Shown here: piece by piece, positions 1 through 39,544 of the stretch
How the letters are laid out: every line of letters starts with the position of its first letter
How positions within the stretch are numbered: position 1 is the stretch's first letter
NCBI RefSeq assembly: GCF_009856865.1
Contig: NZ_WVUD01000037.1
Span: 1-39,544, forward strand
Direction of reading: 5' to 3'
Source: Solidesulfovibrio aerotolerans
Lineage (GTDB): Bacteria; Desulfobacterota; Desulfovibrionia; Desulfovibrionales; Desulfovibrionaceae
Length of the DNA: 39,544 nt
Made by a program: the position numbers and the translations under genes
The notes under the pieces: generated by a model
The model's input: only the letters and a program-made list of their open reading frames with translations
Told to the model about the DNA's origin: nothing
Database searches by the model: none

Positions 1-1
1 C

Positions 2-112
2 CGGCTGGTGCAACGAAATCTGTTTCAGCAATGTGAAATTCTCGACCTCATTGACCCGCGACGGCAACGCTTAAAACCAAACAATTCTAGCAGGCTATCT
101 CTTCTAAATTAG
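2..112 (+). CDS. possible 3' end of an unknown gene cut by the window edge
   Basis: A reading frame is open from the left edge and stops at TAG 110-112, giving 36 residues that include QCEILDLIDPRRQRL. The composition looks protein-like, but no family is recognised and an open stretch this short can occur by chance. It would converge tail to tail with the dCTP-deaminase-like gene on the other strand. Sequence to the left of the window would settle it. Confidence 0.25.
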   Translation, partial: RLVQRNLFQQCEILDLIDPRRQRLKPNNSSRLSLLN

Positions 113-361
113 CCGGACAGAAATGATCTGGCTAATATCTCCAACAACGATTGCTGAAGTTTTAAACCGTTCGTAGCTCAAACATAAAACATATTCTAAC
201 GGCTTAATCGTCACGGCTGGCACTATTTCGTCATGAACTTTAAATTCATACGCCCTAAATCTATAATGATCTCGTTCGAGCAATTGCGGGTCGAGATCAC
301 CAATATGAATATTTCCATTATCTAGCAACATCTGGATCTGAGAAGTCATCAAATATTGCAT
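104..361 (-). pseudogene. dCTP deaminase-like protein, N-terminal half only (85 aa)
   Basis: The product begins MQYLMTSQIQMLLDNGNI and continues through IKPLEYVLCLSYERF. This resembles the N-terminal half of the dCTP deaminase / dUTPase fold, which has a short helix followed by a 'P-x-E-x-x-L-x-x-T-x-E' strand region. Full-length dCTP deaminases are about 160-200 residues. This one stops at TAG right where the conserved Arg-Ser-Ser-Leu catalytic segment should follow. The start is well supported: AGGAG sits 7 bases upstream of the ATG. The gene lies in AT-rich DNA unlike the rest of the window, which suggests horizontal transfer. No continuation was found in the other frames of the 100 bases left of the stop. 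It could instead be a short stand-alone protein of unknown role; the family call is by eye only. Confidence 0.45.
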
Positions 362-690
362 ACATACACTCCTAATTGATTAATTACATTTTTACATGTT
401 TATAAATACTTGTCAATATATTTTTATAAAACACTAACTAGTATTATTTCAGTGGCTTGCTATATAAAACCAGATTTATTAGACTGGCGCTCAAAGCCCT
501 GCTCGACGATCTGCTCAAATTTGCCGCGCCTGCCGACGCCTGACCCGCCAGCAACGTAATGCCGCCGCCTGCGATTCCTCCTGGCCGCCCGCCGCCAGTC
601 TCGTATCGCCTGTCACGCACCACATGCCTCACGCACCGCCTTGACGCCTACCCCGCCCATGGTCCACTCTCGCAACCGCCTACCGCACCC
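362..690. other. gene-free junction between AT-rich foreign DNA and GC-rich native DNA
   Basis: Bases 362-480 are very AT-rich and contain only the ribosome binding site of the gene to the left. From about 481 the composition switches abruptly to GC-rich. A frame across the junction reads ALKALLDDLLKFAAPADA and stops at TGA 541-543. Its GC-rich part looks like the C-terminus of a native protein whose upstream portion has been replaced. Bases 544-690 hold no convincing gene. Confidence 0.4.
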
Positions 691-766
691 CAGTAAAGAA
701 TTTTTTGGGAAGGTGGGGGTCCGGGGGAGGAAACCTCTTTTTGCAAAAAGAGGTTTCCTCCCCCGG
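691..766. repeat. dispersed repeat ending in a 46-base perfect inverted repeat
   Basis: The element starts with the motif GTTTTTTGGGAAGG-like (here AATTTTTTGGGAAGG) and a G-rich stretch. It ends in a perfect palindrome at 721-766, with two 23-base arms meeting at TTTTTGCAAAAA. Related copies are seen at about 33693-33740, inside tyrA, and at 39493-39544. It lies just upstream of the dCMP deaminase gene, so any transcript entering from the left would carry a very strong hairpin with a U-rich arm. Confidence 0.75.
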
Positions 767-797
767 TTCTCCGCTCCCCCCAACGGAGTCAGCCCTT

Positions 798-1259
798 ATG
801 GACAAGCGCCTGCCCTGGCCCGATTATTTCATGCGCATCGCCTATCTCGTGGCCGAGCGCAGCACCTGCCTGCGCCGCAAGGTCGGGGCCGTGGCCGTGC
901 GCGACCGCCGCATCCTGGCCACCGGCTACAACGGCTCCCCAACCGGCACCGCCCACTGCCTGGACATCGGCTGTCTGCGCGAAAAGCTCGGTATCCCCTC
1001 GGGCGAACGCCATGAGCTGTGCCGGGGGCTGCACGCCGAACAAAATGTCATCATCCAGTGCGCCCTGCACGGCGTGCCCATCGCCGGGGCTGATATCTAC
1101 TGCACCACCCAGCCGTGCCTGATCTGCACCAAGATGCTCATTAACTGTCAGGTCAACCACATCTATTTCAGCCAGGGCTATCCCGATCCCCTTTCGGCCG
1201 AGATGATCGCCGAGGCCGGCATCGGCTTTGACGTGCTGGAGGGCGACCATGGCGTCTGA
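798..1259 (+). CDS. dCMP deaminase (ComEB-type cytidine/deoxycytidylate deaminase)
   Basis: A zinc-dependent deaminase of 153 aa that probably converts dCMP to dUMP, the precursor for thymidylate synthesis. The zinc site is clear: HAEQNVI (about residues 76-82) supplies the His and the catalytic Glu, and [10 protein letters not shown] supplies the two Cys ligands. An early [10 protein letters not shown] segment is typical of dCMP deaminases. An in-frame ATG at 705 was rejected because it would translate the repeat element at 691-766. ATG 798 is preceded by GGAG at a normal distance and gives a family-typical N-terminus ([11 protein letters not shown]). The 3' end overlaps ribD by 11 bases, so the two genes are translationally coupled. 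Confidence 0.9.
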
Positions 1260-2406
1260 TGCCGATTTCATGGCCCGGGCGCTGGAATTGGCCGAGCGCG
1301 GCCGGGGATTCGTCACGCCCAACCCGCGCGTCGGGGCGGTGTTGGTGCGAAACGGCCTGATCGTGGCTGAGGGCTGGCACAAGGTGTTTGGCGGGCCGCA
1401 TGCCGAGGTGGAGTGTCTGCGCGACGCCGAGGCGCGCGGCGTGGCCGTGGCCGGGGCGGCCATGTATGTGACGCTGGAGCCGTGCAACCATTTCGGCAAG
1501 ACGCCGCCGTGTTCGCGCACGCTACTGGAATCCGGGGTGTCCCGGGTGGTCATCGGCTGCCTGGACCCCAACCCCGTGGCCGGCGGCGGGCTGGACCTCT
1601 TGCGCCAGGGGGGCCTGGACGTGACCATCGGCGTCCTGGAACAGGAATGCCGCGACGCCATTGCTGATTTCATGATCTATAAGACCCAGGGCCGCCCGGC
1701 CGTGACGCTCAAGCTGGCCATGACCCTTGACGGACGCATCGCCAGCCGCACCGGCGATTCGGGATGGGTGAGCTGCGAAGCATCGCGCCGGCGGGTGCAT
1801 GCCCTGCGGGCCAGCGTCCAGGCCGTCATGGTCGGCGGCGGGACGCTGCGGGCCGATAACCCGCGCCTGACCCACCGCCTGGAGCCGGACCACGCCCTGG
1901 CCGGCAATCCCCAGCCCCTGGCCGTGGTCGTGACGAGGCGGCTGCCGGCGGCCGATGCGCCGCTGGCCCTTGTGCGCGAGCGCCCCGAAGCGCTCGTCAT
2001 CCTCACCGGCGCGGCCCAAGCGGCCTCGGCGGCCGGCAAGGGTCTCGCCAAGCTGGGCGTTCGCCTCTACGGCCTGCCCGAGGCCCCGGACGGCAGCCTC
2101 GCGCTGTTGCCGGGTCTGACGCGGCTGCGCGAAGAAGCCGGCGTCTATACGATCCTGTGCGAAGGCGGCGGCGGGCTGGCCGGGACGCTGGTGGGGCAAG
2201 GGCTGGCGGATGAACTGGCGCTTTTTTACGCCCCCAAAGTGCTGGCCGACGACCGGGCCAGGGCGGGCTTTTCCGGCCTGGCCGTCCCGTGCATGGCCGA
2301 TGCCGCCGGCTTTCGCTTTTGCGCCGTAACGCGCGTCGGCGAAGATATCCTGGCCACGCTACGGCCGCTGGCTGTGGCCGGCCAGCTTGCCAGCCAACAC
2401 CCATAA
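1249..2406 (+). CDS. ribD: bifunctional riboflavin biosynthesis deaminase/reductase RibD
   Basis: This 385 aa enzyme carries out the second and third steps of riboflavin synthesis, deaminating the GTP-derived pyrimidine and reducing its ribosyl side chain. The N-terminal deaminase half (about 1-145) has the zinc motifs HAEVECL and [12 protein letters not shown]. The C-terminal reductase half (about 150-375) has [21 protein letters not shown] and the nucleotide-binding [13 protein letters not shown] 1249 lies 7 bases after GGAGGG and inside the end of the dCMP deaminase gene. The overlap of two pyrimidine-type deaminases probably reflects operon packing. No other riboflavin gene follows in this window. 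Confidence 0.95.
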
Positions 2407-2427
2407 CCCCTTAAAAAAATCTCTCCT

Positions 2428-2472
2428 ATCAAGGGGGTCCGGGGGGGATTATCCCCCCCGGCCGCCGGAGGC
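2428..2472. repeat. GC-rich palindromic repeat between convergent genes
   Basis: A 21-base palindrome (CGGGGGGGATTATCCCCCCCG, 2440-2460, centre mismatch only) is followed by GCCGCCGGAGGC. The same palindrome type is at 31980-32000, 33554-33574 and 39424-39444. The GCCGCCGGAGGC tail recurs at 32128-32139. No T-run follows on either strand, so it is not a standard terminator, although it sits between the convergent ribD and ClpX-like genes. Confidence 0.75.
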
Positions 2473-2505
2473 ACTCTTCTGCCTTCTCCTGCCTCCCCTC
2501 TCCCT

Positions 2506-3627
2506 CTACGTCGCCATTCTATTTAAATATTCAGCCACGGTTTCCTGGTCGATGGTCAGGGTGGGGCCTTTATCCGTGGTCACGAATTTGGGCGAGAGGC
2601 TGGGATCGAATTCGTAGGGTGCGATCATGCCGTTAAAGATCTCGCGCAGGGCGCGTGCGCCGATGCGGCTGTTTTTGGCGGCGGCGTCGGCAATGGCGGT
2701 GAGCGCCGTGTCTGTCACCTGCAGCCGGATGCCCATATGACGGAAATACTCCAGGCATTGGCGCAGCGGCGAAGCCTTGGAGCCAATGAGAATCTGGCGC
2801 AGTTCGTCCTTGCCCAGTTCCTCCAGCATGGAAATGGTGCCAAAGCGCGAAATGAACTGCGGCATCATGCCAAAGGCGAACATGTCGGCCAGCCGCAGAT
2901 ATTCGCGCAGCCGGAACCGCACCATGGTGCGCACCGACACCGTGCCGTCGGGTTTGCGCTCCACTTCCGAGACTTCCTTGAGCCGCCGGTCGTCGCGGCG
3001 GTTGACGAGGGTGGCGTAGACCTGATCATAAAGCTCTTCAAAGGCCCCGCCGCAGATAAACAGCAGCTTGCCCGTATCGATGGGAATATCCGTCTCCACC
3101 TCGCGGCCGTCTTCCATCACCCTGGCCCGGTAGAGGAACTGCTCGCCTTCAAGCATGGTCAAAAGGGCGTACTGGGTGGTGATGCCCTCCACATTGGGCT
3201 TGCCCGAGATGCGCCCGGAAATCTTGTCCACCTCGTCCACGCACACCGTGGCGTTTTCCAGATACTCCCGCAAAGCCTCGGCCGTCAGTTCCGAGCCCAA
3301 GGCCACCTTGGCCCGGGCTTCGAGCTTGTTAAACAGCCGGGTGGTGCGGTCTTCGCCTTCGACCTCGGGGGACAGGGTGTTGGCGTTTATAATCAGCATG
3401 ACCCGAAAACGGTCGAGTTCGGGATGGGCTTCGTAAAAGGCCGCCACCGCCTGCATAAGCGTGGTCTTGCCCGTGCCGGAGTTGCCGATCAATAAGACGT
3501 TGGGGGCCGGCAGGCCGTGGATGTGCTTGTACAGCGACACGCTGATACGGCGTAGCAGATCCTCCTGGCCCAGCACCCGGGCGGCCAGGAACGTGTGGAT
3601 ATCGGTGGGGAGCAACAGTTGTTCCAT
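2506..3627 (-). CDS. ClpX-like AAA+ ATPase lacking zinc domain and ClpP-binding loop
   Basis: A 373 aa ATPase of the ClpX/HslU class, presumably a substrate-remodelling machine. Visible motifs are Walker A GNSGTGKT, Walker B VCVDEVDKI, the sensor-1 region LLFICGGAF, an arginine-finger region MPQFISRFG and sensor-2 IGARALR. It differs from true ClpX in three ways. The N-terminal C4 zinc-binding domain is absent. The pore-1 aromatic-hydrophobic loop (normally GYVG) reads SPEVEGED. Between sensor 1 and the arginine finger there is no IGF tripeptide, the ClpP-docking loop of ClpX. Known ClpX biology therefore suggests it does not work with ClpP. ATG 3627 was chosen because AGGA lies 10 bases upstream and the longer frame adds only low-quality sequence. 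It stands alone, divergent from cvpA. Confidence 0.85.
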   Translation of the reverse strand: MEQLLLPTDIHTFLAARVLGQEDLLRRISVSLYKHIHGLPAPNVLLIGNSGTGKTTLMQAVAAFYEAHPELDRFRVMLIINANTLSPEVEGEDRTTRLFNKLEARAKVALGSELTAEALREYLENATVCVDEVDKISGRISGKPNVEGITTQYALLTMLEGEQFLYRARVMEDGREVETDIPIDTGKLLFICGGAFEELYDQVYATLVNRRDDRRLKEVSEVERKPDGTVSVRTMVRFRLREYLRLADMFAFGMMPQFISRFGTISMLEELGKDELRQILIGSKASPLRQCLEYFRHMGIRLQVTDTALTAIADAAAKNSRIGARALREIFNGMIAPYEFDPSLSPKFVTTDKGPTLTIDQETVAEYLNRMAT

Positions 3628-3793
3628 ACGGCGAACGTCCTTTGCGATTTTTTTCTTCCCTACCCCCTTCGCCGGCCCCGGACAAGCGTCGCCAGCGCCC
3701 CGCCGATCAGGGGCAAGGGCCGGGTTGGTTTTTGCGGCGGCATCTGCTAGCCTTGGCGGCGCGCCAACGAAAAACCAATTGCGCGCACCCACA
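3628..3793. promoter_or_regulatory. divergent promoter region between ClpX-like ATPase and cvpA operon
   Basis: On the + strand, TTGGTT (3725-3730), a 17-base spacer and TAGCCT (3748-3753) could drive the cvpA-pgl operon. A 15-base inverted repeat, TTGGCGGCGCGCCAA (3753-3767), would overlap its start site and could be an operator. On the - strand, TTGTCC-17-TAGGGA is a weak candidate for the ATPase gene. All matches are by eye. Confidence 0.3.
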
Positions 3794-4852
3794 ATGATGC
3801 CAACGCTCAATATAGCCGACCTCTCCCTGGCCATAATCTGGCTCTTTTTTGCCTTCCGGGGCTACATGCGCGGACTGGTCAAGGAAGTCGGATCGCTGGC
3901 CGCCATCACCATGGGCTTTTACATGGCCGGCTCTTACCACAAGCAGCTCGCCCCCAACCTCACCGGCTACATCTCCGGCAACTACACCGGCACCGCCGCC
4001 TATCTGCTCATTTTCACGGTGGTGCTGCTGGCGGTGTGGTTTGTGGCCCTGGCCATCTCGGGCATCGTCAAGGTGACCATGACCCAGTGGGCCGACCGGT
4101 TTTTCGGCGGCGGCTTTGGCGTGGTCAAAGGTGTGATCCTGACCGCCGTGGTGCTCTTTCTCATCCGTCTGGCCGCGCCGGACCCGGATTTCCTCAAAGG
4201 GGCCATGCTAGTGCCGGTGCTGGACCGGATCAGTTCCAAACTGGTCAACTACATCCCGCCCGACATCAACGAGAAGCTGCGCAAATTCGGCAAAAAGGAA
4301 CTGCCTGATCCGATCAAGGCAGCCCTGGAGAAAAAGGCCGCTGCCGCCGCAGCAGCCACGGCCGCCGCCGTGCTGGATAAAAAGCCGGCCGATCCCGACA
4401 AGAAACCGGCTGAAGCGGCCAAGCCCGAACCGGCCAAGCCAGCAGAGAAAAAGCCCGAGCCGGCCGCCAAAGATGCGGAGAAAAAGCCCGCCCCAACCCC
4501 TGGCAAACCGCCCGAAGCGCCGCCCAAGTCCGAACCGGCCAAGCCGGGGGAGGCCAAGGCTGCTGCCGCCAAGCCGAATGACGCCAAGCCGGCGGACCCG
4601 GCCAAAAAAGCCGAGGCCAAGCCCGAACCGGCCAAACCGGCCGAGCCGGCAAAAAAATCGGCCGAGCCAGCCAAACCGGCAGCCAAGCCCGAGGCCGCCC
4701 CGGCCAAACCCGAGGCCAAGGCCGCCCCAGCCCCCAAAACCGACACCGCCAAGGCCGAGAGGCCCTCCGCCGCTCCGGCCGCCACCGACAAACAACCCGC
4801 AACACCCGCCGCCAAACCGACGCACCCGGCTCAAACGGATAAATCATCATGA
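3794..4852 (+). CDS. CvpA-family membrane protein with long Ala/Pro/Lys tail
   Basis: A protein of 352 aa. Residues 1-135 carry about four hydrophobic segments and the CvpA-type start (NIADLSLAIIWLFFAFRGYMRG), a family known from colicin V production and envelope or surface roles. From about residue 165 to the end the sequence is low-complexity, with repeated AKPEPAKPAE-like units rich in Ala, Pro and Lys. It is probably an extended, positively charged region. The tail carries no recognised domain. The start is uncertain between ATG 3794 and ATG 3797; no good ribosome binding site is seen. The stop overlaps the mazG start (ATGA). It is the first gene of a tightly packed run to pgl. Confidence 0.8.
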   Translation: MMPTLNIADLSLAIIWLFFAFRGYMRGLVKEVGSLAAITMGFYMAGSYHKQLAPNLTGYISGNYTGTAAYLLIFTVVLLAVWFVALAISGIVKVTMTQWADRFFGGGFGVVKGVILTAVVLFLIRLAAPDPDFLKGAMLVPVLDRISSKLVNYIPPDINEKLRKFGKKELPDPIKAALEKKAAAAAAATAAAVLDKKPADPDKKPAEAAKPEPAKPAEKKPEPAAKDAEKKPAPTPGKPPEAPPKSEPAKPGEAKAAAAKPNDAKPADPAKKAEAKPEPAKPAEPAKKSAEPAKPAAKPEAAPAKPEAKAAPAPKTDTAKAERPSAAPAATDKQPATPAAKPTHPAQTDKSS

Positions 4853-5646
4853 GCGACATCGACCGCGACACCACCACGGCCGCCGCCCTGGCCGGCCTGC
4901 AAGACGTCATAAACGCCCTGCTCGGCCCCGAAGGCTGCCCCTGGGACAAAGGCCAGACCCCCGAAACACTTTGCGATTACATCATCGAGGAATCCTTCGA
5001 GCTGGTGGACTGCATCCGCTCGGGCGACATCCCGGGAACGGCCGAGGAACTGGGCGACGTGCTGTTCCTGCTCCTTTTTGTGGCCACGCTGTATTCGCAG
5101 CGCGGCGATTTCACCCTGGCCGAGGCCTTTGACACGGCTGCCGCCAAGATGATCCGCCGCCATCCCCATGTGTTTGCCGATTGCAAAATCAAGGACCGCG
5201 AGGAACTGCTGCGCAACTGGGAGCGCATCAAGCGCACGGAAAAGGGTGAAAAGACGGGCCTTTTCGCCAGCCTGCCCAAGGGCTTGCCGCCGCTTTTAAA
5301 AGCCTACCGCGTCCATTCCAAGGCGGCCCGGGCCGGGTTCACCTGGGAATCCGACGCGGCCATGCAGGCGCATCTGCTGGCCGAAAAAGCCGAGTTCGAG
5401 GCGGCGGTTGCGGCCGGCGACGACACGGCCATGGCCGAGGAATTCGGCGACTACCTCTTTTCCCTGACCGAATACGGCCGCCGCCTGGGCCTGAAGGCCA
5501 ATGCCTGCCTGGACGGCGCGGTCAACAAATTCCTTTTCCGCTACAAGGCCATGGAAAAACTGGCCGCCGCCCGGGGGCTTGACCTCGACGCCCTGGATAT
5601 GGACGCCAAAAACGCCCTGTGGGAGGCGGTTAAAGCCGGCGGCTAG
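4849..5646 (+). CDS. mazG: nucleoside triphosphate pyrophosphohydrolase MazG
   Basis: A house-cleaning enzyme of 265 aa that hydrolyses (d)NTPs to NMP and pyrophosphate. Two MazG repeats are visible. The first has GCPWDKGQTPETL, the metal-binding EESFEL and EELGDVLF. The second begins near LPPLLKAYRVHSKAARAGF and has a matching EEFGDYLF. Length and order match E. coli-type MazG. Translation is coupled to cvpA through ATGA. The next gene is a DNA photolyase, so two nucleotide/DNA damage functions sit together. Confidence 0.93.
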   Translation: MSDIDRDTTTAAALAGLQDVINALLGPEGCPWDKGQTPETLCDYIIEESFELVDCIRSGDIPGTAEELGDVLFLLLFVATLYSQRGDFTLAEAFDTAAAKMIRRHPHVFADCKIKDREELLRNWERIKRTEKGEKTGLFASLPKGLPPLLKAYRVHSKAARAGFTWESDAAMQAHLLAEKAEFEAAVAAGDDTAMAEEFGDYLFSLTEYGRRLGLKANACLDGAVNKFLFRYKAMEKLAAARGLDLDALDMDAKNALWEAVKAGG

Positions 5647-5682
5647 CTTGCATCCACCCGGCTAAACGCCTACAAGCAAAGG

Positions 5683-7029
5683 ATGCTGGTCCATCCCTCC
5701 CGCGTCCGGTCTCTGTCCCCAAACGCCCCAGGCCAGGGGCCTGTTGTTTATTGGATGCGCCGCGACCAGCGCGCTGCCGACAACTGGGCGCTCCTCCACG
5801 CCGCCGAACTGGCCCGCCGGGCCGGTGCCCCCTTACTGGTCCTTTTCGCCCTGGACCCGACCGCTCCCGGGGCCTCGGCCCGGCAGATCGATTTTCTGCT
5901 GCGCGGGCTGGCCGAGACGGAAATGGATCTGCGCGACCACAACATCCCGCTGATCCTGGCTTTGGGCGATCCCGCCGCCGTTGTGCCGCCCTTTTTGCGC
6001 CAGGTCGGGGCCGGGACGTGTGTGGTTGATTTCGACCCCCAGCACGTGGCACTTCGCGCCGCGGCCGCCGTGGCCGCCGCCTTTGCCGGGGCGCTGGTGG
6101 AGGTGGACGCCCACAACGTGGTCCCCTGCTTTTTCGCCTCGCCGCGCCGGGAATACACCGCCGCCACCTTTCGCCCGAAAATCCACAAGCTCCTGGCCGA
6201 ATTTCTCGAACCCTTCCCGGATCTGCCCGCTTTTTCTGCCGCCAATCTGGACGGGTTTGCCCCGGTGGCCTTCCCTGCCGCCGCCGCCGTCAACACCGAA
6301 ACGCTGGGTTGGCCGGTTGCCGACGTCCTGCCCGGGGCCACCGCCGCCACACGGACCCTGGCCGCCTTTGTCGGTGAGCGTTTAAACGCCTATGCCGAGC
6401 ACCGCAACGATCCCAACGCCGGGGCCGTCTCCACCCTGTCGCCGTATTTCCATGGCGGCCAGCTCGCCCCCCAGCGCGCCGCCCTGGCCGCCCTGGCCGC
6501 CAAAAGCCACGCCCCGGCCGGGGCCGACGCCTTTCTCGAAGAACTGATCGTGCGCCGGGAGCTTTGCGACAACTACTGTTATTACACCCCGGACTACGAC
6601 CAATTTTCGGCCCTGCCCGACTGGGCCAAAAAGACGCTGGCCGCCCATGCCGACGATACCCGGCCGTACTGCTACGCCCCGGCCGACTTCGAGGCCGCCG
6701 CCACCCACAGCGCGCTGTGGAACGCCGCCCAGCGCCAACTGGTCCGCACCGGACGCCTGCACGGCTACATGCGCATGTACTGGGCCAAAAAAATACTGGA
6801 ATGGTCGGCCTCGCCCCAGGCGGCCATCGCCATCGGCCTGGAACAAAACGACCGCTATGCCCTGGACGGGAACGACCCCAACGGGGTGGTCGGGGTGTTG
6901 TGGTCTGTGGGCGGCCTGCACGACCGGCCCTGGGCCAACCGGGCCATTTTCGGCCAGGTGCGTTACATGAACGAACGGGGCTGTCGGCGCAAATTCGACG
7001 TCGATGCCTACATCGCCCGTTACCGCTAA
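5683..7029 (+). CDS. class II CPD deoxyribodipyrimidine photo-lyase
   Basis: A 448 aa flavoprotein that repairs UV-induced cyclobutane dimers using blue light. Class II is indicated by the N-terminal VVYWMRRDQRAADNWAL and by the C-terminal FAD-domain block with KKILEW, DRYALDGNDPNG, WSVGGLHDRPW, IFGQVRYMN and RKFDVDAYI. The start at 5683 keeps the family-typical RVR segment before the first strand. Its ribosome binding site (AAAGG directly abutting the ATG) is poor, so an upstream alternative start cannot be excluded. It follows mazG by 36 bases and precedes the TVP38-like gene by 9. A light-dependent repair enzyme in an anaerobe implies exposure to surface light. Confidence 0.92.
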   Translation: MLVHPSRVRSLSPNAPGQGPVVYWMRRDQRAADNWALLHAAELARRAGAPLLVLFALDPTAPGASARQIDFLLRGLAETEMDLRDHNIPLILALGDPAAVVPPFLRQVGAGTCVVDFDPQHVALRAAAAVAAAFAGALVEVDAHNVVPCFFASPRREYTAATFRPKIHKLLAEFLEPFPDLPAFSAANLDGFAPVAFPAAAAVNTETLGWPVADVLPGATAATRTLAAFVGERLNAYAEHRNDPNAGAVSTLSPYFHGGQLAPQRAALAALAAKSHAPAGADAFLEELIVRRELCDNYCYYTPDYDQFSALPDWAKKTLAAHADDTRPYCYAPADFEAAATHSALWNAAQRQLVRTGRLHGYMRMYWAKKILEWSASPQAAIAIGLEQNDRYALDGNDPNGVVGVLWSVGGLHDRPWANRAIFGQVRYMNERGCRRKFDVDAYIARYR

Positions 7030-7038
7030 GGAGCCGTC

Positions 7039-7773
7039 ATGTCGTCCGGCCTTGTGCGCAATGTCCTGCTCGTGTCCCTGGCGCTCGCCCTTGTTGCGGC
7101 CTTTTTCGGCCTGGGGCTTAACCAGTACCTGACGCTGGCCTTTCTCAAGGAATCCCGGGAAGCCCTGGCCACGGCCCAGGCGGCCGCACCCTGGCGGTTT
7201 GCCGCCGGCTATTTCCTGCTCTACGTCCTGGTCGCGGCGCTCAGCCTGCCCGGGGCCACGGTTTTAACCCTTGGCGGCGGGGCACTGTTCGGTTTTTGGA
7301 CCACGCTCGCCCTGGTGTCCTTTGCCAGCAGCATCGGCGCGACACTGGCCTGCGCGCTGTCGCGCACGCTGTTTCGCCGGATGATGACCCAACGCATGGG
7401 ACCAAAGCTCACCGCCATCGACCAGGGCATCCGCCGGGAAGGGGCGTTTTATCTCTTCACCCTGCGCCTTATTCCCCTGTTCCCCTTCTTCGTGGTCAAC
7501 GCCGCCATGGGCCTGACCGCCGTGCCCTTGTCCACGTTTTACCTCGTCTCCCAGCTGGGCATGCTTCCCGGCACCGCCGTCTACGTCAACGCCGGCTCCC
7601 AGCTCGGGCGCATCGAATCCCTGTCCGGCATTGTCTCGCCCGAGCTGCTTTTTTCCTTTGCCTTGCTCGGTGTCTTTCCCCTGGCAGCCAAGCGGGTGGT
7701 CGCCGGCTACCGCGCCCGCCAAGCCCGAAACGCCCGGTCCGGGCCAAACACCTCCAAAGGAGACGCGCCATGA
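7039..7773 (+). CDS. TVP38/TMEM64 (VTT-domain) membrane protein
   Basis: A polytopic inner-membrane protein of 244 aa. A first transmembrane helix near residues 7-27 is followed by the VTT/DedA-like core. Family signatures visible include LSLPGATVLTLGGGALFG, then FASSIGATLACALSRTLFR, then LRLIPLFPFFVVNAAMGL. Members are thought to act as lipid scramblases or transporters, and the bacterial substrate is not established. The AAGGAG ribosome binding site is at ideal spacing. The stop overlaps gnd by ATGA. Confidence 0.87.
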   Translation: MSSGLVRNVLLVSLALALVAAFFGLGLNQYLTLAFLKESREALATAQAAAPWRFAAGYFLLYVLVAALSLPGATVLTLGGGALFGFWTTLALVSFASSIGATLACALSRTLFRRMMTQRMGPKLTAIDQGIRREGAFYLFTLRLIPLFPFFVVNAAMGLTAVPLSTFYLVSQLGMLPGTAVYVNAGSQLGRIESLSGIVSPELLFSFALLGVFPLAAKRVVAGYRARQARNARSGPNTSKGDAP

Positions 7774-8693
7774 AAATCGGAATGGTCGGCCTTGGCCGTA
7801 TGGGCCTTAATATGGCCAAACGTCTGGCCCGGGGCGGCATCGCGGTCACGGCGTACAACCGCACGGTGCAAAAGGCCAAGGACTTCGCCGCCGAAGAAGG
7901 CCCAAACGCCAGCGCCGCCGAGTCCCTGGCCGAGCTTGTGGCGGCCCTGCCCGCGCCGCGCATTGTCTGGCTCATGCTGCCGGCCGGTGCGGCCACGGAC
8001 GAACACATTGACGAGCTGCTGCCGCTTTTGTCTGCCGGCGACCTTATTGTCGACGGCGGCAACACCTTTTTCCGCGACGATATCCGTCGCCACGAGGCCG
8101 CCGGCAAGCTGGGCCTGCGCTACTGCGACGCCGGGGTCAGCGGCGGCATCTGGGGTCTGGCCGAGGGCTATTGCATCATGTACGGAGCCGAACCCGACGT
8201 CGCCGCCGTGCTCAAACCGGCCATGGAGGTCCTGACCGGCCCGGGCGGCAATCTCCACACCGGCCCGGTGGGCTCCGGCCACTACGTCAAGATGGTCCAC
8301 AACGGCATCGAATACGGCATGATGCAGGCCTATGCCGAGGGCTTTGAGATCATGGCCACGTCCCAGTTCGGGGCGGGGCTGGATTTCCCGGCCATCTGCG
8401 ACCTGTGGAACCACGGTTCGGTGGTGCGTTCGTGGCTGCTGGAACTGGCCCAGCGGGCCTTTACCGAAGACCCCCGGCTGGAGTCCCTTGAGGCCTACGT
8501 GGACGATTCCGGCGAAGGCCGCTGGACCGTGTCCCAGGCCATTGAAAACGCCGTGTCCGCGCCGGTCATAACGGCTTCACTGTTTGAGCGCTTCCGCTCC
8601 CGCCAGCCCAACGCCTTCCAGGACCGGGTGCTGGCCGCCCTTCGCAACCAGTTCGGCGGGCACGCCGTCAAAAGGAAGGACGGCCATGACTGA
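7770..8693 (+). CDS. gnd: 6-phosphogluconate dehydrogenase (decarboxylating), short class
   Basis: Oxidatively decarboxylates 6-phosphogluconate to ribulose 5-phosphate. At 307 aa it belongs to the short (about 300 residue) class. The Rossmann motif is MVGLGRMGLNMAKRL and the second strand ends YNRT. Asn-Arg-Thr at this point normally contacts the 2'-phosphate of NADP, so NADP+ is the likely coenzyme (inference). Substrate motifs are DGGNTFFRDD, GVSGGIWGL and the catalytic GHYVKMVHNGIEYG. AAAGGAG precedes ATG 7770. It overlaps the upstream gene by 4 bases and zwf by 8, so the pentose phosphate genes are tightly coupled. Confidence 0.93.
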   Translation: MKIGMVGLGRMGLNMAKRLARGGIAVTAYNRTVQKAKDFAAEEGPNASAAESLAELVAALPAPRIVWLMLPAGAATDEHIDELLPLLSAGDLIVDGGNTFFRDDIRRHEAAGKLGLRYCDAGVSGGIWGLAEGYCIMYGAEPDVAAVLKPAMEVLTGPGGNLHTGPVGSGHYVKMVHNGIEYGMMQAYAEGFEIMATSQFGAGLDFPAICDLWNHGSVVRSWLLELAQRAFTEDPRLESLEAYVDDSGEGRWTVSQAIENAVSAPVITASLFERFRSRQPNAFQDRVLAALRNQFGGHAVKRKDGHD

Positions 8694-10227
8694 TGCCCTG
8701 GACCCGGCCCAGGCCGAAGTGGTCCTGGGCCGCACCACCGCCACGGCCGAGGCGGCCTGCCGCTTCGAGCAGGTGGGCGATCCGTTCGTGCTGGTCATCT
8801 TCGGCGCCACCGGCGACCTGACCGCCCGCATGCTCATGCCGGCCCTGACCGCCCTGTGCGCCGGGGGCCATCTGCCGGACAACTTTGTCGTGCTCGGGGC
8901 CAGCCGCACCGACTTAAACGACGATTCCTTTCGCGAGCGCATGCACGCGGCCGCAACGGAATTTGGCTCCCTGCCCCCGGGGCTGTGGGAGACTCTGGCC
9001 CCGCGCCTGCGTTACCTGCAGGTCCACTACGACGACCCGGCCTCGTTTACCGCCCTGGCCGCCGCCCTGGACGCCCTGGCTGCGGCCGAGAGCCTGGGCG
9101 GCAACCGCATCTTCTACCTGGCCGTACCGCCCACCGCCTACGAGGCCATTGCCATAAACCTGGCCAACGCCGGACTGGCCGAAGAAACCAACGGCTATGC
9201 GCGCCTGGTCATTGAAAAACCCTTCGGCCACGACCTGCAGACGGCCCGGGTGCTGGAAGCCGCCCTGCATACCCGGTTTTCCGAACACCAGATTTTTCGC
9301 ATCGACCACTATCTGGCCAAGGAAACCGTCCAGAACATCCTCATGCTGCGCTTTGCCAACGCCATCTTTGAACCGCTGTGGAACCGGCGCTACATCGATT
9401 ACGTGAGCATCCTGGCCGCCGAGTCCATCGGTGTCGAGCACCGCGCCTCCTACTACGACCATTTCGGCGTGTTGCGCGATATGTTCCAAAACCACATGAT
9501 GCAGCTTCTGTCGCTGTGTGCCATCGAGCCGCCGTCGCTGTTCGAGGCCGATCTGGTGCGCGATGAAAAGACCAAGGTCTTTCGGGCGCTGCGGCCGTTT
9601 AACCCCAAGGCCCTGGCCGAGCATTGCGTCCTTGGGCAGTACGCCTCGGGCATGGCCGGCGGCAGCCGGGCCCCGGCCTACCTCGACGAGGCCGGTGTGC
9701 CCGGCGACTCCACCACCCCGACCTTTGCCGCCATGCGGGTCCACTTGGACAACTGGCGCTGGCAGGGGGTGCCGTTTTACCTGATCTCGGGCAAAAGGCT
9801 GGCGGAAAAACGCACGGAAATCGCCGTGCAGTTTAAACCCGTGCCCTTTTCCATGTTCCGGGATCTGTTTGGTGACACCATCCAGGCCAATAGGCTCATC
9901 CTTCGCATCCAGCCCGACGAACAGGTCAGCCTGACCTTCCAGGCCAAGGCCCCGGGACCGATGTGCCTGCGCTCGGTGACCATGAACTTCAACTACTACC
10001 AGGGCTACCAGGGTGCAGCGCTCACCGCCTACGCCAAGGTGCTGCTCGATTGCATGCTGGGCGACCAGACCCTGTTCTGGCGGCAGGACGGGGTGGAGCT
10101 GTGCTGGAAATTCCTCACCCCGGTGCTGGACAATCCGCCGGCCGACGGCCTGTATCTCTACCGTTCCGGTTCCTGGGGACCGCAGGAGGCCGGGAAATAC
10201 CTGCGCGCCCACGGGTTGGTGTCGTGA
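8686..10227 (+). CDS. zwf: glucose-6-phosphate 1-dehydrogenase
   Basis: The first enzyme of the oxidative pentose phosphate pathway, 513 aa, with NADP+ as the expected coenzyme. The coenzyme motif is FGATGDLTARML. IEKPFGHDL and the active-site RIDHYLAKETVQN are present. Most family members have Gly before the catalytic Lys (RIDHYLGKE); here it is Ala. C-terminal sugar-phosphate region motifs include FYLISGKRLAEK. ATG 8686 follows AAGGAAGGA. It overlaps gnd upstream and pgl downstream (GTGA). Together with gnd and pgl it gives the complete oxidative branch for NADPH and ribulose 5-phosphate. Confidence 0.95.
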   Translation: MTDALDPAQAEVVLGRTTATAEAACRFEQVGDPFVLVIFGATGDLTARMLMPALTALCAGGHLPDNFVVLGASRTDLNDDSFRERMHAAATEFGSLPPGLWETLAPRLRYLQVHYDDPASFTALAAALDALAAAESLGGNRIFYLAVPPTAYEAIAINLANAGLAEETNGYARLVIEKPFGHDLQTARVLEAALHTRFSEHQIFRIDHYLAKETVQNILMLRFANAIFEPLWNRRYIDYVSILAAESIGVEHRASYYDHFGVLRDMFQNHMMQLLSLCAIEPPSLFEADLVRDEKTKVFRALRPFNPKALAEHCVLGQYASGMAGGSRAPAYLDEAGVPGDSTTPTFAAMRVHLDNWRWQGVPFYLISGKRLAEKRTEIAVQFKPVPFSMFRDLFGDTIQANRLILRIQPDEQVSLTFQAKAPGPMCLRSVTMNFNYYQGYQGAALTAYAKVLLDCMLGDQTLFWRQDGVELCWKFLTPVLDNPPADGLYLYRSGSWGPQEAGKYLRAHGLVS

Positions 10228-10940
10228 CTCCGGTGGTGCGTCGGTTTCCCGACACTGCTGCCCTAACGGCCGCCGCCCTGGAACTGATTACCGGGCTGGC
10301 CCGGGCGGCCCATGCCGCCCGGGGCCGGTTCACCCTGGCCCTGTCCGGCGGCAGCACGCCCCTGCCGCTCTATGCCGCCATGGCCGAGCAAGGTCTGGGC
10401 ATTCCCTGGGACGCTGTGCTGTTTTTTTTCGGCGACGAACGCCTCGTGCCGACCAGTGATCCGCACAACACCTTTGGCGCGGTAGCCCCCACGCTCTTTG
10501 CGCCGGGGCACATCCCGGCCGGCAACGTCCATCCCATGCCGGTGGACCTCGTACCGCCCGAGCGCGCCGCTGCTGCCTATGAAGGCGAACTGCGGGCCGC
10601 CTTGGGGCATCCCCTGGGCGAAATCCCCCGCTTTGACCTGATCCTGCTGGGTATGGGACCGGACGGGCACACGGCTTCGTTGTTTCCGGGCAGCCCGGCC
10701 CTGGCCGAGACCGTGCGCCTCGTTGCGGCCGTGCCGCCACCGACCACGGCCCAGCCGGCCGTGGCCCGCCTGACGTTCACGTTGCCGCTTCTAAACGCCG
10801 CCCGCCAGGTGCTCTTCCTGGCCACGGCCACGGGCAAGGAAGCGGCCCTGGCCCGGGCGCTGGCCCCGGAGCCGGACCCGGCCGTGCCGGCCTCGCTGGT
10901 GCGCCCCCGGGGCGAACTGGCCTGGTTTGTGGTGGAGTGA
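10224..10940 (+). CDS. pgl: 6-phosphogluconolactonase
   Basis: Hydrolyses 6-phosphogluconolactone to 6-phosphogluconate, linking zwf and gnd. The 238 aa length is normal for the DevB/Pgl family. Motifs are LALSGGSTPLPLY, FFGDERLVPTSDPHNTFG and LLGMGPDGHTASLFPG. The GTG start at 10224 was chosen because it overlaps the zwf stop (GTGA) and gives a normal N-terminus; the ribosome binding site is weak, as expected for coupled translation. It is the last gene of the run and is followed by a hairpin at 11013-11049. Confidence 0.92.
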   Translation: MTPVVRRFPDTAALTAAALELITGLARAAHAARGRFTLALSGGSTPLPLYAAMAEQGLGIPWDAVLFFFGDERLVPTSDPHNTFGAVAPTLFAPGHIPAGNVHPMPVDLVPPERAAAAYEGELRAALGHPLGEIPRFDLILLGMGPDGHTASLFPGSPALAETVRLVAAVPPPTTAQPAVARLTFTLPLLNAARQVLFLATATGKEAALARALAPEPDPAVPASLVRPRGELAWFVVE

Positions 10941-11012
10941 CGGCTGGCACCGGTTGCGGAAACCGCCTTTCGGCCCAACGTCGGCCCCCCTTGCGGACGC
11001 ATCCACCGACTC

Positions 11013-11049
11013 AAAGGGCCTCCTGCCGGATTACGGCGGGAGGCCCTTT
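11013..11049. terminator. hairpin between convergent pgl and hypothetical gene
   Basis: A strong stem (AAAGGGCCTCC...GGAGGCCCTTT plus inner GCC/GGC pairs) lies between the convergent ends of pgl and the gene at 11117-11683. The A and T ends are only three bases long, so it may act in both directions but is not a textbook terminator. Confidence 0.65.
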
Positions 11050-11116
11050 GCAGTGTGAATTGCACAGTGCTTGTCAGGAGGCTATGCGTCGCCCGGTGGT
11101 TTCCCGGCCGGCCGCC

Positions 11117-11683
11117 CTATTGAAAGGAGGTGGACGACATACCGTTCATATAACTCAGATAAAAATCGCTGGAGGAGGCCGTGCTGTTTATCTGCGTGAG
11201 GTAGGCGGAATAGCCCTTGGCCCGCACCAGGGAGGCGGCCTGCCGGGTGGTCATGGACTTGAGCGTGGCGCTGTTTTCCGCCAGGGAATGAAAGGCTTCG
11301 GTCAGGACCGGGGTGTCAACAAAGAGCTTTTCAATGGCTTCCTTGTCCGGGTGATCCCCAGAAACTTTGACCGTGCCGTCAGCGTCGCTGGTCAGCGTGA
11401 TGGTTTGACTGGTGTCGATGCCCAGCTCCTCAAACTTGCTGGACAAGGTCTTGGTCAACTGGGTCTGCAACGCCTCGTTTTGGACCTTGGTCTGCAGGAT
11501 CGGGCTTAAATAGGTCGTATCGCCCAGGCTCGACAACTGTTTCGACAGCGTTGTGGCCTTACTTGATGCGGACGACGAAACCGTGGACGTGTTGGCACCC
11601 GACCCCTTGGAAGCGGTGTCGGAGGTCCCGGAATTGATGGTCAACTGCTGCTTGAGGCTGTCGTAGGTGGTGTTGATGTCCAT
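11117..11683 (-). CDS. hypothetical protein with its own sigma-54 promoter
   Basis: A protein of 188 aa with no family recognised. It is Ser/Thr-rich, with a low-complexity linker (about residues 18-45). A helical middle region reads LSPILQTKVQNEALQTQLTKTLSSKFEELG, followed by a short predicted strand-rich part and a helical C-terminus ending YLSYMNGMSSTSFQ. There is no signal peptide or membrane segment. The start at 11683 is supported by GAGGAG six bases upstream; the longer frame would run through the promoter region. A sigma-54-type promoter lies 37-52 bases upstream. Composition and context (motility/envelope-type sigma-54 genes, c-di-GMP enzyme next door) suggest a secreted or surface-appendage-related role, but this is inference. 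Confidence 0.75.
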   Translation of the reverse strand: MDINTTYDSLKQQLTINSGTSDTASKGSGANTSTVSSSASSKATTLSKQLSSLGDTTYLSPILQTKVQNEALQTQLTKTLSSKFEELGIDTSQTITLTSDADGTVKVSGDHPDKEAIEKLFVDTPVLTEAFHSLAENSATLKSMTTRQAASLVRAKGYSAYLTQINSTASSSDFYLSYMNGMSSTSFQ

Positions 11684-11719
11684 GCCGCGCTCCTCGGCCG
11701 TATCGGCCAAGGGAGAATA

Positions 11720-11735
11720 TGCAAAGACAGTGCCG
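11720..11735 (-). promoter_or_regulatory. sigma-54 (RpoN) promoter for the gene at 11117-11683
   Basis: Read on the - strand the sequence is CCGGCACTGTCTTTGCAT. The -24 GG and -12 GC are separated by exactly ten bases and the flanks match TGGCAC-N5-TTGCA closely. Transcription would start near 11709, about 25 bases before the ATG and its GAGGAG site. A bacterial enhancer-binding protein would be required. Confidence 0.65.
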
Positions 11736-11749
11736 GAAAAAAATACCGA

Positions 11750-12964
11750 TTACCCGGCCGGCAGACCGAGGTAGTCCAGCGGATCAAGGCCGTAGGCCGC
11801 CGGATCAAGGGCTTCGGCAATGGCCAACGGCCCCTTGCCGTCCCGCTCGGCGGCCAGGATGCGCCGGGGTGCGGGGTGCATGGCCGCATCAAAGGCCACG
11901 AGCAATTCCGGCGACAGCGGCCGGGCCGGGTTGGAGCCGCGCACAAAGGCATATTCGCCGCTGCCAAGGCGCACGAAACTGCCCACCGGATACGGCCCCA
12001 TAAATTTGATAAACCGCTCCACCAGCCCCGGAGGGAAATCCCGTTCCCGCATGCTGTAGAGCACCGCCAGCGCCCGGGTGGGCAGCATGCCCTCCTTGTA
12101 GGCCCGGCGGGAGGTCAGGGCGTCAAAGATATCGACCACGCCGATAATGCGGCCCCAGGCATGGACGGTCTCGCCGGCCAGGCCCCTGGGGTAGCCCTGG
12201 CCGCCCCACTTCTCATGATGCTCGGCCACGCCGCGCAGCACCGCTTCCGGCAGCCCCCGGGTTTCCAGCAGCTCCCGGCCAAGCCGGGGATGGGCTTTGA
12301 CCTGGGTAAATTCCCCGGGAGTGAGGCGGCCGGGTTTGTTTAAAATAGCGTCGGGCACCCCGGTTTTGCCCAGGTCGTGAAAAAGCCCGGCCAACCCAAG
12401 CTCGCGAAGCCCTTCGGCCTCGATCCCCAAGGACGCACCAAAAGCCACGGCCAACACCGCCACGTTGACCCCATGGGTGAAGGTGTAGGCGTCGTGGCGG
12501 CGCAGCTTGCCAAGGGCAATCAAGGCATCGGGATTGCGCACGGCGCTGGCGATCACCTCATTGACCAGGGCCTGGGGAGCCTCGATATCCACCTCGCCCC
12601 CGGCCGCAACGTCGCGCAGCATGGCCTGGGCGGTGCTGAGGCAGTCCTTATAAACCCCCTTGGCCGTTTCCAGTTCCTCGGCCAGGGGGACGACCGGGGC
12701 GACGGGCGTCACCGGCCCCCGGGCCAGCAACGCCGCCAGGGACACTTCGCCACCGGGTTCCCCGGACAGGGTGTTGGCGTAGGCACCCCGCTCGGTATCA
12801 ATAAAGGCTTCCGTGTAACCCGAGGCTGCAATGCCCGCTACGGCGACCTGACTGCGCAGTTCGCCTTCCTCGGTGTACAGATACGGATGCTCCAGCCAGG
12901 ACAGGCCGGTGTCCACCACATACATCCCGACCACAAGATCGGTGACCGCAATTTTTCGCAACAT
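11750..12964 (-). CDS. HD-GYP domain phosphodiesterase with DUF3391-type N-terminus
   Basis: A probable cyclic di-GMP phosphodiesterase of 404 aa. The N-terminal part (about 1-70: KIAVTDLVVGMYV ... FIDTERG) matches the DUF3391 domain often fused to HD-GYP. The catalytic domain (about 150-330) has LFHDLGKTGVPDAILNKPG, then HPRLGRELL, the HHEKWGGQGYP signature and DIFDALTSRRAYK. The HD pair and the GYP triad are intact, so activity is expected. The ATG at 12964 gives the family start MLRKIAV; upstream sequence in the same frame belongs to the preceding gene and its terminator. It is separated from the LysM lipoprotein gene by a hairpin, so it may depend on read-through or an unseen promoter. 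Confidence 0.9.
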   Translation of the reverse strand: MLRKIAVTDLVVGMYVVDTGLSWLEHPYLYTEEGELRSQVAVAGIAASGYTEAFIDTERGAYANTLSGEPGGEVSLAALLARGPVTPVAPVVPLAEELETAKGVYKDCLSTAQAMLRDVAAGGEVDIEAPQALVNEVIASAVRNPDALIALGKLRRHDAYTFTHGVNVAVLAVAFGASLGIEAEGLRELGLAGLFHDLGKTGVPDAILNKPGRLTPGEFTQVKAHPRLGRELLETRGLPEAVLRGVAEHHEKWGGQGYPRGLAGETVHAWGRIIGVVDIFDALTSRRAYKEGMLPTRALAVLYSMRERDFPPGLVERFIKFMGPYPVGSFVRLGSGEYAFVRGSNPARPLSPELLVAFDAAMHPAPRRILAAERDGKGPLAIAEALDPAAYGLDPLDYLGLPAG

Positions 12965-12988
12965 TCCCACTCGTCCCAGCCCTGAAGC

Positions 12989-13015
12989 AAAAAGCCGGAA
13001 GGTTTCCCTCCCGGC
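12989..13015 (-). terminator. intrinsic terminator after the LysM lipoprotein gene
   Basis: Read on the - strand, the stem GCCGGGAGG / CCTTCCGGC with a GAAA loop is followed by TTTTT. It lies 28 bases after the lipoprotein stop and ahead of the HD-GYP start. Confidence 0.75.
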
Positions 13016-13043
13016 CTGAGAACGACTGCCGTCAGGAGTTGTG

Positions 13044-14123
13044 CTACTTGTGTTCGAGCACCGCGCTTTGTTCGCCGATGATGCGGTAGGAACCGCCAGC
13101 CGGCCGCAGCAGCAAAGTAAAGGTGGCCTTTCCCCGCACGGATTTCTCCGCCCGCTTGACCACATAATCCACCGGAATCGTGACCTTGATATCCCCGCCG
13201 GGCAGTTCCGCTACGGTCGGGGCGGCAGTCTTGTAAGACCGCTCGGGCCAGCGCTCAAAATAGGCCGCCTTGTCCTGGCGCACCACATCCGATCCGGCCT
13301 TGCCCTTCTTATAATAGTCCACGGACTCGCCGTAGAGATCAACCAGCGCGGTGACGTCTGCGGCGCTGCTTTTGGCAAAATAGTCCGCCACAAAGGCGGC
13401 CACCGCCGGCTTGACCTCGCTACTTGCTGCCGCCGGGCCGCTCTGGCCGGGGATGGTCAGCACTTTGCCGGCTTCCAGACGATCTGCATCCTTGATGCCA
13501 TTGGCGGCCATGAGCTCCTGGGGCGTCAGGCCGAATTTCTTGGCGATGCGCACCAGGTTGTCTCCCCGGGCCACGGTGTAGCTGGTCGCGGCTGCCGGCG
13601 CAGGGGCCTTGGTCGGCGTAGCCTCGGCCACCACCATCTCCACCGCCTCAGCCACCGGCGCAGGGGTGGGCGGGACAGGCGCAACCGGGGCCGGGACAGG
13701 CTCGGCTGGGGCCTGGGACGCAGGCGCGGCCGGCGTCTGGGGTGCGCCTGCCGGGGCTGGCGCGGGTTCGGTTGGCTTGGCTGGTTCGGCAGCCTTGGCC
13801 GGTTCAGCCGGTTTGGCCGGCTCGGCGGGCTTGGCCGGCTCTGGGGCCAACGGCGGCGCAGAGGCGTCGAGCTTTTTCCCCGCGTCCCTGGCCTGGCGGA
13901 ACCGGTTGTATTCCCGTTCCGAGAGGACGCCGCTGTTGTCGGCATCGGCGATCAGGAATTCCTCCACGGTCAGATCCGGGAAGACCACAATGAGTTCCTC
14001 AAAGATGATCTTGCCGTCCTTGTTATAATCCACTTTGGAATAGCTTTTGGGATCTTCTTTGCTGCAACCGGCCAAAAAAAGACCGGGCAGCAGCGCTGCT
14101 GCCAAGATACACGTCAATTTCAT
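13044..14123 (-). CDS. lipoprotein with EF-hand pair, Pro/Ala linker, LysM and NTF2-like domain
   Basis: This 359 aa protein is probably anchored to the envelope. The signal sequence ends in the lipobox FLAGC (Cys 20). Two EF-hand-like loops follow, DYNKDGKIIFEEL and DADNSGVLSEREY, so calcium binding is plausible. A long PAKPAEPA-type linker (about 85-185) leads to a peptidoglycan-binding LysM domain (YTVARGDNLVRIAKKFGL ... LEAGKVLTIPG). The C-terminal about 110 residues (VADYFAKSSAADVTALVDLY onward) look like a SnoaL/NTF2-like fold. The start overlaps the stop of the GAF-SpoIIE gene (ATGA), so the two are co-translated. The arrangement suggests a calcium-responsive, peptidoglycan-bound envelope protein; its ligand is unknown. 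Confidence 0.85.
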   Translation of the reverse strand: MKLTCILAAALLPGLFLAGCSKEDPKSYSKVDYNKDGKIIFEELIVVFPDLTVEEFLIADADNSGVLSEREYNRFRQARDAGKKLDASAPPLAPEPAKPAEPAKPAEPAKAAEPAKPTEPAPAPAGAPQTPAAPASQAPAEPVPAPVAPVPPTPAPVAEAVEMVVAEATPTKAPAPAAATSYTVARGDNLVRIAKKFGLTPQELMAANGIKDADRLEAGKVLTIPGQSGPAAASSEVKPAVAAFVADYFAKSSAADVTALVDLYGESVDYYKKGKAGSDVVRQDKAAYFERWPERSYKTAAPTVAELPGGDIKVTIPVDYVVKRAEKSVRGKATFTLLLRPAGGSYRIIGEQSAVLEHK

Positions 14124-15466
14124 GCCGCCTCCGTTGGTTTTGCGCCCGCCAAGGCCTTGATCACGACCAGGGTGACGTCGTCGCGATTGGGTTCGCCCTG
14201 CCGAAACGCCTCCAGATCAGACAGCACCTCCCGGGCGACGCTTTTGGCGTCCCCGGCCGCAGCCCGGCGCAAAGCGGCTCGCAAGCGGGTCTTGCCGTAC
14301 ATCTCGCCGGCCGTGCCGCGCGCTTCCCAGATGCCGTCGGTGCCCAGGGCCAAAACAGCCCCGGGCGGCAATCCTTGTACCACGTTTTCTTCATAGCGCC
14401 AGTCGCCGTCAATCCCCAACGGGATACCCCGGCCACCCAATTCCTGAAATTCGTCCGTTGCCGGATCGTAGAGCAGGGCCGGATCATGCCCGGCCCGGAC
14501 ATAGCGCAACTGCCCGGTCAGCGGGCACAGTTCCAGCAGAAAAAGCGTTATAAACCGGCCGCTGGAGCCCATGTCAGCGGCCAAGAGCCGGTTGACGTCG
14601 CAGACAATCTCCACCGGCGAGCCGGGCGAGAGCAGGCGCGAGCGCAAAAAAGCCCGCACACTGGCCATTAAAAGCGCCGCCTGGATGCCGTGGCCGGTGA
14701 CATCGCCCACAGCCACCAGAAACATGCTCTCCCGGCCGCAGCCCGGGCGCATGAGATAGTCGTAATAATCCCCACCCGTGGCGTCGCAGGGCAGACTCAC
14801 CCCGGCCACGTCGTAACCGGATACGGCCGGCACATCCTTGGGCCAAAAGCCCTGCTGGACGCTGGCCGCCACCTCCATGTCGAAATCCATGCGCTGCTTG
14901 ATCAAGGCCTCGCCGTGCAGCCGGGCATTGACAATGGCCACGGCCGCTTGCGCGGCAAGCAGGGAGCAGGTCTCCAGGTCGTCGACGGAAAATTGTCCAC
15001 CCTCGGCCTTGTTGATGCACTGCACCACGCCAATGACCTGATCGCGGTAGAGCAGCGGCACGCACAGCATGGACCGGGTGCGATAGCCCGTCACCTTGTC
15101 CACGGCCTGGTTAAAGCGCGGGTCGCAATACGCGTCGGGGATCAGGGTGGCCTCTCCCCGGGCCGCCACCCAGCCGGCCACGCCCTCGCCCGGGGCCAGA
15201 CGAAAACCGGACTGGAGCCGGTTGCAGGCCGGTCCCTGGGCCACAGTGAAAACAAGTTCCCCCCGGCCAGGGCCAGGAGCGTCATCCACGAGCAGCAGAC
15301 TGGCTGCCTCGGCCCCCAGGGCCTGGCGCGAAGTGGTCATAATGCGCTCGAGCACTTCGGAGAGTTCCAGGGATTCGGTCACCAGCCGCGACAGGGCAAA
15401 GCACCGCTTCAGATCGCCCAGCCGTTGGGCAAGATGGTTGGCGTCGCCAAGCGCAGTGTCGGACAT
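14120..15466 (-). CDS. GAF domain-containing SpoIIE/PP2C-type serine phosphatase
   Basis: A 448 aa signalling protein. An N-terminal GAF domain (about residues 25-180) contains SLLLVDDAPG, RSMLCVPLLYRDQVIGVVQ and SVDDLETCSLLAAQAAVAI. The PP2C/SpoIIE phosphatase domain (about 200-440) has CDATGGDYYDY and VAVGDVTGHGIQAALLMAS, which carry the metal-binding Asp residues, and VLALGTDGIWEARG near the end. RsbU-type proteins of this layout dephosphorylate anti-sigma-factor antagonists. No such partner is adjacent. GGAGG precedes ATG 15466. The stop overlaps the LysM lipoprotein start. Confidence 0.92.
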   Translation of the reverse strand: MSDTALGDANHLAQRLGDLKRCFALSRLVTESLELSEVLERIMTTSRQALGAEAASLLLVDDAPGPGRGELVFTVAQGPACNRLQSGFRLAPGEGVAGWVAARGEATLIPDAYCDPRFNQAVDKVTGYRTRSMLCVPLLYRDQVIGVVQCINKAEGGQFSVDDLETCSLLAAQAAVAIVNARLHGEALIKQRMDFDMEVAASVQQGFWPKDVPAVSGYDVAGVSLPCDATGGDYYDYLMRPGCGRESMFLVAVGDVTGHGIQAALLMASVRAFLRSRLLSPGSPVEIVCDVNRLLAADMGSSGRFITLFLLELCPLTGQLRYVRAGHDPALLYDPATDEFQELGGRGIPLGIDGDWRYEENVVQGLPPGAVLALGTDGIWEARGTAGEMYGKTRLRAALRRAAAGDAKSVAREVLSDLEAFRQGEPNRDDVTLVVIKALAGAKPTEAA

Positions 15467-15532
15467 GGCTCCCTCCTGCCGCCCCCTTACCTGAAAATCG
15501 CCGCTGGGCAAAGCAGTGTTGCGCACGCAACC

Positions 15533-15574
15533 AAGCCCGGGCGTTCACCTCGGTGGAGGCAAACGTCCGGGCTT
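15533..15574. terminator. hairpin between lysozyme-like gene and GAF-SpoIIE gene
   Basis: The 13-base arms AAGCCCGGGCGTT and AACGTCCGGGCTT pair with one wobble. The hairpin lies 20 bases beyond the stop of the 15594-16883 gene on the - strand. The tract after the stem is only moderately T-rich (TTGGTTG), so termination may be partial. Confidence 0.5.
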
Positions 15575-15593
15575 GCGAAAAGTTGTGGCGTGC

Positions 15594-16883
15594 TCAGACC
15601 GGAGCGCCGTCGAGCAGGGCAATGGCCATGCTCTGTTCTTCCCGAAATCGCGACAGAACAGCCTCGCGCACACGCTTATTGTGGCGGAAGAACTTCTTTC
15701 CCCGAATCCTATACACTTCTTCAATAACCGACTTGTCAAAATCCTGACTGACCGGCTGGGCCTCGGCCTTATCAATGGCCTGAGTGAAGATGCGCTCGGC
15801 TCCGCCCGGCCCATGCTGCACCGCCGTACTCCATAATACTTCGCGCAGGGCATAGGAACGGCGGGTGACGTCCACCCCCGTGGTCAGGACGATGGACTTG
15901 GCGGCCGGCGAATAGTTGTTGGAACGAATGAACTCGTGCTGCAAGGCTTCAAAACGCTTGGGATCGGCTGCGGCGATATCTTTCCATACGGACGGCATGC
16001 GCCCGCTGCGCCCGCCGGTGTCGGCCGAACCGGCGGTCCGCAACTTTGCGGCGATATCCGGGGCCTTGTCGTCTAAAAACCGGATGAAATAGTCCATGGT
16101 GCCGGTCTTTGAGGCGATCTGGTATTGGCCGTAGGACGTGCCGCCCCGGCTGTCGTAGCCGATGTAGTCGATTTCCGAATTGGATTCGTACTGGGCCGAG
16201 AGTCTGCCGGCCTTGTGCTCAAGGGCTGAAGGCAGCACCTTGCGCGAGCTGGCCGCCTGTTCCTTGACCTTTTCCACCCGGGACGACTCGGCCAGGATGT
16301 TTTCCGCCCCGGCCGCAGCCAGCAACAGTTCCTCTTCGCGCTTGGTAAATCCACCCCGGCCCGAAGCCTGGCCCACCCGGCCCAGGTGGCCCAGATCGTC
16401 CGGGTGTCTGGCATTGGGACTAACGGCCATGCGCACGGCGGATTTGTCAACGCTCCGACGCAGGCTGGAGCCTCCGGCCGCAGACGGCGCAGTCGCCCCG
16501 CTGTCGGTTGCGGCCTGCTCCATGGCCATGCGGGACAAGGTGGCCATGGCGCTGCCCTGGAACTTGTCCAGGCTGCTGCCAGGGCTACCCTGGCTCCCTG
16601 TCAAGCCCTTGGCAGTGGACTGGTAGCCAAGCATGGACAAGGCAGCTTCCTTGCCGGAACCTTCGCCCGAAGACAACATCTCCAGGCCCGTGATCATTTG
16701 TCCCTGGGGAATGGCCAGCTTGCTGTTTTTACTGACTTGGGCGTTGATCCCGTAGCCGCTTTGCAGCATGATATCGAAAAACTTCGGGTCGAGCGCGGAC
16801 TTGGCCGAACCTGGCGTGCTTGCGGCCGCCTTTGCCAGGAAATCCTGTGGAGGAGCGGCAGATTTGGTTGTCTCAATGGCCAT
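15594..16883 (-). CDS. lysozyme-like peptidoglycan hydrolase, probably secreted or appendage-linked
   Basis: A protein of 429 aa. The N-terminal about 200 residues are Ser/Gly/Ala-rich and lack a classical signal peptide. The C-terminal part (about 215-400) resembles the lysozyme-like domain found in VgrG-related and phage-tail-type muramidases. It has SAQYESNSEID with a candidate catalytic Glu, then GYDSRGGTSYGQYQIAS, then LREVLWSTAVQHGPGGA. The family call is from memory of this motif set. It would cut or remodel peptidoglycan, perhaps to let a surface structure through. A sigma-54 promoter lies just upstream, and the gene heads a block with a phosphatase and a LysM lipoprotein. The ribosome binding site is weak (GGGAT). 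Confidence 0.7.
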   Translation of the reverse strand: MAIETTKSAAPPQDFLAKAAASTPGSAKSALDPKFFDIMLQSGYGINAQVSKNSKLAIPQGQMITGLEMLSSGEGSGKEAALSMLGYQSTAKGLTGSQGSPGSSLDKFQGSAMATLSRMAMEQAATDSGATAPSAAGGSSLRRSVDKSAVRMAVSPNARHPDDLGHLGRVGQASGRGGFTKREEELLLAAAGAENILAESSRVEKVKEQAASSRKVLPSALEHKAGRLSAQYESNSEIDYIGYDSRGGTSYGQYQIASKTGTMDYFIRFLDDKAPDIAAKLRTAGSADTGGRSGRMPSVWKDIAAADPKRFEALQHEFIRSNNYSPAAKSIVLTTGVDVTRRSYALREVLWSTAVQHGPGGAERIFTQAIDKAEAQPVSQDFDKSVIEEVYRIRGKKFFRHNKRVREAVLSRFREEQSMAIALLDGAPV

Positions 16884-16930
16884 GTCGGTATCCCGGTGTT
16901 ACGAACTTCGCGATGACGCAAACCGGAGAA

Positions 16931-16946
16931 AGCAATCTTCGTGCCG
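16931..16946 (-). promoter_or_regulatory. sigma-54 (RpoN) promoter for the lysozyme-like gene
   Basis: Read on the - strand the sequence is CGGCACGAAGATTGCTT, almost identical to the consensus TGGCACG-N4-TTGCW, with GG and GC ten bases apart. Transcription would begin near 16920, about 36 bases before ATG 16883. It lies between divergent genes and just beside the start of the Cys-rich gene at 16963. Confidence 0.7.
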
Positions 16947-16962
16947 TATTTGAGGAGACTTC

Positions 16963-17229
16963 GTGGAAAACAGCCATCGCTATTTCTGCAATCGCGACTG
17001 CCGTTACTTCCCCTGCCACCCCGGGGCTGACGCGGCGGCGTTTAACTGCCTGTTCTGCTTTTGTCCGCTGTATTTCTTAGAGAATTGTGGCGGCGACTGC
17101 GTGCTGCGCCACGGCGTCAAAGACTGTACGCCGTGCCTGCGCCCGCACCGGCCCGAGGGGTATGACGAGATTCTGGCGCGGTTACGGGAGGAAGCCGGCA
17201 AGCGGCGGCATGAGGCTGGCGGCGCCTAA
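16963..17229 (+). CDS. cysteine-rich small domain protein
   Basis: An 88 aa protein built almost wholly of a Cys-rich metal-binding domain (Pfam 'cysteine-rich small domain' type). It contains FCNRDCRYFPCHPG, FNCLFCFCPLYFLENCGG and GVKDCTPCLRPHRPEGY, with eleven Cys in a fixed pattern. The GTG start at 16963 is supported by GAGGAG five bases upstream. The function of the family is not established; binding of zinc or an iron-sulfur cluster is likely. It stands alone between two - strand operons. Confidence 0.85.
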   Translation: MENSHRYFCNRDCRYFPCHPGADAAAFNCLFCFCPLYFLENCGGDCVLRHGVKDCTPCLRPHRPEGYDEILARLREEAGKRRHEAGGA

Positions 17230-17258
17230 AAAAAAAGGGAGGCCCCAAAGGGCCTCCC
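17228..17258 (-). terminator. intrinsic terminator of the qmo operon
   Basis: Read on the - strand, GGGAGGCCC / GGGCCTCCC with a four-base loop is followed by nine T. It sits 22 bases after the qmoD stop. On the + strand it has no T-run, so it serves the qmo side. Confidence 0.9.
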
Positions 17259-17280
17259 AGGAATCGACCGGAGTCGATTG

Positions 17281-17967
17281 CTACCACTTATCGGTGGCAA
17301 ACGCGTCGGAACCGAAGCCGAAATCCGAGGACGGCGTGCCGCCGACATCGGGTTCGCCGGAACCGCCGGCCGCTTCGCCAGCCGCAGCAGCGCCGCCGCC
17401 GGAGACGGTGACAACGCCGTGCTTTTTCACATCTTCGATCAGCTTGAGCAGCTCGTCGACCTTGCCGATGTACTCGACAACCTTGGCCTCGGAAGCAACG
17501 ATAACCTTTTCGCCAGCACCCTGAGCAGACGCCTCAAGGCGATTGGCCTTGTCTTCGGCCGCCTTCATGCGGACTTCGACGTCTTTGAGAATGGCGGTCT
17601 TCTCGGCCAGTTCCTTTTCGACCGTGGCGAGCTTGGCAGCCTGCGCGTCAATGGTCTTCTTGGAATCGGTCAGCTTGGCGAAAATGGCGTTGACTTCGGC
17701 CACAACGTCCGGGGGCAGCACGGCCACGGAGACGTTCTGGGCAGTGGCACCCATTTCGCCCGAGCTCATGCGGACCAGTTCCGGGTGCTGCTCGTAGATC
17801 CAGGCCTTGGCGAGAGCGGCGGCAAACGGCGCCAGTTCCGCGTCGATTTCCATGCCGGACATAAAGCCGACCATCTCGGCCACGCCTTTCTTGTTGCCTT
17901 CCTTGTCGATTCCCTTGAGGTACGACACGAACGTATTCATGGGGAACACTTTGCGCGCTTCAGCCAT
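17281..17967 (-). CDS. qmoD: QmoD-like protein of the Qmo complex cluster
   Basis: A soluble protein of 228 aa at the end of qmoABC, the place where Desulfovibrio species carry qmoD. Residues 1-75 form a compact N-terminal region (MNTFVSYLKGIDKEGNKKGV). About 90-155 is strongly helical with coiled-coil character (AKLATVEKELAEKTAILKDVEVRMKAAE). The C-terminus is Gly/Ala-rich and acidic. There are no cofactor motifs. AGGAGG precedes ATG 17967, and it begins 12 bases after qmoC. Position and length fit QmoD, which is reported as important for sulfate reduction although its biochemical role is unclear. Confidence 0.82.
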   Translation of the reverse strand: MAEARKVFPMNTFVSYLKGIDKEGNKKGVAEMVGFMSGMEIDAELAPFAAALAKAWIYEQHPELVRMSSGEMGATAQNVSVAVLPPDVVAEVNAIFAKLTDSKKTIDAQAAKLATVEKELAEKTAILKDVEVRMKAAEDKANRLEASAQGAGEKVIVASEAKVVEYIGKVDELLKLIEDVKKHGVVTVSGGGAAAAGEAAGGSGEPDVGGTPSSDFGFGSDAFATDKW

Positions 17968-17979
17968 GGGAGCCTCCTA

Positions 17980-19179
17980 TTAAATCATGAAAACTTTGTC
18001 TTCTTCACGTTTGAGCGGGAGACGCCCAACCTGATGGGCGTACACCAATGCCGTCGTTCTGTAGACCAAGTGCCCAAGTTTGGACCAGGGCAGATAGGCA
18101 AACAGCATAAACACTGCAATGAGGTGCAGGTAATAGGTCGGATAGGCCAAAGAAGCCACACCGGCCAAGCGGAAGATCTCCGCGCCAAGGCCCGTCAAAG
18201 CGACAGCCCAGATGACGCCAAGCAGATACCAGTCATAATACGACGAAGTAGACGTGGCTGGATCAACATTGATGCGGCGACGGGTCAGCATGGTCAGGCC
18301 GTAGAGCAGGGCAATGGCCCCGATGTTGGCCAACAGTTTGACCGGACTCCACAGCGGCATGGGCGTATGCCCAAGCGGCGCGATGAAGGGCACGATCAGA
18401 CCGCCCCAATGCGACACGGCCACGATGGAGGTGACAATGGCCAGCGCCACGAAGCCGTAAAAGAGCGACAGGTGGCCCTTAAACCGTTCCGTATTGTCTT
18501 TGCCGCAATCGTTCCATTTGACGTGGGTGGCGACTTCATCAAAAAGCACGGCCTTGATCGATTCGATCAGCGTCGGCTTTTTGGTCTTGGTCCCGATTTG
18601 CAGGGTGGTTGGAATGGCTTGATCAAAGCTTTTCCACAATTTCATGACGCCCTTGTAAAAAGAGTACGCCACAAACAGGGCAACCAGACCGAAGATCGGA
18701 TCGATGGTGTAGTCGCCCGGGAAGAGCTTGCCGTAGATGATCTCGCCCTGGGGCAGGCCAAAGCCGGTGGTCATCAGCCAGATCAGCAGATAGAGCACGG
18801 CCGGAATGGCAATCAGCTTGGGCAGATGCTTGGGCGAACTCATCCATTTGCCGATGATGGTCGGTTCGACCAGATCCCGGTAGGTGATGTTGCGAATGGC
18901 CGCAATCAGGTCGCCGGGGCGTGCGCCACGGGGACACAGATCAGAGCACGATCCGCAATTGTGGCACAGCCAGATGTCGATGTCGCCGTCGAAACGGTCC
19001 TTGAGTCCCCACTGGGCCCAGACCATTTCCTTACGCGGAAAGGGGGTCTCGGGCGGAGCCAGGGGGCAGGCCACGCTGCAGGTGGCGCACTGGTAGCATT
19101 TTTTGACAGCTTCGCCACCGGCCGCCTGCACGTCCTTGACGAACTGCAGATCGGGCTTGATACGCTGCTCGTATGCCAT
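17980..19179 (-). CDS. qmoC: quinone-interacting membrane-bound oxidoreductase subunit QmoC
   Basis: The membrane subunit, 399 aa. It takes electrons from menaquinol and passes them to QmoAB and then AprAB. The N-terminal HdrC-like part (about 1-115) binds two [4Fe-4S] clusters through CYQCATCSVACP and CHNCGSCSDLCPRG. The rest is a cytochrome-b-like HdrE/NarI-type domain with about six transmembrane segments starting near IAIPAVLYLLIWLM. Histidines such as those in VSHWGG and YYLHLIAVFM are candidate heme ligands. It follows qmoB by 13 bases. Confidence 0.95.
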   Translation of the reverse strand: MAYEQRIKPDLQFVKDVQAAGGEAVKKCYQCATCSVACPLAPPETPFPRKEMVWAQWGLKDRFDGDIDIWLCHNCGSCSDLCPRGARPGDLIAAIRNITYRDLVEPTIIGKWMSSPKHLPKLIAIPAVLYLLIWLMTTGFGLPQGEIIYGKLFPGDYTIDPIFGLVALFVAYSFYKGVMKLWKSFDQAIPTTLQIGTKTKKPTLIESIKAVLFDEVATHVKWNDCGKDNTERFKGHLSLFYGFVALAIVTSIVAVSHWGGLIVPFIAPLGHTPMPLWSPVKLLANIGAIALLYGLTMLTRRRINVDPATSTSSYYDWYLLGVIWAVALTGLGAEIFRLAGVASLAYPTYYLHLIAVFMLFAYLPWSKLGHLVYRTTALVYAHQVGRLPLKREEDKVFMI

Positions 19180-19192
19180 GGAGCCTTCCCTC

Positions 19193-21487
19193 CTAATAGC
19201 CTTTGAACGGGTTCGGCCCGATCTTGAGGACCATGTCCATGAACTGGTCGATCATGTCGGGAATCTTGTCATATTCATCAATGGCCACCTGATACTGCTC
19301 GACGCGCTCGGGTTCGACGCCCAGACGCTTGAGCGACTCGGCGATGTTTTCCTTGCGGCGGTTGCAGATTTCAGAACCCTTGACAAAGTGACACTGGTAG
19401 TCGTCGCCGTATTTGCAACCGAGCATCATGACGCCGTCAACACCCTTACTCATGGCGTCGGCAACCCAGATGGCGTTGACCGAACCCAGGCAGCGAACCG
19501 GGATGATGCGAACGTAGGGGCTCCATTTCCGACCGCGCAGGGCCGCCATATCCAGAGCCGGATAGGCGTCGTTTTCGCAGGCCAGGATGAACACGCGGGG
19601 GCCGCCTTCCTCGATTTTCGGGGGAATGACGCACTCGCGGATCATGGAACCGATCATGTCGACGTTGTAGTTGTCAAAGGAGATGACGCGTTCGGGGCAA
19701 GCACCCATGCAGGTGCCGCAGCGGCGGCAACGCGTGGGGTTGGGCTTGGGCGTTCCTTTTTCGTCATCGTCCAGGGCGCCGAACGGGCATTCCTCGGTGC
19801 AGCGTTTGCACTGGGTGCAGCGCACGAAGTTAAACACCGGGTACGACAGGTCGCCCGAACGGGGATGCACGGCCACGCCCCGGCTGGCGGATTCGATGCA
19901 CTGGATGGCTTTGAGGGCCGCGCCGGCAGCATCTTCCTTGGCCTGGGCCATGGTCATGGGCTGGCGCACGCAACCGGCGGCATAGATGCCGGTGCGCCGG
20001 GTCTCGTAGGGGAAGCAGATGTAGTTGGAATCGGCAAACCCGTCAAAGAGCGCCAGATCCGGGAAGGCCGGACCCTGGCGATAGAGCAGGTTGATGGTCG
20101 GGTCCAGCGCCGTGGCCGGAACCAGACCGGTGGGCACGACCACCAGATCGGCCGCCACGGAGATGTCGCCGCCAAGCAGCGTATCCGTGGCCGAAACCAC
20201 CATAGTGATGCCTTCCTGAACAACGCCGGTCACCGTGCCCTTGGTGAGCATGATGCCGGGATTGTCCTGGGCGGCCCGGTAGTAGCGTTCGTTTAAGCCA
20301 GGCACCATCATGCTGTCGTAGATGATAAGGGCCACGGCGTCATCGAGCTTTTCGCGCACGTAGTTGGCCTGCTTAAGGGCCACCAGGCTGGTCAGCTCCG
20401 AGGAGTAGGCCAGGTGCTTGGGCGTTTTGATGGGGCTGAAAGCCGGAGCTTCGGCTGCTTCGCCCGCTTTTTTGTCGGCCGGTTTGGCCGCTTCGGCCGG
20501 GGCTTCTTCGACAGGAGCCGCCGGCGTGGCTTCCATGGCCTTGGTCACGTCAACGATGAAGGCGACGGTTTTCGGAGCCTTGCCGTCAGAGGGGCGGGTG
20601 ATGGCCCCGGCCTTGACCATGGCTTCGAACTGGGCCGACGTGATCACGTTTTGCAGCGTGCCGTAGCCGTAGGCAGCCAGCACGTCGGTATCCATGGGGG
20701 TCCAGCCGGCGGCCAGAACCACGGAACCGATGGCCAGATTCTCTTCCTTGCCGCCGGTCACCAGGGTGGCCGTGTACTGTCCGGGCGCGCCAGCCAGGAG
20801 CTTGAGCGACGTGGACAGGCAGACCCGGATCTTGCCGTTGCCGGCAACCAGCCCGATGAGGCGGTCAATGCCGGTGTCGGTGGCTTCCAGGTAAGGGTAG
20901 TTCATGGGGAAGGTCTTGTAGAGCCCGGCGGCCTTACCGCCAAGGGCTGCTTCCTTTTCCACCAGCACTACGTCGTAGCCGGCACCGGAGGCGGACAGGG
21001 CGGCATTGATGCCGGTCCAGCCGCCGCCGAGAACCAGGATGGTCTTGACGGTTTCAGGGATTTCGGGATTGGGCGTGCCCATCTTCTGGAGTTTGACCAC
21101 GCCCATGCGCAGGTAGTCATACACCATGGAGGTGAGCTCGGGCGGTACCGGCTGTCCGGGCACCGGAGCCGAACCGTCCGGGTTTTTATAGCCCAGCACG
21201 ACGAATTCGCGCAGGTTGACGCGGTCAACAATGACCTTGTCGCCGAAGTCGAAGAGTTCCCAGTCCACCCGGGGCGAGGTGCCGCAGAGCAGAACGGCGT
21301 CGAGTTCACCCGTGGCAACATCGGCCTTGATCATGGCCACGCCGTCGGGGCTCGACAGTCGCTTGTGGGATTTGACGATGGGGCAGGCCCCACCACATTT
21401 CGCTTTGACAAACGCGACCAACTCCTCAGCGGACAGAAGCGGGGCGACGCTGGACTCGTCAATATAGACACCGATTTTTTCGGCCAT
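19193..21487 (-). CDS. qmoB: quinone-interacting membrane-bound oxidoreductase subunit QmoB
   Basis: A 764 aa HdrA/MvhD-type iron-sulfur flavoprotein. The FAD-binding motif is VLGGGWTGINAALSASGAGY. Two ferredoxin clusters are bound by CTQCKRCTEECPFG and CRRCGTCMGACPE. The C-terminal MvhD-like domain has ILACENDAYPALDMA, IPVRCLG and MLGCKYGDDYQCHF. An Ala/Pro/Lys/Glu-rich stretch (EEAPAEAAKPADKKAGEAAE, near residue 335) interrupts the flavoprotein part and looks like a flexible linker. It lies 5 bases after qmoA. In the complex it is thought to receive electrons from QmoC and may contribute to bifurcation. Confidence 0.95.
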   Translation of the reverse strand: MAEKIGVYIDESSVAPLLSAEELVAFVKAKCGGACPIVKSHKRLSSPDGVAMIKADVATGELDAVLLCGTSPRVDWELFDFGDKVIVDRVNLREFVVLGYKNPDGSAPVPGQPVPPELTSMVYDYLRMGVVKLQKMGTPNPEIPETVKTILVLGGGWTGINAALSASGAGYDVVLVEKEAALGGKAAGLYKTFPMNYPYLEATDTGIDRLIGLVAGNGKIRVCLSTSLKLLAGAPGQYTATLVTGGKEENLAIGSVVLAAGWTPMDTDVLAAYGYGTLQNVITSAQFEAMVKAGAITRPSDGKAPKTVAFIVDVTKAMEATPAAPVEEAPAEAAKPADKKAGEAAEAPAFSPIKTPKHLAYSSELTSLVALKQANYVREKLDDAVALIIYDSMMVPGLNERYYRAAQDNPGIMLTKGTVTGVVQEGITMVVSATDTLLGGDISVAADLVVVPTGLVPATALDPTINLLYRQGPAFPDLALFDGFADSNYICFPYETRRTGIYAAGCVRQPMTMAQAKEDAAGAALKAIQCIESASRGVAVHPRSGDLSYPVFNFVRCTQCKRCTEECPFGALDDDEKGTPKPNPTRCRRCGTCMGACPERVISFDNYNVDMIGSMIRECVIPPKIEEGGPRVFILACENDAYPALDMAALRGRKWSPYVRIIPVRCLGSVNAIWVADAMSKGVDGVMMLGCKYGDDYQCHFVKGSEICNRRKENIAESLKRLGVEPERVEQYQVAIDEYDKIPDMIDQFMDMVLKIGPNPFKGY

Positions 21488-21492
21488 CGCCG

Positions 21493-22734
21493 CTACCTCC
21501 CTCTCACCGAAGCGATTGCTTTCATGGCCGCGCCGGTGGCCGACTGGGCCGACTTCATAACGTCAAGGGGCGTGGCGGCGCAACCGGCAGCAAAGATGCC
21601 CTTTTCCTCGCCGCCCACAATAAAGCCCATCTCATCGACGGGCACGTCCACGGGCAGGCGCTCGCCGGCAATGCTCGGCTGCATGCCCGTGGCCAGGACG
21701 ACCAGTTCGAAACGGTTATCGGATTTGATGCCGGAAACGGCGTCTTCCACGGTCAGGATGACGTCGCCGGTGCCGGCGTCTTCGGCCACGGCAGCCACCT
21801 TGCCCTTGACCGTGTTGATGCGGTCGTCGTCAAGGATGCGCTTGGCGAAGTTGTCGTAACGGCCCGGGGTACGCAGATCGATGTAGTAGATGGTCACGCG
21901 GGCGTCCGGGAAAGCCTCGCGGACATAGGCGGCCTGTTTGAGCGACGCCATGCAGCAGATATAGGAGCAGTAATTGAGATGGTTTTCATCACGCGAACCG
22001 GCGCACTGGACAAAGGCCACGCTGCGCGGGGACTTGCCGTCCGAAGGCCGCACGATCATCCCGTTGGTCGGACCGGTGGGCGAAGCCAGACGCTCCAGCT
22101 GCATGTTGGTCACGCAGTTGGCGATTTCGCCGGCACCGAGATTGGTCAGCCGGGTCACGTCGTAGGGCTTCCAGCCGGTGGCATACACGATGCTGCCGAC
22201 TTTCAGGACGACCTCTTTGGGTGCATCGTCGAGATTGACGACGTCGGAACCGGACAACAGCTCCAGGTCTTCCTTGGTGCAGCGTTCCTTGTCGAGAACG
22301 TAGCGGTTGGGGAAGGCAAAAGGGACGTCCATGTAGAGGGCCTTGCGGTCGCCCAGGCCCAGTTCGAATTCGCTAGGGATGTCCTTGGAAAGCTTTTTGC
22401 ACTTCTCGGAGAGATCGACGCTGCCGGGTTCGACGTAGCGGGGTTTGATCTTCACCGTGACTTCGTAGTCACCGGCCTTGCCCGTGACCTTGGTCACTTC
22501 GGCCATGGTGAAGAATTTGACTTTTTTGTTGTTCTTGATGCGCTGGAACTGGATTTCCAGACCGCAGGAGGGTGGGCACAGCTTGGGGAAATATTTATTG
22601 AGCTGCATCACCCGGCCGCCGAGAAAGGGATTTTTCTCGACGATGTAGACTTCGTGGCCGACCTCCGCGGCTTCCAGCGCGGCGGTGATGCCGCTGAAGC
22701 CGCCGCCGACGACCAGTATCGCGTTGCTCGACAT
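21493..22734 (-). CDS. qmoA: quinone-interacting membrane-bound oxidoreductase subunit QmoA
   Basis: A 413 aa HdrA-like flavoprotein. The N-terminal FAD motif is ILVVGGGFSGITAALEAAEVG. The CPPSCGLEIQF segment and SYICCMASLKQAAYVRE are typical of HdrA/QmoA proteins. The C-terminal FAD contact reads GIFAAGCAATPLDVMKSAQSA. ATG 22734 was chosen because GGGAGG lies 6-11 bases upstream and the longer frame runs into the promoter. It is the first gene of its transcription unit; a promoter is at 22786-22815. Confidence 0.95.
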   Translation of the reverse strand: MSSNAILVVGGGFSGITAALEAAEVGHEVYIVEKNPFLGGRVMQLNKYFPKLCPPSCGLEIQFQRIKNNKKVKFFTMAEVTKVTGKAGDYEVTVKIKPRYVEPGSVDLSEKCKKLSKDIPSEFELGLGDRKALYMDVPFAFPNRYVLDKERCTKEDLELLSGSDVVNLDDAPKEVVLKVGSIVYATGWKPYDVTRLTNLGAGEIANCVTNMQLERLASPTGPTNGMIVRPSDGKSPRSVAFVQCAGSRDENHLNYCSYICCMASLKQAAYVREAFPDARVTIYYIDLRTPGRYDNFAKRILDDDRINTVKGKVAAVAEDAGTGDVILTVEDAVSGIKSDNRFELVVLATGMQPSIAGERLPVDVPVDEMGFIVGGEEKGIFAAGCAATPLDVMKSAQSATGAAMKAIASVRGR

Positions 22735-22785
22735 CGCAACCTCCCGGCAATGGTTATGGCCAGCAAGAAAACGGCCTGATCCGCG

Positions 22786-22815
22786 AGGATAGACCGCCCC
22801 CGCCGCAGGCGTCAA
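22786..22815 (-). promoter_or_regulatory. probable promoter of qmoABCD
   Basis: On the - strand, TTGACG (22815-22810), an 18-base spacer and TATCCT (22791-22786). The start would be near 22779, giving a leader of about 45 bases. It lies between the aprA terminator and qmoA. Confidence 0.55.
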
Positions 22816-22846
22816 AGCACGGTCCATCCGCCCGGGTAAGACCGTT

Positions 22847-22880
22847 AAAAAGGGGCCGCGAGCCGAAGCTCGCGGCCCCT
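22847..22880 (-). terminator. intrinsic terminator between aprA and qmoA
   Basis: The 11-base perfect stem GGGGCCGCGAG / CTCGCGGCCCC has a six-base loop and, on the - strand, is followed by TTTTT. It ends aprBA transcription 11 bases past the aprA stop. Confidence 0.9.
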
Positions 22881-22890
22881 CTGGTCATCC

Positions 22891-24891
22891 CTACTGAGCG
22901 TCGGGAATGATCTGGTAGTAGGTCTTCTTGAAGACCTTGGTTTCCTTGGTGGCCGGATCGTACTTGGAGTTGCAGAAGCACTTCCACTTGGTGTCGTCCA
23001 GGCCCAGGAAGTCGCCGCGGTAGTAGAAGCCCGGGTAACGGGTCTCTTCGCGGAACATGATGTGGGTCATGTGCAGACGAACGGTCCACAGGCGGTGGTA
23101 CTGCTCCCAGCAACGCATCAGTTCGTGCAGGTCACGGGCGGCCAGCTTCTTGCTGTCCTCTTCCAGGTACTGCAGCAGCTGGAAGCCGGTGTCGAGCAGG
23201 GTCTTGGAGGTCGTGTACAGGGTGGCGCAGCCTCCGCCGTACTCGTCCGTGCACTTGACCAGACGCATCATGAAGTTATGCGGGCTGATGAAGTTCGGGT
23301 TGACGATCGGGTCGGTGGAGAGACCGACGTTCTCGGTGAAGGTGTGCCAGGGCTGGTAGATCTCTTTGGCCAGCTCGGCGGCGGTGACGGACAGGGTGGG
23401 CTTGAAGTCCTTGTGGTCGACAACCCAACGGACCATCTGCTTGCCGCAGATACGGCCTTCAGCGTGGGAGCCGGAGGAGAACTTGTGGCCGGAAGCGCCG
23501 ACGCCGTCAGCGCAGGTCCACAGGCCGTTGACCGTGGTCATACGGTTGTAGATCTTGCCGTTGTCAGCCTTGATCTTGTACTCTTCGGGAACCCAGGCTT
23601 CGTCCGGGCCGGAGACCCAGATGCCGCAGCAACCGGAGTGCGAACCAAGCAGGTACGGCTCGGTCGGCATGATCTCGGAGCCCTTCTTCTCGGGCTCGGT
23701 GTCGGTGCAGGCCCACAGGTTGGCCTGGCCGACGCACATGTCGAGGAAGTCTTCCCAAGCTTCAGCTTCAAGGTGCTTCTGCTGCTCGGCATTCAGGTTG
23801 GCGAAGGTGGCCTGGAGGGCGCCGGCGGTGTCCATGTAGATGGGGCCGCGGCCTTCGCGCATTTCACGAAGCATCATGTGGTTACGCAGGCAGGTCGGGA
23901 TGATGTGACCCTTGGCGTAGCCGCGATCCTCGTAGGGCTTCAGCATCGCGCGGTTGGTGACGCAGTAGTCTTCACCCTTGGCGTTGGTGGCTTTGGCCTT
24001 GAACAGCAGGAACCACGCGCCGACCGGGCCGTAACCGTCTTTGAAACGGGCCGGGACGAAGCGGTTTTCCATCATGGTCATCTCAGCGCCGACCTGAGCG
24101 CACATGGTGTAGGTGGAGCCGGAGTTCCACACGGGGTACCAGGCGCGGCCCATGCCTTCACCAGTGGAGCGGGGACGGTACACGTTGACCGCGCCGCCGC
24201 AAGCCACCAGGATGGCGTTGGACTTGAAGACATAGACTTTGTTTTCGCGGGTCGAGAAGCCGACAGCACCGGCAATGCGGTTGGGCTGTTTGGCATCCAG
24301 GAGCAGCTTCACGATGAAGATGCGCTCCATGTAGCGGTCCTGGCCCAGGGCATTCTTGGCCGCTTCGGCCACGATGCACTTGTAGGACTCACCGTTGATC
24401 ATGATCTGCCAACGGCCGGAACGGACCGGCTTGGCACCGGTGCGCAGGGAAACGCCGGCAGCCTTGGACTGGGCACCGTCGAGGTTGTGACCGTCGTCAC
24501 CCTTGGTCCAGCAGGGCAGGCCCCACTCTTCAAACAGGTGGACGGAATCGTCAACGTGGCGGCCCAGATCGTAGATCAGATCTTCGCGAACCAGACCCAT
24601 GAGGTCGGTGCGGACCATGCGGACGTAGTCGTCGGCATTGTTGTCGCCAAGGTAGGTGTTGATGGCGGACAGACCCTGGGCAACGGCGCCGGAGCGCTCG
24701 AGGGAAGCCTTGTCCAGCAGCATGATGCTGATGTCGCCACCGACTTTGTCGGCCCAGCGAACGGCTTCGAAAGCCGCGCCGCAGCAGCCCATGCCGCCGC
24801 CAACAAAAAGGATGTCAACGTCTTTTTCAATCAGTTCCGGCTCGGCAAGGGCAACGCCTTTGGGCTCGTCCTTAACGGGAATGGTCGGCAT
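22891..24891 (-). CDS. aprA: adenylylsulfate (APS) reductase alpha subunit
   Basis: The FAD-containing catalytic subunit, 666 aa, reduces APS to sulfite and AMP in dissimilatory sulfate reduction. The flavin-binding start ILFVGGGMGCCGAAFEA is present, followed by the fumarate-reductase-like fold (DKASLERSGAVAQGLSAIN) and the conserved C-terminal block ending TYYQIIPDAQ. GGAGG precedes ATG 24891. Opposite-strand frames are long here but lack any family signature. It follows aprB by 50 bases and is closed by a strong terminator. Confidence 0.97.
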   Translation of the reverse strand: MPTIPVKDEPKGVALAEPELIEKDVDILFVGGGMGCCGAAFEAVRWADKVGGDISIMLLDKASLERSGAVAQGLSAINTYLGDNNADDYVRMVRTDLMGLVREDLIYDLGRHVDDSVHLFEEWGLPCWTKGDDGHNLDGAQSKAAGVSLRTGAKPVRSGRWQIMINGESYKCIVAEAAKNALGQDRYMERIFIVKLLLDAKQPNRIAGAVGFSTRENKVYVFKSNAILVACGGAVNVYRPRSTGEGMGRAWYPVWNSGSTYTMCAQVGAEMTMMENRFVPARFKDGYGPVGAWFLLFKAKATNAKGEDYCVTNRAMLKPYEDRGYAKGHIIPTCLRNHMMLREMREGRGPIYMDTAGALQATFANLNAEQQKHLEAEAWEDFLDMCVGQANLWACTDTEPEKKGSEIMPTEPYLLGSHSGCCGIWVSGPDEAWVPEEYKIKADNGKIYNRMTTVNGLWTCADGVGASGHKFSSGSHAEGRICGKQMVRWVVDHKDFKPTLSVTAAELAKEIYQPWHTFTENVGLSTDPIVNPNFISPHNFMMRLVKCTDEYGGGCATLYTTSKTLLDTGFQLLQYLEEDSKKLAARDLHELMRCWEQYHRLWTVRLHMTHIMFREETRYPGFYYRGDFLGLDDTKWKCFCNSKYDPATKETKVFKKTYYQIIPDAQ

Positions 24892-24941
24892 ATTCGTGTT
24901 CCTCCGTGAGGTGGATGGCTAAGCGATTAGCAACAAAAAAA

Positions 24942-25433
24942 CTATTTGCAGAAGCCGTCGAGCCAGCACTGCGTGGTGTCAGCGCCGGTAACGTCAAACT
25001 TCTTGCCCAGAGCTTCCTTGGGGGTGGTCAGCGCGGTCTCGGTGAAGAGCAATTCGCTTTCCAGATCGCCCGGCTCAGGCTTGCCCTCGTAGGGCTTGAT
25101 CGAACCTTCAGGGGTGGTGCGGATGGGGAACTTGAAGCGCTTGATGTTTCCGTTGCGGAACTTCACGGTCCACATGATGGAATCGGCAGAGCGCATGGGG
25201 ATCGAGGTGCCACCCATGGGAGCGAAGTCGGCGTAGGGGCGGGCCGAAATGGCACCCTGGGGGCAGATCTTCACGCAGGAGTAGCATTCCCAACAAGCAG
25301 AAGGCTCCTGATTGAAAGCCTTCATTTCCTGAGGATCGAGGATCATCAGGTCATTGGGGCAAATGTACATGCACGCGGTCTTCTCACCGCCTTTGCATCC
25401 GTCACACTTGCTCGGATCCACAAAGGTAGGCAT
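24942..25433 (-). CDS. aprB: adenylylsulfate (APS) reductase beta subunit
   Basis: The electron-transfer subunit, 163 aa, carries two [4Fe-4S] clusters. CDGCKGGEKTACMYICP has the widened spacing typical of AprB, and CWECYSCVKICPQGAI is the second cluster. The long C-terminal tail (to CWLDGFCK) wraps around AprA in known structures. GGAGG precedes the ATG. It is the first gene of aprBA. Confidence 0.97.
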   Translation of the reverse strand: MPTFVDPSKCDGCKGGEKTACMYICPNDLMILDPQEMKAFNQEPSACWECYSCVKICPQGAISARPYADFAPMGGTSIPMRSADSIMWTVKFRNGNIKRFKFPIRTTPEGSIKPYEGKPEPGDLESELLFTETALTTPKEALGKKFDVTGADTTQCWLDGFCK

Positions 25434-25480
25434 AAGTAGTCCTCCAAACGTTTAGTTGTTGTACACCCAGCGCCCAATCC

Positions 25481-25510
25481 ATTAAAGAGCTGAACGCCAT
25501 GGTGCGTCAG
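25481..25510 (-). promoter_or_regulatory. proximal apr promoter candidate
   Basis: On the - strand, CTGACG (25510-25505), an 18-base spacer and TTTAAT (25486-25481). The start would be near 25474, giving a leader of about 40 bases before aprB, like that of qmoA. Confidence 0.5.
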
Positions 25511-26043
25511 GACATCCGCGCGCCGTTGCAGTTCCGGTGCTTTTTTCGCACCCTGCCCCGGCCTGCCCACGCGCACCGGCGTCGCTTGGTGCCGATATTG
25601 CGAATAAGCTCCGGAAGTTCGGGACGCTCTGCCCCCGCCCGCCTCACCGGCGGACAACTCACCAATATTTTTCCTGTCCGAAGGGAACAGCGGATTGCTT
25701 GTGCGCAAATTAACAAGCGCCGAAACGCCCGTCAAGACCAAAGTTCTTTTTTTCACGTCCGTCTGCCCGCGCCGACAAACTCCCCACCAGGCCTGCAAAA
25801 AGCCCCCCCGAAACGGTCCTCGGTACTGGGTTCACCGACTCAACTAGCAGACCGCCACACCCCTCGCAAGACCTTTTCCCCGATTCACCCGGTCTCCAGG
25901 CACAACCCCCAACCGCTCTTGCAACTTTTTTATCATAAAACCCTTTGCAGCCAAAAATAAGGAAGTTCCAGCAACTTACCCCGCAAGCAGCCCTCCCTGC
26001 CCGCGCGCCGGCGGCGCTCCCCTGCACCAGCACCACCGATCCC
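25511..26043. other. intergenic region between divergent aprB and metE
   Basis: No gene is seen here on either strand. It holds the distal apr promoter candidate. On the apr side it also holds GGTGC-GAAAAAA-GCACC (about 25538-25554), a small hairpin that would lie in the long apr leader. An AT-rich patch at 25925-25965 (TTTTTTATCATAAAA) could bind a regulator but matches no operator known to me. Confidence 0.4.
25707..25735 (-). promoter_or_regulatory. distal apr promoter candidate
   Basis: On the - strand, TTGACG (25735-25730), a 17-base spacer and TAATTT (25712-25707). The -35 hexamer is identical to those proposed for qmoA and metE. It would give a leader of about 265 bases on aprBA. Confidence 0.45.
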
Positions 26044-26072
26044 TTGACGGCGCGACCCGTCGCCGCTATCCC
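26044..26072 (+). promoter_or_regulatory. probable metE promoter
   Basis: TTGACG (26044-26049), a 17-base spacer and TATCCC (26067-26072). Transcription would start near 26079, 20 bases before the first helix of the cobalamin riboswitch, which supports the call. Confidence 0.6.
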
Positions 26073-26098
26073 TGGGCCGTCTGCTTGTTGAGAGGACC

Positions 26099-26250
26099 TT
26101 TCGAGAAACGGAAGACGGTGGGAATCCGTCGCAGTCGCGCTGCTGTATTCGGGGGCAACCGGCCGCCGTCCACTGGGTGATCCCGGGAAGGACGCGGCCA
26201 CGGACCACGGTCATTATGACCAACCCCGTAAGCCAGAAGACGCCTCGAAA
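26099..26250 (+). ncRNA. cobalamin (B12) riboswitch controlling metE
   Basis: Conserved B12-box elements appear in the right order: GACGGTGGGAATCC and CGCAGTCGCGCTGCTGTA (about 26114-26145), CCACTGGGTGATCCCGGGAAGG (26170-26191) and AAGCCAGAAGAC (26230-26241). The closing helix P1 is visible as TTTCGAG (26099-26105) with CTCGAAA (26244-26250). Adenosyl- or other cobalamin binding would favour the terminator at 26338-26372. This shuts off the B12-independent methionine synthase when B12 is available. Confidence 0.9.
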
Positions 26251-26337
26251 ACGGTCGGCATTCGGGCCTCGCGACATGGGCCGGAGTACCAGCGACGGGG
26301 ACCGCTTTGGCGCGTTCCTGCGTGCTGCACACCCGCG

Positions 26338-26372
26338 CCCGTATCCCAGTATGGGAACGGGTTTTCTTTTTT
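26338..26372 (+). terminator. intrinsic terminator of the riboswitch expression platform
   Basis: CCCGTATCCCA / TGGGAACGGG (one bulge, three-base loop) is followed by TTTTCTTTTTT. It lies between the riboswitch and metE, 74 bases before the start codon, as expected for transcriptional control by the riboswitch. Confidence 0.88.
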
Positions 26373-26446
26373 CGCGCTCCCACCCCGATCCCGGGGCATG
26401 TCGACCTCCGCACCAAACGCCTTCGGGCATTTATGGAGGATGGTAC

Positions 26447-28768
26447 ATGCTTACCCATTCCCTGGGCTTTCCCCGCATGGGGCTGGCCCGCGAACTCAAG
26501 ACCGCGCTGGAAGGTTTTTTCGCCGGAACCGTCACCCCGCACGCCCTCCAAGGCCTCGCCGCGCAACTGCGGCTGCGCCATTGGACCGCCCAGCGCGACG
26601 CCGGCATCGACCTCGTGCCGGTGGGCGATTTCTCTTTCTACGACCACATGCTCGACACCGCCGCCCTCTTTGGCGTCGTGCCCGGGCGCTACAACCATGC
26701 CGGCGGTCCGGTCGAGCTGGACCTGTACTGCCGCATGGCCCGGGGCGGCCAGGACGCCCGGGGCGATGTCACGGCGCTGGAGATGACCAAATGGTTTGAC
26801 ACCAACTACCACTACCTCGTCCCGGAATTTACGCCCGAGCAGACCTTCGCCCTGACCGGCGACGCCATCCTCCAGCAGGCGGCCGAAGCCCGGGCGGCCG
26901 GATTTGCGGCCAAGGCCGTGCTGCCCGGACCAGCCACTTTCCTGATGCTCGGCTCCTGCGCCGGCCAGCCTTTTGACCGGCTGGCCTTGCTCCCCAAGCT
27001 CCTGCCGGCCTACTGCGACCTGCTGGCCCGGCTGGCTGCAACCTGTCCCTGGATCGAACTCGACGAGCCGGTCCTGGGCCAGGATCTGCCGACCGGACTG
27101 CTCCTCCCCTTCCGCCGGGCCTATGCCGCCCTGGCCGAGGCGGCCGGCCCGGCCAGGCTCATGCTGGCCGCGCCCTTTGGCAGCATCGCCCACAATCTGG
27201 CCTTTACCCAGGGCCTGCCCGTGGCGGCCCTGCATGTCGATCTGGTGCGCGACCCCACCCAGCTCGCCCTGGCGGCCAAGGGACTCGCCCCGCAAACCGC
27301 CCTGTCCCTGGGGCTGGTGGACGGCCGCAACATCTGGCGGGTGGATGCCGCCGCCGCCCTGGCCCGCATCGAACTGGCCGCCAGCCATCTCGGCCCCGAC
27401 CGGCTCATGATCGCCCCGTCGTGTTCCCTGCTCCACTGCCCCGTGGACCTCGACGCCGAGACCGGCCTTGACCCGGAAATCCGGTCCTGGATGGCCTTTG
27501 CCGTGCAGAAATGCCGGGAGGTGCGCCTGTTGGCCGATGCCGCCGCCCCGGGTGGTGCCGACCGGCCCGAAGTGGCCGCCGCCCTGGCCGAAAACCGGGC
27601 CGCCTGGGAGTCGCGCCGCAAAAGCCCCCGGCTGGCCAACCCGGCCGTGCGCGGGCGCGTGGCCGACATCTCCGTGGACATGTTCCACCGCCCGGCTCCC
27701 TATGCCGTGCGGGCCGGACAGCAGCGGGCCGCCTTGCACCTCCCCCTGCTGCCGACCACCACCATCGGCTCCTTTCCCCAGACCCCGGAAATCCGGCAAA
27801 CCCGCCGGCGCTTCCGCCAGGGGCAGCTTGACGCGAGCGCCTACGAGGCCTTTCTTAAAACCAGCGTGGCCGACGCCATCGCCCGCCAGGAGGCACTGGG
27901 CCTTGACGTGCTGGTCCACGGCGAACCCGAACGCAATGATATGGTGGAGTTTTTCGGGGAAATGCTCGACGGCTTCTGTTTCACCCGAAACGGCTGGGTG
28001 CAAAGCTATGGCACGCGCTGCGTCAAGCCGCCGGTGATTTACGGCGACGTATCCCGGCCCGGCCCCATGACGGTTGCCATGGCCGTCTACGCCCAGTCGC
28101 TCACGCCAAAGCCGGTCAAGGGCATGCTCACCGGCCCCTCCACCATCCTGGCCTGGAGCTTTGTGCGCGACGACCAGCCCCGGGAAGTGACCCGCCGGCA
28201 GATCGCCCTGGCCCTGCGCGACGAGGTGGCCGACCTCGAAGCCGCCGGCATCCGGGCCATCCAGATCGACGAGCCGGGACTGCGCGAGGGGCTGCCGCTG
28301 CGCCGGCGCGACTGGGAAACCGCCCTGGCCCTGGCCGTGGATGATTTTCGCCTGACCGCCGCCGTGGCCCGGGCAAAAACCCAGATCCACACCCACATGT
28401 GCTACGCCGATTTTGGCGATATCGTCCCGGCCATTGCCGCCATGGACGCCGACGTCATCAGCATCGAGGCCAGCCGCAGCCGCATGGAGCCGCTGGCCGC
28501 CTTTGCCCGGGACGGCTACCCCAACGAGATCGGCCCGGGGCTGTACGACATCCACAGCCCGCGCCTGCCGTCAGTTGCCGAGATGGCCGACCTGCTGCGG
28601 CGGGCTGCCGCCGTCATCGACCCGTCGCGCCTGTGGGCCAACCCGGACTGCGGCCTGAAAACCCGCACCTGGGACGAGGTGACCGCCGCCCTGGCCAATC
28701 TGGTCCAAGCCGCCCGGCGCGTGCGGGCCGAACTGCAAGGCGAAGCCGGGCACCAAAAAACCACTTGA
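26447..28768 (+). CDS. metE: cobalamin-independent methionine synthase MetE
   Basis: Transfers the methyl group of 5-methyltetrahydropteroyltri-glutamate to homocysteine; 773 aa, family-typical. The N-terminal barrel starts LGFPRMGLARELK. The catalytic barrel begins at LPTTTIGSFPQTPEIR. Zinc ligands are seen in HTHMCYADFGDI (His and Cys) and in ANPDCGLKTRTW near the end. Substrate contacts include KGMLTGPSTILAWSF and IQIDEPGLREGL. GGAGG precedes ATG 26447. It is controlled by the upstream B12 riboswitch. No terminator separates it from the aromatic leader 34 bases downstream, so read-through into that attenuator is possible. Confidence 0.96.
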   Translation: MLTHSLGFPRMGLARELKTALEGFFAGTVTPHALQGLAAQLRLRHWTAQRDAGIDLVPVGDFSFYDHMLDTAALFGVVPGRYNHAGGPVELDLYCRMARGGQDARGDVTALEMTKWFDTNYHYLVPEFTPEQTFALTGDAILQQAAEARAAGFAAKAVLPGPATFLMLGSCAGQPFDRLALLPKLLPAYCDLLARLAATCPWIELDEPVLGQDLPTGLLLPFRRAYAALAEAAGPARLMLAAPFGSIAHNLAFTQGLPVAALHVDLVRDPTQLALAAKGLAPQTALSLGLVDGRNIWRVDAAAALARIELAASHLGPDRLMIAPSCSLLHCPVDLDAETGLDPEIRSWMAFAVQKCREVRLLADAAAPGGADRPEVAAALAENRAAWESRRKSPRLANPAVRGRVADISVDMFHRPAPYAVRAGQQRAALHLPLLPTTTIGSFPQTPEIRQTRRRFRQGQLDASAYEAFLKTSVADAIARQEALGLDVLVHGEPERNDMVEFFGEMLDGFCFTRNGWVQSYGTRCVKPPVIYGDVSRPGPMTVAMAVYAQSLTPKPVKGMLTGPSTILAWSFVRDDQPREVTRRQIALALRDEVADLEAAGIRAIQIDEPGLREGLPLRRRDWETALALAVDDFRLTAAVARAKTQIHTHMCYADFGDIVPAIAAMDADVISIEASRSRMEPLAAFARDGYPNEIGPGLYDIHSPRLPSVAEMADLLRRAAAVIDPSRLWANPDCGLKTRTWDEVTAALANLVQAARRVRAELQGEAGHQKTT

Positions 28769-28794
28769 CAGGAGGCGACACCGGAAAGTACCCG
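28765..28794 (+). promoter_or_regulatory. tentative promoter of the aromatic amino acid operon
   Basis: A perfect TTGACA (28765-28770) overlaps the metE stop. Eighteen bases later is TACCCG (28789-28794), a poor -10. If used, the start would be near 28801, so the leader peptide ATG at 28803 would be nearly leaderless. Alternatively the operon is read from the metE promoter. Confidence 0.35.
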
Positions 28795-28802
28795 TATTCC
28801 CC

Positions 28803-28892
28803 ATGCAAACCCTCCGCAATCTGACCTCCGGGTTCTATTTTTGGTTTTGGTTTAGCCACGCCCGTGGTCTGGGGGGGGTGCGGTCGAACTAG
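28803..28892 (+). CDS. 29-aa leader peptide with Phe-Tyr-Phe-Trp-Phe-Trp-Phe run
   Basis: A short frame from ATG 28803 to TAG 28890-28892. Codons 11-17 (28833-28853) encode FYFWFWF: four Phe, one Tyr and two Trp in seven codons, a run very unlikely by chance in DNA of this GC content. It is followed by an attenuator-type terminator at 28915-28949 and then the genes for the whole aromatic pathway. By analogy with trp and phe leaders, ribosome stalling at these codons when any aromatic amino acid is scarce would prevent termination. No strong ribosome binding site is seen at normal distance: AGGAGG is 27 bases upstream and GGAAAG 13. The start may be leaderless or weakly initiated. Confidence 0.85.
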   Translation: MQTLRNLTSGFYFWFWFSHARGLGGVRSN

Positions 28893-28926
28893 TTCAACTG
28901 CAACGAGCCACTCCAGGGCCGCGGGC
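28860..28926 (+). promoter_or_regulatory. antiterminator helix of the aromatic attenuator
   Basis: GCCCGTGGTCTGG (28860-28872, inside the leader ORF just after the aromatic codons) can pair with CCAGGGCCGCGGGC (28913-28926). This makes 13 pairs, two of them G-U, with one bulged G. The second arm is the 5' arm of the terminator, so the two structures exclude each other. A translating ribosome would break this helix; one stalled at the aromatic codons would leave it free. Confidence 0.7.
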
Positions 28927-28949
28927 ATCACGCCGGCGGCCCTTTTTTT
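28915..28949 (+). terminator. attenuator terminator before the aromatic operon
   Basis: AGGGCCGCGGGC / GCCGGCGGCCCT, a 12-base stem with one mismatch and a five-base loop, is followed by seven T. It lies 22 bases past the leader stop codon and 54 before the first structural gene. Confidence 0.9.
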
Positions 28950-29003
28950 ATTCCCATGTCGCCGGCGTCCGCAGCCGGGAGGGCCAAACCACAGGAGATG
29001 ACC

Positions 29004-29801
29004 ATGCTGCTTGGAAAAGCCGTCCGCCTCGAACGCATTTTCAATCGCAACACCCACCGCGCCATCATCGTCCCCATGGACCACGGCGTCACGGTCGGCC
29101 CCATCTCTGGCCTCATTGACATGCGCGACGCCGTCAACCAGGTGGCCGAGGGCGGAGCCAATGCCGTGCTCATGCACAAAGGCCTGCCCCGCTGCTCCCA
29201 TCGCGGACGGGGACGCGACGTCGGCCTTATCATTCATCTTTCCGCCTCCACCAGCCTCTCGCCCTACCCCAACGCCAAGACGCTGGTCGGCACCGTCGAA
29301 GACGCCATCAAGCTCGGGGCCGACGCCGTGTCCCTGCACATCAACCTGGGTGATGAGACCGAGCGCGACATGCTGGCCCATCTGGGAGAAACCACCTCCC
29401 GCGCCGCCGACTGGGGCATGCCGGTCCTGGCCATGGTCTATGCCCGCGGTCCCAAGGTCAAAAACGAATACGATGTCGAAGTGGTGGCCCATTGCGCCCG
29501 GGTCGGCGTCGAACTCGGGGCTGATGTGGTCAAGGTGCCCTACACCGGCGACATCGAAACCTTTTCCCGGGTCACCGAGGCTTGCTGCATCCCGGTGGTC
29601 ATTGCCGGCGGCGCCAAAATGGACAACGACCGCGATCTGCTGCAAATGGCCCACGACTCGGTCCAGGCCGGCGGCTCGGGCCTGTCCATTGGCCGCAACA
29701 TCTTCCAGCACGCCCAGCCGGCCCGCATGGTCCAGGCCCTGCACGGCATCGTCCACCTCGATTGGGAAGTGGATCAGGCCCTCGAACTCTTGAAGGATTA
29801 G
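29004..29801 (+). CDS. aroA': 2-amino-3,7-dideoxy-D-threo-hept-6-ulosonate (ADH) synthase, archaeal-type
   Basis: A class I aldolase, 265 aa, related to archaeal MJ0400. It makes ADH from aspartate semialdehyde and a sugar-phosphate-derived donor, replacing DAHP synthase as entry to the shikimate pathway. Visible family segments are [25 protein letters not shown] and VVKVPYTGD, which holds the likely Schiff-base Lys, then PVVIAGGAK and [14 protein letters not shown] 29004 was chosen over 28998 because AGGAG abuts the latter and is correctly spaced from the former. It is the first gene after the attenuator and is followed three bases later by dehydroquinate synthase II, the enzyme that uses its product. 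Confidence 0.92.
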
Positions 29802-29804
29802 GTC

Positions 29805-30779
29805 ATGACCAAGGAAATATGGCTCAAGGTCGTTCCCTTTGACAAAGATATCGTCACCCTTGGCCTCGAATCCGGCGTGGACGGGTTCGTGGCCGAGGCC
29901 GCCGATGCCGACCGGATTCTGGCTCTGGGGCGCACCAAAGTGATGACGCCCGAAGAGTTTGAACTGGTCCCCATTTGCTGCAAGGACGACGAGGGAACGG
30001 CCATCGAAGCGCTCAATGCCTGCCGGCCGGTCTTTTTGGCCAAGGGTTGGGAGATCATTCCCGTCGAAAATATCCTGGCCTGCACCCAGGGCCTGGGCCT
30101 TGAATGCGAAAGCCTGGATCGGGCGCGCCTGGCCGCCGGGGTGCTGGAGCGCGGCGCTGACAAGCTGCTCATTACCCCCGAAGCCGTGTGCGACCTCAAA
30201 ACCATCGTCAACGAACTCAAACTCTCCCAGGGCAAAATGGACCTCGTCCCGGCCACCATCACCAAAATCGAACACGCGGGCCTGGGCCATCGGGTCTGCG
30301 TAGATACGACCAGCATCCTTAAGACCGGCGAAGGGATGCTCGTCGGCAACTCCTCGGCCTTCACCTTTTTGGTCAACGCCGAGACCGAGTCCAATCCCTA
30401 TGTCGCGGCCCGGCCCTTTCGCATCAACGCCGGCGCGGTCCACGCCTACTGCCAGATGCCCGGGGACAAGACCCGCTACCTCGAAGAACTGAACGCGGGA
30501 TCGGAAGTGCTCATCGTCTCGCACCAGGGTGCCACCAAGACCGCTGTGGTCGGGCGGGTTAAAACCGAAATCCGGCCCATGCTGCTCATCACCGCCGAGG
30601 TCGAGGGCAAGGAAGGCAAGGTGTTTCTCCAAAACGCCGAAACCATCCGGGTGGTCACCCCCGAGGGCAAACCCATAAGCGTCGTCACCCTGGCCGTTGG
30701 CGACACGGTGCTCGTGCGCACCGACGTGGCCGGTCGCCATTTCGGCATGCGCATCGCCGAAGACATCAAGGAAGGCTGA
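29805..30779 (+). CDS. aroB': 3-dehydroquinate synthase II, archaeal-type
   Basis: Oxidatively deaminates and cyclises ADH to 3-dehydroquinate, as archaeal MJ1249 does; it is unrelated to classical AroB. The 324 aa protein has the family's ITPEAVCDLKTIVNEL, the GLGHRVCVDTTSIL segment, MLVGNSSAFTFLVNAE and PFRINAGAVHAY. No DAHP synthase or classical aroB is present in this window. The gene follows ADH synthase by three bases and precedes pheA by one, so it is translationally coupled on both sides. Confidence 0.93.
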   Translation: MTKEIWLKVVPFDKDIVTLGLESGVDGFVAEAADADRILALGRTKVMTPEEFELVPICCKDDEGTAIEALNACRPVFLAKGWEIIPVENILACTQGLGLECESLDRARLAAGVLERGADKLLITPEAVCDLKTIVNELKLSQGKMDLVPATITKIEHAGLGHRVCVDTTSILKTGEGMLVGNSSAFTFLVNAETESNPYVAARPFRINAGAVHAYCQMPGDKTRYLEELNAGSEVLIVSHQGATKTAVVGRVKTEIRPMLLITAEVEGKEGKVFLQNAETIRVVTPEGKPISVVTLAVGDTVLVRTDVAGRHFGMRIAEDIKEG

Positions 30780-30780
30780 C

Positions 30781-31935
30781 ATGCACAATGACAGCCCCGA
30801 AAAGACCGCCGCCCCGGGTTCCCTGGAAGAAGCCCTGCTGGAAATCCGCCACGGCATCGACGCCGTGGACAATGAAATACTCACCCTGCTGAGCAAACGC
30901 GCTGCCCTCAGCCTTGAGGTCGGGCGGCGCAAAGACGGCCGCGACAGCGCCATCTTTAAACCCTTTCGCGAACAGGAAGTCCTGGCCCGGCTGGCCGCAG
31001 CCAACCCCGGCCCCCTGCCCGCCGCGCATTTGCTCAGCATCTACCGGGAAATTCTCTCCTCCTCCCGTCGGCTCCAGCGCCCCGAGCGGGTGGCTTATCT
31101 CGGTCCCGAAGGCACATTCTCCAACTTCGCCGCCATGGCCGCCCTGGGCCATTCCCCGGATTTCCTGTCCCAGACCACCATCGGCGACGTGTTCGCCGCC
31201 GTGGCCGGCAAACAGGCCGATCTTGGCGTGGTGCCGCTGGAAAACTCCCTGCAAGGCACCATCGGCCAGAGCCTGGACAACTTCCAGCGCTACAACGTGT
31301 TTATCCAGGCCGAAATCACCTGCCGGGTGAGCCACGCCCTGCTCTCCACCGCCACCAGCCTGGAAGCCATAGACACCGTCTATTCGCACCCCCAGCCCCT
31401 GGCCCAGTGCGCCGCATGGCTCAAGGCCCATCTGCCCAAGGCCAAGGTCATCCCGACCGATTCCACGGCTGCCGCCGCCGCGCGGCTGGCCAACGAACCA
31501 ACCGCCGCATCCATCGGCCATCTGCGTCTGGCTCCCATGCACAATCTCAACGTCCTGGCCAGCCCCATCGAAGACATGCCGGACAACTGGACGCGGTTTT
31601 TCATCATCGGCCCCGAAGACACCAAGCAGCAGACGCGCGATAAAACCTCCATCCTTTTTACCGTGCCCAACAAGCCCGGCGCGCTCTATCACGTGCTCTC
31701 CCATCTGGCCGGCGAAGGCATCAACCTGACCAAGCTCGAATCGCGGCCCATCCGGGGCGAAAAATGGCAGTACGTGTTTTTCGCCGATCTGCAATGCGAC
31801 CTGACCCGCGAGGAATACAAAAAACTGCTGGCGACGTTGACCGAAAACACCCACAGTCTGCGTATCCTCGGCTGCTACCCGGCCGGTCCCCAGGTGGACC
31901 TGGCCGACGGCGCGGCCGAGAAGATGGAAGAGTAG
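30781..31935 (+). CDS. pheA: chorismate mutase / prephenate dehydratase (P-protein)
   Basis: This bifunctional enzyme leads to phenylalanine; 384 aa. An AroQ-type chorismate mutase occupies about 15-100 (IRHGIDAVDNEILTLLSKRA). The dehydratase (about 105-285) has YLGPEGTFSNFAA, VPLENSLQGTIG, CRVSHALL and TDSTAAAA. A C-terminal ACT domain (about 290-370) has NKPGALYHVL and the Phe-binding ESRP, so allosteric feedback by phenylalanine is expected. ATG 30781 follows AAGGAAGG. The last codons run into a polypurine stretch, and a 257-base gap of repeats separates it from aroA. Confidence 0.95.
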   Translation: MHNDSPEKTAAPGSLEEALLEIRHGIDAVDNEILTLLSKRAALSLEVGRRKDGRDSAIFKPFREQEVLARLAAANPGPLPAAHLLSIYREILSSSRRLQRPERVAYLGPEGTFSNFAAMAALGHSPDFLSQTTIGDVFAAVAGKQADLGVVPLENSLQGTIGQSLDNFQRYNVFIQAEITCRVSHALLSTATSLEAIDTVYSHPQPLAQCAAWLKAHLPKAKVIPTDSTAAAAARLANEPTAASIGHLRLAPMHNLNVLASPIEDMPDNWTRFFIIGPEDTKQQTRDKTSILFTVPNKPGALYHVLSHLAGEGINLTKLESRPIRGEKWQYVFFADLQCDLTREEYKKLLATLTENTHSLRILGCYPAGPQVDLADGAAEKMEE

Positions 31936-31978
31936 AAGAATAGAAGAGTGGAAGAGGAAGAGTAGAAAGAGAAGAATA
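31919..31978 (+). repeat. polypurine tract of GAAGAGTAGAA-like units
   Basis: About 60 bases of nearly pure A/G on the + strand, made of imperfect GAAGAGTAGAA-like units. The tract covers the last codons and the stop of pheA. It resembles repeated weak ribosome binding sites but no start codon follows. Confidence 0.6.
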
Positions 31979-31979
31979 C

Positions 31980-32139
31980 CGGGGGGGATCATCCCCCCCG
32001 GACCCCCTGGATGGGAAAAAATTATGGGGAGTGTTTGGAGAGAGAACGGATAGCCGGGAGCGAACTTCAATCCAGAGACACGAGAGACTGAAACCATTGC
32101 GGGATTCCAAAGGGGTCACCCCTTTGGCCGCCGGAGGCT
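31980..32139. repeat. two palindromic repeats in the pheA-aroA gap
   Basis: The first is CGGGGGGGATCATCCCCCCCG, a perfect 21-base palindrome around a C/G-neutral centre (31980-32000), followed by GACCCCCTGG. The second is CCAAAGGGGTCACCCCTTTGG (32107-32127), followed by GCCGCCGGAGGC (32128-32139), the same tail as at 2461-2472. Between them is unremarkable sequence. No T-runs follow, so they are unlikely to be simple terminators. Confidence 0.75.
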
Positions 32140-32192
32140 TTCCCCCTTCTCGTGTTGCAAACCCCCTGTTGCACAACCTTTACGAGGATTCC

Positions 32193-33530
32193 ATGCCGAC
32201 TATCACCGCGCCGCCGTCCAAATCTGTGTCCCACCGGGCCGTCATCGCCGCTGCCCTGGCCGCCGGCACCAGCCGCGTCACCGGCCTGCTCGACAGCCAG
32301 GACATCCACCGCACCCGGGACTGTCTGGTCGCCATGGGCGCGGACATCCATCCCCAGAGCGACGGCTCCATCATCGTCTCCGGCACGGCCGGCCATCCCC
32401 AGGGCGGCGATCCCGAGACTGACGACGCCGTTATTTTGGATGTCGGCGAATCCGGCACCACCTGCCGGCTGCTGACCGCCGTGGCCGCTGCCGGCAAGGG
32501 ACTGTTTGAACTGCGCGGGCATGGCCGCATGCACGACAGGCCCATCGGCGAGCTCATAAACGCCCTGCTCCCCCAGGGCCTGGAAGCCCTCTACCTCGCC
32601 AAATCCGGCTGCCCGCCCATGATGCTCGTGGGCCGGGGGCTGCATGGCGGCACCACCAGCATCAGCCTCGAGGACAGCTCCCAATACCTTTCCGGTCTGC
32701 TCTTGGCCGCGCCCCTGGCCGCCGCACCGCTGACCATCGAAATTTCCGGGCACAAGACCGTGTCCTGGCCCTATGTCGCCATCACCCTCTCGACACTGGC
32801 CGATTTTTCCGTGCCCTTTGCCGTGGAGACCCGGACCAACGGCGGCTGGGCCGCCACGGACTGGCGCACCCTCACTGATGTGGTGCCGGGCCAGATCCGC
32901 TTTGCCATGCAGCCGGCCCGCTATATGCCGCGCACCTACGCCGTGGAAGCCGACTGGTCGAGCGCCTCCTATTTTCTGGCCGCCGGGGCGGTCGGCCCGG
33001 CACCGGTCACCATCGTCGGGCTGCGCCAGGATTCCCTGCAAGGCGACCGGGCCATCCGCGACATCCTGGCCCAAATGGGCGCGCGCATCGAAGCCACCGA
33101 CGAGACCATTACCGTCCATCCCAGCGACCTGACCGGCCAGGAACTGGACATGGGCCGCTGCCCGGACCTCGTGCCCACGGTGGCGGCCGTGGCCTGCTTT
33201 GCCGCAGGCGAGACCGTCATCCGCAACGTGGCCCATCTGCGCCTCAAGGAATCGGACCGCATCGAGGCCGTGGCCGAAAACTGCACCCGGGCCGGGGCCG
33301 TCATCACCACCCGGGCCGACGGGCTGCGCATCCAGCCGCGCCCGCTGCGCACCGATGAGCGCGTGGAATTTTCCGCCTTCGACGACCACCGGCTGGCCAT
33401 GTCCGCCGCCATCTTCGAACTGGCCGGCATCGAGGTGGTCCTTGATAACCCGGGCTGCGTGGCCAAATCGTTCCCGACCTTCTGGGAAAAATGGGAAACG
33501 ATCCGCGAAGCGCTCCACGAAGCGGAGTAA
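32193..33530 (+). CDS. aroA: 3-phosphoshikimate 1-carboxyvinyltransferase (EPSP synthase)
   Basis: Joins shikimate 3-phosphate and PEP; 445 aa. Signatures are the N-terminal APPSKSVSHRA, VGESGTTCRLL, EADWSSASYFLAAGA, LRLKESDRIEA and DDHRLAMSAA. The N-terminus is short, starting almost at the first phosphate-binding loop. The loop that is usually GNSGTT or GNAGT reads GESGTT. GAGG precedes ATG 32193. Palindromic repeats lie both upstream and directly after the stop codon. It belongs to the aromatic operon by orientation and order. Confidence 0.95.
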   Translation: MPTITAPPSKSVSHRAVIAAALAAGTSRVTGLLDSQDIHRTRDCLVAMGADIHPQSDGSIIVSGTAGHPQGGDPETDDAVILDVGESGTTCRLLTAVAAAGKGLFELRGHGRMHDRPIGELINALLPQGLEALYLAKSGCPPMMLVGRGLHGGTTSISLEDSSQYLSGLLLAAPLAAAPLTIEISGHKTVSWPYVAITLSTLADFSVPFAVETRTNGGWAATDWRTLTDVVPGQIRFAMQPARYMPRTYAVEADWSSASYFLAAGAVGPAPVTIVGLRQDSLQGDRAIRDILAQMGARIEATDETITVHPSDLTGQELDMGRCPDLVPTVAAVACFAAGETVIRNVAHLRLKESDRIEAVAENCTRAGAVITTRADGLRIQPRPLRTDERVEFSAFDDHRLAMSAAIFELAGIEVVLDNPGCVAKSFPTFWEKWETIREALHEAE

Positions 33531-33590
33531 TCGGGGTTCTGCCCCGAACCCCGCCGGGGGGATCATCCCCCCGGACCCCTCGATAGGGGG
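33531..33590. repeat. 60-base dispersed repeat after aroA
   Basis: The element begins at the base after the aroA stop: TCGGGG-TTCT-GCCCCGA hairpin, then a perfect CCGGGGGGATCATCCCCCCGG palindrome (33554-33574), then GACCCC. A copy with about 52 of 60 bases the same follows trpF at 39401-39460. Confidence 0.85.
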
Positions 33591-33592
33591 AG

Positions 33593-33620
33593 GGTGGTTG
33601 GTGCCGGGGCACCAACCACC
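33593..33620. other. 12-bp perfect hairpin upstream of tyrA
   Basis: GGTGGTTGGTGC and GCACCAACCACC with a four-base loop. It is followed by AAAAG rather than T, so it is not a terminator on the + strand. It could stabilise or divide the operon mRNA. Confidence 0.6.
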
Positions 33621-33655
33621 AAAAGTTACATTTTTATCAGGAACAACAGACAATT

Positions 33656-34582
33656 ATGGCTGATACGCACAAACAAGGAACACCGCCCGCCCCCCAGAAA
33701 AAAGTTTTTGGGGAAGGTGGGGGGCTGGGGAAGGAAACCCCGGGCCAAGCGGCCCGCAGCAAAGGGGAAACCCTGCCTTCGGGCGCTCCAGCCGGTGTTC
33801 CGGCCGCTATCAACACCATTGCCATGGTTGGGGCCAAGGGCGGGATGGGACGATTGTTCGCTGCCAGGAGCCGGGCGGTTGGCATTGAGGTCCGCGAGTT
33901 GGGGCGGCCGTTGACCCCGGCCGACATCCAGGCGGCAGTGACCGGGGCCGAGTTGGTGCTGGTGTCTGTGCCGGTCTACGCCACGGCCGAGGTGACGGGC
34001 CTTCTTGCCCCGCATCTGGCCGCGCCGCAGATTCTGGCCGATGTGGGGTCGGTGAAAACGCTGCCTATCGCCGCCATGGTCGAGGGCTACCCCGGGCCGG
34101 TGGTCGGCACGCATCCGCTGTTTGGTCCCGAGCCGGCGGCGGATGACGGGTTGCGGGTGGCGGTCATGGACGGCCGGCCTGGCGTTGCCGGCTGGGCCAC
34201 CGAGCTGGTCGCCGCGTGGTGTCGGCGGGTGGGCTTTGCGCCTTTTGCCTCCACGGCCGAGGAGCATGACCGGGCGGCGGCCTATGTGCAGGGCCTTAAT
34301 TTCGTCACAACCGTGGCTTATCTGGCTTCCCAGACAGCCGACGACGCCGTGGCCAAGTATCTGACCCCATCGTTTGCGCGCCGGCTTACTGCGGCGGAAA
34401 AGCTCATCACCAAGGATGCGGCCCTTTTCACCGCCCTTTTCGAGGCCAATCCGTACAGCCATGAAGTGGTGCGTAATTACCGGAATTTCCTGAATATCGC
34501 CGCCGGAGGCGACATTGATCTGCTGGTACGCCGGGCCGAGGCCTGGTGGTCGGCCAAGACGGAAAAAAAGGACAACCCATGA
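33656..34582 (+). CDS. tyrA: prephenate dehydrogenase with repeat-derived N-terminal extension
   Basis: The NAD(P)-dependent step towards tyrosine; 308 aa. The Rossmann start is INTIAMVGAKGGMG (about residues 51-64). Downstream are LVSVPVYATAEV, LADVGSVKTLP and VVGTHPLFGP, then a helical C-terminal domain with FVTTVAYLASQ. The first about 50 residues are Gly/Lys/Pro-rich (QKKVFGEGGGLGKETPG) and are encoded by a copy of the dispersed repeat seen at 691-766. An ATG at 33824 would remove the first beta strand of the Rossmann fold, and no ATG, GTG or TTG lies between. The long start at 33656 (AGGA 13 bases upstream) is therefore the best supported. The stop overlaps trpE by ATGA. Confidence 0.88.
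   Translation: MADTHKQGTPPAPQKKVFGEGGGLGKETPGQAARSKGETLPSGAPAGVPAAINTIAMVGAKGGMGRLFAARSRAVGIEVRELGRPLTPADIQAAVTGAELVLVSVPVYATAEVTGLLAPHLAAPQILADVGSVKTLPIAAMVEGYPGPVVGTHPLFGPEPAADDGLRVAVMDGRPGVAGWATELVAAWCRRVGFAPFASTAEEHDRAAAYVQGLNFVTTVAYLASQTADDAVAKYLTPSFARRLTAAEKLITKDAALFTALFEANPYSHEVVRNYRNFLNIAAGGDIDLLVRRAEAWWSAKTEKKDNP
33693..33740. repeat. dispersed repeat copy inside the tyrA 5' coding region
   Basis: CAGAAAAAAGTTTTTGGGG followed by AAGGTGGGGGG and GGGAAGGAAACC closely matches 691-740 and 39493-39525. Unlike the copy at 691-766, the second arm of the palindrome is diverged here, and the tyrA frame stays open through it. Confidence 0.75.
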
Positions 34583-35997
34583 GTGCGATAACGCTTCGCC
34601 AGGAAGGGACGTGGCTGCCGGCCGACGTCCAGACGCCCATCAGCCTGTTTCTGGGGCTGGTCGGCGAGCGGCCCGGCATTTTGCTCGAAAGTGCCGAAGT
34701 GGACGGTCGTCTTGGCCGCTACAGCCTCATTGCCTGGGATTTCCGACTGCGGCTTCGCCTCAAGGACGGCAAGCTCGACGTCAGCGCCCGCGACCCCAGA
34801 CTGACGCCGCTGGAGGCCTACAACGGCCAGGGCTTTATCGAAGGCATGCGCGGCATTCTGGCCGATATGAAGATCTTATCCCCAGAGGGCTTTGCTGACG
34901 TGCCGCCGATTACCCGCTCGCTGGTCGGCTATTTCGGCTACGGCGTGGCCGGCATCTTCGAGCCGAAACTGGCTAAAGTCTTGCCGCCCAATGAAGCCGA
35001 ATTCTGTCTGGTGCTGCCCGGCCGGGTGGTCCTTTTCGACCACGTCAAACACCGCTGCCTGCATCTGTCGCTGGACGAGGGCAAAAAGGCCAAGATCGAA
35101 TACGCCAACATCTTTGCGCCCATGGATCGCCCGGTCATCGGCAAGGTGGTCAACACCCCGGACGCGGCCGGCTATATGGAAGCGGTCGCCAAGTGCAAGG
35201 AGATGATCCGGGCCGGCGAGTGCATCCAGACGGTGCTGTCCACCCAGTTTACCGCGCCCTTTTCCGGCGACGCGTTTGTGGTCTACCGCCGGTTGCGCCA
35301 GGTAAACCCCTCGCCGTACATGTTTTTTATGCGCCTGCCGCGGGTTACGCTGCTGGGTTCATCGCCTGAGCTGCTCATCCGCTGCCGCGATGGCGAACTG
35401 ACCACCTGCCCCATTGCCGGCACGCGCCATCGCAGCGCTGATCCGGTGGAGGACGACCGGCTGGCCGAGGAACTGCTCGCCGATCCCAAGGAGCGGGCCG
35501 AGCATGTCATGCTTGTGGATCTTGGCCGCAACGACCTGGGCCGCATGGCCGAGCCGGGCACGGTCAATGTCGAAAAGTTCATGGCTGTCGAGCGCTTTTC
35601 CCATGTCATGCACATCGTTTCCTATGTCACGGCCAAGCTGAAAAAGGGCCTCGACGCCCTGGACGTGCTCAAATGCGCCTTCCCGGCCGGCACGCTTTCG
35701 GGCGCGCCCAAGGTCCGGGCCATGGAGATGATTGCCGAGCTGGAGCACAGCCTGCCGCGCGGGCCGTATGCCGGCTGCATCGGCTGGATCGGCCTGGACG
35801 AGGGGCATGTGAACCTGGACACGGGCATTACCATCCGCAGCATGTGGATACGCGACGGCATGCTGACCTGGCAGGCCGGGGCCGGCATCGTTTTCGATTC
35901 CGATCCGGCCAAGGAATGGGTGGAGTGTCAAAACAAGGCCCGGGTCATTGCCGAGGTGCTGGCTGCCAAGGAGGAAGGCGATGTTTTTACTTATTGA
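34579..35997 (+). CDS. trpE: anthranilate synthase component I
   Basis: Converts chorismate to anthranilate using ammonia from TrpG; 472 aa. The N-terminal LLESAEVDGRLGRYSLI carries the Trp-binding LLES motif, so feedback inhibition by tryptophan is expected. The catalytic half has NPSPYMFFMRLP, LLGSSPELLI, VMLVDLGRNDLG, FSHVMHIVS, FPAGTLSGAPKVRAMEMI and the usual C-terminus. The segment usually AGTRPRG or AGTRRRG reads AGTRHRS. AAGGAC precedes ATG 34579. It overlaps tyrA by 4 bases and trpG by 17. Confidence 0.96.
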   Translation: MSAITLRQEGTWLPADVQTPISLFLGLVGERPGILLESAEVDGRLGRYSLIAWDFRLRLRLKDGKLDVSARDPRLTPLEAYNGQGFIEGMRGILADMKILSPEGFADVPPITRSLVGYFGYGVAGIFEPKLAKVLPPNEAEFCLVLPGRVVLFDHVKHRCLHLSLDEGKKAKIEYANIFAPMDRPVIGKVVNTPDAAGYMEAVAKCKEMIRAGECIQTVLSTQFTAPFSGDAFVVYRRLRQVNPSPYMFFMRLPRVTLLGSSPELLIRCRDGELTTCPIAGTRHRSADPVEDDRLAEELLADPKERAEHVMLVDLGRNDLGRMAEPGTVNVEKFMAVERFSHVMHIVSYVTAKLKKGLDALDVLKCAFPAGTLSGAPKVRAMEMIAELEHSLPRGPYAGCIGWIGLDEGHVNLDTGITIRSMWIRDGMLTWQAGAGIVFDSDPAKEWVECQNKARVIAEVLAAKEEGDVFTY

Positions 35998-36553
35998 TAA
36001 CTTCGACTCGTTCACCTTCAACGTCGTCCAGGCCTTCCAGCAGTTGGGGAACGATCCTGTTGTTTTGAAAAACGACGATCCCGAAATCCTGAAGCTGGCC
36101 GCGTCTGGCACGCTGGAAAAGGTCTGCATCTCGCCCGGCCCGAGCAACCCGGTCAATGCCGGGCTATGCCTCCAATTTTTGGAGCTTTTGCCCGTGACCA
36201 CGCCGGTTTTCGGCGTCTGCCTGGGGCATCAGATTTTGGGGCATTTCGCTGGCGCGCCCGTCGTCGTGGCTGATCGCATCATGCACGGCAAGACGTCTGA
36301 AGTGTATCACCGCGAAATGGGCCTTTTCGAGGGCCTGCCCAACCCCATGGAGTGCTGCCGCTACCATTCGCTGATCGTGCAGGCCGCCAAAGCGCCTGAG
36401 CTGCTGGAAATAACGGCCTGGACCGAGCAAAACGAAGTCATGGGCATGCGCTATCGCGACCGCCCGTGGGTGGGTGTGCAGTTTCACCCGGAGTCGGTCT
36501 TCACGCCCGACGGCATGAAGCTGATTGGGAATTTTCCGGCTAAGATTTTATAG
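35981..36553 (+). CDS. trpG: anthranilate synthase component II (glutamine amidotransferase)
   Basis: The glutaminase subunit of anthranilate synthase, 190 aa, stand-alone. The class I amidotransferase triad is complete: nucleophile Cys in GVCLGHQILG, and His/Glu in VQFHPESVFTPDG. The start LLIDNFDSFTFNVVQAF is typical. GGAGG precedes ATG 35981, inside the end of trpE. Unlike in many bacteria, it is not fused to trpD. A HEPN-like gene follows 11 bases later. Confidence 0.96.
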   Translation: MFLLIDNFDSFTFNVVQAFQQLGNDPVVLKNDDPEILKLAASGTLEKVCISPGPSNPVNAGLCLQFLELLPVTTPVFGVCLGHQILGHFAGAPVVVADRIMHGKTSEVYHREMGLFEGLPNPMECCRYHSLIVQAAKAPELLEITAWTEQNEVMGMRYRDRPWVGVQFHPESVFTPDGMKLIGNFPAKIL

Positions 36554-36564
36554 GGACCAGCATT

Positions 36565-36948
36565 TTGAACACCATCCCCGCCCTTATCGCCAAAGCGGAA
36601 GCCAGCCTGCGCGCCGCGCGACTGCTCGCCAGCGAAAGGCACTACGATTTCGCCGTGGGCCGGGTCCATGCCGTTATGCATTACGTGGCCGAAGCCTTCC
36701 TCATACGCCATGGCTACGCCGTGGCCGATCCGGGCAGCGTACCCTCGGCCTTTGCCCTGCACCTGACCGCCACCGGCTATCTGCCGGAAACCTTCAACCG
36801 CTTCCTCAACGAAGCCGGCCGGCTGCGAAACCGCGCCGAATACGAAACCAACACCGGCATAACCGCCGAAGACGTGACCGAACAACTCGAACGGGCCAAG
36901 GCGTTTTTATACTTGGCCCGGGAAGAGCTTATCGACACGCCCAAATAA
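36565..36948 (+). CDS. HEPN-like (UPF0332-type) protein inserted in the trp operon
   Basis: A small all-helical protein of 127 aa. Matching features of the HEPN/UPF0332 group are LIAKAEASLRAARLLASERHYDFAV at the start, VMHYVAEAFLIRHG, RNRAEYETNTGITAEDV and LERAKAFLYLAREEL. In nuclease-type HEPN proteins an R-x4-6-H motif is catalytic. Here the Arg is followed by Ala-Glu-Tyr with no His, so RNase activity is doubtful. No nucleotidyltransferase partner, as in HEPN/MNT toxin-antitoxin pairs, is adjacent. The TTG start at 36565 is supported by AGGGA. It lies 11 bases after trpG and 33 before trpD, in the same orientation and with native base composition, so it is co-transcribed with tryptophan genes. 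Function unknown. Confidence 0.75.
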   Translation: MNTIPALIAKAEASLRAARLLASERHYDFAVGRVHAVMHYVAEAFLIRHGYAVADPGSVPSAFALHLTATGYLPETFNRFLNEAGRLRNRAEYETNTGITAEDVTEQLERAKAFLYLAREELIDTPK

Positions 36949-36981
36949 CGCCGCATCCGCTCGCCCGAAAGGAGTTGCCCC

Positions 36982-37992
36982 GTGGAAAAACACGTCGAAT
37001 GCCTCGAACTGCTCGCCATCGGCAAAGACCTGCCCAAAGACCTGGCCGACTACGCCTTTCGGGCCATGTACAACGGCGAAATGCCCGCCTCGTGCGTGGG
37101 CGCATTTCTCATGGGCCTGAAAACCAAGGGCGAGGCAGCCGTGGAAATCGCGGCCGGCGTCACCACCGCCCTGGAACAGGCCCGGCTCGTCTCCGGCCTC
37201 ACCGGCCCGCGCATCGACACCTGCGGCACCGGCGGGGATAACACCTGCTCCTTTAACTGCTCCACCGCCGTGGCGCTCTACCTCGCCGCCATGGGCCACA
37301 AGGTCGTCAAGCACGGCAACCGCGCCGTTTCCAGCGCCTGCGGCAGCGCCGACGCCGTGGAATCCCTCGGCTTTGCGCTCGTCGTCGAACCCGACGCCGT
37401 GGCCGCCGAACTGGACAAGCACAATTTCGTTTTTCTCTTCGCCCCCAACTACCACCCGGCCTTTAAGCGCATCGGACCCATCCGCAAGGAACTCGGCGCA
37501 CGCACGCTGTTTAACCTCATGGGACCGCTCCTCAATCCCGCCCGCCCCACGCATCAGATCCTTGGCGTGCCCACCGCCCGCCACGTCCCGCTGATGGCCG
37601 AAGTGCTGGCGCTGACCGGCCTGTCCTGCGGCGCGGTCGTCCACGGCGCAGGCGGCTTTGACGAACTGACCCCGTTCGGACCGGCCGATGTGTGTTGGGT
37701 CAAAGACGGCTGGCTCAAAAAGGAACGCATCGACCCGACCAGCCTTGGCGTTGCCGAAGGCAAACTTGCCGATGTGGTGGTTTCGGGCCGCGACGAGGCC
37801 GTGGCAGTCCTTAAGGGCGTGCTGGCCGGCCAAGGCACCCAAGCCATGCTGGACATGGTGGCGCTCAACCTCGGTTGCGCCCTGCATCTGCTGGAAGGCG
37901 ACCTGACTCTTAAACAAGGCGTGGCCAAGGCCCGCGACGCCATCGGGCAGGGCGCTGCCGCCGCGTTTTTCAAGGACGTGTTCCATGCTTGA
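36982..37992 (+). CDS. trpD: anthranilate phosphoribosyltransferase
   Basis: Transfers phosphoribose from PRPP to anthranilate; 336 aa. The PRPP and anthranilate sites are clear: DTCGTGGDNTCSFNCSTAVA, KHGNRAVSSACGSADAVE and LFNLMGPLLNPARP. The GTG start at 36982 follows AAAGGAG at ideal spacing. It overlaps trpC by 8 bases. Confidence 0.96.
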   Translation: MEKHVECLELLAIGKDLPKDLADYAFRAMYNGEMPASCVGAFLMGLKTKGEAAVEIAAGVTTALEQARLVSGLTGPRIDTCGTGGDNTCSFNCSTAVALYLAAMGHKVVKHGNRAVSSACGSADAVESLGFALVVEPDAVAAELDKHNFVFLFAPNYHPAFKRIGPIRKELGARTLFNLMGPLLNPARPTHQILGVPTARHVPLMAEVLALTGLSCGAVVHGAGGFDELTPFGPADVCWVKDGWLKKERIDPTSLGVAEGKLADVVVSGRDEAVAVLKGVLAGQGTQAMLDMVALNLGCALHLLEGDLTLKQGVAKARDAIGQGAAAAFFKDVFHA

Positions 37993-38767
37993 GAAGTTTC
38001 GGGCCGCCAAGGCGGCCGAGATTCGCCGGCTGGTGGGCCTTGAGGCCGAGCAACGCCTGCCCGCGCCGTATACCGGCAAGCGGCCGTCCTTTTCCGATGC
38101 GCTCATTGCCAAGGCCCCCATGGCCGTTATCGCCGAATACAAGCGGGCCTCGCCGTCCATGGGCGACATCAACCTGGGCCTGTCCCCGGCCGATGTCGCA
38201 ACCCTCTACGCCGCCTCGGGAGCCGCCGCCATTTCGGTGTTGACCGAAGAGACGTATTTCAAAGGTTCGCTGGACTATCTGGAAACGATCAGCGGCTGCG
38301 GCCTGCCGCTGCTACGCAAAGACTTCCTGCTCCATCCGCTGCAGGTGATCGAAACCGCCGCCACCAGGGCCTCGGCCCTGCTGCTGATCGTGCGCATGCT
38401 CACCGACTCGGAACTGGGCGACATGCTGCGCCTGACCTACGACGCGGGCCTGGAAGCCGTGGTCGAAGTCTTTGACGCCGTGGACCTGGAGCGGGCCGAA
38501 GCAGCCGGGGCGCACATCATCCAGGTCAACAACCGCGACCTCGATACCTTAAAAACTGATTTCGCCGTGGCCCGGACCCTGGCTCCGAAAAAACGGCCCG
38601 GCCGCCTCTGGATCGCCGCCAGCGGCATAAAGACCCGCTCCGACGTGCTCGCCATGGCCGAGCTGGGCTTCGACGCCGTGCTGGTCGGCACCTCGATCAT
38701 GTCCGAACCCGATCCCGGCGCGGCCCTGGCCGCCCTGGCCGGCCATACGGAAAAGGCCGCGTCATGA
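37985..38767 (+). CDS. trpC: indole-3-glycerol phosphate synthase with altered ESG motif
   Basis: Closes the indole ring; a 260 aa TIM barrel. Conserved active-site segments are IAEYKRASPSMGD (Glu and Lys), LLRKDFLL (catalytic Lys), EAVVEVFD (Glu) and QVNNRDLDT (Asn). The late motif that is normally ESGI reads AASGI, so the usual substrate-binding Glu is Ala. Everything else is family-typical. ATG 37985 lies within the trpD end, and the stop overlaps trpF (ATGA). Confidence 0.93.
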   Translation: MLEKFRAAKAAEIRRLVGLEAEQRLPAPYTGKRPSFSDALIAKAPMAVIAEYKRASPSMGDINLGLSPADVATLYAASGAAAISVLTEETYFKGSLDYLETISGCGLPLLRKDFLLHPLQVIETAATRASALLLIVRMLTDSELGDMLRLTYDAGLEAVVEVFDAVDLERAEAAGAHIIQVNNRDLDTLKTDFAVARTLAPKKRPGRLWIAASGIKTRSDVLAMAELGFDAVLVGTSIMSEPDPGAALAALAGHTEKAAS

Positions 38768-39387
38768 GCGCCCGGCTCGTCAAAGTCTGCGGTATGACCC
38801 GGGCCGAAGACGTCATAGGCTGCACCGAGGCCGGGGCCGATTGGCTGGGCTTTATCTTCGCCGCCAAAAGCCCGCGCCGCGTCACCCCCGCCCAGGCCGC
38901 CGCCCTGCCCCGGACCTCGGCCAAACGCGTGGGTGTGTTTGTCGAACAAACCCTGGCCGAGGTGCTCGCCATCATGGCCGAAGCCGACCTCGATCTGGCC
39001 CAACTCCACGGCAACCAGGACGCGGACTTCTGCCGGGCCGTGGGGCCGCAGCGGGTCATACGGGCCTTTTGGCCCCAAAAGCACCCGGATCTCGGGAGCC
39101 TTGCCGCCGAAATCGCCCCCTTTGCCGGCGCAGTGCGCTTTGCCCTGCTCGACGCCGGCACCGCTGGCGGCGGCCACGGCCAATCCCTTGATTTCGCAAC
39201 ACTGGCCGCACTTTCCCCGCCCATGCCCTGGCTCTTGGCCGGAGGCCTGGGACCAGACAATCTGGCCGAGGCCGTGCGCCTCGCCGCGCCCCACGGCGTG
39301 GACCTCAATTCCGGCGTGGAATCCTCGCCGGGCCTCAAAGACCTCGCCAAAGTCCGGAGGTCTCTTTGGGCCGTGAGGGGTAAATAA
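38764..39387 (+). CDS. trpF: phosphoribosylanthranilate isomerase
   Basis: The Amadori rearrangement between TrpD and TrpC; 207 aa. VKVCGMTRAEDV carries the catalytic Cys. GADWLGFIFAAKSPR, LDLAQLHGNQ, the general acid Asp in FALLDAGTAGGGHG, LLAGGLGPDNL and the C-terminal GVDLNSGVES follow in order. It is coupled to trpC by ATGA. trpB and trpA, which often follow, are not within the remaining 157 bases. Confidence 0.95.
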   Translation: MSARLVKVCGMTRAEDVIGCTEAGADWLGFIFAAKSPRRVTPAQAAALPRTSAKRVGVFVEQTLAEVLAIMAEADLDLAQLHGNQDADFCRAVGPQRVIRAFWPQKHPDLGSLAAEIAPFAGAVRFALLDAGTAGGGHGQSLDFATLAALSPPMPWLLAGGLGPDNLAEAVRLAAPHGVDLNSGVESSPGLKDLAKVRRSLWAVRGK

Positions 39388-39400
39388 AGAAAAGGCAGAA

Positions 39401-39460
39401 TCGGGGCGCTGCCCCGAGCCCCGCCGGGGGGATGATCCCCCCGGACCCCCCGAATGGGGT
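39401..39460. repeat. 60-base dispersed repeat after trpF
   Basis: The TCGGGGCGCTGCCCCGA hairpin, then CCGGGGGGATGATCCCCCCGG (39424-39444), then GACCCCCCG. It differs from the copy after aroA (33531-33590) at about eight positions. Confidence 0.85.
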
Positions 39461-39492
39461 ATGGCTAATATGCGCGACCCTTCGCGTTACCC

Positions 39493-39544
39493 GTTAAAAG
39501 TTTTTGGGAAGGGGTCTGGGGAAACCCTTTTTTCAAAAAGGGTT
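39493..39544. repeat. third copy of the AAAGTTTTTGGGAAGG repeat, cut by the window end
   Basis: AAAAGTTTTTGGGAAGGGG and GGGGAAACCC are followed by AACCCTTTTTTCAAAAAGGGTT, the start of an inverted repeat that runs off the window. It has the same layout as 691-766. Confidence 0.75.

Follow-up and report, generated by a model that had tools for sequence, protein, structure and literature searches.

Probable control of an aromatic amino acid operon by a phenylalanine-, tyrosine-, and tryptophan-rich leader in Solidesulfovibrio aerotolerans

The leader locus and its conservation

Can a single short leader peptide couple an entire aromatic amino acid operon to the supply of phenylalanine, tyrosine, and tryptophan at once? 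The question is raised by a 39,544-nucleotide stretch of Solidesulfovibrio aerotolerans DNA (NCBI RefSeq assembly GCF_009856865.1, contig NZ_WVUD01000037.1, positions 1 to 39,544, forward strand), hereafter the window. A preliminary description of this DNA had proposed a 29-codon frame with FYFWFWF at codons 11 to 17, a terminator behind it, and genes for shikimate entry and for the Phe, Tyr, and Trp branches farther downstream. Translation of positions 28803 to 28892 bore out the frame and its aromatic cluster, a T-tailed hairpin was found at 28915 to 28949, and a profile check of the genes agreed with the proposed functions. The gene order behind the leader is ADHS-DHQSII-pheA-aroA-tyrA-trpEGDCF, and the features of the locus are as follows.

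28765..28770, plus strand: predicted -35 element TTGACA, overlapping the metE stop codon (28766-28768); position conserved across leaders
28789..28794, plus strand: predicted weak -10 element TACCCG, spacer of 18 nt, assigned by geometry; transcription start predicted at about 28801-28803
28803..28892, plus strand: leader peptide ORF of 29 codons, translating to MQTLRNLTSGFYFWFWFSHARGLGGVRSN followed by a stop codon
28833..28853, plus strand: regulatory codons 11-17, Phe-Tyr-Phe-Trp-Phe-Trp-Phe (TTC TAT TTT TGG TTT TGG TTT)
28860..28869, plus strand: strand 2, the 5' strand of the antiterminator core, within the leader ORF; pairs with 28917-28926
28915..28949, plus strand: intrinsic terminator (strands 3:4), hairpin AGGGCCGC..GCGGCCCT with a T7 tail; 12-pair helix
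28917..28926, plus strand: strand 3, the 3' strand of the antiterminator core, in the terminator 5' arm
29004..29801, plus strand: ADH synthase (2-amino-3,7-dideoxy-D-threo-hept-6-ulosonate synthase, ADHS; TIGR01949), the first controlled gene
29805..30779, plus strand: 3-dehydroquinate synthase II (DHQ synthase II), by profile
30826..31935, plus strand: chorismate mutase/prephenate dehydratase (pheA), by profile; start codon provisional
32202..33530, plus strand: aroA (EPSP synthase), by profile; start codon provisional
33806..34582, plus strand: tyrA-like prephenate dehydrogenase, by profile; start codon provisional
34624..35997, plus strand: trpE, by profile; start codon provisional
35981..36553, plus strand: trpG, by profile
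36982..37992, plus strand: trpD, by profile
37985..38767, plus strand: trpC, by profile
38764..39387, plus strand: trpF

A simple consensus scan of positions 28300 to 29400 returned neither the terminator nor the promoter, and both were later recognized by comparison; the hairpin had been missed because the scan rule disallowed its inner mismatch. The gene upstream of the leader is metE, which ends at 28768, 34 bases ahead of the leader ORF. It is itself preceded by a cobalamin riboswitch (RF00174, 71.4 bits, window positions 26069-26261). The predicted -35 element lies across the metE stop codon. Transcripts running on from metE into the leader may occur, and they could feed the attenuator at the abutting aromatic leader.

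The nearest named relatives by ADHS were Desulfovibrio sp. DV and Solidesulfovibrio magneticus Maddingley, both at 97%. A class-level search for ADHS covered 159 genomes, of which 156 had a match. Among the matches listed, 99 ADHS loci were chosen by hand; the set covers many genera and both paralogues and is not a random sample. In 89 of the 99 loci, a short ATG-started ORF with at least six Phe, Tyr, or Trp residues in eight codons was present no more than 450 bp upstream of ADHS. No comparable ORF was recovered from 1980 dinucleotide shuffles; one turned up in 1960 random 450-mers drawn from the same loci, and one in the 99 reverse complements. The check suggested in the preliminary description, a search of relatives for a short ORF rich in F/Y/W at the corresponding position, was positive in 24 genera whose operon includes trpE. 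Within a genus the rows are near-copies, and the ADHS tree described below serves as a check on kinship. Of 66 named loci with at least 2 kb of upstream sequence, only 2 have metE upstream, and among the 53 of them with a leader the count is also 2, which indicates that the leader belongs to the aromatic genes.

The leaders differ from the genes that they precede in codon choice. Phe was encoded by TTT in 328 of 444 cases (74%) in leaders versus 78 of 385 in ADHS genes (TTC, 80%), and Tyr by TAT in 151 of 226 cases (67%) versus 87 of 343 (TAC, 75%). Weak structure and decoding are candidate causes of this preference. The ends of the leader peptides differ from genus to genus.

Codon content and the genes controlled

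To which amino acids would such a leader respond? We compared the aromatic residues of each cluster with the genes of its operon, reading operon class from up to 14 kb downstream (two loci, L120 and L181, are cut by contig ends). In operons that include trpE, Phe, Tyr, and Trp were all present in the cluster in every leader (61/61, 24 genera). Where trpE lies outside the ADHS operon, Trp was present in the cluster of the ADHS leader in 25 of 30 genomes and missing in 5; in one of the 30 (G116), trpE adjoins ADHS but is encoded on the opposite strand. In genomes that lack a clear trpE, none of three leaders had Trp in the cluster (trpE was absent from G072 and G056, and G103 has a weak 33% match). 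No leader was recognized in G154, a fourth genome without a clear trpE. The locus L220, from a genome where no trpE was found, has no recognized leader and is not counted among the three.

Stand-alone ADHS paralogues showed a different composition. None of their 24 leaders carried Trp in the cluster. These leaders were Phe-rich, with Phe as the only aromatic residue in 11 of the 24, apart from the Tyr-rich L214, which has one Trp outside the cluster. Both kinds of leader, that of the trpE operon and that of the stand-alone gene, co-occurred in 20 genomes and so form within-genome pairs. Eight of 32 stand-alone paralogues had no recognizable leader (L163, L172, L176, L187, L188, L190, L201, and L207). 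Fourteen named loci have ADHS followed by pheA, with no match to DHQ synthase II; judged by eye, 11 of them show a Phe/Tyr run with no Trp inside it, and in 4 of these 11 a Trp stands directly behind the run.

Detached trpE genes had leaders of their own. A leader with at least two Trp in four codons was found no more than 500 bp upstream in 27 of 30 cases, and 18 had at least three Trp, compared to 93 (at least two) and 3 (at least three) of 1200 shuffles. Detached trpEGD operons (L246-L273), mostly from one Desulfovibrio-type genus, have tandem Trp codons of the GWWWR type in their leaders. When leader labels were placed on the ADHS tree, 10 changes were needed in all: 8 for FYW (7 forced by well-supported branches), 5 for F, and 1 for Tyr. 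With such repeated switches, leader composition follows gene context and not descent alone.

It is nevertheless conceivable that the attenuator in practice senses mainly Phe, with the codons for Tyr and Trp as passengers. Among the residues of the trpE-operon leaders, Phe is the most frequent (means of 4.28 Phe, 3.02 Tyr, and 1.59 Trp), the leaders of stand-alone paralogues are Phe-rich, and most leaders of split operons hold a single Trp. Passenger codons, however, sit poorly with the presence of Trp in all 61 trpE-operon leaders across 24 genera and its absence from the cluster in all 3 leaders without a clear trpE and all 24 stand-alone leaders. They are also at odds with the folding model described below, in which stalling at one or more Trp codons favors the antiterminator in 32 of 34 trpE-operon leaders, and stalling at one or more Tyr codons does so in 32 of 34. 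We consider a mainly Phe-sensing attenuator unlikely.

Promoter, RNA helices, and the predicted switch

A promoter-like element precedes most leaders at a similar distance. Of 91 leaders, 82 have TTGACA with at most one mismatch (75 of them exact) starting 32 to 42 nt before the leader ATG, compared to 5.3% of permuted sequences, a control made by plain permutation and not by dinucleotide shuffling, and to 1 of 91 at the ADHS start. In 80 of the 82, TA follows TTGACA at a spacer of 17 or 18, and in 69 of these 80 the distance from the T of TA to the A of ATG is 12 to 14 nt. The base preceding the leader ATG is a pyrimidine in 81 of 82. This geometry places the start of transcription at or next to the leader AUG and suggests that the leader ORF is probably leaderless. 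Nine leaders lack a close TTGACA, and four of the nine have an exact TTGACA at -51 to -64. Pairing with the anti-Shine-Dalgarno sequence was weaker at leaders (median of -4.7) than at ADHS (-8.8). Because it was alike in leaders with a close promoter (-4.65) and in the nine without (-5.1), it does not decide the matter of a leaderless start.

In the trpL-trpE(G) system of Sinorhizobium meliloti, an alphaproteobacterium, the 5' end of the transcript is likewise the ATG of the leader ORF, and only Trp is sensed, according to the available text of PMC7298713. There, the peptide peTrpL and the short RNA rnTrpL act in trans, and the leader peptide or terminated RNA studied here could also do so, given that the start is probably leaderless and that the terminated RNA would be about 147 nt long, which compares with S. 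meliloti in the same text. Variation of the peptide ends between genera argues against such a role, and an additional action in trans seems quite improbable.

Downstream of the aromatic cluster, the 3' part of the leader can pair with the 5' arm of the terminator. The duplex overlapped the terminator arm in all 85 scored loci and was better than at least 95 of 100 shuffles in 81 of them. These 85 come from the 99 loci after removal of 7 without a leader and 7 without a terminator by the T-run rule, whose hairpins end in TTCGTC, TTCTTG, and similar sequences; by subtraction, the 85 include L163, which is without a convincing leader, and L208 was scored on the wrong hairpin. The duplex of the Tyr-rich leader L214 was unconvincing (z of -0.6).

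Covariation was assessed in an alignment (A1) of 52 rows, taken from 54 leaders hand-picked among the 91, with L167 and L180 excluded and several ends adjusted by hand. In the antiterminator core, 97.3% of cells were paired, with two-sided changes at 5 of 10 pairs; in the terminator helix, 94.2% were paired, with two-sided changes at 9 of 12 pairs. Sliding either helix by one to three columns reduced pairing to 30 to 62%, and both helices covary when judged against shuffles and slides. Column 100 is particularly informative. In each of the 52 rows its partner in the antiterminator is column 20 (UA 23, CG 16, UG 11, AU 2), yet in 33 of these rows it forms no pair in the terminator helix, which argues that the antiterminator is under selection of its own. 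The unconstrained RNAalifold consensus of A1 contained the terminator together with a small hairpin local to strand 2, and the antiterminator was absent from it. In 44 of 91 leaders, a 1:2 (protector) duplex was better than 95 of 100 shuffles. The leader in the window is not among them, since 14 of its 100 shuffles were equally good; a 1:2-type stem is present in its minimum-energy fold. A strong protector hairpin is not general among these leaders.

A terminator and an antiterminator by themselves would suit a T-box, a riboswitch, or a protein-bound leader as well as control by a translating ribosome. Yet the aromatic codons themselves track gene content, and no Rfam family reached its gathering score in the leader region, where the seven matches at E up to 10 were all far below it; the sole gathering-score match in the window is the cobalamin riboswitch ahead of metE. 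The T-box and riboswitch readings were rejected on the Rfam result, and we regard this group of alternatives as very improbable. Finally, that the hairpin is an ordinary metE terminator and the ORF a chance reading frame is hardly credible and was rejected: metE does end just 34 bases from the ORF, but it is seldom found upstream of other leaders, none of the 1980 shuffles yielded such an ORF, the antiterminator covaries, and the leader has a promoter-like element of its own.

How would the position of a ribosome set the choice between the two helices? We modeled transcripts cut before strand 4, with a ribosome masking the RNA, and calculated the probability of the antiterminator over 52 leaders. 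The mean was 0.81 with the ribosome in the cluster (48/52 above 0.5) and 0.11 with the ribosome on the last six codons. It was 0.82 with no ribosome (45/52 above 0.5) and 0.57 with the ribosome at the stop codon (33/52 above 0.5). For the leader in the window, the probability was 0.92 at codons 11 to 15, 0.56 at W16, 0.44 at F17, and about zero at codons 19 to 26; it was high again from codon 28 to the stop codon, where it reached 0.91. In 31 of 34 trpE-operon leaders, each of Phe, Tyr, and Trp has a codon at which a stalled ribosome leaves the antiterminator probability above 0.5 (exceptions, L123, L136, and L211), so that stalling at any one of these amino acids would be expected to open the operon. 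Since the antiterminator is also favored without a ribosome and with one at the stop codon, termination would depend on a well-timed ribosome over strand 2. A model that folds the full-length leader to equilibrium, with part of it masked by a ribosome, was rejected: it gave the terminator at every ribosome position and did not separate stalled from unstalled leaders. The switch must accordingly be kinetic, with timing deciding the outcome.

The locus combines an ORF rich in codons for the end products, an intrinsic terminator, and an antiterminator that shares a strand with the terminator. Judged from sequence comparison, we think it very likely that it is a ribosome-mediated transcription attenuator of the trp/his/ilv type, multivalent for Phe, Tyr, and Trp. 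Transcription would start at or next to the leader AUG, as the promoter geometry suggests, and a ribosome would begin on the leaderless 5' AUG. When charged tRNA-Phe, tRNA-Tyr, and tRNA-Trp are all plentiful, the ribosome would clear the cluster and cover strand 2, leaving strand 3 to strand 4, and the terminator would end transcription. When any one of the charged tRNAs is short, the ribosome would stall in the cluster, and the free strand 2 would pair with strand 3 before strand 4 is made. RNA polymerase would then continue into the genes of the shared pathway and of the three branches. The mixed Phe/Tyr/Trp reading put forward in the preliminary description is thus supported by the leaders of relatives, by the covarying helices, and by codon content that tracks the genes controlled. 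Not part of that description were the antiterminator, a promoter whose position makes a leaderless start probable, and a Tyr-run sister leader on another contig.

A series of leaders and its known counterparts

The sister leader precedes the second ADHS of the same genome (L002, also L113; contig C87, about 40179-41160, minus strand), which is 65% identical to the first. It reads FGPYYYYYGF and has its own terminator, and a Tyr-run leader was present before the second ADHS in 13 of 13 such Solidesulfovibrio loci. Upstream of L002 on the same strand is an EPSP-synthase-family gene (Pfam PF00275), with one ORF lacking a Pfam match in between. An RNA model of the leader (R1) found just two strong sites in its own genome, those of the two ADHS leaders (E values of 1e-20 and 5e-10; the next, 0.0036). 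Across 247 genomes of the phylum, R1 matched 34 with an E value of 1e-4 or lower, and nine of the 34 belong to the same class as S. aerotolerans. ADHS leaders found by R1 outside the class include the Tyr-rich SYYFCYYY (L307) and YFFFYFFKYF (L296). Matches also occurred before genes of other pathways, such as those for an iron alcohol dehydrogenase (L303) and a metallo-beta-lactamase-fold protein (L309), and some of these are probably chance terminators. The matches L303, L309, and L310 have aromatic-rich short frames and may be chance or new members.

Taken together, these leaders suggest that one RNA scaffold, probably with a leaderless peptide, likely serves as a tunable sensor across the class and parts of the phylum. 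Ahead of the complete aromatic operon, the scaffold would carry codons for Phe, Tyr, and Trp; in genomes that have no clear trpE, it would carry those for Phe and Tyr without Trp. Isoenzyme copies of the first enzyme would be preceded by Phe- or Tyr-rich runs, and detached trp operons by Trp repeats. Sensed amino acids would be rewritten by codon replacement as operons split and duplicate, giving isoenzyme control by attenuation. In enteric bacteria, isoenzyme control runs through TyrR and TrpR; attenuation would suggest a way for bacteria with the ADH-synthase entry route to regulate their first-step isoenzymes. If so, the leader in the window would act as a natural switch with three inputs, in which a single short ORF increases expression of the common pathway and of every branch upon shortage of any aromatic amino acid. 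The series of leaders (Phe, Tyr, Phe+Tyr, Phe+Tyr+Trp, and Trp) makes the idea of an easily rewired sensor testable by codon replacement.

The trp, pheA, and pheST attenuators of Escherichia coli each sense one amino acid, are Shine-Dalgarno led, and have a strong protector hairpin. The leader described here resembles them in its short ORF with end-product codons and in its mutually exclusive antiterminator and terminator. Unlike them, it would address all three aromatic amino acids, is probably leaderless, and has strand 2 inside the ORF. In contrast to the textbook trp leader, our model predicts read-through when the ribosome is absent. Multivalent attenuators are known from ilvGMEDA, ilvBN, and thrABC, which likewise use several amino acids per leader, but those are branched-chain or Thr/Ile and not aromatic. 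With S. meliloti trpL, the present leader shares the probable leaderless start and differs in that trpL senses Trp only (available text of PMC7298713).

The preliminary description had allowed for an earlier published prediction, and one exists in part. In 2005, a putative attenuator taken from a prediction website was listed before aroA'>aroB'>aroQ-pheA>aroF>tyrA>[trp operon] of D. vulgaris, the same operon in a relative (PMC1173090, Table 7). The attenuator therefore has a precedent. The text of PMC1173090 does not contain the term "leader peptide", and the passages available give neither codons nor sensed amino acids. Among the papers listed by full-text literature searches, none described a mixed Phe/Tyr/Trp leader or a leader peptide before this operon, and older comparative work might predict one. 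Also related are the actinobacterial trp attenuators, whose GC-rich terminators, triple pairing motif, and Trp codon repeats, as given in the available text of PMC1262725, are shared by the present series; that text covers Trp, Cys, and branched-chain genes and concludes that operons for Phe or Tyr are not preceded by conserved RNA structures. On comparative grounds, the mixed aromatic leader appears to be a variant of known ribosome-mediated attenuation.
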